From Hydrogenovibrio kuenenii DSM 12350 (lineage in GTDB: Bacteria > Pseudomonadota > Gammaproteobacteria > Thiomicrospirales > Thiomicrospiraceae): a DNA stretch of 64,000 bases. The stretch spans positions 868,001 through 932,000 of the forward strand of contig NZ_JAGP01000001.1 of the NCBI RefSeq assembly GCF_000526715.1, written 5' to 3'. Below are positions 1 to 64,000 of the stretch, in pieces; position 1 is the first letter of the stretch, and every line of letters starts with the position of its first letter. Made by a program: the position numbers and the translations under genes. Below the pieces are notes generated by a model. That model searched no databases and was not told the DNA's origin. It worked only from the letters and a program-made list of their open reading frames with translations.

Positions 1-1
1 G

Positions 2-1018
2 CGTGAAGAATTCGCAAGTGATTTTGTTTTCCCAATGATGCGTGCCAATGCCATTTATGAAGGTGAGTACCGTTTAGGAACTTCGATTGCACGTCCTTTG
101 ATTTCAAAACGTTTGGTAGAAATTGCTCAGGAAACAGGTGCGGATGCCATCTCTCATGGTGCAACGGGTAAAGGAAACGACCAAGTACGTTTTGAGCTAA
201 ATGCTTATGCATTAATGCCGGATGTTAAGGTCATCGCACCTTGGCGTGAATGGGATTTGTTATCTCGCGAAAAGTTGATGGCTTACGCTGAGAAACACAA
301 CATTTCGATTGAAAAGAAAAAAGGCAAGAAGTCTCCTTATTCAATGGATGCAAACCTACTTCATATTTCTTATGAAGGTGGCATCATCGAAAACCCTGAA
401 AATGAACCAGAAGAAGATATGTGGTTGTGGACGGTTTCGCCAGAAAGTGCGCCTGATGAACCAACTTATCTGAATATCGAATTCGAAAAAGGTGACATCG
501 TCGCAATCAATGGTGAAAAAATGTCACCAGCAACGGTAATGGAATATTTGAACAAAGTTGGTGGTGAAAACGGTATCGGTCGCGATGACATCGTTGAAAA
601 CCGTTTTGTTGGTATGAAAGCACGTGGTTGCTATGAAACACCAGCTGGAACCATTATGTTGAAAGCACACCGAGCAATGGAGTCTTTGACACTGGATCGT
701 AATGCCGCGCATTTGAAAGATGAATTGATGCCTAAATATGCAGAGATGATTTATAACGGTTTCTGGTTTGCACCAGAGCGTGAAATGCTACAAGCATTGA
801 TCGATCAGTCGCAAACTTATGTGACTGGTGAAGTGCGTTTGAAGCTTTATAAAGGTAATGTGATTATCGTCGGACGCAGCTCTGAATACAGCTTGTTTGA
901 TGAAGCGATTGCGACCTTTGAAGAAGATGGTGGTGCTTATAACCATAAAGACGCAGAAGGCTTTATTAAGCTGAATGCACTACGTTTGAAAACGGCTGCC
1001 AAAAGACGTTCAAAATAA
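2..1018 (+). CDS. argG: Argininosuccinate synthase, 3' part (5' end outside window)
   Basis: The enzyme joins citrulline and aspartate with ATP to form argininosuccinate, the penultimate step of arginine synthesis, in the cytosol. The open frame runs in from the window edge ([14 protein letters not shown]), so the internal ATG at 35 is not the start and the N-terminal ATP-binding part is missing here. What remains carries the family signatures: [15 protein letters not shown] near the beginning, [13 protein letters not shown] (citrulline/aspartate site) and the [12 protein letters not shown] segment. The C-terminus ends in a normal basic tail and is followed at once by a terminator, so argG probably ends its own transcription unit. 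Identification is secure from family knowledge. Confidence 0.96.
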
Positions 1019-1032
1019 TTGTAATGATTGCG

Positions 1033-1075
1033 AAACCGCTCAGTTAAATCCGACAGGGTTTTGAGCGGTTTTTTT
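1033..1075 (+). terminator. Rho-independent terminator after argG
   Basis: The arm AAACCGCTCA pairs with TGAGCGGTTT across a loop of about 20 nt and is followed by a run of T. It lies 15 nt past the argG stop and before pgpA. Confidence 0.85.
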
Positions 1076-1096
1076 GTATAAACTTTTCGGATTTTG

Positions 1097-1582
1097 ATGA
1101 TGCGCACACCTAGCTTTGAAGACTTACTGAAACACCCCATTCTGTTTTTGGGGTTTGGGCTGGGATCAGGTCTTTCGCCCAAAGCGCCCGGAACCGTTGG
1201 CACTCTGTTTGGCGGGGTGATTTTTTTACCGCTATTGCTGTGGAATCCTCCTTTAGCATGGGTTTTGACGCTTGTAGGTCTAGTCTTCGGTAGTCGTATT
1301 TGCGGCCAATCAGCGGATTGGTCAGGCGTGCATGACCACGGTGGTATTGTATGGGATGAGTTTGTTGCGATCTGGTTGGTTTTGCTGTGTTTGCCTCAAC
1401 AAACATGGTTCTATTGGCTGTTTGCGTTTGTCGCGTTTCGTTTTTTCGATATTATCAAGCCTTGGCCTATCGGCTGGGTGGACAAACGTGTGCAAGGCGG
1501 CTTTGGCATTATGCTGGATGACATAATTGCTGCTTGTTACAGCATAATGATTATTTGGGGTGCTTCCGCTAGTTTTTTGTAG
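1097..1582 (+). CDS. pgpA: Phosphatidylglycerophosphatase A
   Basis: An inner-membrane phosphatase that dephosphorylates phosphatidylglycerol phosphate to phosphatidylglycerol. The sequence shows the PgpA pattern: LSPKAPGTVGT near residue 27, DHGGIVWDEF with the acidic metal ligands in the middle, RFFDIIKPWPI, and GFGIMLDDIIA near the C-terminus, with several hydrophobic membrane segments. At about 160 aa it has the usual length. A TTG at 1094 and ATGs at 1097 and 1100 are possible starts; an ATG is preferred although no strong ribosome site is visible. It stands alone between the argG terminator and the rhodanese gene. Confidence 0.93.
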   Translation: MMRTPSFEDLLKHPILFLGFGLGSGLSPKAPGTVGTLFGGVIFLPLLLWNPPLAWVLTLVGLVFGSRICGQSADWSGVHDHGGIVWDEFVAIWLVLLCLPQQTWFYWLFAFVAFRFFDIIKPWPIGWVDKRVQGGFGIMLDDIIAACYSIMIIWGASASFL

Positions 1583-1652
1583 GCGGATAAGAGATAATTC
1601 TGAAAATATGAAAAAAGAAAATATAAGACAATTCTAGGTTGGAGAAGTAAAA

Positions 1653-1949
1653 ATGTTCATTTCGTGTGAAGATGCAAAAAAACTCATTAAAGAAAAAAAT
1701 GCACAATTTGTTGATGTAAGAACGCCAGAAGAATTTTCAATGAGCAAATTACCTGGTGCGGTAAACATTCCTTTACAAGATATTGATCAAGTCGGTAACA
1801 GTATGTTGGATAAAGATATGCCTGTTGTTGTTTTTTGTCGTTCTGGTCAACGTTCTCACATGGCAATGCAAATTTTATTGTCATTAGGCTTTGACGAAGT
1901 CTATAACATGGGCCCTTACCAAGCTTGGTATCAATGTCCTGATCTTTAA
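1653..1949 (+). CDS. Single-domain rhodanese-like sulfurtransferase
   Basis: A 98-residue protein made of one rhodanese domain, without signal peptide, so cytosolic. Visible marks are the N-terminal FVDVRTPEEF motif, PGAVNIP, and the active-site loop C62-R-S-G-Q-R-S, whose cysteine would carry the persulfide. The start is well supported by GGAGAAG a few bases upstream. A strong terminator follows. Family members move sulfane sulfur to cyanide or thiol acceptors; the physiological acceptor here is unknown. It resembles GlpE and other stand-alone rhodaneses, but no glycerol genes are nearby, so no symbol is given. Confidence 0.9.
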   Translation: MFISCEDAKKLIKEKNAQFVDVRTPEEFSMSKLPGAVNIPLQDIDQVGNSMLDKDMPVVVFCRSGQRSHMAMQILLSLGFDEVYNMGPYQAWYQCPDL

Positions 1950-2005
1950 GCAAAGCGTTAGCCACAGAACTTTAAAGTTTATTGTGCTATTGTTTACCAA
2001 TTAGA

Positions 2006-2031
2006 AAAGTACCTTAGGGTACTTTTTTTTT
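2006..2031 (+). terminator. Rho-independent terminator after rhodanese gene
   Basis: Perfect 8-bp stem AAAGTACC/GGTACTTT with loop TTAG, running into nine T. It ends the rhodanese transcript just ahead of the symporter gene. Confidence 0.9.
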
Positions 2032-2059
2032 GAACGACCTAATCATTTCGGAGAAGAGT

Positions 2060-3322
2060 ATGAAAATCGCGCTTCATTGGCAGATTCTAATTGCGCTGAT
2101 ATTGGCGGCCTTGTTGGGAAGTTGGGCCGGCACAGATAAAGCTGTGTTTGGTGTGCAATGGCTGTCAGTATTCACTTTTATTGGAACGCTATTTTTAAAT
2201 GCACTGAAAATGATCGTGGTGCCTTTGGTGGTTTCAGCTATTATTTCCGGGGTGGCAAACGTAGGTAGTCAAGGTGGTTTTGGGCGCTTGGGGATGAAAA
2301 CTATTGGTTATTATCTTATGACCTCGACAATCGCAATTGTAGTGGGGTTGACACTGGTAAATTTGATTCATCCAGGTGTGTCAGATAATGGCGTACCGGT
2401 TTTGCATGCAAGTGCTGAAGTCACACAAGCAGTGCAAGGAAAAACTGCCGGAGATATTGTTGAAGTCTTTCTTCGAATGATTCCTGTCAATGTTGTTGAT
2501 GCTGCGGCAACAGGCCAGATGCTAGGGCTTATATTCTTTAGTCTTTTGTTTGGGTATTTTATGACCAAAATCCAGCCGGATTTCAAAACAACACTCTCGC
2601 GTTTTTGGAGTGGAATATTTGAAGTTATGATGTTGATGACCGGGTGGGTGATGAAGTTTGCTCCAATTGGTGTGTTTGGTTTGGTTGCCGCATCTATTGC
2701 CAAAACCGGGTTCGATCAATTTGAAAACTTGGCGATGTTCTTTATGACAGTAACTTTAGCACTGGCAACTCATTTGCTGATTGTGATGCCAATTTTGCTT
2801 AGAACATTGGGTAAAGTATCCAACCCTTGGCTGCATTTTCAGGCGATGGCGCCCGTGCTACTAACGGCATTTTCAACAAGCTCTTCTTCTTCGACTCTGC
2901 CGGTCACGATTGCATCTGTTGAAAAAAGAGCAGGGGTATCCAACCGAATTTCGAGTTTTGTATTGCCACTAGGCGCTACCGTTAATATGGATGGTACTGC
3001 GCTTTATGAATGTGTTGCCGCTATCTTTATCGCACAAATGTTTGGTATTCCATTGGATTGGTCTACTCAGTTACTGATAGTTGTGGTTGCTTTGACAACG
3101 TCTATCGGCGTGGCAGGTATTCCTTCTGCGAGCTTGGTAGCGATCAGTATTATTCTGGTTGCAGTTGGCTTGCCGGCTGAAGCTATTGGTTTATTGTTGG
3201 TGGTTGATCGCCTATTGGATATGATGCGCACTGCGGTGAATGTATTTAGTGATTCTGTTGGTGCGGTTATTATTGCCCGTTCAGAAGGTGAGACAGACGT
3301 TTTAACTGAAAAACGTTTTTGA
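2060..3322 (+). CDS. Dicarboxylate/amino acid:cation symporter (SDF/DAACS family)
   Basis: An inner-membrane secondary transporter of the GltP/DctA family that couples uptake of glutamate, aspartate or C4-dicarboxylates to H+ or Na+. It shows about eight hydrophobic segments, the serine-rich re-entrant loop STSSSSSTLPVT, the N-M-D-G-T sequence of the substrate/cation site (ATVNMDGTALYE), and the C-terminal re-entrant region (AGIPSASLVAI) followed by DRLLDMMRTAVN. A TTG at 2030 would add ten residues, but the ATG at 2060 is preceded by GGAGAA at good spacing and is taken as start (420 aa). Substrate cannot be fixed from sequence alone. It stands alone on its strand. Confidence 0.92.
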   Translation: MKIALHWQILIALILAALLGSWAGTDKAVFGVQWLSVFTFIGTLFLNALKMIVVPLVVSAIISGVANVGSQGGFGRLGMKTIGYYLMTSTIAIVVGLTLVNLIHPGVSDNGVPVLHASAEVTQAVQGKTAGDIVEVFLRMIPVNVVDAAATGQMLGLIFFSLLFGYFMTKIQPDFKTTLSRFWSGIFEVMMLMTGWVMKFAPIGVFGLVAASIAKTGFDQFENLAMFFMTVTLALATHLLIVMPILLRTLGKVSNPWLHFQAMAPVLLTAFSTSSSSSTLPVTIASVEKRAGVSNRISSFVLPLGATVNMDGTALYECVAAIFIAQMFGIPLDWSTQLLIVVVALTTSIGVAGIPSASLVAISIILVAVGLPAEAIGLLLVVDRLLDMMRTAVNVFSDSVGAVIIARSEGETDVLTEKRF

Positions 3323-3354
3323 TTGTTATAAATTGATTCGTTGGTACTCTGCTG

Positions 3355-3373
3355 AAAATCTACCAGGCTGGGT
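3355..3373 (+). repeat. Dispersed AAAATCTRCCAGGCTGGG motif, copy 1 (intergenic)
   Basis: Reads AAAATCTACCAGGCTGGGT, 33 nt after the symporter stop. First of 12 dispersed copies in this window; see findings. Confidence 0.85.
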
Positions 3374-3575
3374 ACCCGCGCGCTATTTTTAATGCAATTC
3401 AAGCTTAAAAACCTTAGAATAGAGCGCTAATTAAAATTAAAAACGTCCTTCCAATAAAGTTAAACGCTTGCTGAAGAAAAAGATGGTTTAAGCCGTGTTT
3501 TTAAGCACTTTAAGTAGTTGGAAATTGTTAAATACGTCGTCACAAGATTAAATACAGATAGTATTAGAGCGCAGA

Positions 3576-4763
3576 ATGAATTTACACGAATACCAAGCAA
3601 AATCCCTGTTTTCCGATTACAAGATTCCTATCCCTCAAGGCGTCATGATTTCAAGTATGTCACAGCTTGATGCCGCTTTAACAGAAATTGAAGGCGATAA
3701 ATGGGTTGTTAAAGCTCAGATTCATGCGGGTGCTAGAGGTAAGGCTGGCGGTGTCAAACTGGTTTCCTCTCGTGATGAGGCTCATCAAGTTGCAGAACAG
3801 TTACTTGGCAGTTCTTTAGCAACGATTCAAACAGCAGGTAAAGCACTTCCTATTCACTCGCTATTGATTGAGCAAACGCTAAATATTCAAACTGAATTGT
3901 ATTTAAGTTTGCTGGTGGATCGTGTTACCAAAACCCACACATTTATTATCTCTGAAGCGGGCGGTATGGATATTGAAGCCGTTGCAGAAGCGACGCCAGA
4001 CAAAATCCTAACCGTACATGTTGATCCTACTGTCGGACTTATGCCTTACCAATGCCGAGAAATCGGTTTTGCTTTAGAGTTGAAAGGCACAGCGTTTAAA
4101 CAGTTAATGGGTGTGATGCAAGGTCTGTATCGTTTAGCGCTGGATAAAGATATTTCTTTATTGGAAATCAATCCATTGATTGTTACAGCTGATAATGAAT
4201 TGATTGCATTGGATGCAAAAATCAATATTGATTCTAATGCGCTTTATCGCCAGCCAGCGTTGGTGGCAATGCGTGATGCAACGCAAGAAGATGAACGCGA
4301 AGCTAAAGCAGCCGACCATCAGTTGAACTATATTGCACTGGATGGTGACATCGGTTGTATGGTTAATGGCGCAGGCTTGGCAATGGCTACGATGGACTTA
4401 ATTAAGCTTAATGGCGGTGAGCCAGCTAACTTCCTAGATGTGGGGGGCGGTGCTACACCGGAGCGAGTATCTGAAGCATTTAAATTGATTTTATCTTCTC
4501 CAGATGTGAAATCGATTTTGGTTAATATTTTTGGTGGTATCGTCCGTTGTGACCTGATTGCAGACGGTATTATTCAAGCAGTGCAGGAAGTAGGTTTGAC
4601 CATTCCTGTGGTTGTGCGTTTGGAAGGAACAAATGTGGAGCTGGGGAAAGAAAAATTGGCACAAAGCGGTTTGGCGATTATCACAGCGGATGGTTTGGCA
4701 GATGCCGCACAAAAAGTTGTTGCTGTAGCGAATGAGAGCACAACCAATGGAGGTGCTATCTAA
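3576..4763 (+). CDS. sucC: Succinyl-CoA ligase (ADP-forming) subunit beta
   Basis: Beta subunit of succinyl-CoA synthetase, which interconverts succinyl-CoA and succinate with substrate-level ATP formation in the TCA cycle. The N-terminus MNLHEYQAK is diagnostic. An ATP-grasp fold follows ([16 protein letters not shown] about residues 46-61), then the metal-binding region LLEINPL and the C-terminal ligase domain with [11 protein letters not shown] and [12 protein letters not shown]. The length of 395 aa is normal (E. coli 388). Its last base is shared with the ATG of sucD, indicating translational coupling of the two subunits. The preceding 250-bp spacer probably holds the promoter but no clear consensus was found. 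Confidence 0.96.
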
Positions 4764-5644
4764 TGAGTATTTTGATTGATAGCAACACCAAGGTGATTTG
4801 CCAGGGCTTTACTGGAAAACAAGGCTCTTTCCATTCTGAGCAAGCCATAGCTTACGGAACCAAAATGGTAGGCGGTGTAACACCAGGAAAAGGTGGTACC
4901 ATGCACCTTGATCTACCCGTTTTTAATACGGTCAAAGAAGCGGTAGAGCAAACGGGGGCTGAAGCCTCAATGATTTACGTGCCACCAGCTTTTGCTGCCG
5001 ACTCTATTATCGAAGCTATCAACGCTGGAATTAAAGTGATTACCTGTATTACCGAAGGGATTCCGGTTAACGATATGCTAAAAGTTCGTGCCGTATTGGA
5101 TAAATCGGATGCTTATTTAATTGGGCCGAATTGTCCAGGGTTAATTACACCGGGCAATGATGGTGATGGTTGTAAAATTGGTATTATGCCAGGCCACATT
5201 CACCAACCAGGTAAGATTGGTATTGTGTCTCGTTCTGGAACTTTGACTTATGAAGCAGTGCATCAAACTACGCAGAACGGTTTAGGTCAATCAACTTGTG
5301 TTGGTATTGGCGGAGACCCGATTCAAGGTATGAACTTTATTGATTGTTTACGTTTGTTTGAGCAAGATCCACAAACCGAAGGAATTATTTTGGTAGGGGA
5401 AATTGGTGGTCAGGCAGAGGAAGATGCAGCGCAATTTATTCAGCAACATGTGACTAAGCCTGTTGTTGCTTATATTGCCGGCGTTACCGCACCCGCTGGC
5501 AAACGTATGGGACATGCCGGCGCTATTGTTAGCGGTGGTAAAGGGACGGCTGAAGCTAAGTTTGCCGCATTGGAAGCAGCAGGTGTGACGGTAGTGCGAT
5601 CGCCAGCGGATTTGGGTGTTGCCATCCAGAAACGTTTAGCTTAA
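4763..5644 (+). CDS. sucD: Succinyl-CoA ligase (ADP-forming) subunit alpha
   Basis: Alpha subunit of succinyl-CoA synthetase, with CoA-binding domain and the phosphorylated active-site histidine. The N-terminal Rossmann part has [12 protein letters not shown] (CoA site, residues 13-24), then IGPNCPG and [10 protein letters not shown]251 in [10 protein letters not shown] is the phosphohistidine known from the family. At 293 aa it is full length. Start codon and sucC stop overlap (TAATG), so equal synthesis of both subunits is expected. nadE follows after 41 bp and may be co-transcribed. Confidence 0.96.
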
Positions 5645-5685
5645 TAATAAATATGAAAAAACATTGAGGTTAATGGGACAAGGTT

Positions 5686-7317
5686 ATGTCTGAACAAATA
5701 AAAATTGTCATGGCTCAAATTAACCCCGTAGTAGGGGATATCAATGGCAATGTTCAGCTAATCATTGACTCAGCCCATCAAGCCAAACAACAAGAGGGTG
5801 CTGATATTGTTGTTTTTCCTGAAATGACGATTACAGGTTACCCACCAGAAGATTTACTTTTCCGAGAAGAACTTTACGTCCAAGTCGACCAGGCGCTTTC
5901 ACTCATATGCAATACTGTCAAAGACGTTGCTGTGGTGATTGGTTATCCCATGATGGATGATTTGGGTGAACGCTTTAATATGGCTGCCTGGATTGAAGGC
6001 GGGCAAATTCAAGCCAGTTATATCAAACAAAACCTGCCAAATTACAGTGTATTTGATGAAAAACGCTATTTTGAATCGGGTGATCAACCTTGTGTGGTTA
6101 ACTTCAAAGGCGTTTCATTTGGTTTGCTCGTTTGTGAAGATATTTGGAAAATCTCACCAGCCAGTCAGGCTGTTGCAGCCGGTGCTCAGGCCTTACTGAT
6201 TTTAAATTCTTCTCCCTTTTTCGCTGAAAAACATCAAGACAGAATCGATGTCGTTAAACGTCGTATTTCGGAAGTTTCTGTGCCTGTTATTTACGTCAAT
6301 CAGATTGGTGGGCAAGATGAACTAGTGTTTGATGGTGGTTCTTTTGCCACCTGTTCTGAAGGTGAGGTTCAAGTTCAAGCGCCAGAGTTTAAAGAATGCT
6401 TAATGCCTGTCACCTTGTTAAAGCAAGGTAACTCAGTAGCCATTATGCCAGGCGAACAAGCCGAACTCTATGAAGATGAAGCTCGTGTGTACCAAGCGTT
6501 GGTGATGGGTGTTAAAGACTATATTCAAAAAAATGGTTTTAACGGTGCGTTATTAGGTTTGTCTGGAGGCATTGATTCTGCATTAACTTTGGCGATAGCT
6601 GTCGATGCACTGGGGGCAGATAAAGTTGAAGCGGTGATGATGCCGTTCCGTTATACCGCGGACATTAGTATTGAAGATGCTAAACTAGAAGCGGATATTT
6701 TGGGTGTCCATTACCATTCCATTCCAATTGAGACTATGTATGCAGCTTTTGAATCGGCATTAGTGCCTAGGTTTGAAGGTTATGAACACGATTTAACAGA
6801 AGAAAACCTGCAAGCGCGTATTCGAGGCACTTTGTTGATGGCAATTTCCAACAAAGTTGGTAAACTAGTTTTAGCAACCAGTAATAAATCGGAAGTGGCT
6901 GTGGGGTATTCCACGCTTTATGGTGATATGGTTGGTGGATTTTCGCCTCTAAAGGATGTGCCTAAAACTTTGGTGTATCGTTTGGCGAAATATCGAAATA
7001 GCTTATCTGTTGTGATTCCTGAAAGAGTGATTATTCGTCCGCCGTCGGCAGAGTTGCGACCAGACCAGAAAGACCAAGACACATTACCAGATTATGATGT
7101 ACTTGATGTTGTTATTGAGAACTATGTAAAATGCGATAAATCACCTAAAAAAATTGCGGAAGAATTTGGCTTTGATCAACAGCAAGTTGAATCCGTGGTG
7201 AAGATGATTGATAGAAGCGAATACAAAAGGCGCCAAGCTGCACCGGGTATTAAGATTACCAAAAGAGCATTTGGCAGAGATCGACGTTATCCAATTACTA
7301 ATAAGTATCGGGAGTAA
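5686..7317 (+). CDS. nadE: Glutamine-dependent NAD+ synthetase
   Basis: Amidates nicotinate adenine dinucleotide to NAD+, the last step of NAD synthesis, using ammonia released from glutamine. The N-terminal half is a nitrilase-like amidase with the triad E46 (VFPEMTITGYPPEDLL), K114 (IKQNLPNY) and C150 (LLVCEDIW). The C-terminal half is the ATP-pyrophosphatase domain with the P-loop SGGIDS at 293-298. The fusion of both domains in 543 aa defines the glutamine-dependent, bacterial long form, so no separate glutaminase is needed. It lies 41 bp after sucD and 8 bp before the cyclic-di-GMP gene. nadC of the same pathway is at 14.1 kb. Confidence 0.95.
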   Translation: MSEQIKIVMAQINPVVGDINGNVQLIIDSAHQAKQQEGADIVVFPEMTITGYPPEDLLFREELYVQVDQALSLICNTVKDVAVVIGYPMMDDLGERFNMAAWIEGGQIQASYIKQNLPNYSVFDEKRYFESGDQPCVVNFKGVSFGLLVCEDIWKISPASQAVAAGAQALLILNSSPFFAEKHQDRIDVVKRRISEVSVPVIYVNQIGGQDELVFDGGSFATCSEGEVQVQAPEFKECLMPVTLLKQGNSVAIMPGEQAELYEDEARVYQALVMGVKDYIQKNGFNGALLGLSGGIDSALTLAIAVDALGADKVEAVMMPFRYTADISIEDAKLEADILGVHYHSIPIETMYAAFESALVPRFEGYEHDLTEENLQARIRGTLLMAISNKVGKLVLATSNKSEVAVGYSTLYGDMVGGFSPLKDVPKTLVYRLAKYRNSLSVVIPERVIIRPPSAELRPDQKDQDTLPDYDVLDVVIENYVKCDKSPKKIAEEFGFDQQQVESVVKMIDRSEYKRRQAAPGIKITKRAFGRDRRYPITNKYRE

Positions 7318-7325
7318 AACGAGTT

Positions 7326-9203
7326 ATGGTTGATCAAATGGTTTCTAAGAGTTTTATTCAACTTCCTGAAGATCCGCTATGCCCGACTGACCCTTCCGAC
7401 TCCCTTTCTCTTGAACAAATTGAGCTTTTACTTCAGCTTCAGCGAGATGTATTAGAAGACATTGTCTTTTCTACAGATGCCAATGGTGTAGTTGAAAAAA
7501 TCTGTTATTTAGCAGAAGAATTATTACCAAACTCTGTTGCTTCAGTCATGTTGCTAAAAGATAACAAGCTAGATGTTTATTGTGCTCCAAGTATTTCAAA
7601 AGAAGGTATTGAGCGTTTAAATGGATTGCAGCCAGGTCCCAATGCTGGCTCTTGCGGTAATGTTTGTTTTAAGAAAACCCCCGCTTTTGTCTCCGATACG
7701 TTTACCGATGACCGTTGGAAGGACCTTATGCCAATTGCTGAGGACTTTAACTTGAGGGCTTGTTGGTCTGTGCCTGTTAGGACGGAGGTTGATGAACTGG
7801 TAGGGACTTTTGCTCTAACCAGCTTTGAAACACGTGCACCTTCACTATTTCATCGTCGCCTTTTGGATACCTGCGGTTTCTTGATTGGTATTGTTCTTAA
7901 ACGTGAAAAGTTAGAAAAGCGTTTGGTTGATGCTGCCTATTATGATTCACTTACGCAATTGTCAAATCGTAAAAAACTGCAACTCGATTTACAGGGCTAT
8001 ATCGAAGAAGGTCGAGAGTTTGTTCTTGCTTTTATAGGGTTGGATAGATTCAAGTCTGTGAATGATACCTATGGTCACGAGACAGGGGATTATGTTTTAT
8101 CCCAAGTGGCAAAACGATTATCTTCAGGCTGTGGCATTGCATTGGGTGTGTATCGCATTACTGGGGATGAGTTTGCTGTTGTTATTGAAAGCCCTCAATT
8201 TACGGATGCGTTTATTGCTTTGGCAGCGCAAATAGAAACGGTTTTGGCCCCTTCATTTAGTTTTAATGATGCTGAATTCTTTATTCGTGCTTGTGTTGGT
8301 TTTACCTATCCACTGGACGAGCTTGATTCGGTTGCAGAACTGATGAAGCGTGCTGACACGGCTATGTATGCTGCCAAAGCATCGAATGAGCAAAATTTTG
8401 CGGTGTTTTCACCAGCAATGGCCGACAAGGTGCAAGAAGAATTGCAACTTGAAAGAGACTTACATCATGCGATAAATAATCAGGAGTTTGAAGTCTTTTA
8501 TCAGCCAATTATGGACGCTGATGGCAAGGTCGTTCATTCATTAGAGGCATTGATTCGTTGGCATCATCCCGAAAAAGGTATGATTTCGCCGTTAGTTTTT
8601 ATTCCGCTTGCAGAGGAAGCAGGACTCATTCCTAAAGTTTCAACTTTTGTGGTTGGGCAGGTCATATCTTTTCTTAATGAATTGAAAGTCGCTAATATAC
8701 CTTTGTGTCGTGTGTCAATTAACTTATCAGGACGAGAATTTAATCCTAAACATATCAATGAGTTGATGTCTGTTATTGAAGAGCATGACTTAATGCATTG
8801 TTTTGAGTTTGAATTATTAGAAAGCTATTTAATGGAAAATGCGGAAGAGGTTATTTCATTATTGAACTCAATTAGAAAACGCGGCATTAGTATTGCGATT
8901 GATGATTTTGGTACGGGTTATTCATCATTGAGTTATCTGAAAAAATTTCCGGTAGATAAAATTAAAATCGACCAGTCTTTGATTAAGGATGTTGTATTTG
9001 ATGCCAATGATTTGGCAATCACAAAGGCGGTTGTTGCCATGGCAAGAAGTCTAAATTTGAAAGTAGTTGCTGAGGGGGTTGAGACAGGCTCACATAGCGA
9101 GTTGCTTTCTGAGTTGGGAGTGGATTATTTACAAGGCTTTGTTTTCTCTAAGCCTGTAACATCGGCCGAAGTAACCACTTATATTGAAAAAAGCTTTAGT
9201 TAA
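7326..9203 (+). CDS. GAF-GGDEF-EAL cyclic-di-GMP protein
   Basis: A soluble 625-aa protein with an N-terminal GAF domain (about 45-195; GSCGNVCF, WSVPV), a GGDEF domain (about 205-365) and an EAL domain (about 375-620). The GGDEF active loop is T-G-D-E-F at 279-283 with the first Gly changed, though the FKSVNDTYG metal region is kept; no RxxD inhibitory site precedes it. The EAL part keeps EAL (407-409), IDDFGTGYSS, the KID lysine and the VVAEGVET glutamate, so phosphodiesterase activity is likely and cyclase activity doubtful. The GAF domain may bind a small ligand. It directly follows nadE and may share its transcript. Confidence 0.93.
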   Translation: MVDQMVSKSFIQLPEDPLCPTDPSDSLSLEQIELLLQLQRDVLEDIVFSTDANGVVEKICYLAEELLPNSVASVMLLKDNKLDVYCAPSISKEGIERLNGLQPGPNAGSCGNVCFKKTPAFVSDTFTDDRWKDLMPIAEDFNLRACWSVPVRTEVDELVGTFALTSFETRAPSLFHRRLLDTCGFLIGIVLKREKLEKRLVDAAYYDSLTQLSNRKKLQLDLQGYIEEGREFVLAFIGLDRFKSVNDTYGHETGDYVLSQVAKRLSSGCGIALGVYRITGDEFAVVIESPQFTDAFIALAAQIETVLAPSFSFNDAEFFIRACVGFTYPLDELDSVAELMKRADTAMYAAKASNEQNFAVFSPAMADKVQEELQLERDLHHAINNQEFEVFYQPIMDADGKVVHSLEALIRWHHPEKGMISPLVFIPLAEEAGLIPKVSTFVVGQVISFLNELKVANIPLCRVSINLSGREFNPKHINELMSVIEEHDLMHCFEFELLESYLMENAEEVISLLNSIRKRGISIAIDDFGTGYSSLSYLKKFPVDKIKIDQSLIKDVVFDANDLAITKAVVAMARSLNLKVVAEGVETGSHSELLSELGVDYLQGFVFSKPVTSAEVTTYIEKSFS

Positions 9204-9218
9204 GAAAAATATAATGAA

Positions 9219-10013
9219 TCATTCAGAAGGTTGGGAAGGGTTCTTAGCTTCTGATTTTTTATTGAATTCAATGACTTTCTGAACGTCATTAGCATTACCT
9301 TTCATACCAAGCTTTTGGTAGCTGTCACGCATTAACTCCAGAGCATCTAAATTCACAACAGAACGCGGATAGTGTTTAATGACTTCTTTAGCGCGGTTTG
9401 CAGCGGCAAGGTAGGCTTTGCGTTTGAAATAGTATTCAGCAACCTGATATTCATGACGCGCCAACCGGTTACGTAAAATAATAAGGCGTTTGCGTGAAGC
9501 TTCTGCATACTTACTGGCAGGAAAGCGAGTAACCAGAGTTAAATAATCATTATAGGCATCTTTAGTGGAAGCCATATCTCGATAAGCCGGATCAGTTAAC
9601 CAACTGTCAAACCAGCTTTTATTAATAGAATCTGCGGCTAGTGCTTTCAAATATAAGGCATAAGGAATGGCGCGATGCTTAGGATAAAGTCGAATAAACT
9701 CTGCAAGCTCACGTTTGGCCGATTCAGGTTCATCATATTTGTAGTAAGCATAAGCTAACTCTAGGTAAGATTGTTCTGCATATTTACCATAAGGAAAGTA
9801 AGACTGAAGTTTTTCATAGTACTTAATTGCAGTTTCCCATTGTTCACTGCTATAAGCTTCTTTTGCGTGGTCGTAGAACTCTTTAACAGTCCATTTTGAC
9901 TCGTCTTTTTCAATCAAAGAAGAACAGCCAGCTAAAACAAAAACAGAAAGTAATAAAAGAAAGGTTAAGAGTGATTTCAGCGGTTTAGGACAACGCATCG
10001 ATAATGAGTTCAT
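9219..10013 (-). CDS. bamD: Outer membrane assembly lipoprotein BamD
   Basis: Essential lipoprotein of the BAM complex that inserts beta-barrel proteins into the outer membrane. The N-terminus is a lipoprotein signal (hydrophobic stretch ending in LAGC, lipidated C30, or C25 if the second Met is used). The mature part is a run of TPR-like helical repeats with the family hallmarks YYEKLQSYFPYGKYAEQ, ELAYAYYKY and ASKYAEASRKR. Length 264 aa matches the family. It is divergent from rluD, the same arrangement as in E. coli and many other gammaproteobacteria. Confidence 0.95.
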   Translation of the reverse strand: MNSLSMRCPKPLKSLLTFLLLLSVFVLAGCSSLIEKDESKWTVKEFYDHAKEAYSSEQWETAIKYYEKLQSYFPYGKYAEQSYLELAYAYYKYDEPESAKRELAEFIRLYPKHRAIPYALYLKALAADSINKSWFDSWLTDPAYRDMASTKDAYNDYLTLVTRFPASKYAEASRKRLIILRNRLARHEYQVAEYYFKRKAYLAAANRAKEVIKHYPRSVVNLDALELMRDSYQKLGMKGNANDVQKVIEFNKKSEAKNPSQPSE

Positions 10014-10149
10014 TTAGTCTAGTTGGTTAGAATTCGGTTAGAATATACAAAGTGCGAATTATAGCACATGCCGAAATTTCTAAACTATTATTCGGCTCTT
10101 CTCAATAAGTTTGTCATACATTGAAAGTTTAATCAGCTAAGGAGCAATT

Positions 10150-11199
10150 TTGACGCATCAGGAACTGACTACCATTATTCCGTTAGATAAAATTTCAGCT
10201 AGGCTAGATGCTGTATTAGCGGAGATTTACTCAGATTATTCTCGTAATAGAATCCAAGATTGGATCAAAGCGGGTAATGTGACTTTGGATGGTGTTGTTC
10301 AACGCAAACCTAATTTTAAAGTATTAGGCGGCGAGAAAGTTGTTTTACAGGCAGAGTTGGCTGATGACGTTGTTTATGAAGCACAGGAAATAGAATTGGA
10401 TATCGTTTATGAAGATGAACATATTCTTGTCATTAACAAGCCAGTTGGTTTGGTCGTTCACCCTGGTGCAGGCAATCCTGATGGTACCCTGTTAAACGGT
10501 CTGTTATTTTATTCGGAAAAATTACGTGAAGTACCAAGAGCAGGTATCGTACATCGTTTAGATAAAGACACTTCTGGCCTTATGGTTGTGGCTAAAACTG
10601 TGCCGGCACAAACGCATTTGGTAGAGCAGTTGCAGCGCCATGCGGTGGAACGTGTTTATGATGCTGTTGTGGTTGGAAAAATGATTTCAGGTGGTTCGGT
10701 TAAGAAAAATATTGGTCGCCACCCAACAGATCGTAAACGTATGGCGGCTTTGAAGATTGGCGGGAAACCCGCAGTTTCTCATTATCGTGTTCTTGAGCGT
10801 TTTCGTGAGCACACACATGTGCGTGTTCAATTAGAAACGGGTCGCACGCATCAAATTCGTGTACATATGTCTTCTATAGATTATCCATTGGTGGGTGATC
10901 CAGTTTATGGCGGTAGACTTCGTATTCCTAAGAAGATGATGCCGGAATTTGTAGATTACATTAGAGAGTTTAAACGACAAGCATTGCATGCGGGTTCGTT
11001 AAGCTTAACGCATCCAGTCACGGGTAAAACCATGAAGTGGAAAGCGCCTATGCCGGATGATATGTTGGAATTGATTGATATGCTTCGAGATGATATGGAC
11101 GATTTCCAAGCACAATATAATGGTTATGATGATTATGATTATGACCATGACAACGGTGTGGAAGTAGAGTGGGTGACGGATGCCGATATCTCAGATTGA
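10150..11199 (+). CDS. rluD: 23S rRNA pseudouridine synthase RluD
   Basis: Makes pseudouridines in helix 69 of 23S rRNA. An S4 RNA-binding domain (about 18-75) is followed by the RsuA/RluA catalytic domain; D138 in HRLDKDTSG is the catalytic aspartate. The C-terminal 25 residues are very rich in Asp and Tyr, a tail longer than usual. The start is TTG at 10150, chosen because GGAG lies 6 nt upstream and no ATG in frame retains the S4 domain. It overlaps pgeF by 20 bp, as in the conserved bamD / rluD-pgeF locus. Confidence 0.94.
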   Translation: MTHQELTTIIPLDKISARLDAVLAEIYSDYSRNRIQDWIKAGNVTLDGVVQRKPNFKVLGGEKVVLQAELADDVVYEAQEIELDIVYEDEHILVINKPVGLVVHPGAGNPDGTLLNGLLFYSEKLREVPRAGIVHRLDKDTSGLMVVAKTVPAQTHLVEQLQRHAVERVYDAVVVGKMISGGSVKKNIGRHPTDRKRMAALKIGGKPAVSHYRVLERFREHTHVRVQLETGRTHQIRVHMSSIDYPLVGDPVYGGRLRIPKKMMPEFVDYIREFKRQALHAGSLSLTHPVTGKTMKWKAPMPDDMLELIDMLRDDMDDFQAQYNGYDDYDYDHDNGVEVEWVTDADISD

Positions 11200-11947
11200 T
11201 GACTTAACATTAATCCGGCCGGATTGGCCTGTATCATCAAAAGTAAAGGCTTTTACGACAACCCGACAATCCGGTATAAGCAAAGGTGTTTACGATTCTT
11301 TTAATCTCGCCACTCATGTGAAAGATGATTCTAATGCAGTTGTTTCTAATCGCAAAAAGTTGCAACAGTCTTTACAGCTACCTACTGAACCTTTTTGGCT
11401 CAACCAACAACATACCAGTCAAGCAGTAGCCTTTTCTCCGGCATTAAATGTGCCGGTTGCAGATGCAGCTTGGACCCAAACCCCAGGGCAAGTTTTAACC
11501 GTCATGACAGCGGATTGCTTGCCTATTATCCTTGTCGATAACGCAGAAACCATGGTAGCTGTGATCCATGCCGGTTGGCGTGGGTTAGCGGACGGTATTA
11601 TCGAAAACATTTTAAAGCAGTTGCCAATAACGGCTGACCAATTACAGGCTTGGATAGGCCCTGCAATATCTCAGCAGTATTTTGAGGTGGGTGGTGAAGT
11701 GTTGGATGCGTTTGTCGAGAAACGTGTGCAATTGCTTGATTGCTTTAAGCAGTCCGAGGCAGATGCAACAAAGTATTTTGCTGACCTACCCAGCCTGGCA
11801 GATTTTATCTTAAAAGAAAGCGGAGTGAATCGCGTGACCTTAAGTAGTTTGTGTAGTTACGCACAACCAGAACTTTTTTATTCTTATCGTAGAGACGGTG
11901 AAACAGGTCGTATGGCAACCTTGATTTGGTTGGATGCTAATAATTAG
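11180..11947 (+). CDS. pgeF: Laccase-domain protein PgeF (YfiH family)
   Basis: Family members act as peptidoglycan editing factors, removing wrongly inserted serine from muropeptide precursors; older annotation calls them polyphenol oxidases. The zinc/active-site motifs NQQHTSQ, TADCLPI and HAGWRGL are present, with CTYS-like CSYA and YSYRRDGETGRMA at the C-terminus. Length 255 aa is usual. The coding region overlaps the end of rluD, implying coupled translation. A copy of the dispersed 20-bp motif lies inside (11788-11806, antisense) and encodes P-S-L-A-D-F around residues 204-209 without visibly lengthening the protein. Confidence 0.93.
   Translation: MPISQIDDLTLIRPDWPVSSKVKAFTTTRQSGISKGVYDSFNLATHVKDDSNAVVSNRKKLQQSLQLPTEPFWLNQQHTSQAVAFSPALNVPVADAAWTQTPGQVLTVMTADCLPIILVDNAETMVAVIHAGWRGLADGIIENILKQLPITADQLQAWIGPAISQQYFEVGGEVLDAFVEKRVQLLDCFKQSEADATKYFADLPSLADFILKESGVNRVTLSSLCSYAQPELFYSYRRDGETGRMATLIWLDANN
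11788..11806 (-). repeat. Dispersed motif, copy 2 (inside pgeF, antisense)
   Basis: The minus strand reads AAAATCTGCCAGGCTGGGT. The sense reading is P-S-L-A-D-F. Confidence 0.85.
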
Positions 11948-11949
11948 TT

Positions 11950-13941
11950 CTACAGAAAACCGCTATTAATAAAGCCTTCACATTGCTCAATATCTTCTGG
12001 TAACCCCTGAATAATTAAATCATCATCAACGCGTATTTTTGTTTTTGGATCAGGGTCATCACCGCGAACATGACCACGTTTAACAGATTTTACGATGACA
12101 TTAAATTGTTCTGTATACAGTTCTTCCAGCGTTTTACCAACGGCATAAGAGGATTCATTGATGTGGACAGGCTGGATGATTTGCCCACTTTGCGATTGAT
12201 CAAAGGGGATGATGTCTGTGTCACCAGGATATAGACCATCTAACAAGCCATAACGGTTTTTACGCGCTTCTCGCGTTTGTCTGATTACTTGACTAGGCGG
12301 ATGCCCCAGCATCAGCAATAAATGAGACGCGAACATAATGCTTGATTCAAAAGTGTCTGGTATAACTTCGGTGGCACCCTCAGCAAGCAACTCCTGTAAA
12401 TTGGTATCGTCTTGTGTTCTGACCAATACTGGTAGCTCAGGCGCAACACGTTTAAGGGTTTTTAAAGTTTTAAGTACCGAGTGATAGTCATGGAAACTGA
12501 TAATCGCAACTTTAGCATTGTGAATATTAGTTGCTTTCAACACACTTTCTTTTGCAGAATCGCCAAAATAAACGGGTTCACCACTTTGTGCAGCTTCTTG
12601 TACACGACGTATGTCCATATCTAATGCTACGAAGGCTTGGTGGGACTTTTCTAAAAATTTGGCAGTTGTTTGTCCGACACGACCAAACCCTAAAATCACC
12701 ACATGATCTTTTAAGAACTTGGAGTCTTCTTCAATGGTTTTTTCGATTTCCACAAAGTTCGAGGTGTAGCTTTCTTTGCAAATGGTTTTGGCAATGCTAC
12801 CGTTGAATTTGATAATGAAAGGAGAAGCTATCATGCTGAGTACAGCAGAGGTTAAGATGAGCTGACTCAGTTCCAAGCTCAGCAAATTGTTGGAGAGGGC
12901 GAGAGTAATCAGAACTAGGCCGAATTCACCGACTTGACCAAGCGAAAGCGCCGTTCTTAGAGCAACCCCTTCCGGGTGTTTTGAAACTTTCATGATAAAG
13001 AAAATCGAAGCAATTTTTAGCAGGATAATGCCTAGGGTAATCAACAGAACGGACATGAAGTGATCTATCACCAATTGCGGAGAGATAATCATCCCAACCG
13101 TGATAAAAAACAACCCTAATAAAATATCTTGAAACGGACGAATATCCGCTTCAACTTGGTGTTTATATTCCGTTTCACCTAACATCATCCCCGCCATAAA
13201 AGCACCAAGCGTCATGGATATACCCATTTCTTCAGTAAAGGCTGCGGCAGCCAAAACCATGGTGAGAACCGTAAGTGTGAAAAGTTCTTGCGACTTGGAT
13301 GAGGCAACTTCCTGAAAAATCGGTCGCAAGACATAACGTCCAGCCAACAAAATTACAGCGACGACAACCAAACCTTTTAATAAAGCCAAGCCTAATTCAG
13401 CCGCCAAGCCATCTCCCGTAGCGCTAGCCAATGCAGGAATAAGGATTAGGAGTGGAATCGCCATGATATCCTGGAAAATCAGAATACCGACAGCTGCTCG
13501 GCCATGACGTGTTTGAATTTCTGATTGTTCGGTGAGTTGCTTAATCACAATCGCAGTGGAGGATAGCGCAAAGGCGCTTGCAATGACAAAGCTGGTTTCA
13601 AAGTTAAGCCCAAAACCAAATTTAGAAACTAGGTAGACCACCAACCCCGTTATGAAAACCTGCACCGAACCCAAGCCAAACACGGCTTTACGCATAGCAA
13701 TCATTTGTGAAAGTGAAAATTCAAGCCCTATGGCAAACAGGAGGAAGACGATGCCAAACTCAGCGAGGAATTTAACGTTCTCTTCACTCTGAATAAGTGC
13801 AAAGCCAAAAGGACCGACCAAAACCCCTACGGCAATATAGTTCAGGATAGCTGGGACATGCGCTCTACGAGAAATAGAAATCAGTAAGACTGTTAAAATC
13901 AGGATGGAGACAATTTTAACGAACATATGGTGGTCGGCCAT
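11950..13941 (-). CDS. KefB/YbaL-like monovalent cation:proton antiporter (CPA2) with RCK domain
   Basis: An inner-membrane antiporter of the CPA2 family: about 12 hydrophobic segments (residues 5-385), then a TrkA-N/RCK nucleotide-binding domain beginning at DHVVILGFGRVGQTTAKFLE and a TrkA-C domain at the end (LIIQGLP). Such proteins exchange K+ or Na+ for protons and are gated by nucleotides or glutathione. An upstream start at 14037 would add 32 non-conserved residues; the ATG at 13941 (MADHHMF) with AGGAAAG ahead is chosen. It converges on pgeF with 2 bp between stops. Whether it is a KefB or a YbaL orthologue cannot be decided here. Confidence 0.9.
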   Translation of the reverse strand: MADHHMFVKIVSILILTVLLISISRRAHVPAILNYIAVGVLVGPFGFALIQSEENVKFLAEFGIVFLLFAIGLEFSLSQMIAMRKAVFGLGSVQVFITGLVVYLVSKFGFGLNFETSFVIASAFALSSTAIVIKQLTEQSEIQTRHGRAAVGILIFQDIMAIPLLILIPALASATGDGLAAELGLALLKGLVVVAVILLAGRYVLRPIFQEVASSKSQELFTLTVLTMVLAAAAFTEEMGISMTLGAFMAGMMLGETEYKHQVEADIRPFQDILLGLFFITVGMIISPQLVIDHFMSVLLITLGIILLKIASIFFIMKVSKHPEGVALRTALSLGQVGEFGLVLITLALSNNLLSLELSQLILTSAVLSMIASPFIIKFNGSIAKTICKESYTSNFVEIEKTIEEDSKFLKDHVVILGFGRVGQTTAKFLEKSHQAFVALDMDIRRVQEAAQSGEPVYFGDSAKESVLKATNIHNAKVAIISFHDYHSVLKTLKTLKRVAPELPVLVRTQDDTNLQELLAEGATEVIPDTFESSIMFASHLLLMLGHPPSQVIRQTREARKNRYGLLDGLYPGDTDIIPFDQSQSGQIIQPVHINESSYAVGKTLEELYTEQFNVIVKSVKRGHVRGDDPDPKTKIRVDDDLIIQGLPEDIEQCEGFINSGFL

Positions 13942-14101
13942 CAATACAACTTTCCTGTTAATGGGGTTGGTAGTAAATAGTATAAATTTGTTTCTAACTT
14001 TATCATTTAATGTATTGATTATTAATGATAATGTCAAAGATTACAGGCTGCTTTTCCGTGCTTTGCCTGTGTTTTGTTAAGTTAGATCGTTGTGAATGAA
14101 T

Positions 14102-14944
14102 TCAAGCAAATTCAAATCTCATGGATAAATCAATGGCGCGAATGTGTTTGGTAATAGCACCTGTTGAAATATAGTCTACTTGTGTTACCGCTAAAATCGC
14201 TAACTGATCTAATTCCACATTACCCGAGACTTCTAATTTTGCTAGTTTATTGTTGAGAGCAACGGCTTCGTGAATCATTTCCAGATTGAAGTTATCGAGC
14301 ATAATAATATCTGCACCGGCGCTAAGTGCTTGATTCACTTCATCCAGTGTTTCGGTTTCAACCTCAACCATGATTTCAGGATAATGTTGCTTAGCAGAAG
14401 TCACTGCATTGTGAATACCGCCAGCAGCCATAATGTGATTTTCTTTCAATAAAATAGCGTCATACAAGCCTATACGATGGTTTTTACCACCACCGCAATG
14501 TACAGCATACTTTTGTGCCAAACGTAGACCTGGTAGGGTTTTTCTGGTGTCTAGCAATTGTGTGTGAGAGTTTTTTAACTGCGTGACATAGCTTGCTGTT
14601 TCAGTTGCTGTTGCTGACAGTGTTTGCAAAAAGTTCAACGCACTTCGTTCGCCGGAGAGTAGGGTTTTTGCATTGCCGTTCAACTCGCATAGCAAACTAC
14701 CCGCTTTTACTTGGTCGCCTTCATTGCAGTGCCAGGTTATTTCAATCGCTGAATCAAGATGATTAAAAACAGCATCGAACCAAGGTCTGCCGCAAATAAC
14801 GGCATCTTCTTTGGTAATGATGCGAGCCTTAGCTTGTTGATTGTCTGCAATTAATGAAGCGCTTAAATCACCAGAACCAATGTCTTCTTCTAAAGCAGCT
14901 TGTACGTTTTTTTCTAGGTCTTTGAAATAATCTAGAGTCGGCAT
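14102..14944 (-). CDS. nadC: Nicotinate-nucleotide pyrophosphorylase (quinolinate phosphoribosyltransferase)
   Basis: Converts quinolinate and PRPP to nicotinate mononucleotide in de novo NAD synthesis. Visible family motifs are EEDIGSGDLSA near the N-terminus, LNFLQTLSATAT, the DTRKTLPGLR active-site segment, KYAVHCGGGKNHRIGLYD, and the barrel motifs VEVETLDE, DIIMLDNF and EVSGNV. At 280 aa it has normal size. It is a single gene, divergent from ampD, as in many gammaproteobacteria. Confidence 0.96.
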   Translation of the reverse strand: MPTLDYFKDLEKNVQAALEEDIGSGDLSASLIADNQQAKARIITKEDAVICGRPWFDAVFNHLDSAIEITWHCNEGDQVKAGSLLCELNGNAKTLLSGERSALNFLQTLSATATETASYVTQLKNSHTQLLDTRKTLPGLRLAQKYAVHCGGGKNHRIGLYDAILLKENHIMAAGGIHNAVTSAKQHYPEIMVEVETETLDEVNQALSAGADIIMLDNFNLEMIHEAVALNNKLAKLEVSGNVELDQLAILAVTQVDYISTGAITKHIRAIDLSMRFEFA

Positions 14945-15163
14945 ATTCAGTCGTTTTTGTAATAGTTTTATAGGGTGCTGTATTTATTTTTAGCACGGAT
15001 TGATTGCTATTTAGTTTAGCTTAAAAGCCGATTAACGTTGTGAAATATTTGGAAGCAAATTAAAAGATTTTTACCAATTATCTAGCTTTTCTTATTACAA
15101 AAAAATGCTAAATATAGGCAGAATCATTTAATAAGTTACGGCTTGTGATTATACTTGTTGTCT

Positions 15164-15754
15164 ATGACTCAACAGTTTAAAAAATCATTCACCAGACCTT
15201 ACGCCGTTAATCTTCAAACACATTTGTTGAACGGTGTGCGTTATGTGCAAAGTGAAAATTGTGACGAGCGCCCTCAAGACGGTGAGATTGAATTGGTTGT
15301 TATACATGGCATTAGCCTGCCACCAGGCAAGTTCGGTGGTCAAGGTGTCGAACAACTCTTTACCAACCAGCTCAACCCGAAAGAAGATCCTTATTACGAA
15401 ACCATTGCGCACTTGAAAGTGTCTGCACATCTTTTTATTAACAGAAGAGGGGAAGTTACCCAATTTGTTCCTTTTAATAAAAGAGCTTGGCATGCTGGGG
15501 TTTCGCGTTACCAAGGGCGTGATAAATGCAACGATTTTTCTATAGGCATAGAGCTCGAAGGCACGGATTTTACGCCTTATACTGCGTCTCAATATGAATC
15601 TTTGAAGCATGTTATTCAAGCGCTTTTTAACGCTTATCCAACGATTTCAAAAGACGCGGTAACGGGGCATGAGCATATTGCACCTGGTAGAAAAAATGAT
15701 CCAGGCCCTTATTTTATGTGGTCAGCGATTCGTGCTATAACGAATAAAGTATAA
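15164..15754 (+). CDS. ampD: 1,6-anhydro-N-acetylmuramyl-L-alanine amidase AmpD
   Basis: Cytosolic zinc amidase that cleaves anhydro-muropeptides in peptidoglycan recycling. Zn ligands fit the Citrobacter AmpD pattern: H48 (VVIHGISLPPGKFGG), H169 and D179 (GHEHIAPGRKNDPGP), with K177 two residues before the Asp. No signal peptide, as expected for AmpD rather than the periplasmic amidases. The upstream TTG at 15155 would add three residues; the ATG at 15164 is preferred. A TATACT box at 15150-15155 lies so close to the ATG that the message could be nearly leaderless. Divergent from nadC. Confidence 0.94.
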   Translation: MTQQFKKSFTRPYAVNLQTHLLNGVRYVQSENCDERPQDGEIELVVIHGISLPPGKFGGQGVEQLFTNQLNPKEDPYYETIAHLKVSAHLFINRRGEVTQFVPFNKRAWHAGVSRYQGRDKCNDFSIGIELEGTDFTPYTASQYESLKHVIQALFNAYPTISKDAVTGHEHIAPGRKNDPGPYFMWSAIRAITNKV

Positions 15755-15793
15755 AAACCGTTTTGAAAAAAACGAGTTACTCTGTCTTAAAGA

Positions 15794-16039
15794 CTAGGCA
15801 ATCCAACCGTCATTATTTTTTTTGTTTCGGGAGGAAGTAGTTGGTTCATCTGTTTTTGGAGAGAACTTCATGCAAGGTTCGCCTGATGCTTCAAACACAA
15901 CAACACTTGGTAAGCGTTGGGTTTTAAAACCAAATGCACGGCACCCTTTAGGGTTGGCATCATCCCAAGTAATATAAAAATGTTTACACTTGAAGCAATC
16001 TATTGGCTCAAAGTTGGATTCTGAATTAACCTTACTCAT
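15794..16039 (-). CDS. Small conserved cysteine-containing protein, function unknown
   Basis: A protein of about 81 aa with C-F-K-C-K-H-F-Y-I-T-W-D, then GCRAFGFKTQRLPS and a later single Cys in GEPCMKF. The four cysteines plus a histidine suggest a small metal- or thiol-binding fold. Similar short proteins occur in many beta- and gammaproteobacteria and are sometimes mislabelled uracil-DNA glycosylase; nothing here supports that activity. A non-ATG start at 16069 would add ten residues; the ATG at 16039 is chosen. It sits between ampD and the flavodoxin gene on the opposite strand. Confidence 0.75.
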   Translation of the reverse strand: MSKVNSESNFEPIDCFKCKHFYITWDDANPKGCRAFGFKTQRLPSVVVFEASGEPCMKFSPKTDEPTTSSRNKKNNDGWIA

Positions 16040-16210
16040 CTTAGGGTATAAATTTTTTTTAAATCCCAATTAATAGTTGTTATGCTAATATTCTGCAAAA
16101 ATACTAAGAAATGCTTTTAAATAAATTCTAAAACAAACTATTCGATAGTGTGAACTTTCGTGATAAGTTTTGAATTTAAATTTTAAATAACCTTAACAAA
16201 GGGATTGATT

Positions 16211-16726
16211 ATGGCTCAAGTCGGTCTTTTCTACGGAACAGATACAGGGAACACCGAGCGTGTTGCCGATATGATTAAAGATAAAATCGGTGCAGATATC
16301 GTTGATGTTTATGATATTGCTTCTGCAAGTGCTGCGGATTTTGCCAAATATGACAAGATTATTTTGGGACAGCCGACTTGGTACTATGGTGAACTTCAAA
16401 GCAGCTGGGATGATTTTTGGGATGAATTCAAGGGTATTGATTTCACCGATAAACAAGTTGCATGTTTTGGATTGGGAGACCAAGCGGACTATGCCGAATA
16501 TTTCTTAGATGCAATGGGTTTGATGCATGACATTGCGCTTGAAAATGGTTCTATTCCAGTTGGCTATTGGTCAACAGATGGTTACCAGTTTGATGAGTCT
16601 AAGGCAGTCACCGAAGATGGAGAATTCTTTGTTGGTTTGGCGATTGATGAGGATCAACAGCCAGAAATGACCGCTGAGCGCGTTGACCAATGGGTGGACC
16701 AAGTTAAAGAAGAAATGTCTCTTTAA
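16211..16726 (+). CDS. fldA: Flavodoxin (long-chain type)
   Basis: Small FMN protein that carries electrons at low potential. The N-terminal FMN phosphate loop is G-T-D-T-G-N-T-E, the isoalloxazine-flanking Trp loop is PTWYYGELQ, and the second loop is GLGDQADYAEYF; the length of 171 aa and the extra loop mark the long-chain class typical of FldA. The protein is strongly acidic, as usual. The ATG at 16211 is chosen over a TTG at 16205 because AAAGGGA is better spaced to it. Electron donors and acceptors cannot be read from the context. Confidence 0.93.
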   Translation: MAQVGLFYGTDTGNTERVADMIKDKIGADIVDVYDIASASAADFAKYDKIILGQPTWYYGELQSSWDDFWDEFKGIDFTDKQVACFGLGDQADYAEYFLDAMGLMHDIALENGSIPVGYWSTDGYQFDESKAVTEDGEFFVGLAIDEDQQPEMTAERVDQWVDQVKEEMSL

Positions 16727-16750
16727 ATTTCTTTGATTAGCCTATTTGCT

Positions 16751-16769
16751 AAAATCTGCCAGGCTGGGT
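16751..16769 (+). repeat. Dispersed motif, copy 3, forming a 9-bp hairpin
   Basis: Reads AAAATCTGCCAGGCTGGGT, 24 nt after the flavodoxin stop. Here the motif is the left arm and loop of a perfect hairpin: ATCTGCCAG (16754-16762) pairs with CTGGCAGAT (16770-16778) across GCTGGGT. No T run follows, so it is a poor intrinsic terminator. Confidence 0.85.
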
Positions 16770-16842
16770 CTGGCAGATATGTTCAAACCTGTAATTCTTT
16801 ACACTATCTCCTTGTTTTTTCTTAAAAACCAGCTGTTTTCGC

Positions 16843-16870
16843 TTGTTATTTCAATAAAAAACCGTATAAT
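16843..16870 (+). promoter_or_regulatory. Sigma-70 promoter of the rpsF operon
   Basis: TTGTTA at 16843-16848 and TATAAT at 16865-16870 with a 16-bp spacer. The leader of roughly 100 nt to rpsF contains GCTCT-TTC-AGAGC and TGAATC-CACATT-GATTCA hairpins; these could serve S6/S18 feedback control, but the known S6:S18 motif was not recognised. Confidence 0.7.
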
Positions 16871-16978
16871 TCCGCTCTTTCAGAGCATATTTATCTGAAT
16901 TTCCTTGCTTCACTGACTGAATCCACATTGATTCATGAGTTGGGAGGCTTTTTTATTAATCCATAAGGAGATCCATAA

Positions 16979-17332
16979 ATGCGTCATTATGAAGTCGTAT
17001 TTTTAGTGCACCCAGATCAAAGTGAACAGGTGCCAGCAATGATCGAACGTTACCGTGGTCTAATCGAAGAAAAGGGTGGTTCAATTCACCGTTTGGAAGA
17101 TTGGGGTCGTCGTCAACTAGCTTACCTTATTAACAAAGTCCACAAAGCTCATTACATTCTAATGAACATCGAGTGTGATCAAGAAACTCTAAATGAATTA
17201 GAGAACTTGTTCTACTACAACGATGCCGTTCTTCGTAATATGTTTGTTAAACGTAACGAAGCAGTTACAGAACCTTCTGTAATGGCTAACTACAAAGAAG
17301 ATAAGCGTAGAGGAGCTGAGAACAATGGCTAG
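16979..17332 (+). CDS. rpsF: 30S ribosomal protein S6
   Basis: Small-subunit protein that binds the central domain of 16S rRNA together with S18. The N-terminus [19 protein letters not shown] and the [11 protein letters not shown] segment are diagnostic. Length 117 aa is normal for gammaproteobacteria without the long glutamate tail of E. coli. AAGGAG precedes the ATG. The last 8 bp overlap the start of rpsR. No priB lies between rpsF and rpsR, unlike E. coli. Confidence 0.97.
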
Positions 17333-17552
17333 AAATTTTGGAAGAAAAAAATTCTGTCGTTTTACTGCAGAAGGCGTTAAAGAAATCGATTACAAAGATT
17401 TAGATACTTTAAAAAGCTACATCACTGAAACAGGTAAAATCGTTCCAAGTCGTATCACTGGAACGAGCGCAAGATACCAACGTCAGCTAGCAACAGCTAT
17501 CAAGCGTGCTCGTTACCTTGCGTTATTACCTTATACAGATCAGCATAAATAA
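17325..17552 (+). CDS. rpsR: 30S ribosomal protein S18
   Basis: Basic 75-aa protein of the 30S platform. Recognised by [35 protein letters not shown] and the C-terminal [13 protein letters not shown]. Overlap with rpsF indicates translational coupling, and GAGG precedes its ATG inside rpsF. The operon continues into the DUF2232 gene after 32 bp. Confidence 0.97.
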
Positions 17553-17584
17553 GTTTGGCTGAAAAGAAACGATAAGGAACGCCC

Positions 17585-18472
17585 ATGCTATTTGTTGCGA
17601 ACTATGTCATGAAGGGTCAAATTCAGGCCTACATAGCCACAGCACTTCTAGCATTATTGACCGTTTGGTTCGGTCCACTTGGTATGTTGTTAGGTGCAGT
17701 TATTGCCCTAATTACGTTGCGAGTAGATACTGCCGAAGGGTTTAAACTTTTAATCGCAGCGATAGCGATTAATCTGGTAGCTACACAAGTCTTTATGGGC
17801 AGTATGCTACCAGCGTGGGTTGCTATTGCAGAATACATGTTGCCGGTTTGGCTAATGGCTTGGGTACTGAGACGTACCAACTCCTTAGCTTCGGCATTAA
17901 GTTTAGGCATGTTAATGACCGGTGCTGTAGTCATTGTTTTCCACTTTATTGTGGGCGATGCTTCAGCTTGGTGGTCGAAGATGATGAATACGGCATTGCT
18001 GCCATTTATTCAAGAAGCTGGAGTGCAAGCTCCTGTAAAGCTGATTGAAACCATGTCAGATGTAGCAACCATGTTACTTGCCATGTTTATGGTGGTGTTA
18101 TGGTTTTCTATTCTGTTATTGGGTAGATGGTGGCAAGGGAGACTGTTCAATCCAGGACAGTTTCAGCAGGATTTTTATCAAATTCGACTGCCAAAGAATC
18201 TTGCTTACTTAGCAATTGTTCTGGCTATTGTCGGATTGTTGATTAAGACTGGCTTGATTCAAGACTTGTCTGGCGTGATGATGGCTGGCCTGATGTTTCC
18301 AGGGTTGGCAATTGCACACCATGCCGTAGCGATAAAAAAGATGGGTAGTGGCTGGTTAATCGGTCTGTACATTTTATTGTTTCTGTTTCCGCAAACGATA
18401 TTGATTTTAGCGACAATTGGCTTAATTGATACTTGGTTAGATATTAGAAGCCGTTGGTCACAAGATAGTTAA
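17585..18472 (+). CDS. DUF2232-type polytopic membrane protein
   Basis: A 295-aa protein with about eight hydrophobic segments and almost no extended soluble part. Position between rpsR and rplI is a conserved feature of many proteobacteria (for example Pseudomonas), where this slot holds a DUF2232/YybS-like inner-membrane protein of unknown function. Nothing in the sequence suggests catalytic residues. AAGGAA precedes the ATG. Assignment rests on topology and gene order, not on a clear motif. Confidence 0.78.
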   Translation: MLFVANYVMKGQIQAYIATALLALLTVWFGPLGMLLGAVIALITLRVDTAEGFKLLIAAIAINLVATQVFMGSMLPAWVAIAEYMLPVWLMAWVLRRTNSLASALSLGMLMTGAVVIVFHFIVGDASAWWSKMMNTALLPFIQEAGVQAPVKLIETMSDVATMLLAMFMVVLWFSILLLGRWWQGRLFNPGQFQQDFYQIRLPKNLAYLAIVLAIVGLLIKTGLIQDLSGVMMAGLMFPGLAIAHHAVAIKKMGSGWLIGLYILLFLFPQTILILATIGLIDTWLDIRSRWSQDS

Positions 18473-18494
18473 AGATAAATTAGAGGTTTGAGCG

Positions 18495-18947
18495 ATGAAC
18501 GTTATTCTGCTTGAAAAAGTACAAAACCTAGGTGGCTTGGGCGATCAAGTTGCTGTTAAATCTGGTTATGCACGTAACTTCCTAATTCCAAAAGGGAAGG
18601 CAAAACCAGCAACTAAAGAAAATATTGCTGAGTTCGAAGCAATTCGTGTTGAGCTTGAAAAGCAAGCTGCAGAAGCTTTGGCTGCTGCACAAGCAATTTT
18701 CGAAAAAATGAATGGAACAGTTGTTTCTATCGAATCTGTTGCAGGTGACGAAGGGAAATTGTTCGGTTCTGTTGGAACTGCGGATATTGCAGATGCACTT
18801 AAAGCTGCTGGTTTCGAAACTGAGCGTAAAGCTGTTCGTATGCCAGAAGGTGCTCTACGTCATGTAGGTACTTTTGAAATTGATGTTGAGCTACACTCTG
18901 ATGTAGTTGCGTCAATCACAGTTGAAGTTAAAGCTTCTGAAGCTTAA
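18495..18947 (+). CDS. rplI: 50S ribosomal protein L9
   Basis: Large-subunit protein with two globular domains joined by a long helix. The N-terminal domain [19 protein letters not shown] and [13 protein letters not shown] is unmistakable; the connecting helix is rich in Glu, Ala and Lys; the C-terminal domain contains [15 protein letters not shown]. Length 150 aa is normal. It is the last gene of the rpsF operon and is followed by a strong terminator. Confidence 0.97.
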
Positions 18948-18964
18948 TTAAATACTAAGCTGTA

Positions 18965-18993
18965 AAAAAGCGAGGCATTGCCTCGCTTTTTTT
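18965..18993 (+). terminator. Rho-independent terminator of the rpsF-rplI operon
   Basis: Stem GCGAGGC/GCCTCGC with loop ATT, extended by flanking A and T runs, ending in seven T. Confidence 0.93.
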
Positions 18994-19009
18994 ATGTCCA
19001 AAATTCATC

Positions 19010-19030
19010 AAAATCTACCAGGCTGGGGGT
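19010..19030 (+). repeat. Dispersed motif, copy 4 (intergenic)
   Basis: Reads AAAATCTACCAGGCTGGGGG followed by T; it has one extra G. It lies 17 nt after the rplI terminator and upstream of dnaB. Confidence 0.85.
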
Positions 19031-19160
19031 AACAGTCTGTAGGTTAAAAAATACAATAAACTTACAATCGTCACACTTTTTTAAACGGTTATAATACACT
19101 TTCGTTTAGCGTTAACTACGTTGATAAGTCCCATAAATTTCATAAAAATTCATAGAGTAA

Positions 19161-20585
19161 ATGACTGAAGAAGCCTTATTTAAAACGCCTCCGCATTCCA
19201 TAGAATCTGAACAGTCGGTTATCGGCGGTTTAATGCTGGATAATGAGAAGTTTGAAGACGTTGCCATAAAACTCAATGAGCAGGATTTTTATACCCAGCA
19301 GCATCAAATTATTTTCTCTGCGATAGCACAATTGCATCAAAGCAGTAAGCCGTTTGATTTGGTGACCGTGCTGGAAAAACTTCAATCAACGGGCAAGTTG
19401 CAAGATGCCGGCGACAAACAATATCTTATGGATTTGGTCACCAATACGCCCGGTGCCGTCAATATCCAATTTTATGCAGATATTGTGCGAGAAAAAGCCA
19501 TTCTTCGCTCATTGATTCATGCCTCAAATGAAATTTCTGAAGCCAGTTACTTTCCTCAAGGAAAAGATGTTCGCGAAATTCTAGACTTGTCCGAACGCAA
19601 AATCATGGGCATTGCTGAACATGGTGCAGGCGAGCAACGCGAATATCACACTCTTTCGACACTTCTGGGTTCTGCAGTTAACACCATTGACGAGCGTTTT
19701 AATTCTGATGGTTCTATTACCGGTCTCGAAACTCACTTATCTGAATTTGATGGCGTTACCTCCGGTTTGCAAAATGGTGACTTGATTATCGTTGCCGGTC
19801 GTCCATCGATGGGTAAAACCACTTTTTCGATGAACATAGCCGAAAACGCGGCAGTCAAAAGCCAAGCACCCGTTGCAGTCTTCAGTATGGAGATGCCGGC
19901 TGAGCAGTTGGTCTTAAGAATGATCAGTTCGATCGGTCATATCGATGCTGAGAGAATTCGTAAAGGTAACTTTGAACAAGAAGACTTCACCAGTTTGAAT
20001 CGTGCCGTAACGGTTTTGTCGCAGGCTAAGATGTACATCGATGATACGCCAGCCTTGATGATTACAGACTTAAGAGCACGTGCGCGACGTATCGATAAAG
20101 ACATACGAGACGAGCAATTTAAACAAGCTGTTGCGGATGGCAAAGAAAACCCAGAGGCGCATGTAACCGGTTTAGGATTGATTGTTATCGACTACCTTCA
20201 ATTGATGCGAGGTTCAACCAACACAGATAACCGTGTAAATGAGATTTCTGAAATTTCTCGTGGCTTAAAAACCATCGCAAAAGAACTGAATGCGCCAGTT
20301 ATCGCACTGTCACAGTTAAGTCGTAACTTGGAAAACCGTCCAGACAAACGTCCTAAAATGGCGGATTTGAGGGAGTCGGGTGCAATCGAGCAGGATGCGG
20401 ATTTAATCATCTTCATCTATCGTGATGAAGTCTATAACCCTGATACACAAGATAAGGGCACGGCGGAAATTATCCTCGGCAAACACCGTAATGGTGCTTT
20501 GGCAAACGTTCGTCTTGCGTTCCTTGGTAAGTACACCAAATTTGAGAACTTTGCTCATATGGATACGGGTGATGACCCTTATTAG
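19161..20585 (+). CDS. dnaB: Replicative DNA helicase DnaB
   Basis: Hexameric 5'-3' helicase that unwinds the chromosome at the fork. The N-terminal domain begins PPHSIESEQSVIGGLML; the RecA-like domain has Walker A GRPSMGKTT (213-221), the FSMEMP motif, Walker B LIVIDYLQLMRG, and the sensor motif LSQLSRNLENRPDKRPKMADLRE. Length 474 aa is normal. A short insertion (ADGKENPEAHVTG) precedes Walker B where other members have a few residues; no intein is present. TATAAT at 19090-19095 may be the -10 box, but a matching -35 is not clear. Confidence 0.96.
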   Translation: MTEEALFKTPPHSIESEQSVIGGLMLDNEKFEDVAIKLNEQDFYTQQHQIIFSAIAQLHQSSKPFDLVTVLEKLQSTGKLQDAGDKQYLMDLVTNTPGAVNIQFYADIVREKAILRSLIHASNEISEASYFPQGKDVREILDLSERKIMGIAEHGAGEQREYHTLSTLLGSAVNTIDERFNSDGSITGLETHLSEFDGVTSGLQNGDLIIVAGRPSMGKTTFSMNIAENAAVKSQAPVAVFSMEMPAEQLVLRMISSIGHIDAERIRKGNFEQEDFTSLNRAVTVLSQAKMYIDDTPALMITDLRARARRIDKDIRDEQFKQAVADGKENPEAHVTGLGLIVIDYLQLMRGSTNTDNRVNEISEISRGLKTIAKELNAPVIALSQLSRNLENRPDKRPKMADLRESGAIEQDADLIIFIYRDEVYNPDTQDKGTAEIILGKHRNGALANVRLAFLGKYTKFENFAHMDTGDDPY

Positions 20586-20633
20586 TAAAAACTCAAAAAC
20601 TCCACTCCTTAACGTCTGCAAAGGTAAAAGCTG

Positions 20634-21722
20634 ATGACTCTCTATCGTCCAGTACAAGCTATTATCAAACTTGCAGCACTCAAGCATAATCTTCAGCAAG
20701 TGAGAAAACTTGCTCCTAAATCAAAAGCGATGGCGGTTATCAAAGCAAATGGATATGGTCATGGCATTCAACGTGTTGCCAATGCACTTTCAGCTTGTGA
20801 TGCTTATGGTGTTGCCTCTATTGATGAAGCCATTGCTCTAAGGCAGTCTGGTCTTTTACACCGAATTGTCTTATTGGAAGGATTGTTTTCAGAAGCCGAA
20901 TTGCCCTTGGCAATAAACCATCGCCTTGATTTTGTTGTTCATGCTTTCCACCAGTTTGATTGGCTCGATTCTTTGAGCGGTACTCAACATGTTACGCTCT
21001 GGTTGAAGTTTGATACGGGTATGCATCGATTGGGCTTTGATCTTTCTGATGTTGATAAGGTTGCAAAACGCCTTTCCAAATTGAAATGCACGGCTCAAGT
21101 ACATTTGATGTCGCATTTTTCTTGTGCGGATACCGATGAGGCTTACACCTTAACGCAATTGCAGCATTTACTAGATGTTGATAAAACCTTTCAAGCACCA
21201 AAGAGCATTGCTAATTCTGCGGCTATTCAACGTTATCCTCAAGCCCATTTGGATTGGGTTCGTCCAGGCATTATGCTGTATGGTGCCAGTGCAGGGCTTC
21301 CCGAATTTGAAGCCGAATCTATAGCATTAAAGCCAGCAATGGTGCTTAAGTCCAAAGTCACCAGTTTAAAGTGGGTAGAAGCTGGCGAAGCGGTAGGTTA
21401 TGGTGGTATTTGGCAGGCAGAAAAACCGACGCTTCTGGCTGTAGTTGCTGTTGGTTATGGTGACGGTTATCCTCGACATGCACCAGCGGGAACACCTGTT
21501 TGGATTCATCATCGAAAAGTGCCTTTAGCGGGACGAGTGTCAATGGATATGATTACGGTTGATGTTACCGAACTAGCCGATGATATTCGTATTGGAGATG
21601 AAGCCGTTCTTTGGGGTGAAGGCGTAACCGTTGATGAAGTAGCCGAAAAATGCGGCACAATAGGTTATGAGCTTTTATGTCAGGTCACTCCACGTGTGCC
21701 TCGTATAGAAATTGAAGAGTAA
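20634..21722 (+). CDS. alr: Alanine racemase
   Basis: PLP enzyme that makes D-alanine for peptidoglycan. K37 in VIKANGYGHG binds PLP; Y256 in AVGYGGIW is the second catalytic base; the C-terminal domain has GRVSMDMITVD and GTIGYELLCQ with a Cys before VTPRVPR. Length 362 aa matches the family. It follows dnaB by 48 bp and is probably co-transcribed with dnaB, as in the conserved rplI-dnaB-alr order. Confidence 0.95.
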   Translation: MTLYRPVQAIIKLAALKHNLQQVRKLAPKSKAMAVIKANGYGHGIQRVANALSACDAYGVASIDEAIALRQSGLLHRIVLLEGLFSEAELPLAINHRLDFVVHAFHQFDWLDSLSGTQHVTLWLKFDTGMHRLGFDLSDVDKVAKRLSKLKCTAQVHLMSHFSCADTDEAYTLTQLQHLLDVDKTFQAPKSIANSAAIQRYPQAHLDWVRPGIMLYGASAGLPEFEAESIALKPAMVLKSKVTSLKWVEAGEAVGYGGIWQAEKPTLLAVVAVGYGDGYPRHAPAGTPVWIHHRKVPLAGRVSMDMITVDVTELADDIRIGDEAVLWGEGVTVDEVAEKCGTIGYELLCQVTPRVPRIEIEE

Positions 21723-21729
21723 GTGAAGT

Positions 21730-22344
21730 ATGACAAAGCAACTTGAACTGATTTCCGAAAGTCGTCATTTTGACGGCTTTTTCAAAATAGATGAGATTAC
21801 CTTTCGTCATACACTTTATCGTGGTGGCTGGTCATCGGAAATTAAGCGTGAGTTATTTGGTCGCGGTGAAGCCGTTATTGTTTTGCTTTATGATTCCAAA
21901 GCCGAAAAGGTTGTATTGATTGAGCAATGCAGAGCAGGCGCTTTGGGACGAGCAGGTTTAGGCAGGGATGCACAAAAAGCACATACCGCTTGGTTGATAG
22001 AACCAGTCGCCGGCATGATAGATGAAGGTGAGTCTGCTCTTGATGCTTGCCAAAGAGAAGCGGATGAAGAAGCCGGCGTTAAGTCGGCAAAGTTTGAGTT
22101 TGTTTGTCGCTTCTATCCTAGCCCGGGTGGCAGTGATGAAATACTACATCTTTATGCCGCAGATATAGATGCCAGTCAATTGCCTGAATATGCAGGTTTA
22201 GAGCATGAGGGCGAAGACATTCGCATTATTCAATATACGTTTGAAGAAGTTAAGCTAAAGCTTAAAAATGCTGAATTCAATGTCGCCAGTACCATTATCG
22301 CTTTGCAATGGTTGTTTTTTCAAAAGTTAAATCCATTGTTCTAA
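21730..22344 (+). CDS. nudF: ADP-ribose pyrophosphatase (Nudix, NudF type)
   Basis: Hydrolyses ADP-ribose to AMP and ribose 5-phosphate. The complete Nudix box lies at residues 95-117 (G-x5-E-x7-R-E-A-D-E-E-A-G-V), followed 16 residues later by the proline pair region YPSPGGSDEILHLYAA that marks the ADP-ribose group. Length 204 aa equals E. coli NudF. The gene starts 7 bp after alr, so it continues that operon. The C-terminal helix FNVASTIIALQWLF is also family-typical. Confidence 0.92.
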   Translation: MTKQLELISESRHFDGFFKIDEITFRHTLYRGGWSSEIKRELFGRGEAVIVLLYDSKAEKVVLIEQCRAGALGRAGLGRDAQKAHTAWLIEPVAGMIDEGESALDACQREADEEAGVKSAKFEFVCRFYPSPGGSDEILHLYAADIDASQLPEYAGLEHEGEDIRIIQYTFEEVKLKLKNAEFNVASTIIALQWLFFQKLNPLF

Positions 22345-22367
22345 CCCATTAAGGATAAACCCATTCC

Positions 22368-22805
22368 ATGTTTTGTTTATTTCGTAACTCCAAAATAGCT
22401 TATCCACTTAATCTTTGGGTTTTGTTTATCAGCATTGCGCCTGTGTTTTACTGGTTGTACTTTACGTTGGTTGAAAAAGATTTTTTGCACAACTTCGTTA
22501 ATGGCAAAACGTTATTTGTTGATTTATTACTTGGTTTGCCTGTCGTGCTTATTTTTGCGGTTGTGATTTATGCAATGGTCTTTTGGGTTTTAAAGCTGAT
22601 CGTGATTTTACTTTGGCCAAGTCAAATAGTACCACTTAAACCACTGGAGCCAGAAGATGGTGAGCTAGATCCAGAGCTGGGTGAAGACTATTGGATGAAA
22701 GCTCCTGAATCATCAGAGCTTTTGGACGAAGAGCAAAGCCAAACCGCTTCAGAGCAAGACAAGAAAAAAACACAAGCACAAGACACACCGAAAACTCATG
22801 ACTAA
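22368..22805 (+). CDS. Small membrane protein with acidic cytosolic tail, function unknown
   Basis: A protein of 145 aa with two strongly hydrophobic stretches (about 13-33 and 50-80), joined by a short loop, then a 60-residue hydrophilic tail very rich in Glu, Asp, Gln and Lys. No catalytic or metal motif is seen. It lies 23 bp after nudF and 27 bp before the MATE gene, so it is part of a run of closely spaced genes from dnaB onward. Family not recognised. Confidence 0.7.
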   Translation: MFCLFRNSKIAYPLNLWVLFISIAPVFYWLYFTLVEKDFLHNFVNGKTLFVDLLLGLPVVLIFAVVIYAMVFWVLKLIVILLWPSQIVPLKPLEPEDGELDPELGEDYWMKAPESSELLDEEQSQTASEQDKKKTQAQDTPKTHD

Positions 22806-22832
22806 GCGTACTGGTTTCCCCCTTTTAAAATC

Positions 22833-24221
22833 ATGATTTTTTCCCACTTTTCTTTCAGTGACTTTTCTCATGAAGTTAAGCGTTTAATCGTTATCGCTTT
22901 TCCTATTTTGATTGCTCAGCTCGCTGTTGCCGGGCTAGGTGTCGTAGATACCATTATGTCTGGTCGTGTGGGCACAGATGATTTGGCAGCCATTGGTTTG
23001 GGCAGTAGTATTTTATTTCCCGTCATGATTTTAGCACTTGGTATTTTGATGCCATTAACGCCTATCGTTGCCAAAATCGACTCTAAAGGTGAACATCAGT
23101 CTCTGGCTATGCACCTTTCTCAAGGGCTATGGTTGGCTCTGCCGCTTGGTGTGTTGATGTGGTTTTTATTAACCTCAGCAGATTATGTCTTAGACTACTT
23201 GCCTCTTACGCCTAAAGTCTTTCATTTAACCGATGATTATTTAGACTACATTGCCTGGGGATTGCCTGGGTTAGGGTTGTATTTCGTGTATCGTTTTTTC
23301 TGGGAAGGGTTAAGTCTTACCTTGCCAACGATGATCATCAGTCTTGCGGCTCTAATTTTAAACATTCCCTTAAACGCCATTTTTATTTATGGATGGGGCC
23401 CTATCCAAGCGCATGGTGCAGCTGGCTGTGGCATCGCATCAACCCTAGTGATGTGGGGTATGTTATTTGCCGGCATGTGGTATATCTACTTTAAGTTAAA
23501 TAAACAACAAATAGGTTTAAACCTAAGACTTTTACATAAACCAAAATGGATAGGGGGGATCAAGCCTCTATTAGCACTAGGCATTCCTAATACATTGGCA
23601 CAGTTGTTTGAGGTCAGTTTATTCAGTTTGATAGCTCTTTTAATTGCGCAGCTCGGAACTGTGGTTATAGCTGCGCATCAAGTTACATTAAGCTTTTCCT
23701 CATTGATTTTTATGGTGCCTTTGAGTATTTCATTAGCTGTAGCGATACGAAGTGGTCAGGCCTTAGGTAAAGGCAATCGTCAAGAGCTAGTCACCAAAGC
23801 TTATTCCGCAATCATTTTTGCAGCCTCAGTGGGATTACTGACGATGGTTCTAACGTTGGTGTTTCGCCATGAGATTGTGAGCCTCTATAATGAAAACCCT
23901 CAGGTTATTCAGCTGACAAGTGTATTGCTGGTTATAGCGGCGCTTTATCAAGTGTTTGATGCCATTCAAGTTACAACTGCAGGTGCTTTGCGTGGATTAC
24001 ACTCAACCCAAGTCACTATGTGGATAACGTTGGTTAGCTATTGGGGCATCGGCTTAGGTGGTGGTTATATGCTAACATTTGGTTCACCGTGGAATGAACC
24101 GCTTGGCGTAGCCGGTTTTTGGATCGGCATCCTATCAGGTCTTGTTTTTGCGGCCATAGCCTTACAGTTAAAATTAGTACACCTTATCCGCAAGCTTGAA
24201 CGAAGAGGGGAGCTTGTATGA
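22833..24221 (+). CDS. MATE-family multidrug efflux transporter (NorM-like)
   Basis: Inner-membrane exporter of cationic drugs driven by Na+ or H+. Twelve hydrophobic segments occur in two homologous halves; AVAGLGVVDTIMSGRVGTDDLAAIGLG after the first helix is the typical MATE signature region, repeated less strictly in the second half as TLAQLFEVSLFSLIALLIAQLG. Length 462 aa is normal. Its 3' end overlaps the next gene by 4 bp (ATGA), coupling the two. Substrate unknown. Confidence 0.92.
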   Translation: MIFSHFSFSDFSHEVKRLIVIAFPILIAQLAVAGLGVVDTIMSGRVGTDDLAAIGLGSSILFPVMILALGILMPLTPIVAKIDSKGEHQSLAMHLSQGLWLALPLGVLMWFLLTSADYVLDYLPLTPKVFHLTDDYLDYIAWGLPGLGLYFVYRFFWEGLSLTLPTMIISLAALILNIPLNAIFIYGWGPIQAHGAAGCGIASTLVMWGMLFAGMWYIYFKLNKQQIGLNLRLLHKPKWIGGIKPLLALGIPNTLAQLFEVSLFSLIALLIAQLGTVVIAAHQVTLSFSSLIFMVPLSISLAVAIRSGQALGKGNRQELVTKAYSAIIFAASVGLLTMVLTLVFRHEIVSLYNENPQVIQLTSVLLVIAALYQVFDAIQVTTAGALRGLHSTQVTMWITLVSYWGIGLGGGYMLTFGSPWNEPLGVAGFWIGILSGLVFAAIALQLKLVHLIRKLERRGELV

Positions 24222-24631
24222 CAGACAAACAAGTAAAACTTTGCCCATGTGGTTCAGGTTTAAATTATGCAGATTGTTGCCAACCCTATCATCTATATCA
24301 AACTTGGCCAGCAACGGCAGAGCAGCTCATGCGTTCTCGCTTTGTTGCCTTTGCGCTGGGTTTAGAAAGCTATTTACAAACCACCTGGGCAAAATCTACC
24401 AGGCTGGGGTCTTTGGACTTAGAAGATAATTTGGTCTGGAATCGTTTAGAGATCATTGCAACTGAACAAGGTATGCCTTTTGATGATACCGGAAAAGTTC
24501 ATTTCAAGGCTCATTACCAACTGAAAGAGGGCGGTAAGGTTTTAGAGTCGGGTGTAATGGAAGAAGTTAGCCAATTTATACGAGATGAAAATCAGCATTG
24601 GGTGTATTTAACCGGCGATGTTAAGAGCTAA
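24218..24631 (+). CDS. YchJ-family protein with SEC-C motif
   Basis: A 137-aa protein beginning with the SEC-C zinc motif C-P-C-G-S-G-x7-CC, followed by the YchJ signature (MRSRFVAFALG, YLQTTW) and an NTF2-like second part ending in VYLTGDV. Biochemical role of the family is unknown. The copy of the dispersed 20-bp motif at 24391-24410 lies in the sense direction and codes for A-K-S-T-R-L-G-S; it occupies the place where relatives have the W-x-P-S-T-R-like segment, so it is not an obvious insertion. Translation is coupled to the MATE gene. Confidence 0.88.
   Translation: MTDKQVKLCPCGSGLNYADCCQPYHLYQTWPATAEQLMRSRFVAFALGLESYLQTTWAKSTRLGSLDLEDNLVWNRLEIIATEQGMPFDDTGKVHFKAHYQLKEGGKVLESGVMEEVSQFIRDENQHWVYLTGDVKS
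24391..24410 (+). repeat. Dispersed motif, copy 5 (inside ychJ-like gene, sense)
   Basis: Reads the full consensus AAAATCTACCAGGCTGGGGT. It is the only clear copy that lies in the sense direction of its host gene. Confidence 0.88.
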
Positions 24632-24687
24632 GTGATAAAAGCTTGAGCGATCTGTAAATGACCGCTAAGCATTAGACAGTAAGGTGA

Positions 24688-24870
24688 CTAGTCCTTTTGT
24701 GGCTCACTCGTTAAGTTGTCTTGAGCCTCATTAGTATTGACGTCATCCTTATTTCTAAAAACTCGGTATAGCCACCATACAGAGCCACCAACGATAACAA
24801 TAGAAGCTGCAAGTAAACCGAAAGTAATTACCAAAGCTGAACCGACGTCATTCATTCCTATACTATGCAC
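24688..24870 (-). CDS. Putative small single-span membrane protein
   Basis: A 60-residue frame with one hydrophobic segment (about 11-36, ending GSVWWLYRVFR) followed by a polar acidic tail. Positive residues after the segment suggest the C-terminus is cytosolic. The start is GTG with AAGAGG about 6 nt upstream, or the internal ATG five codons later. It occupies an otherwise empty gap between two genes on the other strand. No family recognised; coding status is plausible but unproven. Confidence 0.5.
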   Translation of the reverse strand: MHSIGMNDVGSALVITFGLLAASIVIVGGSVWWLYRVFRNKDDVNTNEAQDNLTSEPQKD

Positions 24871-25055
24871 AAAGCACCTCTTTAATTGTCTGATGAAAAG
24901 GTTCGAAACAAATCAGAATTCTCAATTAAATTTTCTAACGAGAATGAAACCTGAATAAATCGCAAAGAATACGTTTCTACTATTTCCATTGCTTAAAATC
25001 TTTGGTACATTCTACAATAGTTGCATTTAATTCATTATAGAAGTTTTGAACATCA

Positions 25056-26225
25056 ATGGCCCAAACCATCTCTGAGCTCGAGAAAGAAAGAGCGGAATTG
25101 CTTCAAGCAATTGAAAACCAAGCACAGACCATGTCTTCCTCTCGATCAGGAGAACAGGAACCCCAAGAACATACATTGCAAGATTGGTTAAACGCCGCCG
25201 AGGAAGTTATGCCTAATAATCCAAAAACCCGTAGCTCACAATCACAGCAATCAGCTGCTTCTAGACCAAGTAAAGACAAATCAGCTAAGAGCAATAAAGC
25301 CTCATTTTTTGGTGTCATCATTATGCTCGCCTTATTACTGACAATCTTGGGTGTGCTTTATATCGCCTATACAAGCATTCATAATGAGCTCAAAACCGTT
25401 ATGGCAACAAAAGGCGGGGCGGTTAAAGAAATAAAAGAACTTAAAGCTTCTGTTGAAAAATTACAAACAGACGCAGCAGCAAACGGTAAAGGTAAATTAT
25501 TTGAAGACTTGCAGAACCGTGTTGCAGCGCTAGAAAAAGAAGTAAAAGCACTCAAAGCACAACGTGCGAACTTATCTGTTGTTGGCGCATCTCAACTACC
25601 AAACAATGTTGTTACCACAGAAGTATTGGACTCTAAGTTAAAAGAATACACCAAAGGTATTGATGCCAAGCTAGAAAAGATTCTAAAACATTTGAACCTT
25701 ACTATGGATGCTGCTACAGCAACTACACCTAAGCCAGCAGCCAAAGCTGAAACCCAATCAAAGGTAACTGTCAGCAAAGAAGAACCAGATGAGCAAATTG
25801 CAGAGCCTAAGGCACCCAATGTTAAGCCAATGGATCAGCCACTAGTGCGTTTAGTTCAAAAAGCACCAGCACCAACCAAACCGAGTGCGCCAACTAAGCC
25901 CGAGTCGCCAAAGCCAGCTAAAGCTCCTTTAAAAGATTATACGCAAGGTGTTAAATGGCTTATGTCTCAACCCGCATATAACTACACCTTACAGCTTGCC
26001 AGTATGTCTGACCGTGCCTCGGTACAAAAGATGGTCGATAGCAAAAACCTTCATGGTACAAAAATCATTCCTCAAGAACGCGGTGGAGAAGTCAATTACG
26101 TTCTTGTGTCCGGTAGTTATAAGACGCGTCAGCAAGCTGAAAATGCAGCAACGACCTATAAATCTAAACTCCAAATTTCACCTTGGATTCGGAAAATCAA
26201 AGACTTAAGCTCAAGAGTTAAATAA
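25056..26225 (+). CDS. SPOR-domain inner-membrane protein (DamX-like layout)
   Basis: A 389-aa bitopic protein: about 80 polar cytosolic residues, one transmembrane segment (about 84-105), a periplasmic coiled coil (about 108-230, heptad-like KELKASVEKLQ and RVAALEKEVKALKAQ), a proline/alanine/lysine linker, and a C-terminal SPOR domain (about 305-385, YTLQLASMSDRASVQKMV and YVLVSGSYKTRQQAENA). SPOR domains bind denuded septal glycan, so a role in cell division is likely. DamX has the same order of parts but this protein may be an independent member. It is followed by the two tRNA genes. Confidence 0.85.
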   Translation: MAQTISELEKERAELLQAIENQAQTMSSSRSGEQEPQEHTLQDWLNAAEEVMPNNPKTRSSQSQQSAASRPSKDKSAKSNKASFFGVIIMLALLLTILGVLYIAYTSIHNELKTVMATKGGAVKEIKELKASVEKLQTDAAANGKGKLFEDLQNRVAALEKEVKALKAQRANLSVVGASQLPNNVVTTEVLDSKLKEYTKGIDAKLEKILKHLNLTMDAATATTPKPAAKAETQSKVTVSKEEPDEQIAEPKAPNVKPMDQPLVRLVQKAPAPTKPSAPTKPESPKPAKAPLKDYTQGVKWLMSQPAYNYTLQLASMSDRASVQKMVDSKNLHGTKIIPQERGGEVNYVLVSGSYKTRQQAENAATTYKSKLQISPWIRKIKDLSSRVK

Positions 26226-26261
26226 ATCCCATCAAAACCCGAATAGAACGCTAATAATCGT

Positions 26262-26290
26262 TTGACTTCGGGTCTTATACTCTCTATAAT
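26262..26290 (+). promoter_or_regulatory. Sigma-70 promoter of the tRNA-Leu/tRNA-Val unit
   Basis: TTGACT (26262-26267) and TATAAT (26285-26290) with an exact 17-bp spacer, ending 18 nt before tRNA-Leu. The first T of the C-rich initially transcribed region follows directly. Confidence 0.9.
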
Positions 26291-26308
26291 TCGCTCCATT
26301 CTTTACAT

Positions 26309-26395
26309 GCCAGTGTGATGAAATTGGTAGACATGTCGGATTCAAAATCCGATGGTGGTGACACCGTGGCGGTTCGAGTCCGCCCACTGGTACCA
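26309..26395 (+). tRNA. tRNA-Leu (anticodon CAA)
   Basis: An 87-nt class II tRNA: acceptor GCCAGTG/CACTGGT with the G-U first pair seen in other tRNA-Leu(CAA), anticodon stem TCGGA/TCCGA with loop TTCAAAA (CAA), a long variable arm, T loop TTCGAGT and encoded ACCA end. Confidence 0.95.
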
Positions 26396-26412
26396 TTATT
26401 TTTCCCCTCTAT

Positions 26413-26489
26413 ACGACCGTAGCTCAGTTGGTTAGAGCACCACCTTGACATGGTGGGGGTCGGTGGTTCGAATCCACTCGGTCGTACCA
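26413..26489 (+). tRNA. tRNA-Val (anticodon GAC), integration target
   Basis: A 77-nt tRNA with acceptor ACGACCG/CGGTCGT, anticodon stem CCACC/GGTGG with loop TTGACAT (GAC) and encoded ACCA. It shares the promoter of tRNA-Leu. From the anticodon loop to the 3' end (26445-26492) its sequence is exactly repeated at 28375-28422, so it served as attachment site of a mobile element and was rebuilt by the element's copy. Confidence 0.95.
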
Positions 26490-26492
26490 ATT
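26445..26492 (+). repeat. attL: 3' part of tRNA-Val
   Basis: 48 bp from TTGACATGGTGG through GTCGTACCAATT, identical to 28375-28422. It spans anticodon loop, variable loop, T arm and CCA end. Confidence 0.9.
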
Positions 26493-26845
26493 TTTTTCCT
26501 TAAAAATCAATAAATTACTTTATTTTTCCTGTAGTTTTTAATTAACTAAAAAATTTGCGAGGAAACCTATAGGAAATTTATTAGTATAAAGTATTCAATG
26601 TTATACTCTGGTTTAATATTTGTAACCAATTGATTTTAAAGTATTATTTTTTTTAGCATTCAAGTTTAAACTTCACCATATCTCTTAAAAGAATGGGGTC
26701 ACTGCCCTAATTATCTTTATATATCAATATCTTGTTCGAATAGGAAATGGAGTAATTTTGTCCATATAGTATTGGCGATCTGAACGATTTCATATATAAG
26801 TAATGCTTTGAGGATTGTTAATATCTTTCTTGCCGGGAGTTTTGA
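26493..26845. other. Gene-free left flank of the tRNA-Val island
   Basis: AT-rich, with no convincing coding frame. It holds the left inner repeat (26558-26576) and, near 26693, an AATGGGGTCACTGCCC string resembling short G-rich motifs seen near 37107 and 39003. The promoter of the HNH gene must lie here but no good consensus was found. Confidence 0.6.
26558..26576 (+). repeat. Inner direct repeat of island, left copy
   Basis: CGAGGAAACCTATAGGAAA; pairs with CGAGGAAACGTATAGGAAA at 28203-28221 (one mismatch). The copies flank the HNH gene. They may be integrase or host-factor sites, or ends of an older insertion. Confidence 0.65.
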
Positions 26846-28120
26846 ATGAAAAATATCGAATTTTACTTTAAATTTGGTGGTAATGAGACATTTAGACTAT
26901 TTCTTCCTATGAGTGTTGTCGAAGAGTTTCTTCAATGCTTTGAGATGGAAGTTGTTAGTAGCGATCATAAAGAGTATTCAGTTCAAAGTTTCCAAAAGGC
27001 ATCAGTAGGTATAAAAACAAAGCTTAGTAGCTTCGTTAATCAATATTCGAATGTTAGACCTGAATTAAATCGATTAAATACTCAAGTAAAAAACCTTTCT
27101 GATAATCAATATTTTGTACTTTTACCCTCCGAACCTAATGGATCAAAACTAAAATTATATTTTGAGATTTACTTAGATTATCTGAATAAAGGATACGATA
27201 AAGAAGAAGCCCTGATTCTTGTAGAGAAAGAAGTGTCTAGAATGTGGGACGGAAAGAAAGTTTTACAAAAGTATGATTTTTACATACCTAGAACTGATAA
27301 AAGAGTTGTGCTTGGAAATAGAAATAAAGATGCTAGGTGCTGCAGGTTTTGCAAAAAAGGTTTAAGCGAAGGTGTTATGTTTACAAAAATAGCACATGCT
27401 ATTCCAGAAGCATTAGGAAATAAGACGTTAATTTTGGGTGATGAATGCGATGAATGCAATCGCTATTTTGGCGATGAAATAGAACCTGCATTAGTTCAAT
27501 ATTTAGATTTATATAGAGCTACTAATGGCATAAAAGGAAAAAAAGGACACCCTAAAGTAGTATTTGATAATTGTCATATTCAGTATACAGAGAATGGAAC
27601 ATTTATTATTGTTAATGATGAGACTGCTTTAAAAAAGGCTGGAGATGAGTTTACACTGGTCTTAAAAAAACAACAAAATATCTCTCCAAAAAAAATATAT
27701 AAAGCACTTTGTAAAATTACATTATCAACTCTTCATGAAGAGGATATTTCTAGTCTGACAGATACTGTCCGTTGGCTTAGGTTTAATGAGTTTAGCTTTG
27801 CTACTTTACCTAAAATTATGATTGGCGTTACTGAGAATGAGTTTTTTGAAGAGCCAAGAATTACAAATTATATAAGAATAGAAGAATGTTGCGATTTGCC
27901 TTTCATAGCTTCTGAATTAAGAGTGGGTAGTTTGATATTTTTATATATGATTCCGTTTAGCGATAGGGATGTAAACAGTTTTTCAGATGATGAAGAATAT
28001 CAAGTTTTTTTAGATGTATTTGACTCATTAAATCGTCTTGATGGAAAGTTTCTTAGTTTCGTAGAAATTACAGAAGAATACAATATCAAAGAACGTGTTT
28101 TGAACCTTAAGAAGAGATAA
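26846..28120 (+). CDS. HNH endonuclease-like protein (HNH_5 type), possible defence protein
   Basis: A 424-aa protein with a zinc-HNH centre: C166-x2-C169, then H184 in AHAIPEALGN, and C201-x2-C204-N205 in the DECDECNRYFG stretch. This spacing and the EALGN sequence fit the HNH_5 group of nucleases. The first 160 and last 200 residues match nothing recognised; the C-terminal part is long and may sense a trigger. The start is backed by GGGAG. It is the only gene of the tRNA-Val mini-island and is strongly AT-rich with AAA/AAT-biased codons, unlike neighbouring housekeeping genes. A role in restriction of foreign DNA is inference from fold and context; a homing-type nuclease is the alternative. 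Confidence 0.82.
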   Translation: MKNIEFYFKFGGNETFRLFLPMSVVEEFLQCFEMEVVSSDHKEYSVQSFQKASVGIKTKLSSFVNQYSNVRPELNRLNTQVKNLSDNQYFVLLPSEPNGSKLKLYFEIYLDYLNKGYDKEEALILVEKEVSRMWDGKKVLQKYDFYIPRTDKRVVLGNRNKDARCCRFCKKGLSEGVMFTKIAHAIPEALGNKTLILGDECDECNRYFGDEIEPALVQYLDLYRATNGIKGKKGHPKVVFDNCHIQYTENGTFIIVNDETALKKAGDEFTLVLKKQQNISPKKIYKALCKITLSTLHEEDISSLTDTVRWLRFNEFSFATLPKIMIGVTENEFFEEPRITNYIRIEECCDLPFIASELRVGSLIFLYMIPFSDRDVNSFSDDEEYQVFLDVFDSLNRLDGKFLSFVEITEEYNIKERVLNLKKR

Positions 28121-28374
28121 AAAGATTAAAAATGAATTCTCGTTGGAGACGTTTGCGAATCTCCACTAATTTCACGGCACTATTTAGCCATTTTAGTGGT
28201 ATCGAGGAAACGTATAGGAAACCAAATACAACACAAATTTAAACAAATAGACACTTGTTTAAACAATTTAAAACAAACATTGAAGTGTGTAACCTGTTGA
28301 ATATTCGTGTTTATTTGTTTTAAATCGTTTTAATGTGTTTCTAACTGTTTGATTCTGTTTTTCTTTTTTGTACG
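28121..28374. other. Gene-free right flank of the island, rich in TGTTT/AAACA repeats
   Basis: Contains an inverted repeat CCACTAA/TTAGTGG (about 28163-28200), the right inner repeat, the 12-bp palindrome TTGTTTAAACAA near 28256, ACACTT/AAGTGT arms, and repeated TGTTT-like words up to the attR. This layout would suit arm-type integrase or host-factor sites of an attachment region; no coding frame seen. Confidence 0.55.
28203..28221 (+). repeat. Inner direct repeat of island, right copy
   Basis: CGAGGAAACGTATAGGAAA, 18 of 19 identical to 26558-26576. Confidence 0.65.
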
Positions 28375-28422
28375 TTGACATGGTGGGGGTCGGTGGTTCG
28401 AATCCACTCGGTCGTACCAATT
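28375..28422 (+). repeat. attR: duplicate of tRNA-Val 3' end
   Basis: Exact 48-bp copy of 26445-26492 without the 5' half of a tRNA. It marks the right border of the island and is not a functional tRNA gene. Confidence 0.9.
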
Positions 28423-28655
28423 AAATCAATCATTTTCACAACTCTCTTTTAAGCTTTTCAAACGAATCGAGAAAAAACGGTTTGAGATCAATTTAAAGAA
28501 AACTAAGATTCGCGAATCTCCTGAGCGCACCTCTACTTTAAGCATTCTAAGTTGCAAAAGAACTATATCGCCTTGCTATTTATTTGGTGCAATTAGCTTT
28601 TTTTCTGCGATTGGTATTATTCAGTATAATAAATTTATAAGACTTAAATTTATTG

Positions 28656-30293
28656 ATGGATATGATGAAAACTTCACCTGCTGTGCCGACAAAACTTTTC
28701 CTAATGAAGCAATTTGCTGTTATTTATGCTTTGTTGTTGGCTATGATGCTGACCCTTATTGTTGGTTGGTATTTGTTTTCGGTTGAGCAAGAGTATAAAA
28801 GCCAAAAACAGAAAGAGCATTTATTGCTGCATGTGCATAAAAAAGCTGTTGTAGATGAATATCGATCTGTTTTATCAGATCTAATTAATTTAGCCTCTTT
28901 GCCTGTTCATATAGATAAAGGATCTTCGCCATTTAATTTCAAACATGTAAAACCAGAATTGGCGAAAACCTATATAAGCTATGCAAAAACACGCGGTCGA
29001 TACGATCAAATTCGTTATTTGGATACTCAAGGGCATGAGCGTGTGCGAGTTAATGACTACGATGGGAACCCTCAAGTTGTGCCCGACTCTGAATTACAGA
29101 ACAAGTCTTCCCGGTATTATGTCAAAACCATGTCGCATCTTAAGCCAAATCAAATCTATATTTCTAAGCTAGACTTAAATATTGAGCATGGAAAAATTGA
29201 GCAGCCACCGAAACCTGTTATACGGATGGGGATCGGTCTCTATGACAAAAATGGGAAAGAGCAAGGCATGGTTATATTGAACTATTTGGGGAATTGGTTG
29301 TTTGATTCTATGAAAAATAGTCATCGCGTTTATGAACAGCTATCGTTTTTATACTTGGTTGACCAAGATGGTTATTGGCTGAAAGGACCAAGTCAAGATA
29401 AAGAATTTGGTTTTATGTATCCTAACAAGCAGAACCATACTTTGGCTAATGAATCCCCAAAACTTTGGCAGGCAATTCAACACGAACCTGAGGGACAGGT
29501 GTTGACGGATAAAGGGCTGTATAGTTATACAGTTTTAAATCCGTTAAATCCAAAATTTACTTCACCCAGGGGACGTTACAATTTTGCGGATAAGCAATTT
29601 ATCAGTGATGATAGTAAGCAATATGAATGGGTGTTGATCTCTTTTTTGCCTAAAAACAGATTTTCGGTCATAACGAATATGCAATTGAAAAGAGGGCTTG
29701 CTTACGTTGCAATGGCAATGACAATGATGGCATTTTTAGCCTTTATACTCGCCGGTTATCGTGTAGACCAGACTTATCTGCGCAATAGAATCAAACATAT
29801 GGCATACCATGATGAATTGACTGGGTTGTTGAATCGACATTCTTTGACCAGTAAGGAAAGTAAGGTTTTCTTTAAACAGACAGAAGATCAGCGGCCCTAT
29901 GCTGTTTTCTTTTTGGATTTAGACGGGTTTAAGCCGATTAACGATAAGCACGGTCATCATGTAGGCGATGAAGTACTAAAAATTGTAGCGAAAAGAATTG
30001 TGGGTAGTGTTCGTTCTGAAGACGTTGTGGTTCGCGTTGGTGGTGATGAGTTTGCCGTGATAGCTTGCGATACAATGGCTAAAGTAGGAGCTGAGCATTT
30101 AGCTCAGAAACTCATAGAGAAAATTGGGGAAACAATCCACGTAGGGGATAAGCAACTTCAAGTGGGTGCCAGTATCGGTATTGCGTGTTATTCTGAAACT
30201 TGCTCAGAAATTAATCAATTAATTGATGCGGCAGATCATGCAATGTACCATGCAAAAAAAGCAGGAAAAGGACAGTATTTCTTTGCAACTTAA
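28656..30293 (+). CDS. Membrane diguanylate cyclase with periplasmic sensor domain
   Basis: A 545-aa protein: transmembrane helix 1 (about 19-42), a periplasmic domain of about 300 residues resembling double-Cache sensors (RYLDTQGHERVRVN, LYDKNGKEQGMVILNYLGNWLF, LVDQDGYWL), helix 2 (about 349-371), and a GGDEF domain. The active loop RVGGDEF (GGDEF at 462-466) is intact, as is the metal region DLDGFKPINDKHG, and an RxxD inhibitory site (RSED) sits five residues before GGDEF. So it should make cyclic-di-GMP under product feedback. ATG 28656 is chosen over TTG 28653. It stands alone downstream of the island. Confidence 0.92.
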   Translation: MDMMKTSPAVPTKLFLMKQFAVIYALLLAMMLTLIVGWYLFSVEQEYKSQKQKEHLLLHVHKKAVVDEYRSVLSDLINLASLPVHIDKGSSPFNFKHVKPELAKTYISYAKTRGRYDQIRYLDTQGHERVRVNDYDGNPQVVPDSELQNKSSRYYVKTMSHLKPNQIYISKLDLNIEHGKIEQPPKPVIRMGIGLYDKNGKEQGMVILNYLGNWLFDSMKNSHRVYEQLSFLYLVDQDGYWLKGPSQDKEFGFMYPNKQNHTLANESPKLWQAIQHEPEGQVLTDKGLYSYTVLNPLNPKFTSPRGRYNFADKQFISDDSKQYEWVLISFLPKNRFSVITNMQLKRGLAYVAMAMTMMAFLAFILAGYRVDQTYLRNRIKHMAYHDELTGLLNRHSLTSKESKVFFKQTEDQRPYAVFFLDLDGFKPINDKHGHHVGDEVLKIVAKRIVGSVRSEDVVVRVGGDEFAVIACDTMAKVGAEHLAQKLIEKIGETIHVGDKQLQVGASIGIACYSETCSEINQLIDAADHAMYHAKKAGKGQYFFAT

Positions 30294-30418
30294 TGTCGTT
30301 AAGAGTTTACTGTTGTTTTCATGTTTTGCTGCTAGCTTAACAAGTTAAAGATATGGTCATAATTATTTCAAAAATAACTGTTATCTTATGCCTTTTATAG
30401 GCTGATGAGTTTTTTGAA

Positions 30419-31039
30419 ATGTCGCTGGATGCATTGATTTCACACTATGGCTATTGGGCCATTCTGATAGGTACTTTTTTTGAAGGGGAAACCATTCTTG
30501 TTTTGGGTGGTTTAGCGGCACATAGTGGTTATCTGAGTTTACCCTGGTTGATAACAATAGCGTTTATCGGCTCCTTAAGCGGAGACCAGTTGTATTTTTA
30601 TATCGGTCGAGCAAAGGGCATGGACTTTATCGAAAAACGTCCACGTTGGCATAAGCCTGCAAAAAAAGTATTTGATCTGTTGCACCGTCACCAAACCCCG
30701 TTAATTTTAGGGTTCCGATTTCTCTATGGTTTAAGAAGTGTGACGCCATTTGCGATAGGTGCGAGTGGTATTTCACCTATCCGTTTTTTGATTTTAAATG
30801 TTATTGGCGCTTTGGTTTGGGCGATTACCGTTGGCGTGCTTGGTTACATGTTTGGTCAGGTGTTTGAAAGCGTGATGGGCGAAATCAAACACTATGAAAT
30901 CTGGTTTTTAGTTGCACTTGCCGTATTGGCGATAGTGGCTTGGCTAGCGCGTTATATTTGGACGGGAAAACAGGCCAAACGAGAGGCTGAAATGGTTGCC
31001 ATAGAAGATCAAGTGACAGAAAACGAACTAAATAAATAA
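30419..31039 (+). CDS. DedA-family membrane protein
   Basis: A 206-aa inner-membrane protein with the DedA/VTT pattern: ILIGTFFEGETILVLGGLAAHSGYL near the N-terminus, GSLSGDQLYFYIGR, the RFLYGLRSVTPFAIGASG stretch with the essential arginines, and a final hydrophobic hairpin. Recent work links this superfamily to flipping of polyprenyl phosphate or phospholipids. The C-terminus is charged and cytosolic. It converges on the GNAT-like gene of the lipid cluster with 7 bp between stops; functional link to that cluster is unproven. Confidence 0.9.
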   Translation: MSLDALISHYGYWAILIGTFFEGETILVLGGLAAHSGYLSLPWLITIAFIGSLSGDQLYFYIGRAKGMDFIEKRPRWHKPAKKVFDLLHRHQTPLILGFRFLYGLRSVTPFAIGASGISPIRFLILNVIGALVWAITVGVLGYMFGQVFESVMGEIKHYEIWFLVALAVLAIVAWLARYIWTGKQAKREAEMVAIEDQVTENELNK

Positions 31040-31046
31040 AGTATCT

Positions 31047-32261
31047 TTAAATCTGATGCTGTTCAAACATTTGCGGTGCGTAACGGTTAACCAAGCTTGA
31101 AAAGTTTTTGTGAATAATACGGCGATGCCAAGGCAAATGATGGCAATAAAAAGCGGTATATTCCAAAGTTGGTTCACCACCGCGAGCACGTTTAAAACTC
31201 CCCGCACCAGAACTCAAATTCATCGGTTGTTTGCGCTCATAAGTTAGACGCAGTAAAACAGCCATCAAAAGTCGATAAAGTCCCAATTCCTGCGGTAAGC
31301 TGGTGTCGTAGCCGACAATAGGTGTGGTGATGGTGTTTTGCTGGGTGAATAGTCCAATTGAAGCCACGATGCGACCCGTTTCATCGGTAAAACTATGGAA
31401 TTCGACTAACGCATTATCATGTAATGCTTTCAAAAAACTTTCAGTAAACTGAGGGTTGTAGCGAGAGTGCTTTTCAATAAACAGTTGATTAAAGCATTGT
31501 TGAATCTCAGCAAAATGATGCGTTTCTAGCGCTTCTGGCTTTAACCATTTAAGCGTTGTTTTTCCTGCCTCAACTTTTCTTAATAGTGACTGGTCTTTTT
31601 TGGTGTGATTGCGTTTCCACCACGTTTGATTCGTGTCGAATAAATAGACTTGTCTTGCAGGGATTAACAACCAACCTTGATCGGATAGGGTTTGCATTAG
31701 TTCAGCGTTATGTTCGGCATTGAGTGAGCGAATGCTTAAAGAGTGAGAAGGGTATTCTCGGATTAGCTTTTGAGTAGTTTTCTGCAGTTCATACGGATTG
31801 AATTTTGGTAAGAGATTGGTTGATACCAGCCAGTTGTTTACCGAGATAGTACGATTTATCTGGCCAAGCTTTAAAAATCTGCCAGCCAGGGTCATACTTG
31901 CAGAAAGCAACTTTTCCAATAAAGGGCGTTTCAATAAGCCCAATTCATCCTTGGCATAGCTGATATAAGCGGTATAAGGCGAGCAGACGTAGCTGTTTTC
32001 ATATTCAGCACTGTTGATGCTCATAGGTAAAGTCGTATTGCCAATACTGACTGTTCTATATAAGGTTTCAATATTGTTTATGACAGGCTGCTGGGAAGTG
32101 TTTGCATTATGAATGAGTTCAACAAACTTTTCAGCCTGCAGGTTAGAAAGTTGTTCTAGTAAAGATGCGTCGTGATAATGACTAGAGCTAACCTTGTTGG
32201 AGGTTAACTCTATATCGTATTTATCATTTAGTACGGGGTGTTTACTGGTGATAGTAGACAT
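31047..32261 (-). CDS. GNAT/BioF2-like acyltransferase-type protein downstream of btaA
   Basis: A protein of about 404 aa without signal peptide. The C-terminal half (about 210-400) resembles the BioF2-like/FemX-type GNAT group: EIQQCFNQLFIEKHSRY, IVASIGLFTQQNT, and SGAGSFKRARGGEPTLEY near the end. The N-terminal half is unassigned. No S-adenosylmethionine motif of a BtaB methyltransferase is visible. It overlaps btaA by about 20 bp, so the two are co-translated and probably act on the same lipid. GTG at 32267 is possible; the ATG at 32261 with GGCGG ahead is preferred. The exact reaction is unknown. It contains a degenerate copy of the dispersed motif. Confidence 0.72.
   Translation of the reverse strand: MSTITSKHPVLNDKYDIELTSNKVSSSHYHDASLLEQLSNLQAEKFVELIHNANTSQQPVINNIETLYRTVSIGNTTLPMSINSAEYENSYVCSPYTAYISYAKDELGLLKRPLLEKLLSASMTLAGRFLKLGQINRTISVNNWLVSTNLLPKFNPYELQKTTQKLIREYPSHSLSIRSLNAEHNAELMQTLSDQGWLLIPARQVYLFDTNQTWWKRNHTKKDQSLLRKVEAGKTTLKWLKPEALETHHFAEIQQCFNQLFIEKHSRYNPQFTESFLKALHDNALVEFHSFTDETGRIVASIGLFTQQNTITTPIVGYDTSLPQELGLYRLLMAVLLRLTYERKQPMNLSSGAGSFKRARGGEPTLEYTAFYCHHLPWHRRIIHKNFSSLVNRYAPQMFEQHQI
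31874..31892 (+). repeat. Dispersed motif, variant copy 6 (inside GNAT-like gene, antisense)
   Basis: Reads AAAATCTGCCAGCCAGGGT: the left ten bases and the GGGT end fit, but the centre is CCAGCCAGG instead of CCAGGCTGG. Confidence 0.55.
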
Positions 32262-33516
32262 GAACACCGCCGTAGATAGCTGAACGGTCTTTCAATGTCC
32301 AAGCACGGTTTTCTTCAACATCGGTTTTCCAAGGATCAAGAATTTGTGTAGGCAACTTATCTTCCAGAGGAGAGGTTTCCCCAGCGGTTCTAAACACCAC
32401 TCGCGCACCCGGCATTGCCGTACGATTCACTTCTTGCCAAAGTTCAGTCAGTTGAGCTTCATCCATCCAATCTTGTGCATCAAGGAACAGATATGCGTTC
32501 AAGCTGTTGTCCGGCATCGCCTTTAAACGATCCGTCATTGATTGATGGAATACTTCCACTTTATCTAAATTTTGTTGCAGTGTGGCGTAATGCTCGGCCA
32601 TTAAATATCTTGGTACGGCAAGGCGGCGTTTGACATCATAGCTACGGTTAAAAGCTTGCCATGCGAAATAGTTGGTTTCTAATGGAAAGTCACAGGCTAG
32701 GCGTCGTGCACGCTCTTTCATTAACTCGTGCATACCCAATTTCATTTGTTTAGATTCTTTATCCATTTCATCAAACTGAGCGGGAGGGATGCCCAAGCTA
32801 TACATAACCACCGAACGGCTGCATAAGAACTTTAATAAGCGTGTGTCGAAAACGGGCGCGACATGCTCGTTAAAGAGGGACTGTTGTTCTTCTTGCGTAC
32901 GTGCAAGCATGACTTTGCTGATGTCATAACCATAAAGTTTACATACCCAGTGTATTGCCCCGATAAAGCGTCCAAGAAGACCATGGCGATAAAAACCATC
33001 AGTGAAATAATGAATGCGAGGTTTAGACCAGAAGTTTTCTTTGCTCTCCCAATACTGGCGTGTTTTTTCATCTAGATGCTGAGACAGTTTTCCGTAGTAG
33101 GTGTCTAAATTTTTAGTGAGGTTCGCTCGACCAAATAAGTCAAAGAAAGCTTCTTTTTCCAAATGCTTGATGGCCGCTAACTTTAGGTTAATCAAAGCAA
33201 TGTGTGCTTCGTTTAAATCAACCACAGTGATGGACTCAGGTTTAACAGTTAGATAATTTAATGCATTACAACCGCCAGACGAGATGGTGAAAACATGAGA
33301 CTGCTCATTTAAATCTAGCGCTTGAATATCAACTTCAGGATCTTCCCAAATTTGAGGGTAAACCAAACGATCAAACCATTTAGTGAATAGACGGTCTAGC
33401 AGCCCCTTACGGCTGAAAATGGAGGTGTTATTGACAGCGGATTTTAATAACTCTTTCGTCTCAGGGGTTTGCTCGTTGTTGCGATCTGTTTCTAAAGTCG
33501 GATTGACTAGGGTCAT
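32242..33516 (-). CDS. btaA: BtaA-like S-adenosylmethionine:diacylglycerol 3-amino-3-carboxypropyltransferase (DUF3419)
   Basis: BtaA moves the aminocarboxypropyl group of S-adenosylmethionine to diacylglycerol, giving diacylglyceryl-homoserine, first step to betaine lipids. Recognised by WFDRLVYPQIWEDPEVD, the SAM-binding FTISSGGCNALNYL and VVDLNEAHIALINLKLAA, and the later SRSVVMYSLGIPP and LFLDAQDWMD segments. Length 424 aa is normal. A three-unit Pho box lies upstream (33595-33627), which fits induction on phosphate limitation. The usual partner BtaB is absent; a GNAT-like gene follows instead. Confidence 0.88.
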   Translation of the reverse strand: MTLVNPTLETDRNNEQTPETKELLKSAVNNTSIFSRKGLLDRLFTKWFDRLVYPQIWEDPEVDIQALDLNEQSHVFTISSGGCNALNYLTVKPESITVVDLNEAHIALINLKLAAIKHLEKEAFFDLFGRANLTKNLDTYYGKLSQHLDEKTRQYWESKENFWSKPRIHYFTDGFYRHGLLGRFIGAIHWVCKLYGYDISKVMLARTQEEQQSLFNEHVAPVFDTRLLKFLCSRSVVMYSLGIPPAQFDEMDKESKQMKLGMHELMKERARRLACDFPLETNYFAWQAFNRSYDVKRRLAVPRYLMAEHYATLQQNLDKVEVFHQSMTDRLKAMPDNSLNAYLFLDAQDWMDEAQLTELWQEVNRTAMPGARVVFRTAGETSPLEDKLPTQILDPWKTDVEENRAWTLKDRSAIYGGVHVYYHQ

Positions 33517-33594
33517 GGCTTTGTCTTCATCTAAATTGCATTAGACAATAACTTAACCGTCAAATGTGAAGAAACCATGAACAAAACAAAGCAG

Positions 33595-33627
33595 TTATAT
33601 GACGAATTTGTGATGGGTATATGACAG
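33595..33627 (-). promoter_or_regulatory. Pho box upstream of btaA
   Basis: Three tandem 11-bp units on the minus strand: CTGTCATATAC, CCATCACAAAT, TCGTCATATAA. The first matches the CTGTCAT half-site exactly and each is followed by an AT-rich 4-mer, the architecture bound by PhoB. It lies about 80 bp upstream of the btaA start. Confidence 0.75.
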
Positions 33628-33690
33628 GCCACCTATTACATACTTGATGGCCAATATTGCGCGGTAGTGCTCAGTTAGATGGAGGCTGTT

Positions 33691-34722
33691 TTACAGGACA
33701 TTATTCCAATCAATATAACTAAGATGGCTAAGGAATTGATCTGCCGCTTCATTCCAAGTTAGCCCGGAAATTGATTCAGAAACTTGGCTGCGATCTAGTG
33801 TTAAACACTTATTCACAGCGACTTTTAAATCCTCATCCATCCAACCATTGAGGCCTTGAGTAATAATGTCTTTCGGTCCTGTGACAGGGAAGGCCGCCAC
33901 CGGTAAACCACAAGCAATAGCCTCGATATTCACCACACCGTAAGTGTCCGTCAAGGAAGGGAAAACAAAAACATCTGCACTGGCATAGTAAGCTGCGAGT
34001 TCTTTACCGAATTTCGCGCCAACAAAAACAGCATCGGGATAACGTTCTTGCAACTCTTCTTGCGATGGGCCTTTACCAACGACGACTTTTGTGCCGGGTA
34101 AATCCATATCCAAAAATGCCTCTAAATTTTTCTCTGGTGCGACTCGACCAACAGATAAATAAATCGGGCGAGGTAGGTCTAAGTCAATCTTACGCTCTGG
34201 ATTGAAGGTCTCAGTATCGACACCTCGCGTTACCACTGTTAGAGATTTAAAACCATGTTCTTTGAGTTCTTGTAAAGTTGAATCAGAAGGAACATAGGTC
34301 ATTTTCCCTCTGTTATGAAAGCGTCTTAACAGCGCATAAACCCAGCTTGCAGGAATAGGTAATCTTTGGTGAATATATTCTGGATATTTAGTGTGGTAGC
34401 CCGTGGTAAAAGGCAATTTATATTTTAGGCAGATGTTGCGTGCGCGCCAGCCCAAACCGCCTTCGGTAGCGATGTGAATCGCATCGGGTAAAAAGTCGAG
34501 TAGTCGTTGTTCTAGATTTTCAGCAGACCAGACAACGGGAATTTCCGGGTAGGTCGGCATGGGAAAATGTTTGTAGTCATTAGGCTGAAAGACCTCAACG
34601 GTAATCTCTTTTGCTTCAAGCTCTTTGACCATTTGAGTGAGGGTGGTGACGACACCGTTAACCTGTGGTGTCCAAGCATCGGTGATTAAGGCAAACTTAC
34701 GAATGGGGGATTCAACCTGCAT
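33691..34722 (-). CDS. Family 4 glycosyltransferase, Agt-like glycolipid synthase
   Basis: A 343-aa GT-B glycosyltransferase: N-terminal TDAWTPQVNGVVTTL loop, the middle YHTKYPEYIHQRLP segment, and the donor-binding half with SVGRVAPEKNLEAFL, DVFVFPSLTDTYGVVNIEAIACGLPV (E-x7-E region). This profile matches enzymes that glycosylate diacylglycerol (Agt, SqdX-like). Divergent from the PlcP-type gene, the same pairing (plcP-agt) that replaces phospholipids by glycolipids in phosphate-starved marine and soil bacteria. Sugar donor not predictable. A weak Pho-box-like TTTCAC/TTTCAT repeat lies ahead of it (34785-34806). Confidence 0.85.
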   Translation of the reverse strand: MQVESPIRKFALITDAWTPQVNGVVTTLTQMVKELEAKEITVEVFQPNDYKHFPMPTYPEIPVVWSAENLEQRLLDFLPDAIHIATEGGLGWRARNICLKYKLPFTTGYHTKYPEYIHQRLPIPASWVYALLRRFHNRGKMTYVPSDSTLQELKEHGFKSLTVVTRGVDTETFNPERKIDLDLPRPIYLSVGRVAPEKNLEAFLDMDLPGTKVVVGKGPSQEELQERYPDAVFVGAKFGKELAAYYASADVFVFPSLTDTYGVVNIEAIACGLPVAAFPVTGPKDIITQGLNGWMDEDLKVAVNKCLTLDRSQVSESISGLTWNEAADQFLSHLSYIDWNNVL

Positions 34723-34826
34723 GTTTATGATTCTTTTTCTGTTGTAAATGAGTTGGTAGATAAGTTAGACGAAAAAAAAGTGTTTGAAATGAAACATTTG
34801 TGAAACAAAACCTAGAAGTGCTTCGC

Positions 34827-34859
34827 TTGTCATCTAACCGACACGTAACTGTGATTTAA
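34827..34859 (+). promoter_or_regulatory. Pho box upstream of the plcP-like gene
   Basis: Three tandem 11-bp units TTGTCATCTAA, CCGACACGTAA, CTGTGATTTAA, each ending in TAA. Units 1 and 3 match CTGTCAT at 6 of 7 positions. Same strong-weak-strong layout as the btaA box. Confidence 0.75.
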
Positions 34860-34909
34860 ATGAAACTTTCTCTGGTTAGACTGACGAAAATAATTGAGGA
34901 AGTGTGGAT

Positions 34910-35818
34910 ATGCAAGACCAACAAAAGCTCGATACTATGCCTGATTGGATGGCTTCTATTGCCAATGATGATTTGATTGTTGCGGAAAACACCCATCAAC
35001 ATCAGCACTACAAGTCTATTTTTATTTCGGATGTCCATCTCGGTTCTAAAGGGGCTAAAGCCCAATTTTTAGCAGATTTTCTTAAATACAATCACTGCGA
35101 CAACCTTTATTTGGTGGGCGATATTATTGACGGTTGGCGTTTGAGAAAACGTATCTTTTGGCCACAAGAACACACCAACGTGATTCGTCGTATTTTGACG
35201 AAAGCCAAGCGTGGCACCAAAGTGGTTTTTGTCACAGGCAACCATGATGAATTTTTACGTCGCTATTCCGGTATCGATTTCGGTAATATTCTATTAACGG
35301 ATCAAACCGAACATATTTGTGTAAATGGTGACCGTTTGCTCGTGGTTCATGGCGACAAATATGACAGCGTTGTACAAACGCGTAAGTGGCTGGCAGTATT
35401 GGGTGACTGGGGTTATGAGACGTTGGTGCGATTCAACACGCATTTCAATAAAGTCCGTCAGTTGTTCGGTATGCGTTATTGGTCACTATCTTCGTATGTT
35501 AAGCAAAAGGTTAAGTCGGCAGTATCCTTTATTACCGCTTATGAAGAAGCCGTGGTGAAAGACTGTCAATTGCATGGTTATCGTGGCGTAGTTTGTGGGC
35601 ATATTCATCATCCTGAAATTCGTGATATAGATGGCATAGATTATTACAACTGTGGTGATTGGGTAGAAAGTTGCACGGCTATCGTTGAAACAACGGATGG
35701 CAAAATGAAGTTGCTACGTTGGGTGGATATTGATCACGTTACTCAGAAGGCATTCTCTTCTCAAGCAAATGATAAAGCCGAAGAAAAGGCTGAAGATGAG
35801 AAAAGCATTTCGGTTTAG
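34910..35818 (+). CDS. plcP: PlcP-type calcineurin-like phosphoesterase (phospholipase C-like)
   Basis: A cytosolic metallophosphoesterase of about 302 aa related to LpxH. Metal motifs are in order: S-D-V-H-L-G (D41, H43), V-G-D-I-I-D (D71), G-N-H-D-E (N111-H112), VHGDKYD and VCGHIHHPE. Unlike LpxH it has a long N-terminal extension and the IFWPQEHTNVIRR insertion typical of PlcP. PlcP cleaves phospholipid head groups to give diacylglycerol that Agt and BtaA consume. The genetic context and Pho box support this over a second LpxH; the true lpxH is at 36.3 kb. ATG 34910 is preferred over GTG 34904 by spacing to GAGGA. Confidence 0.84.
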   Translation: MQDQQKLDTMPDWMASIANDDLIVAENTHQHQHYKSIFISDVHLGSKGAKAQFLADFLKYNHCDNLYLVGDIIDGWRLRKRIFWPQEHTNVIRRILTKAKRGTKVVFVTGNHDEFLRRYSGIDFGNILLTDQTEHICVNGDRLLVVHGDKYDSVVQTRKWLAVLGDWGYETLVRFNTHFNKVRQLFGMRYWSLSSYVKQKVKSAVSFITAYEEAVVKDCQLHGYRGVVCGHIHHPEIRDIDGIDYYNCGDWVESCTAIVETTDGKMKLLRWVDIDHVTQKAFSSQANDKAEEKAEDEKSISV

Positions 35819-35904
35819 TCTTTCATAAACTATTCTGTTTTCTTTGGATTTATGGCAGCTTTTCAGTATGATGCTCTCATCTTTTAAGAGCTAGAGTGTA
35901 TTTT

Positions 35905-36291
35905 ATGAAACTCCATTGCGCGCAATTGGCCGGAGAAACGGATGTTTTGCTTTCCTCTTCAGAACAAACGGAATATCTTGCATCACTACTCAATAAACTG
36001 AAATCCTGCATCACCTATCAGTTAGCAGAAATGGACAAATCCAAGCTTGAAGCTGAGATGGTTCAAGACATGTCGCATATCAGCCAAGCCGCAGTTTACG
36101 CGGGCAATTTGACTGTAGATAATATCGACTGGGTTAAAGACAATCTATTCCGCTGTGATTACTCGTACGATTGGCAAATCGGCTGGACTTGTTCCGGTAC
36201 GCAAGAAGAAGGGCGGGTAAATGAGAAGGTTCGGTTCTCTCTAGAACCAGATGGCAGTTTGAAGTTTAAATTTTTAAAGCTGGAGTTTTAA
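35905..36291 (+). CDS. Conserved small protein of unknown function
   Basis: A protein of about 128 aa with no signal peptide or membrane span. It has a helical N-terminal half (EYLASLLNKLKSCITYQLAEM) and a beta-rich C-terminal half ending RFSLEPDGSLKFKFLKLEF. No family recognised. A GTG at 35896 would add three residues; the ATG at 35905 is chosen. It follows the plcP-like gene by 86 bp and converges on lpxH, with the two stop codons overlapping by 4 bp. Confidence 0.7.
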   Translation: MKLHCAQLAGETDVLLSSSEQTEYLASLLNKLKSCITYQLAEMDKSKLEAEMVQDMSHISQAAVYAGNLTVDNIDWVKDNLFRCDYSYDWQIGWTCSGTQEEGRVNEKVRFSLEPDGSLKFKFLKLEF

Positions 36292-37031
36292 TCAAGATAA
36301 ACCCACTCAATCAACGGTTGAGTATCAGGTTGCTCGCTGATTTTAACTAGCTGCGTTTGCGGACGCCAATCGCCCAATGTCCAACGGTGCTTCATTTCAC
36401 CATTCACTTCAAAAGATTGCTCGCCAGGGCGATGTGTATGTCCGTGAATCAAGTGGTTGCAAGTAGGGTAGCGTGACATCATTGCCGCAATCGCTTGTTG
36501 GTTCACATCCATAATATTTTCCGCTTTGTTTTGGCTATATTGCTGAGATTTCTTTCGCATGCCTTCGCCAATGGATAGGCGTTTGGATTTCGGTAAATGC
36601 AAAAACAGCCATTGAATGATTGGGTTGCGAAACCAACGTCGCATTTTTTGGTATTCATGGTCATCAGTGCACAAGCTGTCGCCATGACTGAGCAGTATTT
36701 GCTCACTATAAAAATCTACCAGGCTGGGGTCGGCTAATGGTTGTATGCCTGTTGCTTGCCAAAAGGCGGATTTCATTAAAAAATCACGGTTGCCAAACAT
36801 CAAGTAAACGCGAGTACCTTTTTTAACCAAGTCTGAAAGCAGTTGTATCGCTTTTGGATAGGTTTCCAGCCCAATATCATCACCCACCCACATTTCAAAA
36901 ATATCGCCAATTAAATACAAAGCTTCGGCTTGTGGTGCGTCTTCTTGCAGAAAACGATAAAACGCCTGATTGATCGGATGATTCTCGTCCGGTTGTAAAT
37001 GAATATCAGCAGTAATGAGAGAAAAGGGCAT
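36288..37031 (-). CDS. lpxH: UDP-2,3-diacylglucosamine hydrolase LpxH
   Basis: Peripheral membrane Mn-phosphoesterase releasing UMP from UDP-2,3-diacylglucosamine to form lipid X in lipid A synthesis. Metal motifs: D9-I-H11, G-D43-I-F, G80-N-R-D, HGDSLCTDD and the final HLIHGHTHRPG. Length 247 aa is usual. A dispersed-motif copy at 36711-36730 encodes D101-P-S-L-V-D-F107 at a loop that in other LpxH proteins has equal length, so it is not an inserted block. A broken second copy of this gene is at 39022-39215. Confidence 0.95.
   Translation of the reverse strand: MPFSLITADIHLQPDENHPINQAFYRFLQEDAPQAEALYLIGDIFEMWVGDDIGLETYPKAIQLLSDLVKKGTRVYLMFGNRDFLMKSAFWQATGIQPLADPSLVDFYSEQILLSHGDSLCTDDHEYQKMRRWFRNPIIQWLFLHLPKSKRLSIGEGMRKKSQQYSQNKAENIMDVNQQAIAAMMSRYPTCNHLIHGHTHRPGEQSFEVNGEMKHRWTLGDWRPQTQLVKISEQPDTQPLIEWVYLD
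36711..36730 (+). repeat. Dispersed motif, copy 7 (inside lpxH, antisense)
   Basis: Full consensus AAAATCTACCAGGCTGGGGT on the plus strand, so antisense to lpxH. Sense peptide D-P-S-L-V-D-F. Confidence 0.88.
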
Positions 37032-37052
37032 CGAAGTGTTTTAATTTAATAA

Positions 37053-37090
37053 GTTCTAGGCATTCTAACTTGAACCACGAGAAAAGTTAA
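37053..37090 (+). repeat. Duplicated lpxH upstream segment, copy A
   Basis: Begins GTTCTAGGCATTCTA; 32 of 38 positions match 39789-39826. It is the native upstream flank of lpxH. Confidence 0.7.
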
Positions 37091-37106
37091 GGTGAAGCTT
37101 CTAAAT

Positions 37107-37124
37107 GGCTTTGCCCCCTTTATT
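37107..37124 (+). repeat. Short direct repeat bordering the inserted region, left
   Basis: GGCTTTGCCCCCTTTATT, 17 of 18 identical to 39003-39020. The two copies enclose the cytochrome and CZB-GGDEF genes. Confidence 0.65.
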
Positions 37125-37125
37125 G

Positions 37126-37164
37126 TTACAGGTGCGTAACAATCTTTTGTTTAATTTCGGTCAC
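37126..37164 (-). pseudogene. Truncated start of a cassette-like ORF
   Basis: Directly after the attC-like site a well-placed AGGAG is followed by GTG and 12 codons (M-T-E-I-K-Q-K-I-V-T-H-L) before TAA, where the border repeat starts. It looks like the first codons of a gene cut off by the border. Product unknown. Confidence 0.35.
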
Positions 37165-37181
37165 TTCATTCTCCTTTGACG

Positions 37182-37235
37182 GCTAACGTTTGAGTGTAGG
37201 GTGCTGAGCGCTTCAGCGCGAAGCGTCCAAACGAG
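37182..37235 (-). repeat. attC-like site after the cytochrome c gene
   Basis: On the minus strand, inverted pairs CGTTTG/CAAACG and CGCTTC/GAAGCG fold a cruciform, ending CAAACGTTAGCC, close to the integron R' box. The end CAAACGTTAG is shared with the site at 37791-37850. The stem is asymmetric, so support is moderate. Confidence 0.4.
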
Positions 37236-37277
37236 CGATTTGTCAGGGACTTTTGTGGTGATGAAGCAGTTCAAGGG

Positions 37278-37730
37278 TCATCGCGTGCGATAACTATAAT
37301 GGCATGCTACGCATGAGCTGGTTATTTTCTGAAGGGCACTATATGCACTCTTTATGTCACCTTGTTTAGCAATTTTCGAAAACTCTGATGCCGCATCATG
37401 CATACCCCATCCCAATTTTCGCATTTCAAGGGGCATAAACCTGCCTGGCCCCATACCGGTGCCGCGGTGTTTCCCCATTGAAGTTCTGCCCATTCTGGTT
37501 TCTGCAACATCTGCTGCGGCATCAAGCTTGTTTTCAGCTAGGTAACCAATGATTTCGTTCAAGGCAGATAGGTGGTCCAACATGTCTTTACGCATAAATT
37601 CGCGTGCTTGATCAGGCATTGATACTAATTGACGGAGATCTCCACCAGAAGGTGTTATTTCCTCGCTGTATGCAGGTTGAACCGCAAATAAAAGTACTGA
37701 CGTAGATAGTAAAAATATTATTCTATTCAT
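37278..37730 (-). CDS. Periplasmic c-type cytochrome (class II-like four-helix type)
   Basis: A 150-aa protein with a signal peptide (cleavage likely after AYS, residue 22) and a single haem site C-V-A-C-H at 140-144 close to the C-terminus, the placement seen in cytochrome c' and c556 proteins. A Met/Gly/Arg-rich loop (residues 80-97) is unusual. The helical middle has possible Met ligands. Codon use and base composition look more GC-rich than flanking genes. It lies in the inserted region next to lpxH, downstream of the CZB-GGDEF gene, and each of the two is followed by an attC-like site. Electron partner unknown. Confidence 0.8.
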   Translation of the reverse strand: MNRIIFLLSTSVLLFAVQPAYSEEITPSGGDLRQLVSMPDQAREFMRKDMLDHLSALNEIIGYLAENKLDAAADVAETRMGRTSMGKHRGTGMGPGRFMPLEMRKLGWGMHDAASEFSKIAKQGDIKSAYSALQKITSSCVACHYSYRTR

Positions 37731-37790
37731 GAGAATGCTCTCTATTGAAAATATAATTATCGTTAATACTGTATGTTTAAATCAGGAAAC

Positions 37791-37850
37791 CCCTAACGTT
37801 TGGCATAAGAGGCGGCGTTTTTTGCCGTCGGCCTTAATGACGTTGTTCCC
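37791..37850 (-). repeat. attC-like site after the CZB-GGDEF gene
   Basis: Starting three bases after the stop, the minus strand runs AACAACG ... CAAACGTTAGGGG. Paired blocks AACGT/ACGTT, CAT/ATG, AAG/CTT and CGGC/GCCG form an imperfect hairpin with unpaired bases, the layout of integron attC sites. The R' box reads GTTAGGG against the GTTRRRY consensus. Confidence 0.5.
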
Positions 37851-37853
37851 CGA

Positions 37854-38810
37854 TCAGTGAGACTCGTTTATTTCTCCGGAAATTGCGCTCAGATGACCCT
37901 CTCCAGCATTCTGCATGGGCGCCATAGTAGAATCCCATATACAACTACAATTGCGCCCGGCCTTCTTGGCTGCATACAATGCAGTATCCGCACGATTAAT
38001 CGACTCCTCAACGTTTAAGCTCGGATCAAGTGTCGCGATCCCGAACGAGGCTGTGACCACAATGGATTTTGTTTCACCTCCTTCGATGGTAATTTCAGGC
38101 ATTCCATTACGTAAGCGCTCAATTAGTTCCTTTACGCTCTGTTGACCATTACCAGGAAAGGACAGTAGAAATTCCTCGCCTCCATAACGGTATATTCTGT
38201 CGTACTTTCTCAGGTTTTTTCTGATGTAATTGACCCAAGCCACGAGTACCTGATCGCCAGCAGCATGGCCATAGGTATCATTGACCTTCTTAAAATAATC
38301 CAGATCCATGATCGCAATACTACTGTCCTGAATACCGCGCTTGCTCAACTCATTTAGCTCGCGCAAGCGGGAAAGCATGTTGAAACGGTTCTCAGCACCC
38401 GTCAATGGATCGCGAGTATTGAGTGATTCCTCGATTTCATGCTTGAACGAATAAATCTCCAGACGCAGACGCTCTGTAGCACTCACAAAGTTGTCATAGT
38501 CCAGTGGATTAACTGACCCTTTACTTGCAGATTCAAGAAGCAACTGCGCCGTAACTTGGTGCATACGACGATGTTCGGTTCCAATCGCCTTGAATGCAGG
38601 GTGTTCGAGAAATGCTTGCGGCGGAGCACCGTAATACCACTGCCCGAAGCGGCAATGGTGATGGGCATCATCAGCGATGTCTCGGTTGTCGTAGGGCAAT
38701 CGACAGATCATCGAACGGATGAGATCTTTGGACCACTGGTCATGGTTGTAAATAGCCTGGTTCAGTTGCTGTAATGTATCTTGTAATTCTTGTTTGCTAA
38801 CAGAATGCAT
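37854..38810 (-). CDS. CZB-GGDEF diguanylate cyclase (DgcZ-like zinc sensor)
   Basis: A 318-aa cytosolic protein with an N-terminal CZB zinc-binding domain and a C-terminal GGDEF domain. CZB ligands H23, C53, H80 and H84 match the H/C/H/H positions of E. coli DgcZ almost exactly. The cyclase loop is G-G-E-E-F (210-214), with the metal region DLDYFKKVNDTYGHAAGD and an RxxD inhibitory site (R201-D204). In DgcZ zinc inhibits cyclic-di-GMP synthesis; the same is likely here. GGAGGGA precedes the ATG. Base composition is more GC-rich than neighbours, and the gene ends in an attC-like site, suggesting acquisition. Confidence 0.9.
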   Translation of the reverse strand: MHSVSKQELQDTLQQLNQAIYNHDQWSKDLIRSMICRLPYDNRDIADDAHHHCRFGQWYYGAPPQAFLEHPAFKAIGTEHRRMHQVTAQLLLESASKGSVNPLDYDNFVSATERLRLEIYSFKHEIEESLNTRDPLTGAENRFNMLSRLRELNELSKRGIQDSSIAIMDLDYFKKVNDTYGHAAGDQVLVAWVNYIRKNLRKYDRIYRYGGEEFLLSFPGNGQQSVKELIERLRNGMPEITIEGGETKSIVVTASFGIATLDPSLNVEESINRADTALYAAKKAGRNCSCIWDSTMAPMQNAGEGHLSAISGEINESH

Positions 38811-39002
38811 AGATGTCCCTCCAATGACAGCAACTATAATTATAATATCTTAACTTAATATATTACGTACGATGATAAATTCTAAAATTAGAATTTCTTA
38901 CTATAAATTTAGTGATTTAATTTTATATATTTTTATTTATTAATTAACAACTTAAAAAGTTTTTATTAAGAGATGATTCTCAAGAAAAAGCTTATTAAAA
39001 AG

Positions 39003-39020
39003 GGCTTTGACCCCTTTATT
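39003..39020 (+). repeat. Short direct repeat bordering the inserted region, right
   Basis: GGCTTTGACCCCTTTATT; abuts the start of lpxH-derived sequence. Its reverse complement contains GGGGTCAAAGCCC. Confidence 0.65.
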
Positions 39021-39021
39021 T

Positions 39022-39215
39022 TGGTAAATGCAAAAACAGCCATTGAATGATTGGGTTACGAAACCAACGATGCATTTTTTGGTATTCATGGTCATCCGTA
39101 CACAAGCTTCCGCTTGCGAGGCATCTTCTTGTAGAAAACGATAAAACGCCTGATTGATCGGATGATTCTCGTCGGGTTGTAAATGAATATCAGAGGTAAT
39201 AAGAGAAAAGGGCAT
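39022..39215 (-). pseudogene. Broken second copy of lpxH
   Basis: The first 37 codons (MPFSLITSDIHLQPDENHPI ...) match lpxH closely, then about 245 bp are missing, with the join at a CAAGCT/CAAAGCT match, and a further 90 bp match the region around codons 120-145 but in a shifted frame. Homology stops at TTGGTAAATGC by the border repeat. Since lpxH is intact at 36.3 kb, this is a decaying duplicate. Confidence 0.9.
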
Positions 39216-39239
39216 GAATGATTGTTTCAATTAATTGTT

Positions 39240-39674
39240 TTAAGAAAATATAAGTGCCAGTGCAGCGACAACAAGAGAGGCTAGTGCAGTAATCCACGGT
39301 GCAATACTTAAGATTTTATTAGCTCTTTCCTCGGCTGCTTTCGCAATCACAAAATCAAGAAGTTTTATGAGAATTTCTGACTCAAGAGGAGGCTTTTTAT
39401 CATTTTCGTTTTCTTCCTCATTTTCATCTAACCACTGTTTAGCATATCGAATTTGCAAGGTATAGAAGGGGTCATCTGTTTTTTTCGATTTTTTATTTGA
39501 TTTACGAAAAAGTCCCTTAAAGTCCTCCAGAACAATTTTTATTTCATTCACATCAATTGAAAGCGCTTTAGAAAGGTTAGTTGGCGTTCTCATTGACCAG
39601 TCAGTCATGGCTAAGTGAGTGACTAAAGCAATTAGTGTTTCTTGATGTTCTGAATATTTCGGATTTTGGCTCAT
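39240..39674 (-). CDS. Orphan protein with C-terminal membrane anchor, function unknown
   Basis: About 144 aa. The N-terminal 60 residues are helical and could form a winged-helix-like unit (TPTNLSKALSIDVNEIKIVLEDFKGLF); the middle is highly charged (KKSKK, ENEENEND-like run); the last 22 residues are one hydrophobic helix (IAPWITALASLVVAALALIF), a tail-anchor layout. Start ATG 39674 with AAGGAA upstream is chosen; an earlier start at 39710 is weaker. The gene separates the lpxH remnant from its former upstream flank (39789-39826), so it arrived by insertion. No family recognised. Confidence 0.65.
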   Translation of the reverse strand: MSQNPKYSEHQETLIALVTHLAMTDWSMRTPTNLSKALSIDVNEIKIVLEDFKGLFRKSNKKSKKTDDPFYTLQIRYAKQWLDENEEENENDKKPPLESEILIKLLDFVIAKAAEERANKILSIAPWITALASLVVAALALIFS

Positions 39675-39788
39675 AATTTTCCTTGGGGCTAAGTAAGGAT
39701 AAATAATCATAGAGACTAAGCGGTTGAAGAAAATTAGGGTTAAGGCCTAGTGGTTTTTAGTTTACCTGAGCCCAATTTGTTTATTTAT

Positions 39789-39826
39789 GTTCTAGGCATT
39801 CTAGCCTGAACCATTGGAAAAGTGAA
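39789..39826 (+). repeat. Duplicated lpxH upstream segment, copy B
   Basis: Begins GTTCTAGGCATTCTA; matches 37053-37090 at 32 of 38 positions, but here it is 575 bp from the lpxH remnant instead of 22 bp. Confidence 0.7.
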
Positions 39827-39881
39827 AGTAGAAATAATGAATATCGAATTGAGAGTGAGAGTGAGAGAGGGGGAGGTTAAA

Positions 39882-39909
39882 AAGCACTCAGCGCGTTACT
39901 GAATGCTTT
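39882..39909 (-). terminator. Terminator after ppiB
   Basis: On the minus strand, AAGCATTCAG pairs with CTGAGTGCTT across TAACGCG, followed by a short T run. Confidence 0.75.
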
Positions 39910-39921
39910 TGAGTGAAATGA

Positions 39922-40428
39922 TTAATCGTCTTCTTTAACGATGGTTTTTTCGATTACAATATCTTCAACAGGTACGTCTTGGTGACCACGTCGACTAGTT
40001 GTTTCAACTTTTGCCATTGCGTCAAGTACATCCATACCTTCAATGATGTTTCCGAATACAGCATAACCCCAACCGTTAGTGTCTTTTGATCTGTGGTCAA
40101 GGAAAGCGTTATCCACAAGGTTCATAAAGAACTGAGTGGTTGCTGAGTTTGGATCCATGGTACGGGCATAAGAAAGAGCCCCACGAACGTTTTTCAAGCC
40201 ATTGTCAGCTTCATTTTCAATAGGGTCACCAGCAGGTTTTTCTTCCATACCAGGGAGCATGCCGCCACCTTGCACCATAAAGCCAGGAATAATGCGGTGG
40301 AAGATGGTTCCGTTATAGAAACCTTCCATTGCGTAGTGAACAAAGTTCTCTGCGCCGATAGGTGCGTTTTCGTAGTCGACTTCGACAGTGATGTCGCCCA
40401 TATTGGTTTTAAAGGTGACTTGAGTCAT
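39922..40428 (-). CDS. ppiB: Cytosolic cyclophilin, peptidyl-prolyl cis-trans isomerase
   Basis: A 168-aa cyclophilin without signal peptide. Core motifs: NFVHYAMEGFYNGTIFHRIIPGFMVQGG with the catalytic Arg, then GALSYARTMDPNSATTQFFMN and the late GYAVFGNIIEGMDVLDAMAKV. Catalyses prolyl isomerisation in protein folding. Length is normal for PpiB. A second, exported cyclophilin gene follows upstream (40562-41203) on the same strand. Confidence 0.94.
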   Translation of the reverse strand: MTQVTFKTNMGDITVEVDYENAPIGAENFVHYAMEGFYNGTIFHRIIPGFMVQGGGMLPGMEEKPAGDPIENEADNGLKNVRGALSYARTMDPNSATTQFFMNLVDNAFLDHRSKDTNGWGYAVFGNIIEGMDVLDAMAKVETTSRRGHQDVPVEDIVIEKTIVKEDD

Positions 40429-40503
40429 GCTGTTTTCCTTCTTAATTAAAATTAAATTCTAAAGATAAATAGGGGTGTTTCCGCTTTTTTCAAGCGGAAA
40501 GTT

Positions 40504-40524
40504 AAAATCTACCAGGCTGGGGGT
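40504..40524 (+). repeat. Dispersed motif, copy 8 (between two cyclophilin genes)
   Basis: Reads AAAATCTACCAGGCTGGGGG followed by T (extra G as in copy 4). It sits between two hairpins: TTTCCGCTT/AAGCGGAAA (40478-40500) and ACTTCACTTGC/GCAGGTGAAGT (40526-40555). Confidence 0.85.
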
Positions 40525-40561
40525 GACTTCACTTGCTATTTAAAGCAGGTGAAGTAAGCAA

Positions 40562-41203
40562 TTATTGTATTTGCGTTGCTTTAATAATCACTACTGGTTG
40601 AAGTGGTACATCGCCCATGCCGTTTTTAAAGCCTGTTTTGACTAGTCGAATGTGATTAACGACTTTCATGCCTTTGATAACGCGACCAAATACGGCATAG
40701 CCCCATGCACGAGCCGTTTTTTCACGGAAATCTAAAAAGGTGTTTTGCGCGACATTAATAAAAAACTGTGCGGTTGCAGAGTTAGGATCATTGGTTCTTG
40801 CCATTGCAACGGTGCCGATGCGGTTGCGTAAGCCATTGTCCGCTTCATTTGGGATTGGTGCATGAGTTGGCTTTTTTTGTAAATCTGGTGTGAATCCACC
40901 ACCTTGAATCATAAAGCTTGGGATAACACGGTGAAAAATTGTGCCGTCGTAAAAGTGTTCATTCACATAGCGTAAAAAGTTGGCAACGCTTTTCGGAGCC
41001 TTGTCAGGGTAAAGCTCTAGCGTAATATCACCATAGTTGGTTTTAATAAGCACTTGTGGGTTGGCTTTTGTATTGTCCGTTGAGCTGGCGTTAGCATTTG
41101 AGAAGGGGGAGAACATTAACCCCAAGGTCGCTAGCACAAGTAAAGCTGAAAATAGGCTGGTTAATAAGAATCGTTTGTTAAGCAATGTTGTATTTTGGTT
41201 CAT
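40562..41203 (-). CDS. Exported cyclophilin, peptidyl-prolyl cis-trans isomerase
   Basis: A 213-aa cyclophilin with an N-terminal signal or anchor segment (about 11-35, ending NANAS), hence periplasmic. Core motifs FYDGTIFHRVIPSFMIQGG, GTVAMARTNDPNSATAQFFIN and GYAVFGRVIKGMKVV are complete. It corresponds to PpiA in location, but the symbol is not certain. The ATG at 41203 (MNQNTTLL) with GTGAGAA upstream is preferred over 41260. Two adjacent cyclophilins, one cytosolic and one exported, suggest an old tandem duplication. Confidence 0.9.
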   Translation of the reverse strand: MNQNTTLLNKRFLLTSLFSALLVLATLGLMFSPFSNANASSTDNTKANPQVLIKTNYGDITLELYPDKAPKSVANFLRYVNEHFYDGTIFHRVIPSFMIQGGGFTPDLQKKPTHAPIPNEADNGLRNRIGTVAMARTNDPNSATAQFFINVAQNTFLDFREKTARAWGYAVFGRVIKGMKVVNHIRLVKTGFKNGMGDVPLQPVVIIKATQIQ

Positions 41204-41441
41204 AAATTTTCTCACGGTGATTGTTCGCAAGTGAAGTCTTCGAGTTAGGTTATTGTGCATGAAACTTCATTAATGAGTCATTGAGAATTAATGAATGACG
41301 ATGAAGTGGCAGTGAAGCACAAAATTGTAGTGATTCTAACATGAATTCCCCGCTTTGCCGGAGCCGATAATGCTATAATTTTGCGATTAAATATCTATTC
41401 TAGATTTGTTCAAAAGGATTGGAGTAAAGGGTTTTTGCATA

Positions 41442-43115
41442 ATGAGTCAAAACGAAGCAATTGATAAACCGACCAACTTTATTCGTCATATTATCGACGA
41501 AGATTTAGCCAGTCATAAACACACGCAAGTTCACACACGTTTTCCGCCAGAACCAAACGGTTATTTGCATATTGGGCATGCAAAGTCTATTTGTTTGAAT
41601 TTTGGTTTGGCTGAAGATTATAAGGGGGCATGCAACCTGCGTTTTGACGACACCAATCCAGCAAAAGAAGACATGGAGTATGTTGACTCTATCAAGCGTG
41701 ATGTTGCTTGGCTTGGATTTGATTGGGATGGAGAACCTCGTTATTCATCCAACTATTTCCAGCAGTTTCATGACTATGCGGTTGAGTTGATTCAAAAAGG
41801 ATTGGCCTATGTGGATTTCTCATCACCGGAAGAAATGCGTGAAGCCCGCGGTACTCTGAAAGAGCCTGGAACAAACACGCCTTACCGTGATACTTCTGTT
41901 GAAGAGAACTTACAGCTTTTCGCTAAAATGCGAGAAGGTGGTTTTAAAGAAGGTGAGTGTGTATTAAGAGCCAAAATCGATATGGCATCGAGCTTTATGT
42001 GTATGCGCGACCCAACACTTTACCGCATTCGTTTTGAAACGCATCACCAAACCGGTGATGCCTGGTGCATTTACCCTATGTACGATTTTGCACACTGTAT
42101 TTCAGATGCGATTGAAGGTATTACGCACTCACTTTGTACACTGGAATTCCAAGATAACCGTCGTCTTTACGATTGGGTATTGGATAACTTGGATGACTTC
42201 AATAAGCCGGATCGCCCACACCAGTATGAATTTTCGAGATTAAACCTAGCCTATACGGTGATGTCTAAGCGTAAGCTACATCAGTTAGTGGACGATAAGC
42301 TGGTTTCTGGTTGGGATGACCCTCGTATGCCGACTGTTTCCGGTATGCGTCGTCGTGGTTATACGCCTGCGGCTTTGCGTGATTTTGCAGAGCGCATTGG
42401 TATTTCCAAAGTGGATAGCATGACCGAAATGAGTATTTTGGAAGCGTCAATTCGTGATGATTTAAATGTGGTTGCGCCAAGAACGATGGGCATTATCGAC
42501 CCAATTAAATTGGTCATTGAAAACTACCCGGAAGGCCAAGTTGAGTCCATTCAGGCACCTGTTCATCCTCAAAATGAAGAGATGGGTAAACGCGAGATTT
42601 TCTTTAGCCGTGAGCTTTATATTGACCGTGCCGACTTCATTGAAGAAGCACCAAACAAGAAATGGCAACGATTAGCCATTGATAAAGAAGTTCGCTTACG
42701 TAATGCTTATATTGTTAAAGCTGAGCGTTTTGAAACGGATGCCGATGGTAACTTTACGACGATTTATTGCTCTTACGACCCTGAAACATTGGGTAAAAAC
42801 CCAGCAGACGGTCGCAAGGTAAAAGGCGTGATTCATTTTGTAGAAGCGACGAAAGCCGTACCGGCTGAGTTCCGTTTGTATGACCGTTTGTTCACGGTTG
42901 AAAATCCTGCTAAAGAAGAAGATTTTGAAGCAGTATTGAACGCAGATTCTTTAAAAACCATGCAAGGTTTTGTTGAACCCAGCCTGGTAGATTCTGTGCC
43001 TGAAGTGGCCTATCAGTTTGAGCGAGAAGGGTATTTCTGTCGCGATAGCAAAGCCAAAGGCTTGGTGTTTAATAAAACGGTTGGATTGCGTGATACCTGG
43101 AACCAATCCAAATAA
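41442..43115 (+). CDS. glnS: Glutaminyl-tRNA synthetase
   Basis: Class I synthetase charging tRNA-Gln. HIGH motif at 43-46 ([16 protein letters not shown]), the DDTNP and VMSKRKL (KMSKS-like) motifs, and the C-terminal anticodon-binding beta-barrels ([33 protein letters not shown]). About 557 aa, close to E. coli (554). An upstream TTG at 41406 is less likely than the ATG at 41442 (MSQNEAI). A dispersed-motif copy near the end encodes E-P-S-L-V-D, where E. coli GlnS also has EPSLKD, so the host protein was not enlarged. Confidence 0.96.
42976..42995 (-). repeat. Dispersed motif, copy 9 (inside glnS, antisense)
   Basis: Minus strand AGAATCTACCAGGCTGGGTT; sense peptide E-P-S-L-V-D-S. Confidence 0.8.
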
Positions 43116-43182
43116 TCATTTCAAAATTGTACGCACGCTCTTGTGCGTACGAAACTTTCAGAATTAAAACAGAGAACTGAGA

Positions 43183-44559
43183 ATGTCCTTACAGATTTAC
43201 AACACAGAGACGCGTCAAAAAGAAATCTTCAAACCGATTCATGAAAATAAGGTCGGTATGTATGTCTGTGGTGTAACCGTTTACGATTATTGCCATATCG
43301 GTCATGCACGAGTGATGGTGGTGTTTGATACTGTTGTTCGCCATTTAAGATCCCTTGGCTACGATGTGAACTATGTGAGAAACATTACCGATATTGACGA
43401 CAAAATCATTAAGCGTGCGTTAGAAAACGGTGAAAGCATTCAGTCACTAACAAGTCGCTTTATTGATGCTATGCATGAAGATGAAGCGGCAATGAATGTA
43501 TTGCGACCTGATAGTGAGCCTTTGGCAACGGAACATATGTCGGACATTGAAAGCATGATTTCGACCTTAATTGAAAAAGGACATGCGTATCCGGCAGAAA
43601 ATGGCGATGTATATTTCAATGTGAAATCCGATGAAGATTACGGTCGTTTGTCGGGTAAGAATATTGATGACCTTGAATCCGGTGCGCGTGTTGAAGTCAA
43701 TGACGTGAAAAAAGATCCTTTGGATTTCGTGTTGTGGAAAGCTTCCAAAGAAAATGAACCGGCATGGAGCTCTCCTTGGGGAGAAGGGCGTCCCGGTTGG
43801 CATATCGAATGTTCCGCAATGTCCACCAAGTGCCTAGGTAATCATTTTGATATTCACGGTGGCGGTATGGACTTAAGCTTTCCTCATCACGAAAACGAAA
43901 TTGCGCAATCAGAATGTGCGACAGGTGAGCATTATGTGAACACTTGGATGCATTGTGGTTTTGTTCGTATTGATGATGAAAAGATGTCTAAATCACTAGG
44001 TAACTTCTTTACCATTCGTGAAGTGTTGAAGTTATACCATCCAGAAGTGATTCGTTACTTCTTGTTGGCGAGCCATTACCGCAGCCCTGTGAATTATTCT
44101 GAAGACAATTTGGAAGTAGCTAAATCAAGTGTTTCTCGTTTGTATTCGGCATTGGAAGGGTTTGATGTTGAACAACTTACGACAGCGGAACAGAATACGT
44201 CTTTTGAAACAGAATTTACCAGTGTGATGAATGACGATTTTAATACCCCTCAGGCGATGGCAGTATTGTTTGAGCTGGCAAAAGAAGTCAATAAAACTAA
44301 ATCTGAAACGCTTGCTGGTTTATTGAAAAAACTAGCAAATCAAATTGGATTGTTAGAGCAGGACGCAGAAGTTTTCTTTAAATCTCAGCCTTCACAATCT
44401 GATTTGACTGATGAAATGATTCAAGGTCTGATCGATGAGCGCGCAGAAGCCAGAAAAAACAAAGATTTTGCTCGTTCCGATCAAATTCGTGATGAATTAT
44501 TGGAGCAAGGAATTGAGTTATTGGACTCTGCTCAAGGAACAACTTGGCGAAAAGTTTGA
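43183..44559 (+). CDS. cysS: Cysteinyl-tRNA synthetase
   Basis: Class I synthetase charging tRNA-Cys. Zn ligand C29 and HIGH (38-41) in VCGVTVYDYCHIGHAR, a second zinc segment GWHIECSAMS, HHENEIAQSE, and KMSKS in DDEKMSKSLGNFFT. Length 458 aa is normal. It lies 67 bp after glnS with no terminator between, so both synthetases may share a transcript, an arrangement seen in other gammaproteobacteria. Confidence 0.96.
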   Translation: MSLQIYNTETRQKEIFKPIHENKVGMYVCGVTVYDYCHIGHARVMVVFDTVVRHLRSLGYDVNYVRNITDIDDKIIKRALENGESIQSLTSRFIDAMHEDEAAMNVLRPDSEPLATEHMSDIESMISTLIEKGHAYPAENGDVYFNVKSDEDYGRLSGKNIDDLESGARVEVNDVKKDPLDFVLWKASKENEPAWSSPWGEGRPGWHIECSAMSTKCLGNHFDIHGGGMDLSFPHHENEIAQSECATGEHYVNTWMHCGFVRIDDEKMSKSLGNFFTIREVLKLYHPEVIRYFLLASHYRSPVNYSEDNLEVAKSSVSRLYSALEGFDVEQLTTAEQNTSFETEFTSVMNDDFNTPQAMAVLFELAKEVNKTKSETLAGLLKKLANQIGLLEQDAEVFFKSQPSQSDLTDEMIQGLIDERAEARKNKDFARSDQIRDELLEQGIELLDSAQGTTWRKV

Positions 44560-44607
44560 GTTTTGTAACAAAAAATTGATAAATAATTAAAAAAATTTAT
44601 AAATAAA

Positions 44608-44630
44608 GGGCTGTTGAAAAGCCCATTTTA
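44608..44630 (+). terminator. Weak terminator after cysS
   Basis: Stem GGGCT/AGCCC with loop GTTGAAA, followed by ATTTTAT. Confidence 0.5.
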
Positions 44631-44718
44631 TAAGTGTTAGCAGACAAAAACCTTTTAAAAAATATGGAATTATATTCGTTAAGTTTATAATTTTTAATAA
44701 CTTTTTTCATATTAATGT

Positions 44719-44747
44719 TTGACAATATAAGAAAAGACTCATATAAT
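44719..44747 (+). promoter_or_regulatory. Strong sigma-70 promoter of an sRNA gene
   Basis: Perfect TTGACA (44719-44724) and perfect TATAAT (44742-44747) with a 17-bp spacer. No coding gene follows on this strand. Confidence 0.92.
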
Positions 44748-44753
44748 TTGCGC

Positions 44754-44850
44754 ATTCATGTTTCTTCATGAGTATCCTCCTCTGATTATTTCTTAATAAT
44801 CCAAGAAATAATTTTATTTAAGCCCTGGTTTGTCCCTAGGGCTTTTTTTT
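44754..44850 (+). ncRNA. Predicted orphan small RNA (about 97 nt)
   Basis: From the start predicted by the promoter the transcript would fold as hairpin 1 (TCATG/CATGA, 44756-44771), an exposed pyrimidine stretch TCCTCCTC (44775-44782), hairpin 2 with a perfect 10-bp stem ATTATTTCTT/AAGAAATAAT (44785-44812), and a Rho-independent terminator AGCCCT/AGGGCT with eight T (44821-44850). The single-stranded UCCUCCUC can pair with Shine-Dalgarno sequences, typical for trans-acting sRNAs. No reading frame with a ribosome site is present. Known sRNA families were not recognised. It lies between cysS and the convergent slt gene. Confidence 0.82.
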
Positions 44851-44903
44851 CGCCTAAAATTTCTTTCTTATGAATCTAAGTATTTGCTGAATAGTGGATA
44901 GCG

Positions 44904-46931
44904 CTATTTACTGGCGACAACTTTGGTGTCACCGCCAATCGGTTTCATGAAGTTTTCCAGTCTATCGTAGTGCTTACTGAGTACCGACTTGAAAATGGTT
45001 GTATATTCCATAACGGCTTTGACGTAGTCTCGCGTTTCTGTAAATGGAATCGTATCTATCCATTGATCGGCAGACATTTTTGAGTTCTTAGGAATCCAGG
45101 TATCAACTCTGTCTGGCCCTGCATTGTAAGCAGCTGTTGCTAAGATGCGATTACCATCATATTTATCGTCTAAATAATTTAAGTAGGCGCTGCCCAGCTG
45201 AATATTGGATTCTGCATTGGTTAACTGTGTATATTGTTTGCGTTTAAAGCCCAGTTTACGTCCAATATAACGCGCAGTATTGGGCAGAATCTGCATCAAC
45301 CCTACTGCACCAGCATGAGAGCTAATTGTTGGTGAAAAAGCACTCTCACGACGCATAACGCCATATACCCAGGCAGGATCTATCGTATGTTTTTTAGCGG
45401 CATTTAAAACCGGTTTTTTATAGGGGGTTGGGAAGCGGAGGTCAAGATCATCCCACATTTTGGCTTTAGCAATGGTTTGAATGGCAAGGTGGTGTTGTTG
45501 TCCTTCAGACATATAGTTTGCAACCGCTTCAATATCATCCGGCTCAATCCGTTTTAATAAGTGATACCACGCTCGTCGGAGGCTTAAACTCCAATGGATG
45601 GCAATGAGTTCTTTGATGGCGCTCAGTTGAGGGTATTTTTTTATTAGTTTATCCATATTAAATGATTTATCTGGCGCAGGATTAAATTGATAGGGTTGGT
45701 GTAGTTTGTCAGCAGACATAAACCCATAGAAATTGCGTTCTTTTGCCAAGTTTTGATAAATAGGTTTAGCTTGTTTGAATTCGTTTAGTGCTTCATAAGA
45801 CCGTGCTTTCCAATATAACCAACGATTCTGTTGTTGCATGTCATTTGGCAGTAAATCATATAGATCAAGGTAGTTAACCCAGTTTGACTCGCGTATGGCA
45901 AGTTGTAAACGCCAGTTCATAACTTTCTCGCTTTGCACTGCTTGGTCGAGGTTTTTCAAGTAATCCTGTGCCTCGGGTAAATACTTATAAGCAAAGCGTA
46001 GAGAGATTTGGCGTGATAATTTTTGCTTTTCCAAATGATTGAGACCATATTGGTCTGCACGTAGTTTTAATGTACTAAGAGCCAGTTTTGGATTTGAATA
46101 AGAAATACGTCTGACACCTTGTTTAAAAATGGGTTTTCTAATGACAGCAGGTACATAGCTCGGCATTTTTCTGTTGATAAGCTGAGGTTTTCTGTAGGTT
46201 TTTACCCAGAAGTTTAATGTCTTTCGACCTTGGGGAGAAAGCTCTCGTGAAAGTCTTTTCGCTTGTTTAAGATGCCCTTTACGCATGTTGAGCTCTATTC
46301 GTTGCCAAACCATAGACCCTGTAATGCGTTTTTTACTATGTAAGGTTTTGTTTAGTAAACGGCAAGCACGAGGAAGGCTCTCCTGAGATTCCCAAAACTG
46401 TGCGCCTTTGTCCAGAATAGCATCGGTTTGTCCTAGACGAATTCGTGCATCAAAGTAGTAGCATTGGAGTTCGGTTGAACTTTGTTTGCGTATATTGAAA
46501 TATTTTAGATAGCGCCTTGATTGATGTGTGCTTCCTAAGTATTCGAGATAATGTTTGATTAAGAAAGGGGTGAGTGTATGGTCAGGGTAGCTTCGGATAA
46601 ATTGAGCAATTTGGGATTCGGGTGTGGACTTGAAATGGTATCTAAAATCTAGATAAGACAAGTAAGGGTAAAGGATGTAGTTTTGAAGTTCTTTTTTATA
46701 GACAGCAATAAGAGGGCGATCATTTGCCTTAATAGCTTCGTAAGCATTTAGAAACTTCCGCTGATCTGGTGTGAGTTTTGTTCGATCAAGAGGGGTATTT
46801 GGATTATATGCTGCGCTACTTGAAATAGGGAAAATAGATAGGATGATGGCTGCACAGAGTAAAGAAACAAAGAGTAGGGTCGAAAGAAACGTTGATTGAA
46901 TGATTGAATGAATGATTCTTTTAAAAATCAC
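44904..46931 (-). CDS. slt: Soluble lytic murein transglycosylase (Slt70 type)
   Basis: Periplasmic enzyme that cleaves glycan strands to 1,6-anhydro-muropeptides. Signal segment at about 18-40, then a long alpha-superhelical U/L domain of about 450 residues, then the catalytic SLT domain with E529 (MRRESAFSPTISS), GAVGLMQILPNTA and ATAAYNAGPDRV. Length 675 aa matches Slt70. The start is GTG one base after the mltD stop, so the two transglycosylases form a tight operon. Its products are substrates for AmpD, encoded at 15.2 kb. Confidence 0.93.
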   Translation of the reverse strand: MIFKRIIHSIIQSTFLSTLLFVSLLCAAIILSIFPISSSAAYNPNTPLDRTKLTPDQRKFLNAYEAIKANDRPLIAVYKKELQNYILYPYLSYLDFRYHFKSTPESQIAQFIRSYPDHTLTPFLIKHYLEYLGSTHQSRRYLKYFNIRKQSSTELQCYYFDARIRLGQTDAILDKGAQFWESQESLPRACRLLNKTLHSKKRITGSMVWQRIELNMRKGHLKQAKRLSRELSPQGRKTLNFWVKTYRKPQLINRKMPSYVPAVIRKPIFKQGVRRISYSNPKLALSTLKLRADQYGLNHLEKQKLSRQISLRFAYKYLPEAQDYLKNLDQAVQSEKVMNWRLQLAIRESNWVNYLDLYDLLPNDMQQQNRWLYWKARSYEALNEFKQAKPIYQNLAKERNFYGFMSADKLHQPYQFNPAPDKSFNMDKLIKKYPQLSAIKELIAIHWSLSLRRAWYHLLKRIEPDDIEAVANYMSEGQQHHLAIQTIAKAKMWDDLDLRFPTPYKKPVLNAAKKHTIDPAWVYGVMRRESAFSPTISSHAGAVGLMQILPNTARYIGRKLGFKRKQYTQLTNAESNIQLGSAYLNYLDDKYDGNRILATAAYNAGPDRVDTWIPKNSKMSADQWIDTIPFTETRDYVKAVMEYTTIFKSVLSKHYDRLENFMKPIGGDTKVVASK

Positions 46932-46932
46932 G

Positions 46933-48609
46933 CTAACTCTTTACCCAGACATCAAGTTTTGTACCAGGTTGAACAATCTGTGATTTCCGGATTCCATTCC
47001 AATTGCAAAGTTCGGTTGTGGTGACAGAATACTTCTGTGCCACGATCCATAAACTTTCCCCTTTTTTGAGTGTATAGGTGAACTTCTTACCGTATTTATT
47101 GGAACGAATTTCAAGTTTCTGTCCCTTGCGTAAAGGAGAGCGAATACTAATGCGGTTCCACTCGCATAGGGTACGCGTAGATACATTATAGTAGCGGGCG
47201 ATTGTCCATAGGCTTTCACCAGGGCGTACGGTGTGATAGTACTTGCGGCCTCTATAGGCTTTTTTGGTTCGTTCAGCTAAACGTACAGCCTTGATTTGAT
47301 TTTTAGGGATAGGGATTAATAAGGTTTTCCCGGCTCGAATAAGGTTGTTATGTAGGCCGTTCAACTTCTTAATCTCATGTGCTGAGGTATGGTATCTGTG
47401 TGCAATCAATAATATGCTTTCACCTGGTTTGATAATATGTCTAGCCCAGTTAACTTTGAATTTATTAGGGTTTTTCTCATATTGTTCACGGAAGTCATTG
47501 GCAATATCCGCAGGTAATAACAAACGATGTTTGGAGTTTGGTGGTGTTGCAGCGCGTAAGAAACCAGGGTTTAGAACTTTGATGAGTTTTAAATCGGTTT
47601 GTGTCGCTTTTGCCACATTTCTCAAGTTGATTTGTTGAGTCAGTTTTAAATCATCAAAATAGGGTGCGTTCTCGATAGGCTCTAAGTGGATGTTGTATTC
47701 TGTCTGGTGATCAATCAAGTAAGCAACAGCAAGCAATTGTGGAACATAACGCTTGGTCTCTTGCGGCAGGTAGCGACGGATATTCCAAAAATTTGGATTA
47801 CCATTTGGATGCTTTCTTAAATATTTTCTTTGAGCTTTAAGTACATTGCCCAGCCCTGCATTATAGGATGCCAAGGCCAATAGCCAATCATAGTCATTCA
47901 TGACATAAAGCTGTTGTAGATAATCTAGCGCGGCTATAGTGCTTTTATAGATGTCTTGGCGACCGTCGTACCACCAGTTATGTTGTAGACCATATAAGTG
48001 ACCTGTTGAGGGCATAAATTGCCATAGTCCTGAAGCACTTACATAAGAGCGGGCAAATGGATAGTAACCACTTTCAATGACTGGCAAGAGTGCAATTTCA
48101 TAAGGCATTTTGCGCTTTTTGATTTCTTGCATGATGTAGTACAAATAGGGTTTTGCACGAATAGAAACGCGTTTTAAGTATTTACGGCGTTTGAGATAGT
48201 AGTTGATATAGGATTTATATTCTTCAGCGTGAGCTGGCGCAAGAAAAAAGTTGTGGCTAAGTACTTCCCATAGATTGTCTGTTTCATAGGCGCTTGGCGC
48301 ATGGACAAAGTTTTTGAGGTGCTGAGTATCAGCCTCTGCAACATCGTATTTTTCAAAGGTGGCTTTTTGAATGGTTTGCTCGAAGCTTAAGCTCTCAGCA
48401 TCATCCATTTCAGAAGGCATGGTGATAGGGAGTTTGGGATTGGATTCGTTATCCGTACTCGTGGTGGCATCATCAATGCTGTTGCTTAGCTGAGAACTTT
48501 GTTTGTTTGAGCTTTGATCTGCTTTGGTAGGCATGAGCTCACAACCATTCAATAATAACGGTAGGAGAAAGCAGCTAATAAGAAAAAAGTATTTTTGCAC
48601 AAAGCTCAT
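46933..48609 (-). CDS. mltD: Membrane-bound lytic murein transglycosylase D with three LysM domains
   Basis: Outer-membrane lipoprotein (lipobox LLNGC, C23) with a low-complexity Ser/Asn/Asp linker, an SLT catalytic domain with E179 (LLPVIESGYYPFARS) and GLWQFMPSTGHLYGL, and three LysM repeats (about 390-433, 458-502, 510-555). E. coli MltD has two LysM repeats, so one more is present here. It precedes slt with a one-base gap. Confidence 0.93.
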   Translation of the reverse strand: MSFVQKYFFLISCFLLPLLLNGCELMPTKADQSSNKQSSQLSNSIDDATTSTDNESNPKLPITMPSEMDDAESLSFEQTIQKATFEKYDVAEADTQHLKNFVHAPSAYETDNLWEVLSHNFFLAPAHAEEYKSYINYYLKRRKYLKRVSIRAKPYLYYIMQEIKKRKMPYEIALLPVIESGYYPFARSYVSASGLWQFMPSTGHLYGLQHNWWYDGRQDIYKSTIAALDYLQQLYVMNDYDWLLALASYNAGLGNVLKAQRKYLRKHPNGNPNFWNIRRYLPQETKRYVPQLLAVAYLIDHQTEYNIHLEPIENAPYFDDLKLTQQINLRNVAKATQTDLKLIKVLNPGFLRAATPPNSKHRLLLPADIANDFREQYEKNPNKFKVNWARHIIKPGESILLIAHRYHTSAHEIKKLNGLHNNLIRAGKTLLIPIPKNQIKAVRLAERTKKAYRGRKYYHTVRPGESLWTIARYYNVSTRTLCEWNRISIRSPLRKGQKLEIRSNKYGKKFTYTLKKGESLWIVAQKYSVTTTELCNWNGIRKSQIVQPGTKLDVWVKS

Positions 48610-48666
48610 AATTTAAAAGTCAATCAGTATAGATTCTTGTGGCCTGTTAACACTAACACGCATTTG

Positions 48667-49485
48667 TTAAATAGATTTAACAGACTCTAAAATACCAGTT
48701 TTATCTAACGAATCTTTCCAACTTCTTAACGTAGCATAAAGATTAGCATTTGAATCCAATTGGAAATTATAGAAGGATTGGTGACGTTTGATAAGTATTT
48801 CTTTTAAATTTTCTGTATCAAAGCGTAAAAAAGGGTTGGTTTGTTTTTCCACGCCAAGCTTTTCTGGCACGCACGGTATGCCCGCTAGTGTTTTTTGCGT
48901 AACTTCTTGTTGTCTTTTGAGTACGGCTTCATTATCTGGTTCTGCAATCGCAGCAAAATTGATGTTCGCCATAGTGTATTCGTGACCACAATACACCATG
49001 CAATCGTCATTTAGGGCTCTCAATTTAAGTAGGGATTCCGCCATAGGTTTTGGAGACATGGTCCAAGTTTTGCCGCAACCAGCGGTAAAGAGAACGTCAC
49101 CGGAAAATAGTGCTTTTGGGTGGTAGAAGACGATATGCTCATGGGTGTGACCGGGCACTTCAAGTATTTCAAAAACTTCGTCAAGCACCTGAACCTTGTC
49201 GCCTTCTAAAACGGGATATGTGACATGCTTATAGGGACCGCGAGGATTACTGACAACCGGTGTGTCACCAAGAGCGTTTAATACTTCCTGAATACCGTCT
49301 GTATGGTCGTAATGATGATGCGTGAGTAAAATACCTGCTAGTTTTAGCTGGTTTTCCTGAAAGTAAGGAATGACGCGTTTACTTTCACCAGGATCAACCA
49401 CCCAAGCATCATGAATAGCTGGGTCTTCTGATTGTATAATCCAAATATAATTGTCGTAATCAGTTGGTAAACCAATGATTTTCAT
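48667..49485 (-). CDS. gloB: Hydroxyacylglutathione hydrolase (glyoxalase II)
   Basis: Metallo-beta-lactamase-fold enzyme hydrolysing S-lactoylglutathione in methylglyoxal detoxification. Metal motif T-H56-H-H58-Y-D60-H61, PGHTHEHIVFY, GDVLFTAGCGK, and the substrate-binding VYCGHEYTMANINFA. Length 272 aa, slightly above the norm. Divergent from the methyltransferase gene, as in the E. coli gloB / yafS-rnhA-dnaQ locus. Confidence 0.94.
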   Translation of the reverse strand: MKIIGLPTDYDNYIWIIQSEDPAIHDAWVVDPGESKRVIPYFQENQLKLAGILLTHHHYDHTDGIQEVLNALGDTPVVSNPRGPYKHVTYPVLEGDKVQVLDEVFEILEVPGHTHEHIVFYHPKALFSGDVLFTAGCGKTWTMSPKPMAESLLKLRALNDDCMVYCGHEYTMANINFAAIAEPDNEAVLKRQQEVTQKTLAGIPCVPEKLGVEKQTNPFLRFDTENLKEILIKRHQSFYNFQLDSNANLYATLRSWKDSLDKTGILESVKSI

Positions 49486-49545
49486 GCGCCATCCTGAGAA
49501 TTGTTATAATCGTTGAAATTCTAACAAATCTGATGACACTATTTC

Positions 49546-50340
49546 ATGCGGAATCTGCCTTTCCAAACATTTTTGTCACACTTTTATCAAACGCCGAAAG
49601 GCTTGTCTTTATTGAATGACGAAAAACTGTTGATAGAACGTAGTTTAGATAAGGTATTTGGTTATTATCTTGTGCAGATGGGTATGACCTGCGAAGCAGA
49701 TTTAACTCAGAAATGCCGCGTTAGCCATAAAGTTTTTACCGATTTAGCCTTACCCAAGAATGTTTCTCCAGAACAGGCTCAAGAATTCGTGGTAGCGGAT
49801 TTGAATTATTTGCCTTTTAAAGATGATTCGATAGATGCCGCCGTTATGCCTCACACGCTCGAATCGGTTTCTGATCCATATCATTTGCTAAGGCAGGTTG
49901 ATAAAATGCTTGTGCCAGAAGGACATATTCTCATTACGGGGTTTAATCCCTTTGGTTGTCAGATTATTCGCCAGAAAATGGGTGAAAATCGTCAAAGTTT
50001 TAATCGAGCCAACTTGGTTAAAGAGAGTAGGGTGGTTGATTGGTTAAATGTGTTGGGGTACGAGATCCAAAAAGTTAGCTTTAGTACTTTAAGCTGTGCC
50101 ACAAAGGATGTAGAAACTTATCAGCCGAGTCGATTTTTATTATCTTTAGAGTATTGGATGGATAAAGTTGGGTTGGATTTGGGTAATGTGTATTGTGTGT
50201 TAGCTAAGAAAAAAGTCGGTTCACCTACGCCTGTTGGTCTTAACTGGCGTTTAGCACCTTGGCAAACTGTTAAAAAAGGGCGGGTAATCGCTAACTCAGA
50301 AGTACATCAGTCCAGAGCGGTTGATTCAAGTAATAAATAG
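49546..50340 (+). CDS. SAM-dependent methyltransferase (YafS-like)
   Basis: A 264-aa class I methyltransferase-like protein. Its N-terminal glycine-rich SAM loop is poorly kept, but FVVADLNYLPFKDDSIDAAVMPHTLE (motif II/III) and LLRQVDKMLVPEGHILITGFNPF (post III) are clear. It matches the YafS group, of unknown substrate, and lies in the conserved position between gloB and rnhA. It ends with a stretch rich in polar residues. It precedes rnhA by 15 bp and probably shares its transcript. Confidence 0.85.
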   Translation: MRNLPFQTFLSHFYQTPKGLSLLNDEKLLIERSLDKVFGYYLVQMGMTCEADLTQKCRVSHKVFTDLALPKNVSPEQAQEFVVADLNYLPFKDDSIDAAVMPHTLESVSDPYHLLRQVDKMLVPEGHILITGFNPFGCQIIRQKMGENRQSFNRANLVKESRVVDWLNVLGYEIQKVSFSTLSCATKDVETYQPSRFLLSLEYWMDKVGLDLGNVYCVLAKKKVGSPTPVGLNWRLAPWQTVKKGRVIANSEVHQSRAVDSSNK

Positions 50341-50355
50341 AAACAAGAGAGATTG

Positions 50356-50796
50356 ATGAAAGAAGTAGAAATATTTACCGATGGTGGTTGTCGTGGAAAC
50401 CCAGGTGTTGGCGGCTGGGGTGCTTTGCTAAGAATGGGTGGGCATGAAAAAGAGCTTAAAGGTTCAGAACCTGATACCACTAATAATCGCATGGAGTTAA
50501 CGGCTGCTATACAAGCGTTAAAAGCCTTGAAATTCCCTTGCAAAGTGATACTGACAACGGACTCTCAATATGTTAAAAATGGTATTACGCAATGGATGCC
50601 AAACTGGAAAAAAAATCAATGGCGTACCGCAGCCAAAAAGCCAGTAAAGAATCAGGACTTATGGCAGCAACTTGATGAAGCTATTCAGCAACATAACATA
50701 GAGTGGAAATGGGTTAAAGGTCATGCGGGTCACGACGAAAATGAACGCGTAGATGAATTAGCCAATCAAGCAATGGATGAACTGTTAAATGTATAA
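50356..50796 (+). CDS. rnhA: Ribonuclease HI
   Basis: Degrades RNA in RNA-DNA hybrids. Catalytic acid residues are present: D in [13 protein letters not shown] in [14 protein letters not shown] in LTTDSQYV and D in [12 protein letters not shown], with the basic handle [20 protein letters not shown]. Length 146 aa from ATG 50356; the TTG at 50353 adds one residue. It overlaps the next gene by 8 bp. Confidence 0.96.
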
Positions 50797-51715
50797 AAAG
50801 TTATTAGCCAATTTAGTGAAACCCGTATTGATAGCTGGGTTGTTTGTATCTCAATCTCTTTATGCTCAAACCCCAATTGTTCAAGTTGAAAAGGGTGTTT
50901 TAGAGCAGGGTGGGTTTGTTGTTCTGAAGGTGGCCCCGGGGTTTGATGTGAGTTATAAACATCATATGTTGAAGCCAGACGGTGAAGGTCGTGTGTTAAT
51001 TGGATTTTCACGTAATGATCGTGCAAAACAAACGATTACACTGCTAGAAAATAACGGTAAAAAATTCAAGAAAACACTCAAAATTACCAAGCGTAGTTAT
51101 ACAGTTCAACGTATTAATGGCTTACCAAAAAATAAAGTTTCACCTGATAAGGCGACGCTAAAACTGATTTACCATGATATTGCTGAAGCGAAAAAAGCAC
51201 GAAAAATTAATTTACCCAACCCGTATTTTGATAGCGGTTTCGATTGGCCGACAAAGGGGATTATCAGCGGTATTTACGGTAGCCAACGTATTTTAAATGG
51301 CAAACCGCGTGCACCGCATTTAGGCGTTGATATTGCAGCACCTCAGGGAACGCCTTTACATGCCCCTGCGGATGGAAAAATTACGCTGAATGAAAGTATG
51401 GTTCTAAGTGGTAATACTGTGATGATCGACCATGGCTATGGTTTGCGTTCAACCGTAATGCACCTACATAAAGTATTTGTTAAACAGGGTGAGTTGGTAA
51501 AAAAAGGGCAAGTTATTGGTGAAGTGGGGCAAACAGGGCGAGCAACTGGGCCGCACGTTCATTGGGGGATGAGCTGGTTCAATGTTCGTCTTGACCCTTC
51601 TTTACTGTTAAAACGTAACTTAAAACCGGGGGATAGAGTATCGCCTTCGGCAATGGTATTAAGTGAAAAAGAGCCTTTAGAAAAAGAAGTTGCACTTAAA
51701 GCCAACGCTAAATAA
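50789..51715 (+). CDS. M23 family metallopeptidase, periplasmic
   Basis: A 308-aa protein with signal peptide (cleavage after LYA, about 26), an N-terminal beta domain and a C-terminal LytM/M23 domain. Zinc ligands are intact: H177-x3-D181 ([13 protein letters not shown]) and H256/H258 ([10 protein letters not shown]), so it should be an active peptidoglycan endopeptidase rather than a degenerate activator. It overlaps rnhA and converges on dnaQ. It may work with the lytic transglycosylases encoded 3 kb away. Confidence 0.9.
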
Positions 51716-51724
51716 ACGTTGGAT

Positions 51725-52435
51725 TTACCAGCTTAGAGGTTCCCCGAATTTTTCGCTGATTGCCTCCAATTTCTTTTGGTGGCGTTCAAGCTCTTCAGGT
51801 GTAGCTTTTAATACTTTCAATTTTTGTCGGTTGATGTCCAGTTTAACCACATGATTTTCTCCATCGTTTTCAAAAGAATCATGCAGCATTAAGTCGGTTT
51901 GACCGCCTGTCATCGCCAAATAAACATCCGCAAGGATCTCGGAATCGAGTAAGGCGCCATGGAGCGTTCGGCTTGAATTGTCTATACCAAATCGTTTACA
52001 CAAGGCATCCAACGTATTTCGTTGCCCAGGAAATGATTTGCGAGCCATTTTTAAACTATCAGTAATAGTGCAGTGGTCTTCAATTTTGCCCCAACGGTTA
52101 TTTTTCAATTGAGATAACTCATGGTTGATAAAACCGACATCGAAAGGGGCGTTATGAATAATTAGTTCCGCACCGGAAACGTACTCCATAAAATCATCAA
52201 TCACATCGGCAAAAATTGGCTTACCTTCCAAAAATTCATTAGTAATACCATGAACCGCTATCGCATCTTCCGGTACGTCTCGTTCTGGTTGAATATATTG
52301 ATGATAATTATTGTGTGTGAGCTTTCGTTTAACCATTTCGACAGCACCAATTTCGATAACTTTGTCGCCGCTTTTCGGGTCAAGCCCTGTGGTTTCAGTA
52401 TCCATAATGATTTGACGCATTTCTGATAGACTCAT
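51725..52435 (-). CDS. dnaQ: DNA polymerase III epsilon subunit (proofreading exonuclease)
   Basis: DnaQ-type 3'-5' exonuclease of the replicase. Exo I IIMDTETTGLDP, Exo II HNAPFDVGFINHEL and Exo III HGALLDSEILADVYLAM are complete; the C-terminal 50 residues would bind the alpha subunit. Length 236 aa is normal. In E. coli dnaQ and rnhA are divergent neighbours; here they are close, with the M23 gene between them and dnaQ convergent. Confidence 0.95.
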   Translation of the reverse strand: MSLSEMRQIIMDTETTGLDPKSGDKVIEIGAVEMVKRKLTHNNYHQYIQPERDVPEDAIAVHGITNEFLEGKPIFADVIDDFMEYVSGAELIIHNAPFDVGFINHELSQLKNNRWGKIEDHCTITDSLKMARKSFPGQRNTLDALCKRFGIDNSSRTLHGALLDSEILADVYLAMTGGQTDLMLHDSFENDGENHVVKLDINRQKLKVLKATPEELERHQKKLEAISEKFGEPLSW

Positions 52436-52553
52436 TGCTTGTTTCGGTTAAAATATGCGCTATTGTAACCCAACCCTTGCTTTGTGAGGGAAAGTAAAAG
52501 CAGGACGTGTACCGTAATTTTGGCGATACGTTGGTGATAAAAAGGACAGATTG

Positions 52554-52979
52554 ATGAGAATTAAAAAAGGTAGTGAAGTCACTTTTCATTATGAATTACG
52601 CGACGATTCGGGTGAGTTACTTGATTCAACGTATGGTGGAGAGCCGGTACATTACGTTCATGGAGAAGGCGAGATTATTGATGGTTTGGAAGAGCTGTTA
52701 GAAGGTGAAGAGCCAGGTTTTGAAGCTAAAGCTGAAATTCCGCCAGAAAAAGGTTACGGAGTCACAAGTCAGGATTTGATTGTCTATGCGTCACCAGAAA
52801 ATTTTGACGATAACGTAGAAATCAAAATTGGCGAAGTTGTAGAGACTGAAGACCCTAATGGTGACATCATTGCATTCCGCATTGTGGAAGTTGATGAAGA
52901 TAAGGTTTACTTAGATGGTAACCATCCGTTGGCAGATAAAACACTGCACTACAAAGTTGAAGTTGTTGAAGTTGCTTAA
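52554..52979 (+). CDS. FKBP-type peptidyl-prolyl isomerase (SlyD-like)
   Basis: A 141-aa SlyD-type FKBP: an N-terminal half domain (VTFHYELRDDSGELLDSTYG), the inserted-in-flap chaperone domain, and the closing LDGNHPLADKTLHYKVEVVEV strand. The His/Cys-rich metal tail of E. coli SlyD is absent, so nickel delivery is unlikely. The protein is very acidic. Start ATG 52554 follows AAAAGGA. A terminator lies 24 bp after the stop. Confidence 0.9.
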   Translation: MRIKKGSEVTFHYELRDDSGELLDSTYGGEPVHYVHGEGEIIDGLEELLEGEEPGFEAKAEIPPEKGYGVTSQDLIVYASPENFDDNVEIKIGEVVETEDPNGDIIAFRIVEVDEDKVYLDGNHPLADKTLHYKVEVVEVA

Positions 52980-53002
52980 TTAAGTTGTTTTTACGGCAAT
53001 AA

Positions 53003-53029
53003 AAAAGCCCCGCATGCGGGGCTTTTTTT
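53003..53029 (+). terminator. Rho-independent terminator after the FKBP gene
   Basis: GC-rich stem AAAGCCCCGC/GCGGGGCTTT around ATG, followed by a T run. Because A runs lie on the other side it may act in both directions. Confidence 0.93.
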
Positions 53030-53044
53030 GTTTGTGAATCTGAC

Positions 53045-53064
53045 AAAATCTGCCAGGCTGGGGT
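53045..53064 (+). repeat. Dispersed motif, copy 10 (intergenic)
   Basis: Full consensus AAAATCTGCCAGGCTGGGGT between two convergent genes, 16 nt after the FKBP terminator. Confidence 0.88.
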
Positions 53065-53070
53065 AAGGGG

Positions 53071-53760
53071 TTAAGCCACGTTACCACACTGCATATTGCC
53101 CGGAACGGCAATGTCGATTTTACGTGGTCTTGGAAGGTTAAGATTATCCATGATCACTGAAAAATCTTCAAAAGACTTGCCTTTTCCAACTCTTGAGTTG
53201 TATTCCACTTCTTCACCGATAGTAGATTGAGAGAATCCTTTGTAATCATGTGCTGGGAATACAAGTGTTTCAGCAGGCAGTTTAAATAGCTTTTCGGTTA
53301 AAGATTCATACATGGCTTCATTGCTGCCCAGTTGAAAGTCAGTACGACCACAATCTCTTACCAACAAGGTATCACCCGTAAATACAGCACCATCAATTTG
53401 ATATGTGATGTCATTGTCGGTGTGACCAGGTGTGTGAAGCACGCGAATTGATTGTTGCCCCAACATAAAGCTATCACCTTCTTCCGCTAAAATATCCGCA
53501 CACTCTGAACCAGAGTTTTTATGCACAACAATTTTTGCGCCGGTATGTTTGCGAATCGGTCCTGCACCAGTAATATGGTCTGCATGAATATGAGTTTCCA
53601 ATAAGTATTTAACCTTCAAACCAAGCTCTTCGATATGCTGTATATCACGTTCAACTTGCTCTGCAACCGTATCTATCACTGCGGCTTCTTTGGTGTCTTC
53701 ATCCCAAAGCAAGTAAGTGTAAGTCCAGGTTTCATAGTCAAAAAGTTGTCGAATTTTCAT
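53071..53760 (-). CDS. ETHE1-like persulfide dioxygenase (MBL fold)
   Basis: A metallo-beta-lactamase-fold protein of 229 aa with the mononuclear-iron pattern of ETHE1-type sulfur dioxygenases: H57-x-H59-x-D61-H62, H113 (TPGHTDND), D130, and H171 (FPAHDYKG), plus CGRTDFQLGS. These enzymes oxidise glutathione persulfide to sulfite. The SD GGAGG overlaps the upstream ATG at 53772, so translation should begin at 53760 (MKIRQLF). The C-terminus has a Cys-containing tail. With the rhodanese at 1.7 kb it fits a sulfur-oxidising lifestyle; a glyoxalase II-like role cannot be fully excluded. Confidence 0.85.
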   Translation of the reverse strand: MKIRQLFDYETWTYTYLLWDEDTKEAAVIDTVAEQVERDIQHIEELGLKVKYLLETHIHADHITGAGPIRKHTGAKIVVHKNSGSECADILAEEGDSFMLGQQSIRVLHTPGHTDNDITYQIDGAVFTGDTLLVRDCGRTDFQLGSNEAMYESLTEKLFKLPAETLVFPAHDYKGFSQSTIGEEVEYNSRVGKGKSFEDFSVIMDNLNLPRPRKIDIAVPGNMQCGNVA

Positions 53761-54052
53761 ATTTTCCTCCATTGGAATTCACGCTCTAATTTCAGGAACG
53801 ACCGTATTTCTTAGAGTGATTGATTGGATTAATCAAGTTTTTTTATTATCGCATTAGTAAAGCGGATAAGTAAACGCTCATACAAGGCCAAGTTTGAATT
53901 ATTTAGTAAAAACAAATGCTTGGTTGTTTGTGTAAGCAGTTTAAGTGATGCTAAAGTAATGCAAATTGTCCATAATTGTTTAGATATGTTGTTAATTGCC
54001 AACTTTGTCAAAAAAGAAAGAACAATTGAAATTATGTTGAGAAATCACTCTA

Positions 54053-54340
54053 TTATTTTCGCGCAGTAACCCAAATTAGGTGATAACCAAATTGTGTTTT
54101 AACTGGCCCTTGAGCTTCATTCAGTGGTGCTGAAAAAACGACTTCATCGAATTCGGATACCATTACGCCTTTTCCAAAAATACCCAGATCGCCGCCAATC
54201 TTGCTAGATGGACACTGAGAGTGTTCTTTCGCCAATGCTTCAAAGTCTCCAAATGAATGAATCTGTTCCTTGAGTGCTAAACATTCTTCTTGTGTTGCAA
54301 CCAAAATATGACGTGCTTTGGCTTTAGTGTGTTGGCCCAT
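54053..54340 (-). CDS. ppiC: Parvulin-type peptidyl-prolyl isomerase
   Basis: A single-domain 95-aa parvulin: KARHILVATQEECLALK, FEALAKEHSQCPSSKIGGDLGIFGKG and PVKTQFGYHLIWV. No signal peptide; size and sequence equal PpiC of E. coli. Monocistronic, divergent from hrpA. The 290-bp gap to the sulfur dioxygenase gene holds no convincing gene. Confidence 0.94.
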   Translation of the reverse strand: MGQHTKAKARHILVATQEECLALKEQIHSFGDFEALAKEHSQCPSSKIGGDLGIFGKGVMVSEFDEVVFSAPLNEAQGPVKTQFGYHLIWVTARK

Positions 54341-54474
54341 ATTGTTTCCTTTTTTTGATCTGATAGCATTCTACACAAAAGAAAGCAGAGTTCTAATTCT
54401 ACTGGGTGATAAAACCTAGCGCGAAGTTGGCGCTTAAGCGCCATCTAACGTAAAATGCGCGTTTAGATTAATAA

Positions 54475-57400
54475 ATGCTTTCTACTCAATTTTTTATGCC
54501 CGATAACGCCTTACCATTATTTGATATTCACGCACTTGCCTCGAAAAATTGGGATGAGGTATTAGGCAATGTATTGTCTAAAGATCGTTATGTTTTGCAA
54601 CGTCAAGTGTCTGATTTTAAGTTGCTCCGTTTGTCTGAGCAGGAAAGAGAGGCTTTGGCTCAAACCCCAGCCTGGCAGAAATTTATTCAAAAGTTGGAGC
54701 GTTCATTCTCTCAAGTTGAGGCTAACCGTCAAACAGTCCCTAAAATTGAGTTTGATGATAAATTACCTGTTTCTAAACGTAGAGACGAACTGAAAGCTCT
54801 GATTGAGCAGCATCAGGTGGTTGTTATTGCAGGGGAAACAGGCTCTGGTAAGACCACGCAGATTCCAAAAATATGTCTTGAAGCGGGTAGAGGTGTTTTA
54901 GGTCGTATTGGTTGTACTCAGCCGAGACGATTAGCGGCAAGAAGTGTTGCCGAGCGTATTGCGGAAGAATTGGGGTCATCTATTGGTCAACTTGTTGGTT
55001 ATCAAGTGCGTTTTCATGACCAAGTTCACCAGCAAAGTTTAATTAAGGTGATGACAGACGGGATTCTGCTGGCAGAAATTCAAAAAGATTCATTTTTAAA
55101 TCAATATGACACCATCATTATCGATGAAGCGCATGAGCGTTCTATCAATATTGACTTTTTGCTTGGCATTCTAAAAAAACTTTTGCCGAAACGGCCTGAT
55201 CTAAAACTCATTATTACGTCTGCAACCATTGATACTCAAAGGTTCGCTGATTATTTCTCTGGAGCACCTATTGTAGAAGTCAGTGGTCGAACGTATCCAG
55301 TAGAAATTCGTTATCGACCATTAGTGAAGTTAGAAGACGACGATGGCAATGAGTTTGAGAAAGATATTCCTCTGGCGATTGCTCATGCGTTAGATGAGTT
55401 AGCGCAAGAAGATCCGTTTGGCGATGTGTTGGTGTTTCAAGTCGGTGAGCGTGACATCAAGGAAACTGCCGAAGTACTGCGCAAACAAAATCTGAAAAAC
55501 ACAGAAATCGTTCCACTTTATGCCCGCTTGTCATTGGCAGAGCAAAATAAGGTATTTCAAACCTCACAAAAACGCCGAGTGATCCTTTCCACTAATGTGG
55601 CGGAAACGTCTTTAACCGTGCCGGGGATTAAGTTTGTGATCGACCCTGGGCAGGTGCGTATCAGTCGTTATAGTGTTCGTTCCAAGGTGCAGCGTTTGCC
55701 TATAGAAAAGATTTCACAGGCCTCTGCTAACCAAAGAGCAGGGCGTTGTGGTCGTGTGTCATCCGGTATTTGTGTGCGCTTGTATGAAGAAGCCGACTTT
55801 CAATCCAGACCAGAATTTACCGCACCGGAAATCCATCGCACCTCCCTAGCATCGGTTATTTTGCAGATGTCGATGTTACGTCTAGGCTCGGTGAAACACT
55901 TCCCTTTTATTGAACCGCCAGAAGATAAAGCGGTAAATGATGGGTTCCGCCAGTTACAAGAAATCGGTGCATTGGATGAGCAGCGTAAATTGACTGATTC
56001 CGGGCGCAAGCTGGCAAGTCTACCGCTTGATCCTCGCATGGCAAAAATGGTGTTGGAAGGGCAGAAAAACAATGTGTTGGCAGAAGTGTTGATTATCGCT
56101 TCCGCACTGAGTATTCAAGACCCGCGTGATATGAATGAATCTACACGTCAAGCGGCAAATCAAGCACATAAACGCTTTGAAGATGAACGATCGGACTTTT
56201 TGTTTTTCCTTAATCTCTGGCGTTTTTATGAAGAACAGCGCCGTCATTTAAGCCAAAACAAGCTGCGTAAGCTTTGTAAAACCAATTATCTGTCTTATCT
56301 GCGCATGAAAGAGTGGCACGACCTCTTTTTCCAATTAGAAGTCAGTTTAAAGCGCATCGGTATGTCAGTTGGTGAGCTGCATCTTTATGAAGAAATTTCC
56401 CAGCATGGCAAGGTGATTGGAGAGCGTTTGTCTGATTTGCATTCTATTGCTGTGCATCGTTCACTTATGACAGGGTTACTCGGTAACGTCGCTATGCGTG
56501 ATGAAGAAAATACTTATCTGGGCGCACGCAGTACCAAGTTGTTTATTCACCCGAGTTCCGTGTTGTTTAAACGTAAACCCAAATGGATGTTATCCGGTGA
56601 ATTGGTAGAAACCACCAAGCTTTATGCGCGTAATAATGCGGCAATCGATGTGCGTTGGGTTGAAAGCTTGGCTTCACATTTGATTAAGCATAGCTATGCG
56701 GATCCGCACTGGCAGAAGAAATCCGGTCAAGTAGGAGCTTATGAGTCCGTTACCCTCTATGGTTTGCCGATAGTGAACCGTCGTCCTTGTAATTATGGAC
56801 CGCTTAATCCAAAAGAGTCGCATAAAATCTTTCTTCGCCATGCCTTGGTAGAGGGCGATATGCGAAGCCGAGTTGAATTTTTTGTTCACAACCAAAAGTT
56901 GATTGAAGATATTCAGCAAATTGAATCCAAGCTGCGTCGGCCAGACTTTTTGGTAGATGATGAGGTGTTGTACGACTTTTATGCTGATAAGATTCCTGAG
57001 CATATATACAGCCAACCAGCATTTGAAAAGTGGGCACAAAAGACCAAAGAAAAACAACCGGAATTGATTGAATCTCTATATTTAACAAGAGAATTTTTAC
57101 TCAAGCAATCTATCGATGAAAGTTTGGAAGTAGCGTTTCCGGATCAAATTGCGTTGCAAAACCGACTTCAGCTAGAAGTGGATTACCGTTTTGAACCCGG
57201 CAAAAAACAAGATGGAATGGTGGTGCATATTCCTTTATCTAATCTGAACTTGGTTCAAACCGACGACTTTGAATGGCTAACGCCAGGTTTGCTTAAAGAA
57301 AAGATAGCATGTTATATAAAAGCCTTACCGAAAGGTCTTCGTAAGCAATTTATTCCTGCGCCCAATTACGCTGATTTAGCACTAGAAGATATGTCGAAAG

Positions 57401-58527
57401 ATAAGCGGTATAAGGGCAGTTCTGCTCCAGAACCGTTTATCAATCAGTTGGTTTGGTCATTGAATCGTCGTGCTTCAGATAAAGTTTCCGTTAACGATTT
57501 TCAGGATGTTACTTTACCAGAGCACCTTATTCCTTATTACTTGCTGGAAGATGAAAAAGGCAAGCTATTGGCTGAAGGCACGGATTTAGACAAGATAAAA
57601 TCTGAGTACCTGCATTTAGTCGATAAGTTGATAGAGAAGCATCAAGAGAAAGTTGGGCAGGCATCTCAAAACGAAAACAAGAAAGTTGATAGTTGGGATT
57701 TTGGAGACTTGGCAGAAACTGAATGGCTTCGTACTGGTAAGTCTGGTGCGAAAATGGTGGTTTATCCTGCATTGCAAGAAACAAAAGAAGGCTTTGAAAT
57801 TGCGCTAATCGGTGATGAAGCTACAGCACAACAAGTGCATGGTGAAGCCGTACTGGCACTGGTTAAATATCAATTGATGGATAAACAAAAATATCTTTTC
57901 AAGAAACTACCGTTACAAAAAGCTTGCTTGTGCTACGCACCTTACGGTACTTGCCAGGATTTAACGCAACAGATTATCGATCGCGCTCTGAATCAATTAG
58001 TACCGAAACCTGAAACGATTCGTAAACAGGTAGATTTTGAGCAAACATTAGAGTTGGTACGCAGCCAGTGGATTGAAAAGGCGCAAAAGATTGCCAAACA
58101 AGTCAGTGAGATTTTGATTGGACATCAAAAGATTGCCAAGCAAGTAAAAGGAAGAGTGAATCCTCGTTGGCTTGCTTCTATTGCCGATATTCAACATCAG
58201 TTGGATGGGTTGATTTCTAAAGATTTTGTGCGTGATACACCAGAAACTTGGTTGCTTCAATTACCGAGATATTTGCAAGGGTTGGAAAAACGTTTAGAAA
58301 AATTGGATTTAGATCCGGCAAAGGATCAAGTGGCGATCCGTCAGCTCCAGCCTTTGTTGGCAGACTATAACAAATTGGCAAGAGAGCCTGCTTATGCTAA
58401 TGACCCCAGCCTGGCAGATTTTCGCTGGATGTTGGAAGAGCTCCGCATTTCACTGTTTGCTCAGCCGATGAAAACGCTTAAACCGGTTTCTATTCAACGT
58501 CTAGAAAAACAATTGAAAGCACTTTAG
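54475..58527 (+). CDS. hrpA: ATP-dependent RNA helicase HrpA (DEAH box)
   Basis: A 1350-aa helicase, slightly longer than E. coli HrpA (1300). Motif I GETGSGKTT (120-128), Ia TQPRRLAA, II D-E-A-H (217-220), III SATI, VI QRAGRCGR; then the HA2 and OB-type regions and a long HrpA-specific C-terminal part (from about residue 600). HrpA helps mRNA handling and rescues stalled ribosomes. It carries two antisense copies of the dispersed motif, coding P-A-W-Q-K-F at 65-70 and D-P-S-L-A-D-F near 1310-1316. A strong terminator follows. Confidence 0.95.
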   Translation: MLSTQFFMPDNALPLFDIHALASKNWDEVLGNVLSKDRYVLQRQVSDFKLLRLSEQEREALAQTPAWQKFIQKLERSFSQVEANRQTVPKIEFDDKLPVSKRRDELKALIEQHQVVVIAGETGSGKTTQIPKICLEAGRGVLGRIGCTQPRRLAARSVAERIAEELGSSIGQLVGYQVRFHDQVHQQSLIKVMTDGILLAEIQKDSFLNQYDTIIIDEAHERSINIDFLLGILKKLLPKRPDLKLIITSATIDTQRFADYFSGAPIVEVSGRTYPVEIRYRPLVKLEDDDGNEFEKDIPLAIAHALDELAQEDPFGDVLVFQVGERDIKETAEVLRKQNLKNTEIVPLYARLSLAEQNKVFQTSQKRRVILSTNVAETSLTVPGIKFVIDPGQVRISRYSVRSKVQRLPIEKISQASANQRAGRCGRVSSGICVRLYEEADFQSRPEFTAPEIHRTSLASVILQMSMLRLGSVKHFPFIEPPEDKAVNDGFRQLQEIGALDEQRKLTDSGRKLASLPLDPRMAKMVLEGQKNNVLAEVLIIASALSIQDPRDMNESTRQAANQAHKRFEDERSDFLFFLNLWRFYEEQRRHLSQNKLRKLCKTNYLSYLRMKEWHDLFFQLEVSLKRIGMSVGELHLYEEISQHGKVIGERLSDLHSIAVHRSLMTGLLGNVAMRDEENTYLGARSTKLFIHPSSVLFKRKPKWMLSGELVETTKLYARNNAAIDVRWVESLASHLIKHSYADPHWQKKSGQVGAYESVTLYGLPIVNRRPCNYGPLNPKESHKIFLRHALVEGDMRSRVEFFVHNQKLIEDIQQIESKLRRPDFLVDDEVLYDFYADKIPEHIYSQPAFEKWAQKTKEKQPELIESLYLTREFLLKQSIDESLEVAFPDQIALQNRLQLEVDYRFEPGKKQDGMVVHIPLSNLNLVQTDDFEWLTPGLLKEKIACYIKALPKGLRKQFIPAPNYADLALEDMSKDKRYKGSSAPEPFINQLVWSLNRRASDKVSVNDFQDVTLPEHLIPYYLLEDEKGKLLAEGTDLDKIKSEYLHLVDKLIEKHQEKVGQASQNENKKVDSWDFGDLAETEWLRTGKSGAKMVVYPALQETKEGFEIALIGDEATAQQVHGEAVLALVKYQLMDKQKYLFKKLPLQKACLCYAPYGTCQDLTQQIIDRALNQLVPKPETIRKQVDFEQTLELVRSQWIEKAQKIAKQVSEILIGHQKIAKQVKGRVNPRWLASIADIQHQLDGLISKDFVRDTPETWLLQLPRYLQGLEKRLEKLDLDPAKDQVAIRQLQPLLADYNKLAREPAYANDPSLADFRWMLEELRISLFAQPMKTLKPVSIQRLEKQLKAL
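54664..54683 (-). repeat. Dispersed motif, copy 11 (inside hrpA, antisense)
   Basis: Minus strand AATTTCTGCCAGGCTGGGGT; a mismatch in the A-rich left end. Sense peptide P-A-W-Q-K-F, a different frame from the PSLxD copies. Confidence 0.8.
58403..58422 (-). repeat. Dispersed motif, copy 12 (inside hrpA, antisense)
   Basis: Minus strand reads the full consensus AAAATCTGCCAGGCTGGGGT. Sense peptide D-P-S-L-A-D-F. Confidence 0.88.
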
Positions 58528-58542
58528 GTTATTGCAGGCATA

Positions 58543-58571
58543 AAAAAAGCGAGCATATGCTCGCTTTTTTA
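58543..58571 (+). terminator. Bidirectional terminator between hrpA and csp
   Basis: AAAAAAGCGAGCA/TGCTCGCTTTTTT is a perfect palindrome with A and T runs on both sides, so it can end both convergent genes. Confidence 0.93.
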
Positions 58572-58592
58572 TTACAGTGAACTTCGTGCGAA

Positions 58593-58799
58593 TTATAGCG
58601 CTACGATGTTCTCAGCTTGAGGACCTTTAGGACCTTGAGCAACTGTAAATTCCACTTTTTGACCTTCAGCTAAGGTTTTGAAACCTGAACCAGAGATTGC
58701 ACTGAAATGTGCGAAAAGATCTGGACCAGACTCTTGCTGAATAAAACCAAAACCTTTAGATTCGTTGAACCACTTAACGGTACCTGTTTGTGTAGACAT
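58593..58799 (-). CDS. Cold-shock protein (CspA family)
   Basis: A 68-aa single cold-shock domain with RNP1 KGFGFIQQ and RNP2 LFAHFS, and the [15 protein letters not shown] start. Binds single-stranded nucleic acid and melts RNA structure. AGGA abuts the first ATG (58805), so initiation at the second ATG (58799) with 6-nt spacing is more likely. The messenger has a long leader of about 165 nt, as usual for cspA-type genes. Confidence 0.95.
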
Positions 58800-58972
58800 A
58801 GTCATTCCTATTATGAAGATGTTAAATATTTACCCGAAGAAACTTCTTAGGGCTTAAAGGAAAAAATTTTTGATACTTTACGAAACTACTTCTGAACGGA
58901 GGATTATGACTAACACAACGATGACGATAGATTAAACGATGTAAACAAATGGAATTTCTTCCTATGAGGGTG

Positions 58973-59000
58973 AGTATATAGCATAAAAAACATAAGTCAA
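58973..59000 (-). promoter_or_regulatory. Promoter of the cold-shock gene with long 5' leader
   Basis: Minus strand TTGACT (59000-58995), 16-bp spacer, TATACT (58978-58973). Start near 58966 gives a leader of about 165 nt to the ATG. Confidence 0.75.
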
Positions 59001-59068
59001 ACAAAATCAATTATTTATTTGTTATTTTTGTTTGAGAGGTAATGAACTAGAAATAAACCTTTTTAGAA

Positions 59069-59338
59069 TCAATAGGTTTGTATCGGAATGCCCACTGTTT
59101 TAAGTCGTTTGGACGTCCAATAATACATTTGTTTGGCAGCAGAACCACAGCCACTGTTGCAACCGCCAGTCGAACAGCTTCCCCCTTCGCTAGAGACGGA
59201 TTGAATATGGCCTTGCTGAATAAGTGGCGCAAGAATGCCTTCAAGCGCGCTATCATCAAGATCAAACCGATTTTTTAAATCATCGGCACTGACTTGTTGA
59301 TGATCGCGAATGTAACGTTTTATGTCTAATAAAATCAT
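59069..59338 (-). CDS. feoC: FeoC-like winged-helix protein
   Basis: An 89-aa protein with a small winged-helix domain (MILLDIKRYIRDHQQVSADDL, LEGILAPLIQQGHI) and a Gly/Ser/Cys loop with three cysteines (CSTGGCNSGC) that in FeoC proteins can hold an Fe-S cluster. It ends the feoABC operon, 30 bp after feoB, with AAGGAG before its ATG. FeoC stabilises FeoB or senses iron/oxygen in enterobacteria. The C-terminal extension TSKRLKTVGIPIQTY is a little longer than in E. coli. Confidence 0.85.
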   Translation of the reverse strand: MILLDIKRYIRDHQQVSADDLKNRFDLDDSALEGILAPLIQQGHIQSVSSEGGSCSTGGCNSGCGSAAKQMYYWTSKRLKTVGIPIQTY

Positions 59339-59368
59339 AGTTACACTCCTTTTCGTTTTCCGATATTG

Positions 59369-61696
59369 TTAACGCAATACTGGCTTTTTGTGAGCAGGTA
59401 TTTTTTGTTTTCCTGCACGCTTTAAAATCCAGTATAAGGTAATGAACGCTAAAACGATAGTTGCCAGCCAAACACCTGAATATAGTGGATGTTGGCTAAA
59501 TGTCATGGTCTGGTAAAAGGCAACAGCCACGCTATATCCTAAGAATAAACTCCAACTGCCACTCATCAAGGCCCATTTCCATCCCAGTTCCTTTTTAATG
59601 GCGCCAACAGTTGCCACACAAGGAAAATAGAGCAGAATTAATAGCAAATAAGCATAGGCTGCAACGGCTCCGCCAAAATGGTGTTGCATTTTTTGTAGCG
59701 TGGAGACATTTACGTCTAATTCTTGGGCCGCTTCTTCGCTGTTTTCTACATGTTTCAAAGCTTCAAGCCCTAGTGGGTCGTCAAGGTTGGTGAAAATGCC
59801 TGTGATATTGGCAGGAATGGTTTTAATTGCACTTTCTAGTGCGCCGATAAAATCATAACTTTCTTCTTTTGATGAAACGGGCGTTTGTTTGCTTTGATAA
59901 AGTGCATCCAACGAACCAACAACCACTTCTTTTGCCAGTATCCCTGTAATTAAACCAACCGTTGCTGGCCAGTTGTCTTGGCTAACACCAAGCGGCTCAA
60001 AAATAGGCGTGGTTACTTTAGCTACTTCGCTGAGAACAGAGTTGTTTTGATTTTCATGACCAAAAGTGCCGTCGGTGCCAAGGCTGTTGAAAAAGTTAAT
60101 TAGTAACACGACGATCACAATGATTTTTCCGGCATCCGTAATGAAGCCTTTAAGTTTATTACGAGAGTTTAGCAGTACGTTAATAAAAGCTGGTCTGTGG
60201 TAAATGGGCAATTCCATCAACAAACTAGGTGCTTCACCGGGCAATAGCGTTTTCTTTAATACTAGCGCTGTTAACACGGCTGCAGCAATCCCTGTTAAAT
60301 ACAGCGAGAAAACAAGCAAGGTTGCGTGGTCTGAGAAGAAAGCCGTTGCAAATAATACGTAAACGGTTAAACGCGCACTACATGACATAAAAGGGGTCAT
60401 CATGATGGTCATGATTCGATCTCGCTCGTCCGGGAGCACGCGGCTTGCCATAACACCAGGAATATTACATCCAAAGCCAACAACCAGAGGGATAAAGGCT
60501 TGACCGGATAGGCCAATACGTCTCATGGAACGGTCCATAATTAAGGCAGCGCGCTGCATATAGCCTGTTTCTTCCAGTAGGGATAGTAATAAGAATAAAG
60601 AACCGATAACCGGAATGAAAGTGGCTACGACCTGAATCCCGCCGCCAATACCTGTTGCCAATAGAGTAATTAACCAATCTGGTGCGGAGATGCTTTGTAA
60701 TAAATGCGTTGGACCATCAACGAATAGGGCTTGTGCACCTTGATCGAAAAAGTCTAAAAAAGCATTACCAATCGTAATGGAGAAGGCGAATACCAAATAC
60801 ATAATCGTTAGAAAGATAGGCATGCCCCAGAAAGGATGGAGCGCCCAACGATCTAAAATATCCGTGGTGTTCCGTGTGAACTGATCGGTGTGTGTAAGGC
60901 TTGCATGAGTGGCGTCATGAGCAAATTGGAAGTAGAGATCCGTCGCGACAATGGCTAGATCTTCTTCGTAATGTTCTTCCAGTTTTTTCTTAGAGGCGAT
61001 GGCATAGCTACGCAGTTCTAAAGGCGCTTGTTCTGGTTTTATGAGTGTTTGCAGTGTTTTCCAGCAAGACTCGTTGCTCTGAGGTTGAAGATCCCGTATT
61101 TCATGAACACACTCATGCAACATGTCTGGTAAATCAAAGTGCAAATTGGAGCGTTTATTTAGTAAATCAGGAATTTTTTCTTTTAATTCGTCAATACCTT
61201 GATTAAAGTAGGCAGAAACCGGAATAACAGGGCAGCCTAGTTTTTTAGACAGCTTGTCAATGTCGATAGATAAATGACGTTCAGGTAATAAATCCATACG
61301 ATTCAGTACAACAACAACCGGCAACCCCATGTGTAGCAATTGGGCAGTAAGAAAGAGTTGGCGTTCAATACTGGTGGCATCAACAATATTTAAAATCAGT
61401 TCGGCAGGTTGGCATTGTAGAAAGTCACGGGCAACTTTTTCATCCAAGCCTGAACGTGAAGAGTTTTCTAGACTGTAAACACCTGGCAAATCTATCAATT
61501 TGTACTTATCTGTGCCGAGAGTGAACTGTCCGGTTTTTTGTTCAACAGTCACACCAGGCCAGTTACCTGTGGTTTGTTGCGAACCAGTTAGGCGATTAAA
61601 TAGAGTTGTTTTGCCGCAATTCGGGTTTCCGATAAGTGCAACTTGATGGCGAAAACCTTTGTTTGATTGAGCAGTAGGTAGGTCTGTAACAGTCAT
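59369..61696 (-). CDS. feoB: Ferrous iron transporter FeoB
   Basis: A 775-aa inner-membrane Fe(II) transporter with an N-terminal G-protein domain (G1 GNPNCGKTT at 23-31, G3 DLPGVYSL, G4 NRMD), a helical GDI region (about 170-275) and a membrane domain with two Gate motifs (IPVIGSLFLLLSLLEETGYM; GFGCNIPGVMASR with the conserved Cys). Length equals E. coli FeoB (773). It overlaps feoA by 4 bp (ATGA). G4 reads NRMD rather than NKxD, a mild change. Confidence 0.96.
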   Translation of the reverse strand: MTVTDLPTAQSNKGFRHQVALIGNPNCGKTTLFNRLTGSQQTTGNWPGVTVEQKTGQFTLGTDKYKLIDLPGVYSLENSSRSGLDEKVARDFLQCQPAELILNIVDATSIERQLFLTAQLLHMGLPVVVVLNRMDLLPERHLSIDIDKLSKKLGCPVIPVSAYFNQGIDELKEKIPDLLNKRSNLHFDLPDMLHECVHEIRDLQPQSNESCWKTLQTLIKPEQAPLELRSYAIASKKKLEEHYEEDLAIVATDLYFQFAHDATHASLTHTDQFTRNTTDILDRWALHPFWGMPIFLTIMYLVFAFSITIGNAFLDFFDQGAQALFVDGPTHLLQSISAPDWLITLLATGIGGGIQVVATFIPVIGSLFLLLSLLEETGYMQRAALIMDRSMRRIGLSGQAFIPLVVGFGCNIPGVMASRVLPDERDRIMTIMMTPFMSCSARLTVYVLFATAFFSDHATLLVFSLYLTGIAAAVLTALVLKKTLLPGEAPSLLMELPIYHRPAFINVLLNSRNKLKGFITDAGKIIVIVVLLINFFNSLGTDGTFGHENQNNSVLSEVAKVTTPIFEPLGVSQDNWPATVGLITGILAKEVVVGSLDALYQSKQTPVSSKEESYDFIGALESAIKTIPANITGIFTNLDDPLGLEALKHVENSEEAAQELDVNVSTLQKMQHHFGGAVAAYAYLLLILLYFPCVATVGAIKKELGWKWALMSGSWSLFLGYSVAVAFYQTMTFSQHPLYSGVWLATIVLAFITLYWILKRAGKQKIPAHKKPVLR

Positions 61697-61932
61697 GACA
61701 ACGGGTGAACCTTAATAAAATGAGCGATTTTCTTATCTATAGCAAAACGGCTACCGTCTACACACACAATGAAGCTATCACCGCGAACCAATGAAACCTT
61801 AATATGACTATTGGTATGAAAGCCCAAGTTTACTAAGTGTAATTTTGTCTCTAAGTCACCAGTAAGCGCTGAAATGCTACAGGTTTGGTGTTGGTGGCAT
61901 TCATCCAGTCGAATGACAGTGTTGTCCGGCAT
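61693..61932 (-). CDS. feoA: Ferrous iron transport protein FeoA
   Basis: A small SH3-like cytosolic protein (79 aa) that supports FeoB. Family marks: LETKLHLVNLGFHTNSHIKV and the VDGSRFAIDKKIAHFIKV end. ATG 61932 has GGAA at 6 nt; the ATG at 61944 directly touches AAGGA and is less likely. First gene of the feoABC operon, under a Fur-like box. Confidence 0.9.
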   Translation of the reverse strand: MPDNTVIRLDECHQHQTCSISALTGDLETKLHLVNLGFHTNSHIKVSLVRGDSFIVCVDGSRFAIDKKIAHFIKVHPLS

Positions 61933-61979
61933 AATTGTTTCCATTCCTTTTTTAGATAGCCAAGCTATAGAAAGGTAAA

Positions 61980-61998
61980 GTAAATAATAATAATTATC
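61980..61998 (-). promoter_or_regulatory. Fur box of the feo operon
   Basis: Minus strand GATAATTATTATTATTTAC matches the 19-bp Fur consensus GATAATGATAATCATTATC at 14 positions by hand comparison. It lies directly downstream of the -10 box, over the expected start site, a blocking position. Confidence 0.7.
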
Positions 61999-62002
61999 GT
62001 TT

Positions 62003-62030
62003 ATAGTATCATGTGAGCATTATTTGTCAA
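62003..62030 (-). promoter_or_regulatory. Promoter of the feo operon
   Basis: Minus strand TTGACA (62030-62025), 16-bp spacer, TACTAT (62008-62003), next to the Fur box. Confidence 0.75.
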
Positions 62031-62205
62031 TTGTGCTTTCATAATTTCAATAAGAAAATAGGTTAAATTTATTTTGTAATTATTGAAAGCTTGAAAAAAA
62101 ATTCCCTTCGTGACTAAATGTGACTGTAGCTTAATTAAGCGATTCAAGCTTTGGGCTTATTGTTGAAAGTGGTTTTTGTAAAAAATAAATTAAAGGAAAA
62201 GATAG

Positions 62206-62736
62206 ATGCAATTGAGACCTTTTTTGTTAGCGGCAGTTGTGTGTTGTTCACCCTTATTGTTAAGTGCTTGTGGTCAATCTTCTGAATCGGCCTCTTCATC
62301 AAAAGCACCAGAAACAAAGCTATCTAGTCAGGCTGATCAAAACCTGATGCCACCGACTGAAAACCAAACATCTACCGTAGATGTTAAAACCAAGAATTTA
62401 GTAGCGGATCAGCCTAAAAAGCCTGAAGGTGACGAAGCCTCGACAGAAGTTGAAAAGGCAGAACCTGAAAAAACAGCCATTGAAAATGAACCTAAACTGC
62501 CCGCAAAAACTGGGCAAGAACTCTATGCTACTTGCTCTGCATGTCATGGCGATCATGGACAAGGTGGTGTAGGGCCGAAGTTGCAAGGGCAGAGCAAAGA
62601 AACGATTATTAAAAAGTTAATAGATTTTAAAGCAGGTAAACAAGCTGGGCCAATGAGCGCAATGATGATACCGAATGCGCAGCAATTGAGTGATGAAGAT
62701 ATTAAGGTTGTAGCTGCATATATTGCTTCTTTCTAA
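62206..62736 (+). CDS. Lipoprotein cytochrome c (class I, monohaem)
   Basis: A 176-aa protein with lipoprotein signal (lipobox LSAC, C22), a Ser/Glu/Lys/Pro-rich linker of about 80 residues and a small cytochrome c domain with C-S-A-C-H at 110-114 and a Met ligand candidate in PMSAMMIP (about 150-154). The GQELYATCSACHGDHGQGGVGPKL start is of the cytochrome c5/c553 kind. The linker would let the haem domain reach away from the membrane. AAAGGAAAAG precedes the ATG. Divergent from feo; partner oxidase or sulfur enzyme unknown. Confidence 0.9.
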   Translation: MQLRPFLLAAVVCCSPLLLSACGQSSESASSSKAPETKLSSQADQNLMPPTENQTSTVDVKTKNLVADQPKKPEGDEASTEVEKAEPEKTAIENEPKLPAKTGQELYATCSACHGDHGQGGVGPKLQGQSKETIIKKLIDFKAGKQAGPMSAMMIPNAQQLSDEDIKVVAAYIASF

Positions 62737-62779
62737 ATGCGTAAAAAAAGTTAAGTTAATTCCTGTTTAGTCAGAAAAC

Positions 62780-63625
62780 TTAGCCTCCACTAGGTTGAGG
62801 AAAAAGAAATGCGATGGTTTCGCTAATTTCTTGTTCCTCAATCATTAATTCTTTATTGGCATTCTGCCGCATCATTTCGACTTCTTCTGAGTAATAATCT
62901 GCCATTTCGTGCTGAATAATACAAGCTTCACTTAATTGAATTAACGCAACCAGAGCACGTATTTGGTCATCCTCAATATCGCTTAACTGTTTTTTATGTG
63001 ATTGGTAGATGACGTGCCCCATAAACTTTCCTAACTGCCATTTTTTGACTAATAGCAATCCTGCAACATGGCGACAAACTGTATAGCGTTTGTTTTCGAT
63101 GAGTTTATTGTGAAAAGGAGAGGAAAGGGTTTCCATAAAGGCATCATCATAGTCTTTAAATTTGGTTGCCATTAAAATGGCTCCAGAGTTATAAAATAAG
63201 CCTGCTAGATAAGCTTGATCTGGGTTTACATTCATAACATTGGGGCTCAAAAAACTGCACATGGCCGCTGTATTTAAACTTAATTGGTTGATTTCAGCTC
63301 TGGCTCTCCCCAAATATTCCATGCTGTAATAGATTCCCATAACCAGTGACTTGAGACTTTTTAGGCCAATAACATCAACGGCATCACGTATGCTTGAGAC
63401 ATTTGTAGCTCTGTTTTTTGAGAAGACGGGGTAGTTCGCCGTTTTAATAAGTTCTGCGGTTAAATTCATATTTTGTGAAATGAGTTTAACGACTTCACTA
63501 GTTTCAGGCATTTCAAGTTGGGAAAGAAGGCTATTCAACTTAAGGATTTCTTTAGGAATAGCAGAAATCTTATTCATGTCGAAAAGTGTTTGAGCGTGTT
63601 CAATTCGGTGTTTAAGGGGGAGCAT
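62780..63625 (-). CDS. HDOD-domain signalling protein
   Basis: A 281-aa all-helical protein with one HDOD domain (about 20-220): NKISAIPKEILKLNSLL, LISQNMNLTAELIKTANYPVFS, VSSIRDAVDVIGLKSLKSLVMG and YLAGLFYNSGAILMA. HDOD proteins lack the HD metal residues and act in signalling, often with cyclic-di-GMP or motility pathways. The C-terminal 60 residues are acidic. ATG 63625 with AGGA at 6 nt is preferred over 63658. No partner gene is next to it. Confidence 0.87.
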   Translation of the reverse strand: MLPLKHRIEHAQTLFDMNKISAIPKEILKLNSLLSQLEMPETSEVVKLISQNMNLTAELIKTANYPVFSKNRATNVSSIRDAVDVIGLKSLKSLVMGIYYSMEYLGRARAEINQLSLNTAAMCSFLSPNVMNVNPDQAYLAGLFYNSGAILMATKFKDYDDAFMETLSSPFHNKLIENKRYTVCRHVAGLLLVKKWQLGKFMGHVIYQSHKKQLSDIEDDQIRALVALIQLSEACIIQHEMADYYSEEVEMMRQNANKELMIEEQEISETIAFLFPQPSGG

Positions 63626-63853
63626 TATGCATCCTATTTTGCCTGAAAATTTAAACAAAAGCAGTTTAGCTAAGAAGCTATGATTAATCTGGTTTAGGGA
63701 AGAATTTTACCCTTTTTTTGTGTCGCATTGCGTAGGTTTTGTATTGAAAAATGGTGTGGCATTTTATCGTTATTAAAAATCAATTAGTTAGCTGGTAGGC
63801 TAATTTTTTTGTATCAAAATAAGTAAGAGGAAGCTTTATTGAGAATAAAGTTT

Positions 63854-64000
63854 TTATCGGCCCTGTAGACCACCAGAGTGGTAGAGGATAACGTTTGATC
63901 CTGGGGGGAAGCGATCCTGTTTTAGTTCTGAAAGAAATGCATAAATCATTTTTTGTGTATAAATAGGATCAAGTAAAAGATCAAATTTTTTTTCAAACCA
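63854..64000 (-). CDS. 3' end of a PLP-dependent deaminase/D-cysteine desulfhydrase-family gene
   Basis: Only the last 48 codons lie in the window, running off the right edge. The reading contains D-P-I-Y-T-Q-K-M near its beginning and ends Y-H-S-G-G-L-Q-G-R-stop. The H-S/T-G-G-x-x-G end and the preceding Y-T-x-K region are typical of the ACC-deaminase/D-cysteine desulfhydrase group of fold-II PLP enzymes. The active-site lysine lies outside, so substrate cannot be inferred. Confidence 0.75.
   Translation of the reverse strand, partial: WFEKKFDLLLDPIYTQKMIYAFLSELKQDRFPPGSNVILYHSGGLQGR

Follow-up and report, generated by a model that had tools for sequence, protein, structure and literature searches.

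A probable four-gene lipid-remodelling locus

The locus lies in a 64,000-nucleotide stretch of Hydrogenovibrio kuenenii DNA (the window) and holds four genes, plcP, agt, btaA and a gene for a GNAT-fold protein, all with open reading frames at the positions originally predicted. BtaA (32242–33516, reverse strand), a predicted diacylglycerol 3-amino-3-carboxypropyltransferase, matches the DUF3419 model PF11899 with 357.5 bits (cut-off 28.2) and keeps all 48 columns conserved in at least 95% of 45 BtaB-partnered rows; one locus, L245, in which BtaA and BtaB lie on opposite strands and which has a branch length of 2.66, was left out of this column count. On the same strand, at 31047–32267, follows the gene for a predicted double-GNAT, FemX/MprF-like transferase. 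Its likely start is the ATG at 32261, which gives a 20-base overlap with the end of btaA; the spacing of the two genes depends on the start chosen, and a gap value was taken for the window only.

On the other side of btaA lies the gene for an Agt-like GT4 glycosyltransferase, a predicted diacylglycerol glycosyltransferase (33691–34722, reverse strand), which exceeds the cut-offs of PF13439, PF13692 and PF00534; among the NCBIfam matches listed (25 of 29) none reaches its cut-off. Beside it and divergent from it, plcP (34904–35818, forward strand) encodes a metallophosphoesterase that matches PF00149 with 44.1 bits (cut-off 21.5) and is predicted to act as a phospholipase C, freeing diacylglycerol. 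The protein also scores 57.1 bits with the LpxH model, under the cut-off of 134, and the true LpxH (264.9 bits) is encoded next door. PlcP-like genes, 41–48% identical, adjoin btaA–btaB in four other loci (L072, L073, L076 and L077).

Judged from sequence, this anatomy supports a lipid-remodelling locus of the Pho type that combines PlcP and BtaA with a glycosyltransferase of the glycolipid kind, and by which phosphate-starved cells probably swap membrane phospholipids for phosphorus-free lipids. To that extent the original prediction stands; its betaine-type branch does not (see below). The prediction had also considered it unusual for a gammaproteobacterium to carry glycolipid and betaine-type branches side by side. 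Genes for predicted glycolipid and BtaA branches do stand side by side here, but the arrangement is less of an oddity than supposed: plcP, agt, btaA and btaB occur together in two loci of other classes of the phylum (L243 and L244), and in L076 and L077, which belong to the window's own class, an Agt-like gene lies 3–4 kb from btaA–btaB–plcP.

Pho arrays before btaA and plcP

We scored the window with a three-unit Pho matrix, built with our own weights from an E. coli consensus. Across 127,936 positions on both strands, the array before btaA (33595–33627, reverse strand; CTGTCATATAC CCATCACAAAT TCGTCATATAA) ranked first with a score of 23.7 and that before plcP (34827–34859, forward strand; TTGTCATCTAA CCGACACGTAA CTGTGATTTAA) second with 21.8. 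The next-best scores were 13.7 and 13.1, both from positions overlapping the same two arrays, and then 12.8. These are the two 33-bp, three-unit arrays that had been predicted. A degenerate three-unit pattern drawn from them, which both match by construction, had no other match without mismatch in the whole genome, and 20 matches with up to three mismatches compared with 7 for the reversed control. Across the genome, a strict two-unit consensus pattern was non-discriminating (27 matches against 21 for its reversed control), and the matrix and three-unit pattern were therefore used instead. The weaker array thought to serve agt, a two-unit Pho-like site at 34785–34806 (reverse strand), could not be upheld, since its three-unit score of 4.8 and two-unit score of 8.2 are no better than background; for the three-unit score, background was set as the 95th percentile over 189 control genes in relatives, which is 6.9.

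The tandem 11-bp units are kept before btaA in most relatives. Three-unit scores of at least 13 were found there in 14 of 18 relatives' loci, compared with 3 of the 189 control genes (L062, with too little upstream DNA, was left out); this score was not reached in L057, L063, L064 or L068, nor in Verrucomicrobium. Among betaproteobacterial loci the site before btaA is the best of the whole locus in 11 of 11, two of these sites scoring just 8.8 and 9.4. A strong array of plcP's own is present in 3 of 13 relatives' loci and additionally in L059 (22.3 in a separate scoring). Elsewhere in the H. kuenenii genome, pstS is preceded by a weak site (three-unit 7.7, two-unit 11.8); pstS-like genes in five relatives have strong arrays (21.3–26.6). 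The genome encodes a PhoB above the curated cut-off, its gene flanked by genes identified by eye as phoU- and phoR-like, and putative Pho boxes have been reported in plcP clusters (Sebastian et al. 2015, PMC4796936). From the arrays we infer that the cluster would be induced by phosphate limitation.

A GNAT-fold gene in the place of btaB

BtaA is described as making diacylglycerol-O-homoserine, which BtaB trimethylates (PMC6302742). BtaB is absent from the window's locus. A BtaB profile, with which 28 held-out BtaB proteins score 173–268 bits, gave a best match of 48.4 bits in the genomes of the window's family and 46.3 bits in the H. kuenenii genome itself. Because no BtaB was found at the locus or by profile across the family genomes, the predicted betaine-type branch is unsupported.

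Instead, the GNAT-fold gene takes BtaB's place. Two draws gave 58 DUF3419 loci: BtaA adjoins BtaB in 46 and the GNAT-fold gene in 3, and the other 9, which are distant, lack both partners; put differently, where the DUF3419 protein is close to BtaA (49 sampled loci, including the window), BtaB adjoins in 46 and the GNAT-fold gene in 3. Within the window's family, BtaA and the GNAT-fold protein are encoded in the same 19 of 34 genomes, neither is found in 15, and no genome has one alone. We examined 100 loci in all (the window, 19 stretches from relatives and 80 named loci, some genomes being represented twice). Both genes are present in 53 of them, in every case on the same strand with the GNAT-fold gene downstream; none of the 53 contains BtaB, and 32 contain PlcP. 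The original prediction had named the GNAT partner without interpreting its role.

A tree of BtaA (85 different proteins of 94 past the length filter) places 38 of 39 GNAT-partnered rows in one set of 39 rows with support of 99/99. This set sits among BtaB-partnered rows and includes a single, long-branched BtaB row, L245. The remaining GNAT-partnered row, L122 from Verrucomicrobium, has a BtaA of another subfamily.

Predicted fold of the GNAT protein

The GNAT protein matches PF13480 weakly (18.4 bits, cut-off 22) and over residues 268–345 only, whereas the fold of its predicted model (pLDDT 87.4) spans two GNAT domains; on these grounds a plain acetyltransferase was rejected. The best PDB matches to the model are aminoacyl-tRNA-dependent peptide synthases (Z 16.2–16.7) and FemX (Z 16.1–16.5), followed by MprF soluble domains (Z 12.9–14.9). 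Tandem GNAT enzymes that use acyl-CoA (7q3a, Z 14.4; VipF 6wqb, Z 14.2; rmsd about 6) are on a par with MprF by Z and fall below FemX, and N-myristoyltransferase reaches Z 12.0. Since double-GNAT folds also occur in acyl-CoA users, the fold leaves the donor unfixed.

The pair Phe358-Lys359, near the C-terminal end of the protein, is the same in all 79 of 79 rows, and its equivalents appear to be Phe328-Lys329 of DhpH-C and Lys305 of FemX, the residues given in PMC12945691. In the structural alignment with FemX 1ne9, the end positions (389 with 335) place Lys359 on Lys305 if there is no net gap. From these alignment ends and the published residues, the invariant pair appears to match the FemX-type catalytic lysine. 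In alignment A1 the GNAT loop reads [QKT]-x-[LM]-[GA]-L-Y, its Tyr invariant in 19 of 19 members. The usual coenzyme A pyrophosphate loop is Q/R-x-x-G-x-G/A, and it is not kept. The FemAB and MprF Pfam models gave no match; PF13480 alone matches any of the 19 members of the family set (E 0.01), and it matches 14 of them. PDB sequence searches with the GNAT protein, with its alignment and with BtaA returned nothing useful. By structure, the predicted double-GNAT fold most resembles those of aminoacyl-tRNA-dependent transferases, FemX among them.

Proposed pathway and alternatives

We propose that the locus is a cassette for replacing phospholipids under the control of PhoB and that its betaine-lipid branch has been re-tooled. 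PlcP, going by its family, would remove phospholipid head groups to leave diacylglycerol, to part of which Agt would add a sugar. BtaA, its conserved columns intact, would take a 3-amino-3-carboxypropyl group from S-adenosylmethionine and attach it to diacylglycerol. The resulting diacylglyceryl-homoserine would have a free amine, on which the GNAT-fold protein would form an amide. Most likely a charged tRNA would supply the aminoacyl group for this step, as it does for FemX and MprF, and the end product would be aminoacyl-diacylglyceryl-homoserine rather than DGTS. That such a Pho cassette exists, with BtaA making diacylglyceryl-homoserine and the GNAT protein amidating its amine, most likely with an amino acid, seems to us evenly balanced between right and wrong. 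We hold more tentatively the possibility that aminoacyl-diacylglyceryl-homoserine is a new class of phosphorus-free membrane lipid, that BtaA and a FemX-like, tRNA-dependent transferase in BtaB's place make it for lipid exchange in phosphate starvation, and that this exchange takes place in Hydrogenovibrio, Thiomicrorhabdus and Thiomicrospira relatives as well as in betaproteobacteria such as Undibacterium and Vogesella.

Alternatively, acyl-ACP or acyl-CoA could be the donor, in which case the same amine would receive a fatty acyl group and the product would be an N-acyl-homoserine ether lipid with three chains. OlsB and GlsB, which are GNAT-fold aminolipid enzymes, use acyl-ACP, and the double-GNAT acyl-CoA users found among the fold matches would also fit; we nevertheless regard this donor as unlikely, given that the top fold matches use aminoacyl-tRNA, that the coenzyme A loop is not kept and that the Phe-Lys pair is FemX-type. 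Lower still is the probability of an ordinary DGTS branch in which another methyltransferase stands in for BtaB and the GNAT protein has no part. An intact BtaA would suit such a branch, and the genome does encode general-class methyltransferases, including 8 weak matches to the BtaB profile; however, no family protein scores near the held-out BtaB range, BtaB adjoins BtaA in nearly all sampled loci, and the GNAT protein accompanies BtaA throughout the window's family without exception. The ordinary branch was set aside because the profile found no BtaB in the family genomes. Finally, it is very improbable that unmodified diacylglyceryl-homoserine is itself the membrane lipid and that the GNAT protein modifies something else, such as the Agt glycolipid: MprF is described as lysylating glucosyl-diacylglycerol in streptococci, and its relatives as acting on a glycolipid and diacylglycerol (PMC11630815, PMC8893666, PMC10580965), but Agt lies within the fetched DNA of 6 of the 53 pair loci, whereas BtaA is the neighbour in all 53.

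Aminoacylation of diacylglyceryl-homoserine, our preferred reading, would set the locus apart from known systems. The btaA–btaB operon for DGTS with plcP, described as type 1 in PMC4796936 (Phaeobacter sp. MED193), has the same BtaA family and conserved columns, but in the window a FemX-like GNAT-fold gene occupies the position of the missing BtaB. That paper's type 2 cluster, plcP–agt (SAR11, Erythrobacter), likewise has PlcP next to an Agt-like GT4 enzyme, although in the window the two genes are divergent and joined to btaA–GNAT, and the likeness of Agt is one of GT4 family and position. With FemABX and MprF the GNAT protein appears to have the double-GNAT fold and Phe-Lys pair in common, yet it does not match their Pfam models and is linked to BtaA. 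Full MprF carries a membrane flippase domain, which the GNAT protein lacks. OlsB and GlsB, which form ornithine and glycine lipids, offer a precedent for a GNAT enzyme in making a phosphorus-free aminolipid, as proposed here; they use acyl-ACP and take free amino acids as their starting point, whereas the substrate of the double-GNAT enzyme would be an already complete lipid based on diacylglycerol.

The swapped second enzyme suggests an as yet undescribed membrane lipid. In the literature searched, subscription journals lying outside its coverage, we did not find the BtaA–GNAT pairing, DUF3419 with an acetyltransferase and phosphate, a ceramide synthase with a GNAT protein, or a description of betaine-lipid synthesis joined with tRNA-dependent lipid aminoacylation. 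The term 'diacylglyceryl homoserine' was absent among the matches listed, and nothing relevant, judged by title, concerned Hydrogenovibrio lipids under phosphate limitation. Genomes with the pair would be read as those of betaine-lipid producers, as the original prediction read this one; if the swap has the meaning it suggests, their product is another lipid, one that surveys seeking DGTS would miss. Were the proposal true, tRNA-charged amino acids would be spent on a phosphate-starvation lipid, and betaine-lipid synthesis and tRNA-dependent lipid aminoacylation would be joined.

Distribution of GNAT homologues

For most of the more distant homologues of the GNAT protein (about 31–43% identical), the fetched DNA contains no BtaA; many belong to a different biosynthetic cluster. 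We prefer the tree of all usable rows (83 rows from a quicker run, with L069 too short and 16 duplicates merged), in which the BtaA-linked rows and L087 stand apart from the rest. The two label changes in this tree come from L087: its 7.6-kb contig carries no BtaA, yet the row groups with those linked to BtaA. A smaller tree of 72 rows shows a single label change with support of 96/96; seven names were left out of it by choice, some species were lost, also through the merging of identical rows, and it is without L087, L094, L095, L097 and L100. In both trees L122 is a long branch.

A GNAT-fold gene occupies the position of btaB

On the minus strand the locus carries an agt-like gene with GT4 domains (33691-34722), btaA (32242-33516; DUF3419, 357.5 bits) and a GNAT-fold gene (31047-32267), while plcP, encoding a metallophosphoesterase, diverges from them on the plus strand (34904-35818). 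The probable start of the GNAT gene is the ATG at 32261, which gives a 20-base overlap with btaA, and the gene product matches PF13480 below the cut-off of 22, which a betaproteobacterial relative passes with 24.6 bits. BtaA is 90% identical to its counterpart in the near relative Hydrogenovibrio sp. JE_KL2. PlcP is not LpxH: it scores 57.1 bits with the LpxH model (cut-off 134), and the true LpxH gene (36288-37031) scores 264.9. By eye, a GGDEF-type gene separates the latter from a decayed partial lpxH copy (38952-39230, minus strand) whose opening residues match the LpxH start before diverging.

We observe directly that BtaA and the GNAT gene co-occur, that recognisable BtaB is absent and that the GNAT gene stands in its position. 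DUF3419 was present in 31 of 369 class genomes and 32 of 398 phylum genomes sampled, which together gave 58 different loci. In 49 the protein scored above 320 bits; a BtaB-type methyltransferase adjoins BtaA in 46 of them and a GNAT-fold gene in three, namely the window, G012 and G090, the last truncated by a contig end. The remaining nine loci scored below 250 bits and had neither partner. Of the 55 relatives searched, 34 belong to the window's family: 19 of these carry both BtaA and the GNAT gene, and the other 15 carry neither; plcP is also found in some genomes lacking the pair. A scan of named genomes, from which the best 80 of 133 confirmed GNAT relatives were kept, found BtaA in the fetched DNA of 33: Hydrogenovibrio, Thiomicrorhabdus, Thiomicrospira, Piscirickettsiaceae, Thiotrichales and a gammaproteobacterial MAG, Undibacterium, Vogesella, further betaproteobacterial records and one Verrucomicrobium MAG. 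Together with the 19 relatives and the window this makes 53 pair loci; in all of them the GNAT gene lies downstream of btaA on the same strand, and in none was BtaB found.

The betaine-type branch of the original prediction was not supported, since no BtaB is recognisable: its profile reached at most 48.4 bits in family genomes, against 173-268 for 28 BtaB proteins left out of the profile. The best hit in the 2.45-Mb genome itself (46.3 bits) is at a place also matched by a general methyltransferase family. Among the plcP neighbourhoods described by Sebastian et al. (2015; PMC4796936) are those with btaA-btaB (type 1) and with agt (type 2); the window locus combines both, but with btaB swapped for the GNAT gene. 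Neighbourhoods of plcP with agt and btaA, there together with btaB, also occur in other phylum members (L243, L244). We found no description of this replacement in the literature searched.

Probable history of the replacement

In a tree of 85 BtaA proteins, one set (99/99) holds 38 of the 39 GNAT-partnered rows and one long-branched BtaB row (L245). Under midpoint rooting, BtaB-partnered rows of the same class and of other phylum classes surround this set; the nesting branch has 93/88 and is not starred. The BtaA of the Verrucomicrobium locus (L122) belongs to the other BtaA subfamily. The tree needs three partner changes, and well-supported branches force two of these; the exchange of BtaB for the GNAT gene thus probably happened once in the GNAT-partnered lineage and a second time in the Verrucomicrobium MAG. 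L122, with plcP, btaA and the GNAT gene all on one strand, is a second, apparently independent pairing.

BtaA-linked rows also stay together in a GNAT tree of every usable row (83), with two label changes, one due to L087; an earlier 72-row tree without L087 had one (96/96). L087 holds a close GNAT relative (5866-7071; 54% identical) with an adjoining HlyD-like gene (by eye), though no BtaA on its contig; its source, a MAG labelled Synechococcaceae, is possibly mis-binned.

GNAT relatives also recur without BtaA in a cluster (L111:1652-9311; similar loci include L101, L102, L121, L136, L143 and L162). In L111 the cluster encodes a KAS III, an OleD-like reductase, a lactonase-like metallo-hydrolase, a PRK06849-type protein, a Rieske oxygenase and an F390-synthetase-like ligase. 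By clustering, similar genes recur in Stenotrophomonas, Opitutaceae, Paenibacillus, Shewanella surugensis and others, and the cluster appears to be a small-molecule or lipid pathway not studied so far.

Predicted activities of BtaA and the GNAT-fold protein

The window protein departs from none of the 48 columns that at least 95% of BtaB-partnered BtaA share, and at the thresholds used no column separates GNAT- from BtaB-partnered BtaA; judged by these residues, it should therefore still make diacylglyceryl-homoserine. In the known pathway, as described in PMC6302742, BtaB trimethylates this lipid. The GNAT-fold enzyme, in BtaB's place, would instead form an amide on its free amine; the donors and the lipid product are predictions, and there is a fair chance that the locus makes a new lipid class.

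The AlphaFold2 model is a double-GNAT fold (pLDDT 87.4). Its top Foldseek matches were aminoacyl-tRNA-dependent peptide synthases and lysyl-/alanyl-phosphatidylglycerol synthases (MprF), with FemX slightly lower; a second structural aligner gave Z 16.2-16.7 for peptide synthases, 16.1-16.5 for FemX and 12.9-14.9 for MprF. The modelled fold favours an aminoacyl-tRNA donor but does not prove it, because acyl-CoA users also match (tandem GNATs up to Z 14.4, N-myristoyltransferase Z 12.0). The usual coenzyme A loop motif is not conserved in the alignment of GNAT-fold proteins. Phe358-Lys359, invariant in 79 of 79 aligned rows, corresponds to the pair that PMC12945691 describes for FemX-type enzymes (Lys305 in FemX, Phe328-Lys329 in DhpH-C). 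A basic median pI (9.2 in 38 BtaA-linked rows, 9.4 in 41 others) hints weakly at tRNA binding. We infer that the protein works like FemAB/MprF enzymes; since none of 19 members matched their Pfam models in a sequence search, we claim likeness and not membership.

Pho arrays

The two three-unit Pho arrays originally predicted before btaA and plcP were confirmed as the top two of 127,936 window positions (23.7 and 21.8) with a matrix built from an E. coli consensus; the best independent site scored 12.8. The same scoring did not bear out a separate array for agt in this window. Of the 19 relatives' stretches, 18 extended far enough upstream of btaA to be scored, and 14 of these reached at least 13 there, against 3 of 189 other genes and none of 18 GNAT genes. 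In all 11 betaproteobacterial pair loci the top site of the entire locus (both strands) precedes btaA, two of these sites being weak (8.8 and 9.4); a scan of both strands of L122 found none before btaA. Where plcP lies downstream of the GNAT gene (L060, L062-L066, L070, L071), a separate array before plcP is absent (-5.9 to 3.8), which fits a btaA-GNAT-plcP operon. PhoB scores above its cut-off in the window's own genome, phoU- and phoR-like genes adjoining it by eye, and Pho induction of the locus would be expected.

The genome's own pstS (L205) has only a weak Pho site, and pstS-like genes of five relatives (L207-L211) have strong arrays. A further three-unit Pho-like array, with one mismatch to the pattern (G000:C1:1967946-1967978; L248), lies upstream of a gene resembling arsenate reductase, with a GAPDH gene next (both named by eye); arsenate handling may thereby be linked to phosphate limitation.
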